Shown: one piece after another, positions 1 to 9,783 of the stretch
How the letters are laid out: each line of letters opens with the position of its first letter
Numbering within the stretch: the stretch's first letter is position 1
DNA from: an uncultured delta proteobacterium
GTDB lineage: Bacteria; RBG-13-61-14; DRUE01
Length of the DNA stretch: 9,783 nt
Reading direction: 5' to 3'
Assembly: GCA_903930515.1 (NCBI GenBank)
Contig: CAIYYW010000126.1
Location: forward strand, 1-9,783
Position numbers and translations under genes: made by a program
Notes under the pieces: model-generated
What the model was told of the DNA's origin: nothing
Seen by the model: the letters and a program-made list of their open reading frames with translations, nothing else
Database searches by the model: none

Positions 1-1
1 A

Positions 2-394
2 ATGGAATTTCCGTCGGAAATGAAGTATTCCAAAACTCACGAGTGGGTGAAAGTGGAAAAGAAGAAAGAAGCGGTGATTGGAATCACCGATTATGCGCAG
101 CAGGAGCTGGGGGACATTGTTTACCTGGAACTGCCGGCAGAAGAGGATGGGATTGAAAAAGACAGCGCCTTTGGGGTGATTGAATCCACCAAGGCCACGG
201 AAGATTTGTTTTCGCCGGTTTCCGGCCGGGTGATGGAGGTCAATACCCCTTTGACGGATTCTCCGGAAGTGCTTAACGACGATCCTTATGTGGACGGCTG
301 GATGTTCCGGATTGAGTTGAGCAATCTGAAAGAGCTGGACGATTTAATGAGCGCGAAAGAATATCAGAAGTATGTGAAGGAGCTGTCGGAATAG
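2..394 (+). CDS. gcvH: Glycine cleavage system H protein
   Basis: GcvH is the lipoyl-carrying shuttle protein of the glycine cleavage complex. It carries the aminomethyl group between the P, T and L proteins in the cytoplasm. The 130-residue product has the family's normal length and opens with the typical KYSKTHEWV segment (residues 8-16). The lipoylation motif ESTKATEDLFSPVSG spans residues 61-75, and K64 is the expected lipoylated lysine. The C-terminal DPYVDGWMFRIE segment is also typical. The ATG at base 2 gives a full-length protein, but no upstream sequence is visible to show a ribosome binding site, and the ATG at 20 is an alternative start. The gene ends with TAG and converges on the glycosyltransferase gene. 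The intervening 58 bases (395-452) hold no convincing terminator, only a 4-bp GCGC stem without a T-run. Other gcv genes probably lie to the left, outside the window (inference). Confidence 0.96.
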   Translation: MEFPSEMKYSKTHEWVKVEKKKEAVIGITDYAQQELGDIVYLELPAEEDGIEKDSAFGVIESTKATEDLFSPVSGRVMEVNTPLTDSPEVLNDDPYVDGWMFRIELSNLKELDDLMSAKEYQKYVKELSE

Positions 395-452
395 CTTTTC
401 TTGATTTTGAGGGCATAGCTTCGCGCTTGCGCAGATGGATTGGGGATTGATT

Positions 453-1178
453 TTAGTTGCCCGGCGGATGCCGATAAAGCTTGAGCAATTCCTGCCCGGC
501 GCGCAAGATCACCCGCAAACTCCCGCCGGACTGCCTCCCGGCTTGGCGCGGGAAATGAGAAACCGGGACCTGGATCGGATCAATCCCCTGGGCTTTGGCC
601 AGGATCAGCAGTTCGGCATTGATCAACGCGCCCGGGCTGAGCAGGTTCGCGCCTTCTAAAATCTTGCGGTCGAAAATCTTGAACGCGCAGTTCACATCTT
701 TGGCCTTGATCCCGAACATAACCCGGATCACCAGGCTGAACAGCTTCCCATAAGCCACCCGATGCAGCGGGTCTTGTCGGTTTTCCCGATACCCGATCAC
801 CATCCGGCTCTGCGAAAGAGGCGGGATCAACTCCGCGAGTTCGCTGACCTTGAACTGGCGGTCCGCGTCGGTGAAAAAAATCCAGGGTTTGGCCGCGGCT
901 TGGAACCCGGTCCGGAGCGCAAAACCGTAACCGAGATTGGCCGGATGAATTTTCAATTTGATCCTCGGATCGTATTTCATCAACTGGGTCGCCGTTTCCC
1001 GGGTCAGGTCAACGGACCCGTCGTCAACGATGATGACTTCAAAATCACCGGTGATCTTTTCCAGGGCCTGGAGCGATTCCTTGATCACGGCCGGAAGGTT
1101 CTCCGCCTCGTTATGGCAGGGAAGGACCAGGCTGATCCCGCCAAGGAGCTTGCCGGATGCTGTCGTGCTATTGGCCAT
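453..1178 (-). CDS. Family 2 glycosyltransferase, DPM1-like
   Basis: This is a GT-A fold inverting glycosyltransferase of family GT2, closest in pattern to dolichyl/polyprenyl-phosphate mannose synthase-like enzymes. These transfer a sugar from a nucleotide donor to a lipid phosphate at the cytoplasmic membrane face. Visible motifs are LVLPCHNEAENL (residues 17-28), VDDGS (51-55) and the metal-binding TDAD (103-106), followed by GYR.NR (129-134). Next come D.NCAFK (161-167) and the C-terminal PVSHFPRQAG block (205-214). At 241 residues it is catalytic domain only, without the C-terminal membrane helices of larger relatives. The donor and acceptor cannot be read from the sequence. The start lies 12 bases after the acyl-CoA dehydrogenase stop and has no clear Shine-Dalgarno site, which suggests one transcript with translational coupling. 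The last residues are proline- and glycine-rich. Confidence 0.88.
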   Translation of the reverse strand: MANSTTASGKLLGGISLVLPCHNEAENLPAVIKESLQALEKITGDFEVIIVDDGSVDLTRETATQLMKYDPRIKLKIHPANLGYGFALRTGFQAAAKPWIFFTDADRQFKVSELAELIPPLSQSRMVIGYRENRQDPLHRVAYGKLFSLVIRVMFGIKAKDVNCAFKIFDRKILEGANLLSPGALINAELLILAKAQGIDPIQVPVSHFPRQAGRQSGGSLRVILRAGQELLKLYRHPPGN

Positions 1179-1190
1179 TTCAATCAGCCA

Positions 1191-2660
1191 TTATTCCAGC
1201 CCGATCCCCTCGCTGATCCCGGGCGAGCGCAGCTCCTTGATGATGGCCAGCCGGTTGATCTGGTTGGTCCCCTCGTAAATCTGGGTCAGCTTCGCGTCTC
1301 GGAAACATTTCTCCACGCCCCATTCCCGGTTCAGGGCGTCCTCCCCAAGAATCTCCATCGCCATCCGGCACACATTCATCGCGGTATCCGACCCGCTCAC
1401 CTTGGCAATGGAACTCAACCGAACCGCCTGGGACCTTGCCGTGATCGGAACCTTTTCCTCCGCCCGCTCCCGCATCAAGCCGTAAAACCAGTCCCAGTTC
1501 ACCCAATTCTGAAAAGCCCTGCGCACCGGATACGGAAAAAATGCGGTCGCGATCCGGGTCAGAGGCTCGGATAATATTTTCGGGATATGCTCAAAATCAT
1601 AATAAAAAGCAGCGTCATACACCGCCTGGCGCGCCAGATGAATCTGCCTCAGCATTTCCGCGAGCAAATATTGGACCCGCTGATCCCCGATCAGATATTT
1701 CCCTTTTTGCCTGGTGGTTGCCGCGTAATGATATGCCCGCTCGTACGCCCCCCGGGCGATCCCGGTGGCAATCGCCCCGACCGGCCCCCGGCTCGCGGCC
1801 AGGATCACCATTGTGTGCAGCATCCCCTCCCCTTCCGCGCCCATCCGATCCTGCTCCGGCACGAACACCTCTTCAAAAATCACCTCCGCGGCCGGGCAGG
1901 CCTTCTGCCCCATTTTTTCCTCCACCCGGCCGATGCTCAAGCCCTGGGCGTCTCCCGGAACCACGAACGCGGTAAAACTTTCAAACGGCTTCTTCCGATC
2001 CATTGCCGCAGTGACAAAATGGGTCTTCGCCACGCTCCCGTTGGAAATGAAACATTTCCTGCCGTTCAAGACATATCCGCCGCTGACCTTCTTCGCCTCC
2101 AAACTGAGCTTCGCCTTCTCCAATGCCTCCGCGTCCTCAACATCCGAGCCCGCGCTCGGCTCCGTAATGTCCAGCGAAAACAGCCAGGGCGCACCCTGCT
2201 TCTCCGCGTCCACTATTCTCCGCAAATACCGGTCCACCACTTCCATATCCAGGCTCAAGCCGATGGCGCAAAAACCCAGGGCGTGCGCCCCGAAAATATT
2301 GCCGATCCCGGCGCAGGCCGAACACATCTCCTCCATCACCAAACTCATCCCGACCCCGAGATAGCCCTGCCCGCCAACTTCTTTGGGAACCGCAAAACCG
2401 AGCCAGCCGTCCTTCGCCCCCTCTTGCGCGATCTCCCAGTCAAAATATTCGGCGTCCGCAAAAACCTTTTCTTCCGTCTCCAATGACCGCGGCCAGATTT
2501 TCCGGCGGGAAAAATTCCTCGCCCGGTCCAGAACCTGGTCCAGGTCCTCAACATATTTCCGGTTATGCTTCCGGAGCAAGCTGACCCTGGGGATCATCTG
2601 CTCCAGGCTCGGGCTCAGTTCCGGAAAATCCTGCCAGGGAATTTCAACCGGTCTGGTCAT
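1191..2660 (-). CDS. Acyl-CoA dehydrogenase family flavoprotein
   Basis: This is a predicted FAD-dependent acyl-CoA dehydrogenase, oxidising an acyl-CoA thioester to the trans-2-enoyl-CoA and normally passing electrons to ETF. Family signatures are clear: ITEPSAGSD (residues 165-173), the GRKCFISNGS strand (200-209), the GQKACPAAEVIFEEVFVP segment (251-268), and IYEGTNQINR near the C-terminus (461-470). In that last motif E463 lines up with the catalytic Glu of the MCAD type. At 489 residues it is about 100 longer than the usual 380. Part of the excess is an aromatic-rich segment at about 355-408, between the first and last parts of the C-terminal helical domain, and part is a long N-terminus. 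The ATG is preceded by GGAGGAAAAG. No ETF, thiolase or hydratase gene is in the window, so substrate and pathway are unknown. Confidence 0.93.
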   Translation of the reverse strand: MTRPVEIPWQDFPELSPSLEQMIPRVSLLRKHNRKYVEDLDQVLDRARNFSRRKIWPRSLETEEKVFADAEYFDWEIAQEGAKDGWLGFAVPKEVGGQGYLGVGMSLVMEEMCSACAGIGNIFGAHALGFCAIGLSLDMEVVDRYLRRIVDAEKQGAPWLFSLDITEPSAGSDVEDAEALEKAKLSLEAKKVSGGYVLNGRKCFISNGSVAKTHFVTAAMDRKKPFESFTAFVVPGDAQGLSIGRVEEKMGQKACPAAEVIFEEVFVPEQDRMGAEGEGMLHTMVILAASRGPVGAIATGIARGAYERAYHYAATTRQKGKYLIGDQRVQYLLAEMLRQIHLARQAVYDAAFYYDFEHIPKILSEPLTRIATAFFPYPVRRAFQNWVNWDWFYGLMRERAEEKVPITARSQAVRLSSIAKVSGSDTAMNVCRMAMEILGEDALNREWGVEKCFRDAKLTQIYEGTNQINRLAIIKELRSPGISEGIGLE

Positions 2661-2663
2661 CTT

Positions 2664-2701
2664 TTCCTCCCCTTGACGACGATTTCAAATTTATTCTATC
2701 A
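2664..2701 (-). promoter_or_regulatory. Likely promoter and ribosome binding site of the acyl-CoA dehydrogenase gene
   Basis: On the minus strand an extended -10 element, TGA-TAGAAT, covers 2693-2701 (the hexamer is at 2693-2698). No good -35 is present at 16-18 bases, which is acceptable for an extended -10. The expected transcript start is near 2686, leaving about 25 bases of leader that contain a strong GGGGAGG ribosome binding site just before the ATG at 2660. This suggests the dehydrogenase can be transcribed independently of the cupin upstream. The 89 bases between the two genes contain no obvious terminator. Confidence 0.5.
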
Positions 2702-2749
2702 GTTTTGTTGAAAAGCCGAAAGTAAATTTAATCAATCAAAGAGGGGGGC

Positions 2750-3091
2750 TTATTCAGGTTTCGGAATCAGGCAGATAAACTTGAACGGCGCCGAGCTTTG
2801 GTTCCTGAATTGGTGATCCTCGTTCGCCGGGATCAGGAGCGCGTCGCCCGGCTCAACCGGGTTGTCCTTTCCGTTGGCGAAGGCCACTCCCTTTCCGGAC
2901 AGGACAAAAATTTCATGCTCCCAATTATGGGAATGTCTGGGCGTATTCCCTCCGGGCGCGACCTCAAACACCCGCATAACGAAATTGGGCGCCCCCTCCG
3001 GCTCTCCCAAAACAATCTTGATCTTAACCTTGTCCGCGCCCGGGTCCGTCACTTCCTTCCAAGTCATCTTGTCAATTTTGTTTAGTTTCAT
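2750..3091 (-). CDS. Small single-domain cupin protein
   Basis: This is a 113-residue single-domain cupin, probably a metal-binding beta-barrel. Cupin motif 1 is seen as GGNTPRHSHNWEHEIFVLSG (residues 47-66), with H53, H55 and E60 as likely metal ligands. Motif 2 is GDALLIPANEDHQFRN (82-97), with H93 as the fourth ligand. Such proteins include sugar isomerases, dioxygenases and small-molecule sensors, and the sequence does not say which this is. The ATG at 3091 was chosen because GGGAG sits 4 bases upstream and the protein then begins directly with the MKLNKIDKM segment. The frame stays open to 3238, but that extension overlaps the guaA 3' end in another frame and is low-complexity Ser/Arg-rich. 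The gene follows guaA by 46 bases, so co-transcription is plausible. Confidence 0.88.
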   Translation of the reverse strand: MKLNKIDKMTWKEVTDPGADKVKIKIVLGEPEGAPNFVMRVFEVAPGGNTPRHSHNWEHEIFVLSGKGVAFANGKDNPVEPGDALLIPANEDHQFRNQSSAPFKFICLIPKPE

Positions 3092-3107
3092 CTCGCTCCC
3101 ATTCGTG

Positions 3108-3129
3108 GTGCGGACACTCATGTCCGCAC
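3108..3129. repeat. Perfect 9-bp palindromic hairpin between guaA and the cupin gene
   Basis: GTGCGGACA (3108-3116) and TGTCCGCAC (3121-3129) are exact reverse complements around a CTCA loop. The element sits between the guaA stop codon at 3138 and the cupin ribosome binding site at 3096-3100. No T-run follows on either strand, so it is not a canonical intrinsic terminator. It looks like a REP-type dispersed palindrome or an mRNA stability or processing hairpin (inference). Only one copy is present in this window. Confidence 0.75.
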
Positions 3130-3137
3130 ACAACCGT

Positions 3138-4775
3138 TTACTCCCACTCAATCGTGCTGGGCGGCTTGCTGGAGATGTCATAGGTGACGCGGTTGACGCC
3201 CTTGACCTCGTTGATGATCCGGTTGGAAATGCGGCCAAGGAGCGGGTGCGGCAGGTCGGCCCAGTCCGCGGTCATCCCATCCAGGCTTTTCACCGCCCGA
3301 ACCGCGACCACATTTTCATAAGTCCGCTCGTCGCCCATCACGCCCACGCTCTTGACCGGAAGCAGGACCGCGAAGTATTGCCAGATCTCTTTTCCCAGTC
3401 CGGCGTTTTCAATCTCTTCCCGCACGATCGCGTCGGCTTCCCGCAGTTTGCCCAATCTTTCCCGGGTCACCTCGCCGAGGATTCGCACGGCCAGACCCGG
3501 GCCGGGGAAAGGGGGTCTCCAGACCACCTGGTCCGGCATTCCCAATTCGGCCCCGACCATCCTCACTTCGTCCTTGAACAATTCGCGCAGCGGCTCAATC
3601 AATTTTAGGCGCATTTTTTCCGGAAGGCCGCCGACATTATGATGGCTTTTGATCTTGCTGGAGGGCCCGCGGAAGGAGGTGCTTTCAATCACATCCGGAT
3701 ATAAAGTGCCCTGGGCCAGGAATTCCGCGCCTTTCGCCTTGCGCGCCTCTTGTTCAAAAACTTGGATGAAGGTGTGGCCGATGCTCTTGCGCTTCTGCTC
3801 CGGGTCGGACACGCCTTTGAGTTTTTTGAGGAACAAATCCGTGGCGTCCACATAGCGGAGCGGGATTTTAAAATGTTTTCGGAAAACCTCCACGACCAGG
3901 TCCGGCTCGTTTTTCCGGAGCAGTCCGTTGTTGACAAAGATGCAGAGCAGTTGCTTCCCGATGGCTTTGTGCACTAACACCGCGGCCACCGAGGAATCCA
4001 CTCCGCCGGACAGACCTAGGATGACTTTTTTGTTCCCGACCTTTTCGCGCAGGGACTTGACGGTGTTTTCAATAAAGCTGCCGGGGCTGAACAGTTTATC
4101 GAGCCGGGCGATCTTGAACAGGAAATTGGATAAAATATATTTGCCCAGCGGGGTGTGGGCGACTTCGGGATGAAACTGCACGCCGAAGATTTTGCGCTTG
4201 CGGTCGGCGATGGCGGCGAGCGGTGAATTTTCAGAATGAGCTATCCCGGCGAACCCCTTGGGGGGCTTTTCAATCCGGTCTCCGTGGCTCATCCAGACCC
4301 GGATTCCCAGCGCTTCCCGGCGCCCGGTTAACGGTTCACGGACGGAATCGTGGTGCAACTTTGCGGATTCCTTCTCCGCTATCTTTTTTTTCAAAACTCC
4401 GGCGAACAGGTCGGTTTGATCGTCAATGCCCAGTTCAGCCGGACCGTATTCGCGCTTCTTGGATTTTGAGACTTTTCCCCCGAGCAGATGGGTCATCAGT
4501 TGCATTCCGTAGCAAATGCCCAGGATGGGAACTCCCATCTCAAAAAGCTCCTTCGGGCAGGTCGGGCTTCCCTGGTCCAGAATGCTGGCCGGTCCTCCGG
4601 AGAGGATGATGGCTTTGGGATCAAATTGCCTGATCCGGTCCCTGCTGATGGCAGGCGGATATATTTCCGAATACACTCCCAACTCGCGCACTCTCCGCGC
4701 GATCAGCATCGTGTATTGCGATCCGAAGTCCAGGATCAATACTTTTTGTTGATGGTAATCTTTCAAAACCGGCAT
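3138..4775 (-). CDS. guaA: GMP synthase (glutamine-hydrolysing)
   Basis: GuaA aminates XMP to GMP, using ATP and ammonia released from glutamine, as the last step of GMP synthesis in the cytoplasm. The class I glutamine amidotransferase domain comes first: LILDFGSQY near the N-terminus, nucleophile C88 in GICYGMQ, and H202 and E204 in FHPE. Then come the ATP-pyrophosphatase loop SGGVDSS (256-262), the [12 protein letters not shown] segment, [13 protein letters not shown], and the C-terminal KPPSTIEWE typical of the dimerisation domain. The ATG at 4775 gives 545 residues and starts one base after the guaB stop. An in-frame TTG at 4784 would overlap guaB and adds only three residues. The protein is about 20 residues longer than E. 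coli GuaA, mainly because of a charged insertion at about 128-159, before VWMSHGD. All catalytic residues appear intact. Confidence 0.97.
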
Positions 4776-4776
4776 G

Positions 4777-6443
<1,667 letters not shown>

Positions 6444-6464
6444 CAGCCATTCCCCCTCTTTTCC

Positions 6465-7352
6465 CTATTCCATCTTAAGCTTGCTGGTCCAATTCACCTG
6501 CTTCAACAACTCCGCCTTGAGCGCCGGATCAACTATCTTGATCGGGATTTTAGAGGCGGAACTCCAGAACCATTCCGAGAAATCCTTCTTGGGAACGCTG
6601 ACGGACTCAATCACATACGCCTCTCCCTCTTTTCCGACCATCCGGAGGGCCTGGTATCCCTCCTGCCATTCAATGATCTCCGGATCAATCTGTCCGGGGG
6701 AGAGGTTCTTGACCTTGTCAATCATAAACTTGGCCTGCTCAAGACCGGCCGGCTCCGCGGGTCTTCCAGCCGGCGGGAGCTTCCTCTTGCTTTCCTCATA
6801 AGGCTGGATCCCTTCCTTTTCCGAAACCAGCAGCCTGCCCGGCTTCAAGCCCATTTTTTCCGCGATCTTGCTGAACTGATCCGGAGCGGCCTGGACCTCG
6901 CGCATAAAAGTATCGGCCTTGGCCCGCTCCTCTTTCTGGATCTCCGCGGATTTTAGAAACACTTCATTATATAGGTATCGCTCGGCGTAAACCGGCCGGA
7001 TAAAGGTCTTGATATATCCCTGATGATCCAGGCCGTAAACATCCTTGATCTTCTGGAGCTGTTCCGGGGACTTGGTGTTCTGGTCAATCCGCTTGGACTC
7101 GGCCTCCCAGGTGGATTGGTCAACCTTATATCCCAGTTGCTTCAAGACCTCCTCATTCAGGTAGCTCTGGATCAGTTGCGCCAAGGCCACATATCTCTGC
7201 CCGTTCTTGGGATAGTAAATCTCGGAAACCTTCATCCGCCGGGTCAAATCATCTTCCGTGATCGGAATACTACCGACCTGCGCCACCGGCGGCTTCTTGC
7301 AGCCAACCAGGATCGCGCCAAAAAGTAATAGACCGGCTAATCTCTTTCCCAT
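6465..7352 (-). CDS. SurA/parvulin-like periplasmic chaperone lipoprotein
   Basis: This is a predicted lipoprotein with a SurA-type layout, probably a folding factor for exported proteins. Residues 1-17 form a lipoprotein signal peptide (MGKRLAGLLLFGAILVG) with C18 as the lipidated cysteine. The next residue is Lys, not Asp, which in the E. coli rule would favour outer-membrane sorting. A SurA_N-like helical region follows (VGSIPITEDDL, then LIQSYLNEEVLKQLG). The second half has weak parvulin-like signals: DQFSKIAEKMG, and NLSPGQID....WQEGYQALRMVGK. The rotamase domain is degenerate, so activity is uncertain and chaperone function is inference. ATG at 7352 was chosen because GGAGGG lies 6 bases upstream. 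The in-frame ATG at 7376 falls inside the -10 box. The mature protein is about 278 residues. Confidence 0.75.
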   Translation of the reverse strand: MGKRLAGLLLFGAILVGCKKPPVAQVGSIPITEDDLTRRMKVSEIYYPKNGQRYVALAQLIQSYLNEEVLKQLGYKVDQSTWEAESKRIDQNTKSPEQLQKIKDVYGLDHQGYIKTFIRPVYAERYLYNEVFLKSAEIQKEERAKADTFMREVQAAPDQFSKIAEKMGLKPGRLLVSEKEGIQPYEESKRKLPPAGRPAEPAGLEQAKFMIDKVKNLSPGQIDPEIIEWQEGYQALRMVGKEGEAYVIESVSVPKKDFSEWFWSSASKIPIKIVDPALKAELLKQVNWTSKLKME

Positions 7353-7358
7353 CTTCCG

Positions 7359-7402
7359 CCCTCCGGATAAAAACATTATAATCCTCTTTACTGTCTGAAC
7401 AA
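7359..7402 (-). promoter_or_regulatory. Promoter and ribosome binding site of the SurA-like gene
   Basis: A perfect TATAAT (minus strand, 7375-7380) is preceded by a 16-base spacer and a weak TTGTTC (7397-7402), which lies inside the 3' end of the HPr-kinase-like gene. The expected start is near 7368, giving a leader of about 16 bases that holds the GGAGGG site (7359-7364). This element also decides the start codon, because the in-frame ATG at 7376 is part of the -10 sequence and would not be transcribed from this promoter. Confidence 0.6.
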
Positions 7403-8425
7403 TTGCTCCAGCAGGGCGTTAAGCTCTTTAAGACTGAAATCGGCAACGCAGGGTATTTTATAACAGGGAATCTGCTTGAGATATTCCCGCAAGCGGGATT
7501 CCTGTTCAATGAAGAATCTGGAATATTGCGGGTCGCCGGTTTTTTTCCCAAGACCGGCCAGGCAATCCCCGAACCCATACATCTCCTTTTGGCTGATCTT
7601 AACCAATTTATCCGCAGCCTCTTCCGCGCTGATCGGTTGAAGGCCGTTCCCGGTTCCTTCCAGGATCGCAACGGCCTTCAAATCAACCCGGTCAAGGATT
7701 TTTATTCCGGGCATAAGTTCCTGTACGCTCAGCTTGGCCTGAAGCCGCGCATATCCCAACAGCATCTTCCGGAGCGCGGTCCGGAAATAAATCCCGGCCG
7801 TTCGGGAAGCGGAAAGGTTTTTCCCCAGCCCGGATTCCATCAGGAGCCGGCCTCCGATCCGGAGCGGGGTGACATAGCGGCGGGCCTGTCCGTAACTCAG
7901 GATGGTGAAATCGTCGGACAGGAACGGATGCCCCTGTTTGAGCCATTGCAGAAGCATCCGGGTTTTGCCGCTCCCGCCTGATCCGGCGACAACTATCCCC
8001 CTGCCCTCTTGGGCCAGGCAGGTGGAATGGGCAAAGATAAATCCCAGCGGTTGCGCCAGCCATCTGATCGCCGGCTCCACCACCTGTTTGGCGACAATCA
8101 TCCGGCTGAAGCCGTTCCCGTAAAACTTGATCCGCGCCGGCGGCTGGCTCAATCGTTCAAACCGGATCATCCAGCGGGCAAGCTTATGCCTTCCGGGGAA
8201 ATCATAAGGAGACATCCCCTCGGGGTTCCGGCTTTTCTTAAAATCGGACAGCTCCCCCAATTCCAGATCCAAATCCAGGGTGATGGGTATGGCTTCTGGA
8301 TCCGCCTGGTAAAAGGACAGCTCCCGCTGGACCGCCCTCACCAGCAAAGGCTCCCCGTAAACCTTGAGCTGGCAAACCCCGTCCAGGTCAAAATAAACCG
8401 GCTGGGCATATTTTTTTGACATCAT
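7388..8425 (-). CDS. HPr-kinase/PEPCK-like P-loop protein
   Basis: This 345-residue protein has the HPr kinase/phosphorylase-like nucleotide-binding fold. The core pattern is FAHSTCLAQEGRGIVVAG leading into the Walker A loop GSGGSGKT (residues 148-155, with K154 and T155). Sixteen residues later comes FLSDDFTIL, whose D171-D172 pair matches the Asp pair of HprK/PEPCK-like kinases. The N-terminal 120 residues, beginning PVYFDLDGVCQLKVYGEPL, are not recognisable to me, and the C-terminal part contains the helical KELNALLEQLF. There is no HPr (ptsH), PqqD or PTS gene in the window, so the substrate is unknown and true HPr phosphorylation is unlikely to be its role (inference). Two adjacent ATGs (8425 and 8422) follow an AGGA site; the first is taken. 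It is divergent from the YkgJ-HAD gene. Confidence 0.78.
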   Translation of the reverse strand: MMSKKYAQPVYFDLDGVCQLKVYGEPLLVRAVQRELSFYQADPEAIPITLDLDLELGELSDFKKSRNPEGMSPYDFPGRHKLARWMIRFERLSQPPARIKFYGNGFSRMIVAKQVVEPAIRWLAQPLGFIFAHSTCLAQEGRGIVVAGSGGSGKTRMLLQWLKQGHPFLSDDFTILSYGQARRYVTPLRIGGRLLMESGLGKNLSASRTAGIYFRTALRKMLLGYARLQAKLSVQELMPGIKILDRVDLKAVAILEGTGNGLQPISAEEAADKLVKISQKEMYGFGDCLAGLGKKTGDPQYSRFFIEQESRLREYLKQIPCYKIPCVADFSLKELNALLEQLFRQ

Positions 8426-8468
8426 TGAATTCCTTTCCTATCATACCAGAGAGAGGAAAGATGCCCAA
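8416..8468. promoter_or_regulatory. Compact bidirectional promoter with overlapping -10 elements
   Basis: Plus strand: a perfect TTGACA (8416-8421), a 17-base spacer and TATCAT (8439-8444), with a likely start near 8451, drive the YkgJ-HAD gene (ATG 8461, site GAGAGGAAAG). Minus strand: TTGGGC (8463-8468), a 17-base spacer and TATGAT (8440-8445) preceded by TGG, with a start near 8433, drive the HPr-kinase-like gene (ATG 8425). Both -10 hexamers share the near-symmetric TATCATA. Each -35 lies inside the opposing gene's first codons, and both leaders would be only about 8-10 bases long. Confidence 0.65.
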
Positions 8469-9573
8469 CTCCGATCAGGATGAGAATAAGATTTGCCGGA
8501 AGGAATGCCTCAGGTGCGCGCATTGTTGCCAGCCCTATTTCAGCCTTTATGTGAGCGACCAGGACGAGGAACAGTGGCGTCTTGAGGGGCGGAGGGAGAT
8601 CCTGGAGCGGCTGCTCTGGGAGCGGAAGAACATCGTCTGGCAGGATGACCGGCCGGTCAATCTGTCCACCGGAGAGGTGGAGCGGAGGTGCCACTGGGTT
8701 CAGAAAAATCCGGACGGAACCACCGCCTGCTCCATCCATAACCACAAGCCGAAGATTTGCAGCGACTATTCCCCCGGAAGCTCGGAGTTATGCCTCCAGT
8801 ACCGCCGGGTGCGCGAATATATCATCGGAATTGACCTGCACGGGACCCTGCTGGCGCCCGGGGAAAAATTTGACGAGGAGCTGGTGGCGCCGATCGCGCG
8901 GGAGCTGGATCGCTTAAAGGGCAAGGCCCTGCTCTGGCTCTGCACCGGGAACGACCTCTCCTTCGTGGACTTGAAGGTGCCGGCGCCGGTCCGGGAGATG
9001 ATGGACGGGTATGTCCTGGAAACCGGCTGCTCGGTCAGCCGGGACAAGCGGACCGAGCAGGTGCTCAGCAACGCGGAAGAAATCAGGACCATCAAAGGAC
9101 TGGAGATTTTTTTGCGCAAAATGAATTTCCCGGAACTGAACTATTTCGCGCGCCGTCTCACCACCATCAGTATGTTCACCGACCAGCCCCGCCAGTTCTA
9201 TTACAAGGTCAAGCTGATCGTGGACAAAACCGAATACCGGGACCGGGTGGCGGTGACTTATTCCAGCGTGGCCGTGGACCTCCTCCCCGGAGGATATGAC
9301 AAATTCCGAGGACTATCCGCGGTCGGCGATGGCAGAAAGACCATCGGGATCGCGGATTCCGCCAATGACCTGAACCTGCTCCTGCGCTCGGATTATGCGT
9401 TTTCTCCGGCGAATTTTGCGCGCGAGCTGGAGCCGGCGCTGTTGCGGGAGGGTAGGAAAATCGCCGAGCTTTCCCACCTGGATTCTTTGGAGCAGAACAC
9501 CCTGGCCGTTTCCTGCCAGAGCGAGACCCGGGGGGCGCTGGAAATCCTCCGGTTCCTGGCCAAGCATTTGTAA
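8461..9573 (+). CDS. YkgJ-type cysteine-cluster domain fused to a HAD hydrolase
   Basis: This is a two-domain protein of 370 residues. Residues 12-111 match the YkgJ/zinc-or-iron cluster family: CLRCAHCC (C16, C19, C22, C23), C77, C90, then HKPKIC (C100) and C111, a metal site of unknown role in this family. From residue 119 a HAD-superfamily domain follows. Motif I is IGIDLHGTLL with nucleophile D125 but H127 where the second Asp normally stands. Motif II is LLWLCTGND with T162. K281 lies in GGYDKFRG, and motif IV is IADSANDL with D299 and D303. The cap region is of the Cof/MPGP-like size. The linker is only about 7 residues, and no start codon or frame break separates the domains. ATG 8461 follows GAGAGGAAAG. 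Substrate unknown; a phosphatase or phosphotransferase acting with a metal-cluster domain is inference. Confidence 0.8.
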   Translation: MPNSDQDENKICRKECLRCAHCCQPYFSLYVSDQDEEQWRLEGRREILERLLWERKNIVWQDDRPVNLSTGEVERRCHWVQKNPDGTTACSIHNHKPKICSDYSPGSSELCLQYRRVREYIIGIDLHGTLLAPGEKFDEELVAPIARELDRLKGKALLWLCTGNDLSFVDLKVPAPVREMMDGYVLETGCSVSRDKRTEQVLSNAEEIRTIKGLEIFLRKMNFPELNYFARRLTTISMFTDQPRQFYYKVKLIVDKTEYRDRVAVTYSSVAVDLLPGGYDKFRGLSAVGDGRKTIGIADSANDLNLLLRSDYAFSPANFARELEPALLREGRKIAELSHLDSLEQNTLAVSCQSETRGALEILRFLAKHL

Positions 9574-9586
9574 TTTACATTGCATT

Positions 9587-9607
9587 CGGCCCGACGGCCG
9601 CTTTTTT
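9587..9607 (+). terminator. Intrinsic terminator after the YkgJ-HAD gene
   Basis: CGGCC (9587-9591), loop CGAC, GGCCG (9596-9600), then one C and six T residues (9602-9607). The short, all-GC stem followed by a T-run is a standard Rho-independent terminator. It lies 13 bases after the TAA stop and separates this gene from the next plus-strand gene. Confidence 0.75.
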
Positions 9608-9630
9608 CACCGCTCATCCATCCGGATAAC

Positions 9631-9658
9631 TAGAAAATTCCGGGCGACCTGCTAAAAT
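9631..9658 (+). promoter_or_regulatory. Likely promoter of the radical SAM gene
   Basis: TAAAAT (9653-9658) is preceded by TGC, giving an extended -10, with a weak TAGAAA -35 (9631-9636) at 16 bases. The predicted start is near 9665, immediately before the ATG at 9666, so the message may be leaderless or nearly so. No clear Shine-Dalgarno site is present. Confidence 0.5.
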
Positions 9659-9665
9659 AGCACGG

Positions 9666-9783
9666 ATGAATCTTGACGACTTGTTGATCCAGGCGCGGTC
9701 TCCGATCCGATATTTGAACCACGAGATCAATTCCTGGAGGAAAGACCCGGGCGCGGCCAAGTTGAAGGCGGCGCTGTTGTTCC
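9666..9783 (+). CDS. N-terminus of a probable B12-binding radical SAM protein (partial)
   Basis: Only the first 39 codons are in the window, and the frame is open at the right edge. The peptide begins MNLDDLLIQA and contains SPIRYLNHEINSWRKD followed by KLKAALLF. This matches from memory the opening of the TIGR03960-type B12-binding radical SAM proteins, which start with a PARYLGNEINS-like segment and then an ALAFPD strand leading into the cobalamin-binding domain. The cobalamin and CxxxCxxC regions lie beyond the window, so the function is a recognition call, not proof. The gene starts with ATG just after an extended -10 element and follows the terminator of the YkgJ-HAD gene, so it is probably a separate transcription unit. 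Confidence 0.55.
   Translation, partial: MNLDDLLIQARSPIRYLNHEINSWRKDPGAAKLKAALLF

Follow-up and report, generated by a model that had tools for sequence, protein, structure and literature searches.

The window, the whole 9,783-nt stretch of contig CAIYYW010000126.1 that was analysed, carries a genuine genus-specific gene fusion in which a CxxCxxCC (YkgJ-type) cysteine domain is joined to a HAD-IIB domain (Table 1). By itself the fusion is a small curiosity, but its HAD half defines a rare, unnamed family, called DLHGT here after its motif I, with an invariant change at the acid/base residue of HAD phosphatases, and the neighbourhood of its stand-alone members gives a testable substrate class. 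The His at position +2 and this lipid-gene neighbourhood are more informative than the fusion, and both lay outside the interpretation of an earlier reading of the same DNA (the sequence-only reading). Our preferred reading, which we hold tentatively, is that the protein is a Mg-dependent phosphatase that has His at the acid/base site, acts on a glycerol- or inositol-phosphate head group or its lipid, and has in one lineage been fused to a metal module, perhaps of the Fe-S type. The counterpart in the one other genome found for this genus (G001; L002/L008, contig CAIUDS010000278.1, with the record title uncultured delta proteobacterium, AlinenSediments) is referred to as L008.

Table 1. Features of the fusion gene and its divergent neighbour in the window
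Feature	Position	Strand	Basis
Fusion gene CxxCxxCC + HAD-IIB, 370 aa	8461..9573	+	Open frame; same-genus L008 counterpart under purifying selection
Purine-rich stretch AGAGAGGAAAG directly 5′ of ATG	8450..8460	+	Read from sequence; L008 has similar AGAGAGGAAGAAG before ATG
CxxCxxCC (YkgJ-type) domain, eight conserved Cys	8503..8793	+	Pfam PF03692 residues 15-103; Cys invariance
HAD-IIB domain, residues 118-370	8812..9570	+	Alignments A1/A4, AF2, PDB structure matches
Motif I, D125-L-H127-G-T129	8833..8847	+	D and H invariant, 18/18 aligned members
Motif II, T162-G-N-D (C-T/S-G-N-D across family)	8944..8955	+	Family alignments
Motif III, Lys281 (VAVDxxPxGYxKxxGL)	9301..9303	+	Invariant in alignment A4
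Motif IV, D299-S-x-N-D303	9355..9369	+	Invariant in alignment A4 save x position
HprK-related P-loop protein, 345 aa, divergent neighbour, outside fusion	7388..8425	-	Weak Hpr_kinase_C / HprK_rel_A matches; also beside L008 fusion

The HAD half and its family

Residues 118-370 clearly model as a HAD-IIB fold with a Rossmann-like core and a C2b cap: the AF2 model of residues 121-370 has block pLDDT values of mostly 89-97, and it matches 3pgv (Z 21.7), 1wr8 (Z 21.5) and 1rlm (Z about 21.5) in the PDB. In profile searches the HAD half stayed below cutoff, both for Hydrolase_3 (PF08282; E 0.013, with 15.7 bits for the full protein and 17.6 for the HAD part alone, cutoff 20.9) and for several HAD-IIB models, and its match to the archaeal phosphoglycolate phosphatase TIGR01487 (E 2.4e-5) is far under the equivalog cutoff (24.3 against 122.75 bits). 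All five members of alignment A1, however, match Hydrolase_3 at E <= 0.01, the best of them at 2.5e-11, so the domain search that the sequence-only reading had proposed as a check supports both halves, the cysteine half by a match above cutoff and the HAD half through this relative and the fold. That reading had also listed HAD motifs I to IV; II (T162), III (K281) and IV (D299 and D303) are intact, but motif I is D-L-H-G-T and not DxDGT. The class IIB catalytic set is thus present, with D125, K281, D299 and D303 invariant and Thr or Ser in motif II, and His127 stands where the DxDGT type has its acid/base Asp. In HAD phosphatases this Asp at +2 is the general acid/base and protonates the leaving group (PMC4081830).

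All 18 aligned members, from several bacterial and archaeal phyla, have Asp at the nucleophile and His at +2, and the other HAD catalytic residues are likewise conserved among them. The nearest outgroup that we inspected, the best weak relative L056 (G477), has Glu at +2 (LDIEGT) and is possibly an intermediate form. A profile scan gave 17 loci in public genomes, with record labels of Nanoarchaeota, Woesearchaeota, Micrarchaeota, Thermoplasmatota, Halobacteriales, Cloacimonadota, Delongbacteria, Acidobacteriota, WOR-3 and unclassified bacteria. The public-contig scan used patterns with DLHGTLL and is therefore biased to His, whereas the whole-genome profile searches are free of this bias, and all of their strong matches (10 in 386 genomes, and 2 in 292 and 2 in 279 for two archaeal phyla) are DLHGT; the family is sparse. 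With the single fusion protein as query the public-contig scan found no relative, and the HAD alignment was needed. No DLHGT HAD was found in viral contigs, and a defence library search gave no match. In the tree the fusion genus and RBG_13_61_14 group with good support, and the deeper branching is unsettled. A literature search, with most subscription journals beyond its reach, found neither a paper on the DLHGT family nor a description of the fused architecture, for which the sequence-only reading had known of none either.

Because the His is fixed at +2, either it does the acid/base job or the chemistry differs. We infer the catalysis, the part played by His127, the class of substrate, the type of metal and any coupling between the domains along the following lines, beginning with the first of these: Asp125 would attack the phosphoryl group, His127, replacing the usual Asp, would protonate the leaving group, and Thr162, Lys281 and Asp299/Asp303 would hold the phosphate and Mg. 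The predicted HAD-IIB fold, whose nearest neighbours are sugar/polyol phosphatases and PMM-like enzymes, argues for a phosphatase, but the loss of the Asp at +2 could instead mean that phosphatase activity is changed or absent. The HAD half would then be another phosphoryl-transfer enzyme (a mutase, an acyl-phosphatase-like enzyme or a non-hydrolytic phosphate binder) and not a general phosphatase, which we consider somewhat unlikely. Such a change would suit the family-wide invariance of the His, and non-phosphatase HADs do have other residues at +2, Thr in P-type ATPases and Ala in phosphonatase; yet the nucleophile and the residues of motifs II, III and IV are all retained, and a role as general acid is possible for His. 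Phosphomannomutase 2 is the top PDB profile match, its GGSD resembling C(S/T)GND and its FPxGWDK resembling PxGYxK, but it has Asp at +2 itself, and many phosphatases are found among the structural neighbours. This alternative, the preferred phosphatase reading and the neutral joining considered below are not fully exclusive.

Gene neighbourhoods of stand-alone members

Several stand-alone DLHGT HADs adjoin genes of lipid or polyol metabolism. In L010 and L011 the neighbour is a PgsA-like CDP-alcohol phosphotransferase on the same strand, separated from the HAD by 4 and 41 bp. L014 has an archaetidylinositol-phosphate-synthase-like gene as neighbour, L013, L022 and L023 have a glycerophosphodiester phosphodiesterase (GDPD), and L005 and L030 an inositol-monophosphatase-family gene. 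The PgsA-like genes score 104.8 and 104.7 against an equivalog cutoff of 109.1 and the AIP-synthase-like gene scores 156 against 180, so these names are approximate. Glycerophospholipid genes stand beside the stand-alone HAD in 6 of 14 genomes (PgsA-like in two, AIP-synthase-like in one and GDPD in three), whereas 0.045 would be expected from the 36 CDP-alcohol and 7 GDPD genes counted in these genomes. The resulting P(>=6 of 14) of about 2e-12 overstates the case, because the families were picked after the neighbours had been seen, and because the calculation assumed one gene per kilobase and independence of the genomes; even so, the excess is still large. At about half of the loci the adjacent genes are unrelated (MutS, SelA, PFK/thioredoxin). 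The neighbours are also not lipid genes in the fusion genus (HprK-like and radical SAM) or in the genome of the same order (DNA ligase), and the substrate inference thus derives from distant relatives.

Two further arrangements were seen at these loci. In L023 (4998-5745) a frameshift or stop breaks the DLHGT HAD beside the GDPD gene into two frames, which reflects either decay or an assembly error. In Delongbacteria-type genomes (L019:4139-4885, L020:4205-4981 and L034:625-1371) another HAD, PF00702 by L019, lies divergent from the DLHGT HAD.

For the preferred phosphatase reading, the natural substrate would most likely be a phosphorylated polyol of lipid metabolism, that is, glycerol- or inositol-phosphate, or a phosphatidyl/archaetidyl-head-group phosphate. 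The cap counts against a lipid substrate, since capped HAD-IIB enzymes are better suited to small soluble molecules than to lipids in a membrane. A bolder proposal, which we regard as quite improbable, is that the DLHGT HADs are an undescribed phosphatase family with His as general acid that dephosphorylates the head group during phospholipid synthesis (on PGP or archaetidylinositol phosphate) in scattered archaeal and bacterial lineages, and that in one of these lineages it has come under an Fe-S or zinc module. Should the lipid-head-group reading be right, the family would be a candidate for a phosphatase step which a 2022 review lists as unidentified, namely the phosphatidylinositol-phosphate phosphatase of the head-group step (PMC9385802), and in the fusion a YkgJ-type metal domain would for the first time be seen attached to a defined enzyme of such kind.

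The cysteine domain

Residues 15-103 match Pfam PF03692 (CxxCxxCC) at E 2.6e-5, scoring 25.3 bits where the cutoff is 23, and C16, C19, C22, C23, C77, C90, C100 and C111 do not vary among four stand-alone relatives found in other genomes (alignment A5; mixed alignments of stand-alone YkgJ proteins and HADs came out misplaced in MAFFT and were left out). The sequence-only reading had placed the metal-site domain at residues 12-111, and the domain and its eight Cys hold up, but C12 falls outside the conserved set, since neither L008 nor the stand-alone relatives have it. AF2 models this domain with low confidence, both alone and within the fusion (pLDDT 26-75). FliB, with the motif CX4CX3CC and eight conserved Cys, binds one [4Fe-4S] cluster, and its authors compare the motif with PF03692 (PMC8598068), which by analogy makes an Fe-S cluster in the cysteine domain of the fusion plausible. 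This domain would bind metal, perhaps one Fe-S cluster as reported for FliB, and would probably serve the enzyme as a structural module or as one that responds to redox state.

The fusion and its distribution

The fusion gene is a single stop-free frame of 370 codons by direct translation, as the sequence-only reading had reported, and the purine-rich stretch before its ATG is probably its ribosome binding site. The linker is short, as had been described, but its length is about 8 and not about 7 residues (counted between C111 and residue 120, at the first strand of the HAD). L008 has the identical 370-aa architecture with no gaps at 79% identity, and its 17-residue junction between the domains is 82% identical to that of the window. 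Between the two genes dN/dS (Nei-Gojobori) is about 0.16 in the cysteine domain and 0.12 in the HAD domain, and both halves are under purifying selection. Both genomes have a divergent HprK-like region next to the fusion. On the 3′ side of the fusion L008 carries a radical SAM gene, and the first codons of apparently the same gene are present near 9666 of the window. The HprK-related protein of the window has the P-loop SGGSGKT and is separated from the fusion by a 35 bp gap.

Among the genomes sampled, the fusion was seen in two only, both of this genus. Genome G002 (Deltaproteobacteria bacterium RBG_13_61_14), of the same order, has a stand-alone HAD at 53% identity, and its YkgJ-type genes are on contigs other than that of the HAD; distant HAD homologues are stand-alone proteins too. 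A search for the same domain order across phyla, suggested by the sequence-only reading, therefore yielded L008 within the genus and stand-alone HADs beyond it. PF03692 matches occur in 175 of 386 genomes, and among the matches listed, 14 unusually long frames passed through a Cys-pattern filter gave 9 YkgJ ORFs, none of which had an obvious HAD motif by eye. In three WOR-3-type genomes in which a DLHGT HAD is also present (L043:753-1415, L095:1785-2504 and L096:1873-2535), a stand-alone YkgJ-type gene adjoins a different HAD (FDFDGTLADT). The sequence-only reading had taken the architecture as a rare functional hint, to a metal-cluster module that may sense for or regulate an enzyme acting on phosphoesters. 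The architecture is rare in the genomes sampled, but the hint is weak, because the cysteine domain and the HAD are encoded by genes without linkage in the genome of the same order.

The confinement to one genus and this lack of linkage would also fit a neutral or near-neutral joining of two unrelated genes, in which each domain keeps its old job and the cysteine domain does not regulate the HAD, and other members of the HAD family function without a cysteine domain. We nevertheless judge this unlikely, as the junction is free of indels at 79% identity and selection acts on both halves. A separate HAD start at the internal GTG codon 117 was considered and rejected: the codon lacks a clear ribosome site and reads GTC in L008, so no such start is conserved there. 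An artefact of sequencing or assembly joining two genes, for which no support was found although the window genome is a draft of 401 contigs, is ruled out by the identical frame and ungapped junction in the independent genome of L008. The sequence-only reading had named separate genes in close relatives, joined here by error, as what would overturn it; the same-genus relative is fused in the same order, not split, with both halves constrained, and the YkgJ-HAD fusion is genuine.

Comparison with known systems

The cysteine half resembles YkgJ and other PF03692 proteins in its CxxCxxCC start followed by four later Cys, its length of ~100 residues and its score over the Pfam cutoff, but these are usually short stand-alone proteins (most frames of 100-300 aa among the matches listed), whereas here the domain is joined to a HAD. 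With the flagellin lysine methyltransferase FliB (PMC8598068), the metal of which is known to be [4Fe-4S], it shares an N-terminal Cys-rich motif and eight conserved Cys; FliB differs in its CX4CX3CC spacing, its methyltransferase function and the absence of a HAD domain, and the likeness is one of motif. The HAD half resembles the HAD-IIB sugar/polyol phosphatases YbiV, PH1421, TA0175 and MpgP in fold, length and motifs II-IV (Z about 18-21.7 over 209-221 residues), but identity is 15-20% and the known enzymes have Asp at +2, in contrast to His here. Phosphomannomutase 2, also HAD-IIB and the closest by PDB profile, is alike in the surroundings of motif II (GGSD) and in motif III (PxGWDK), and differs in having DxDGT where the fusion protein has DLHGT.
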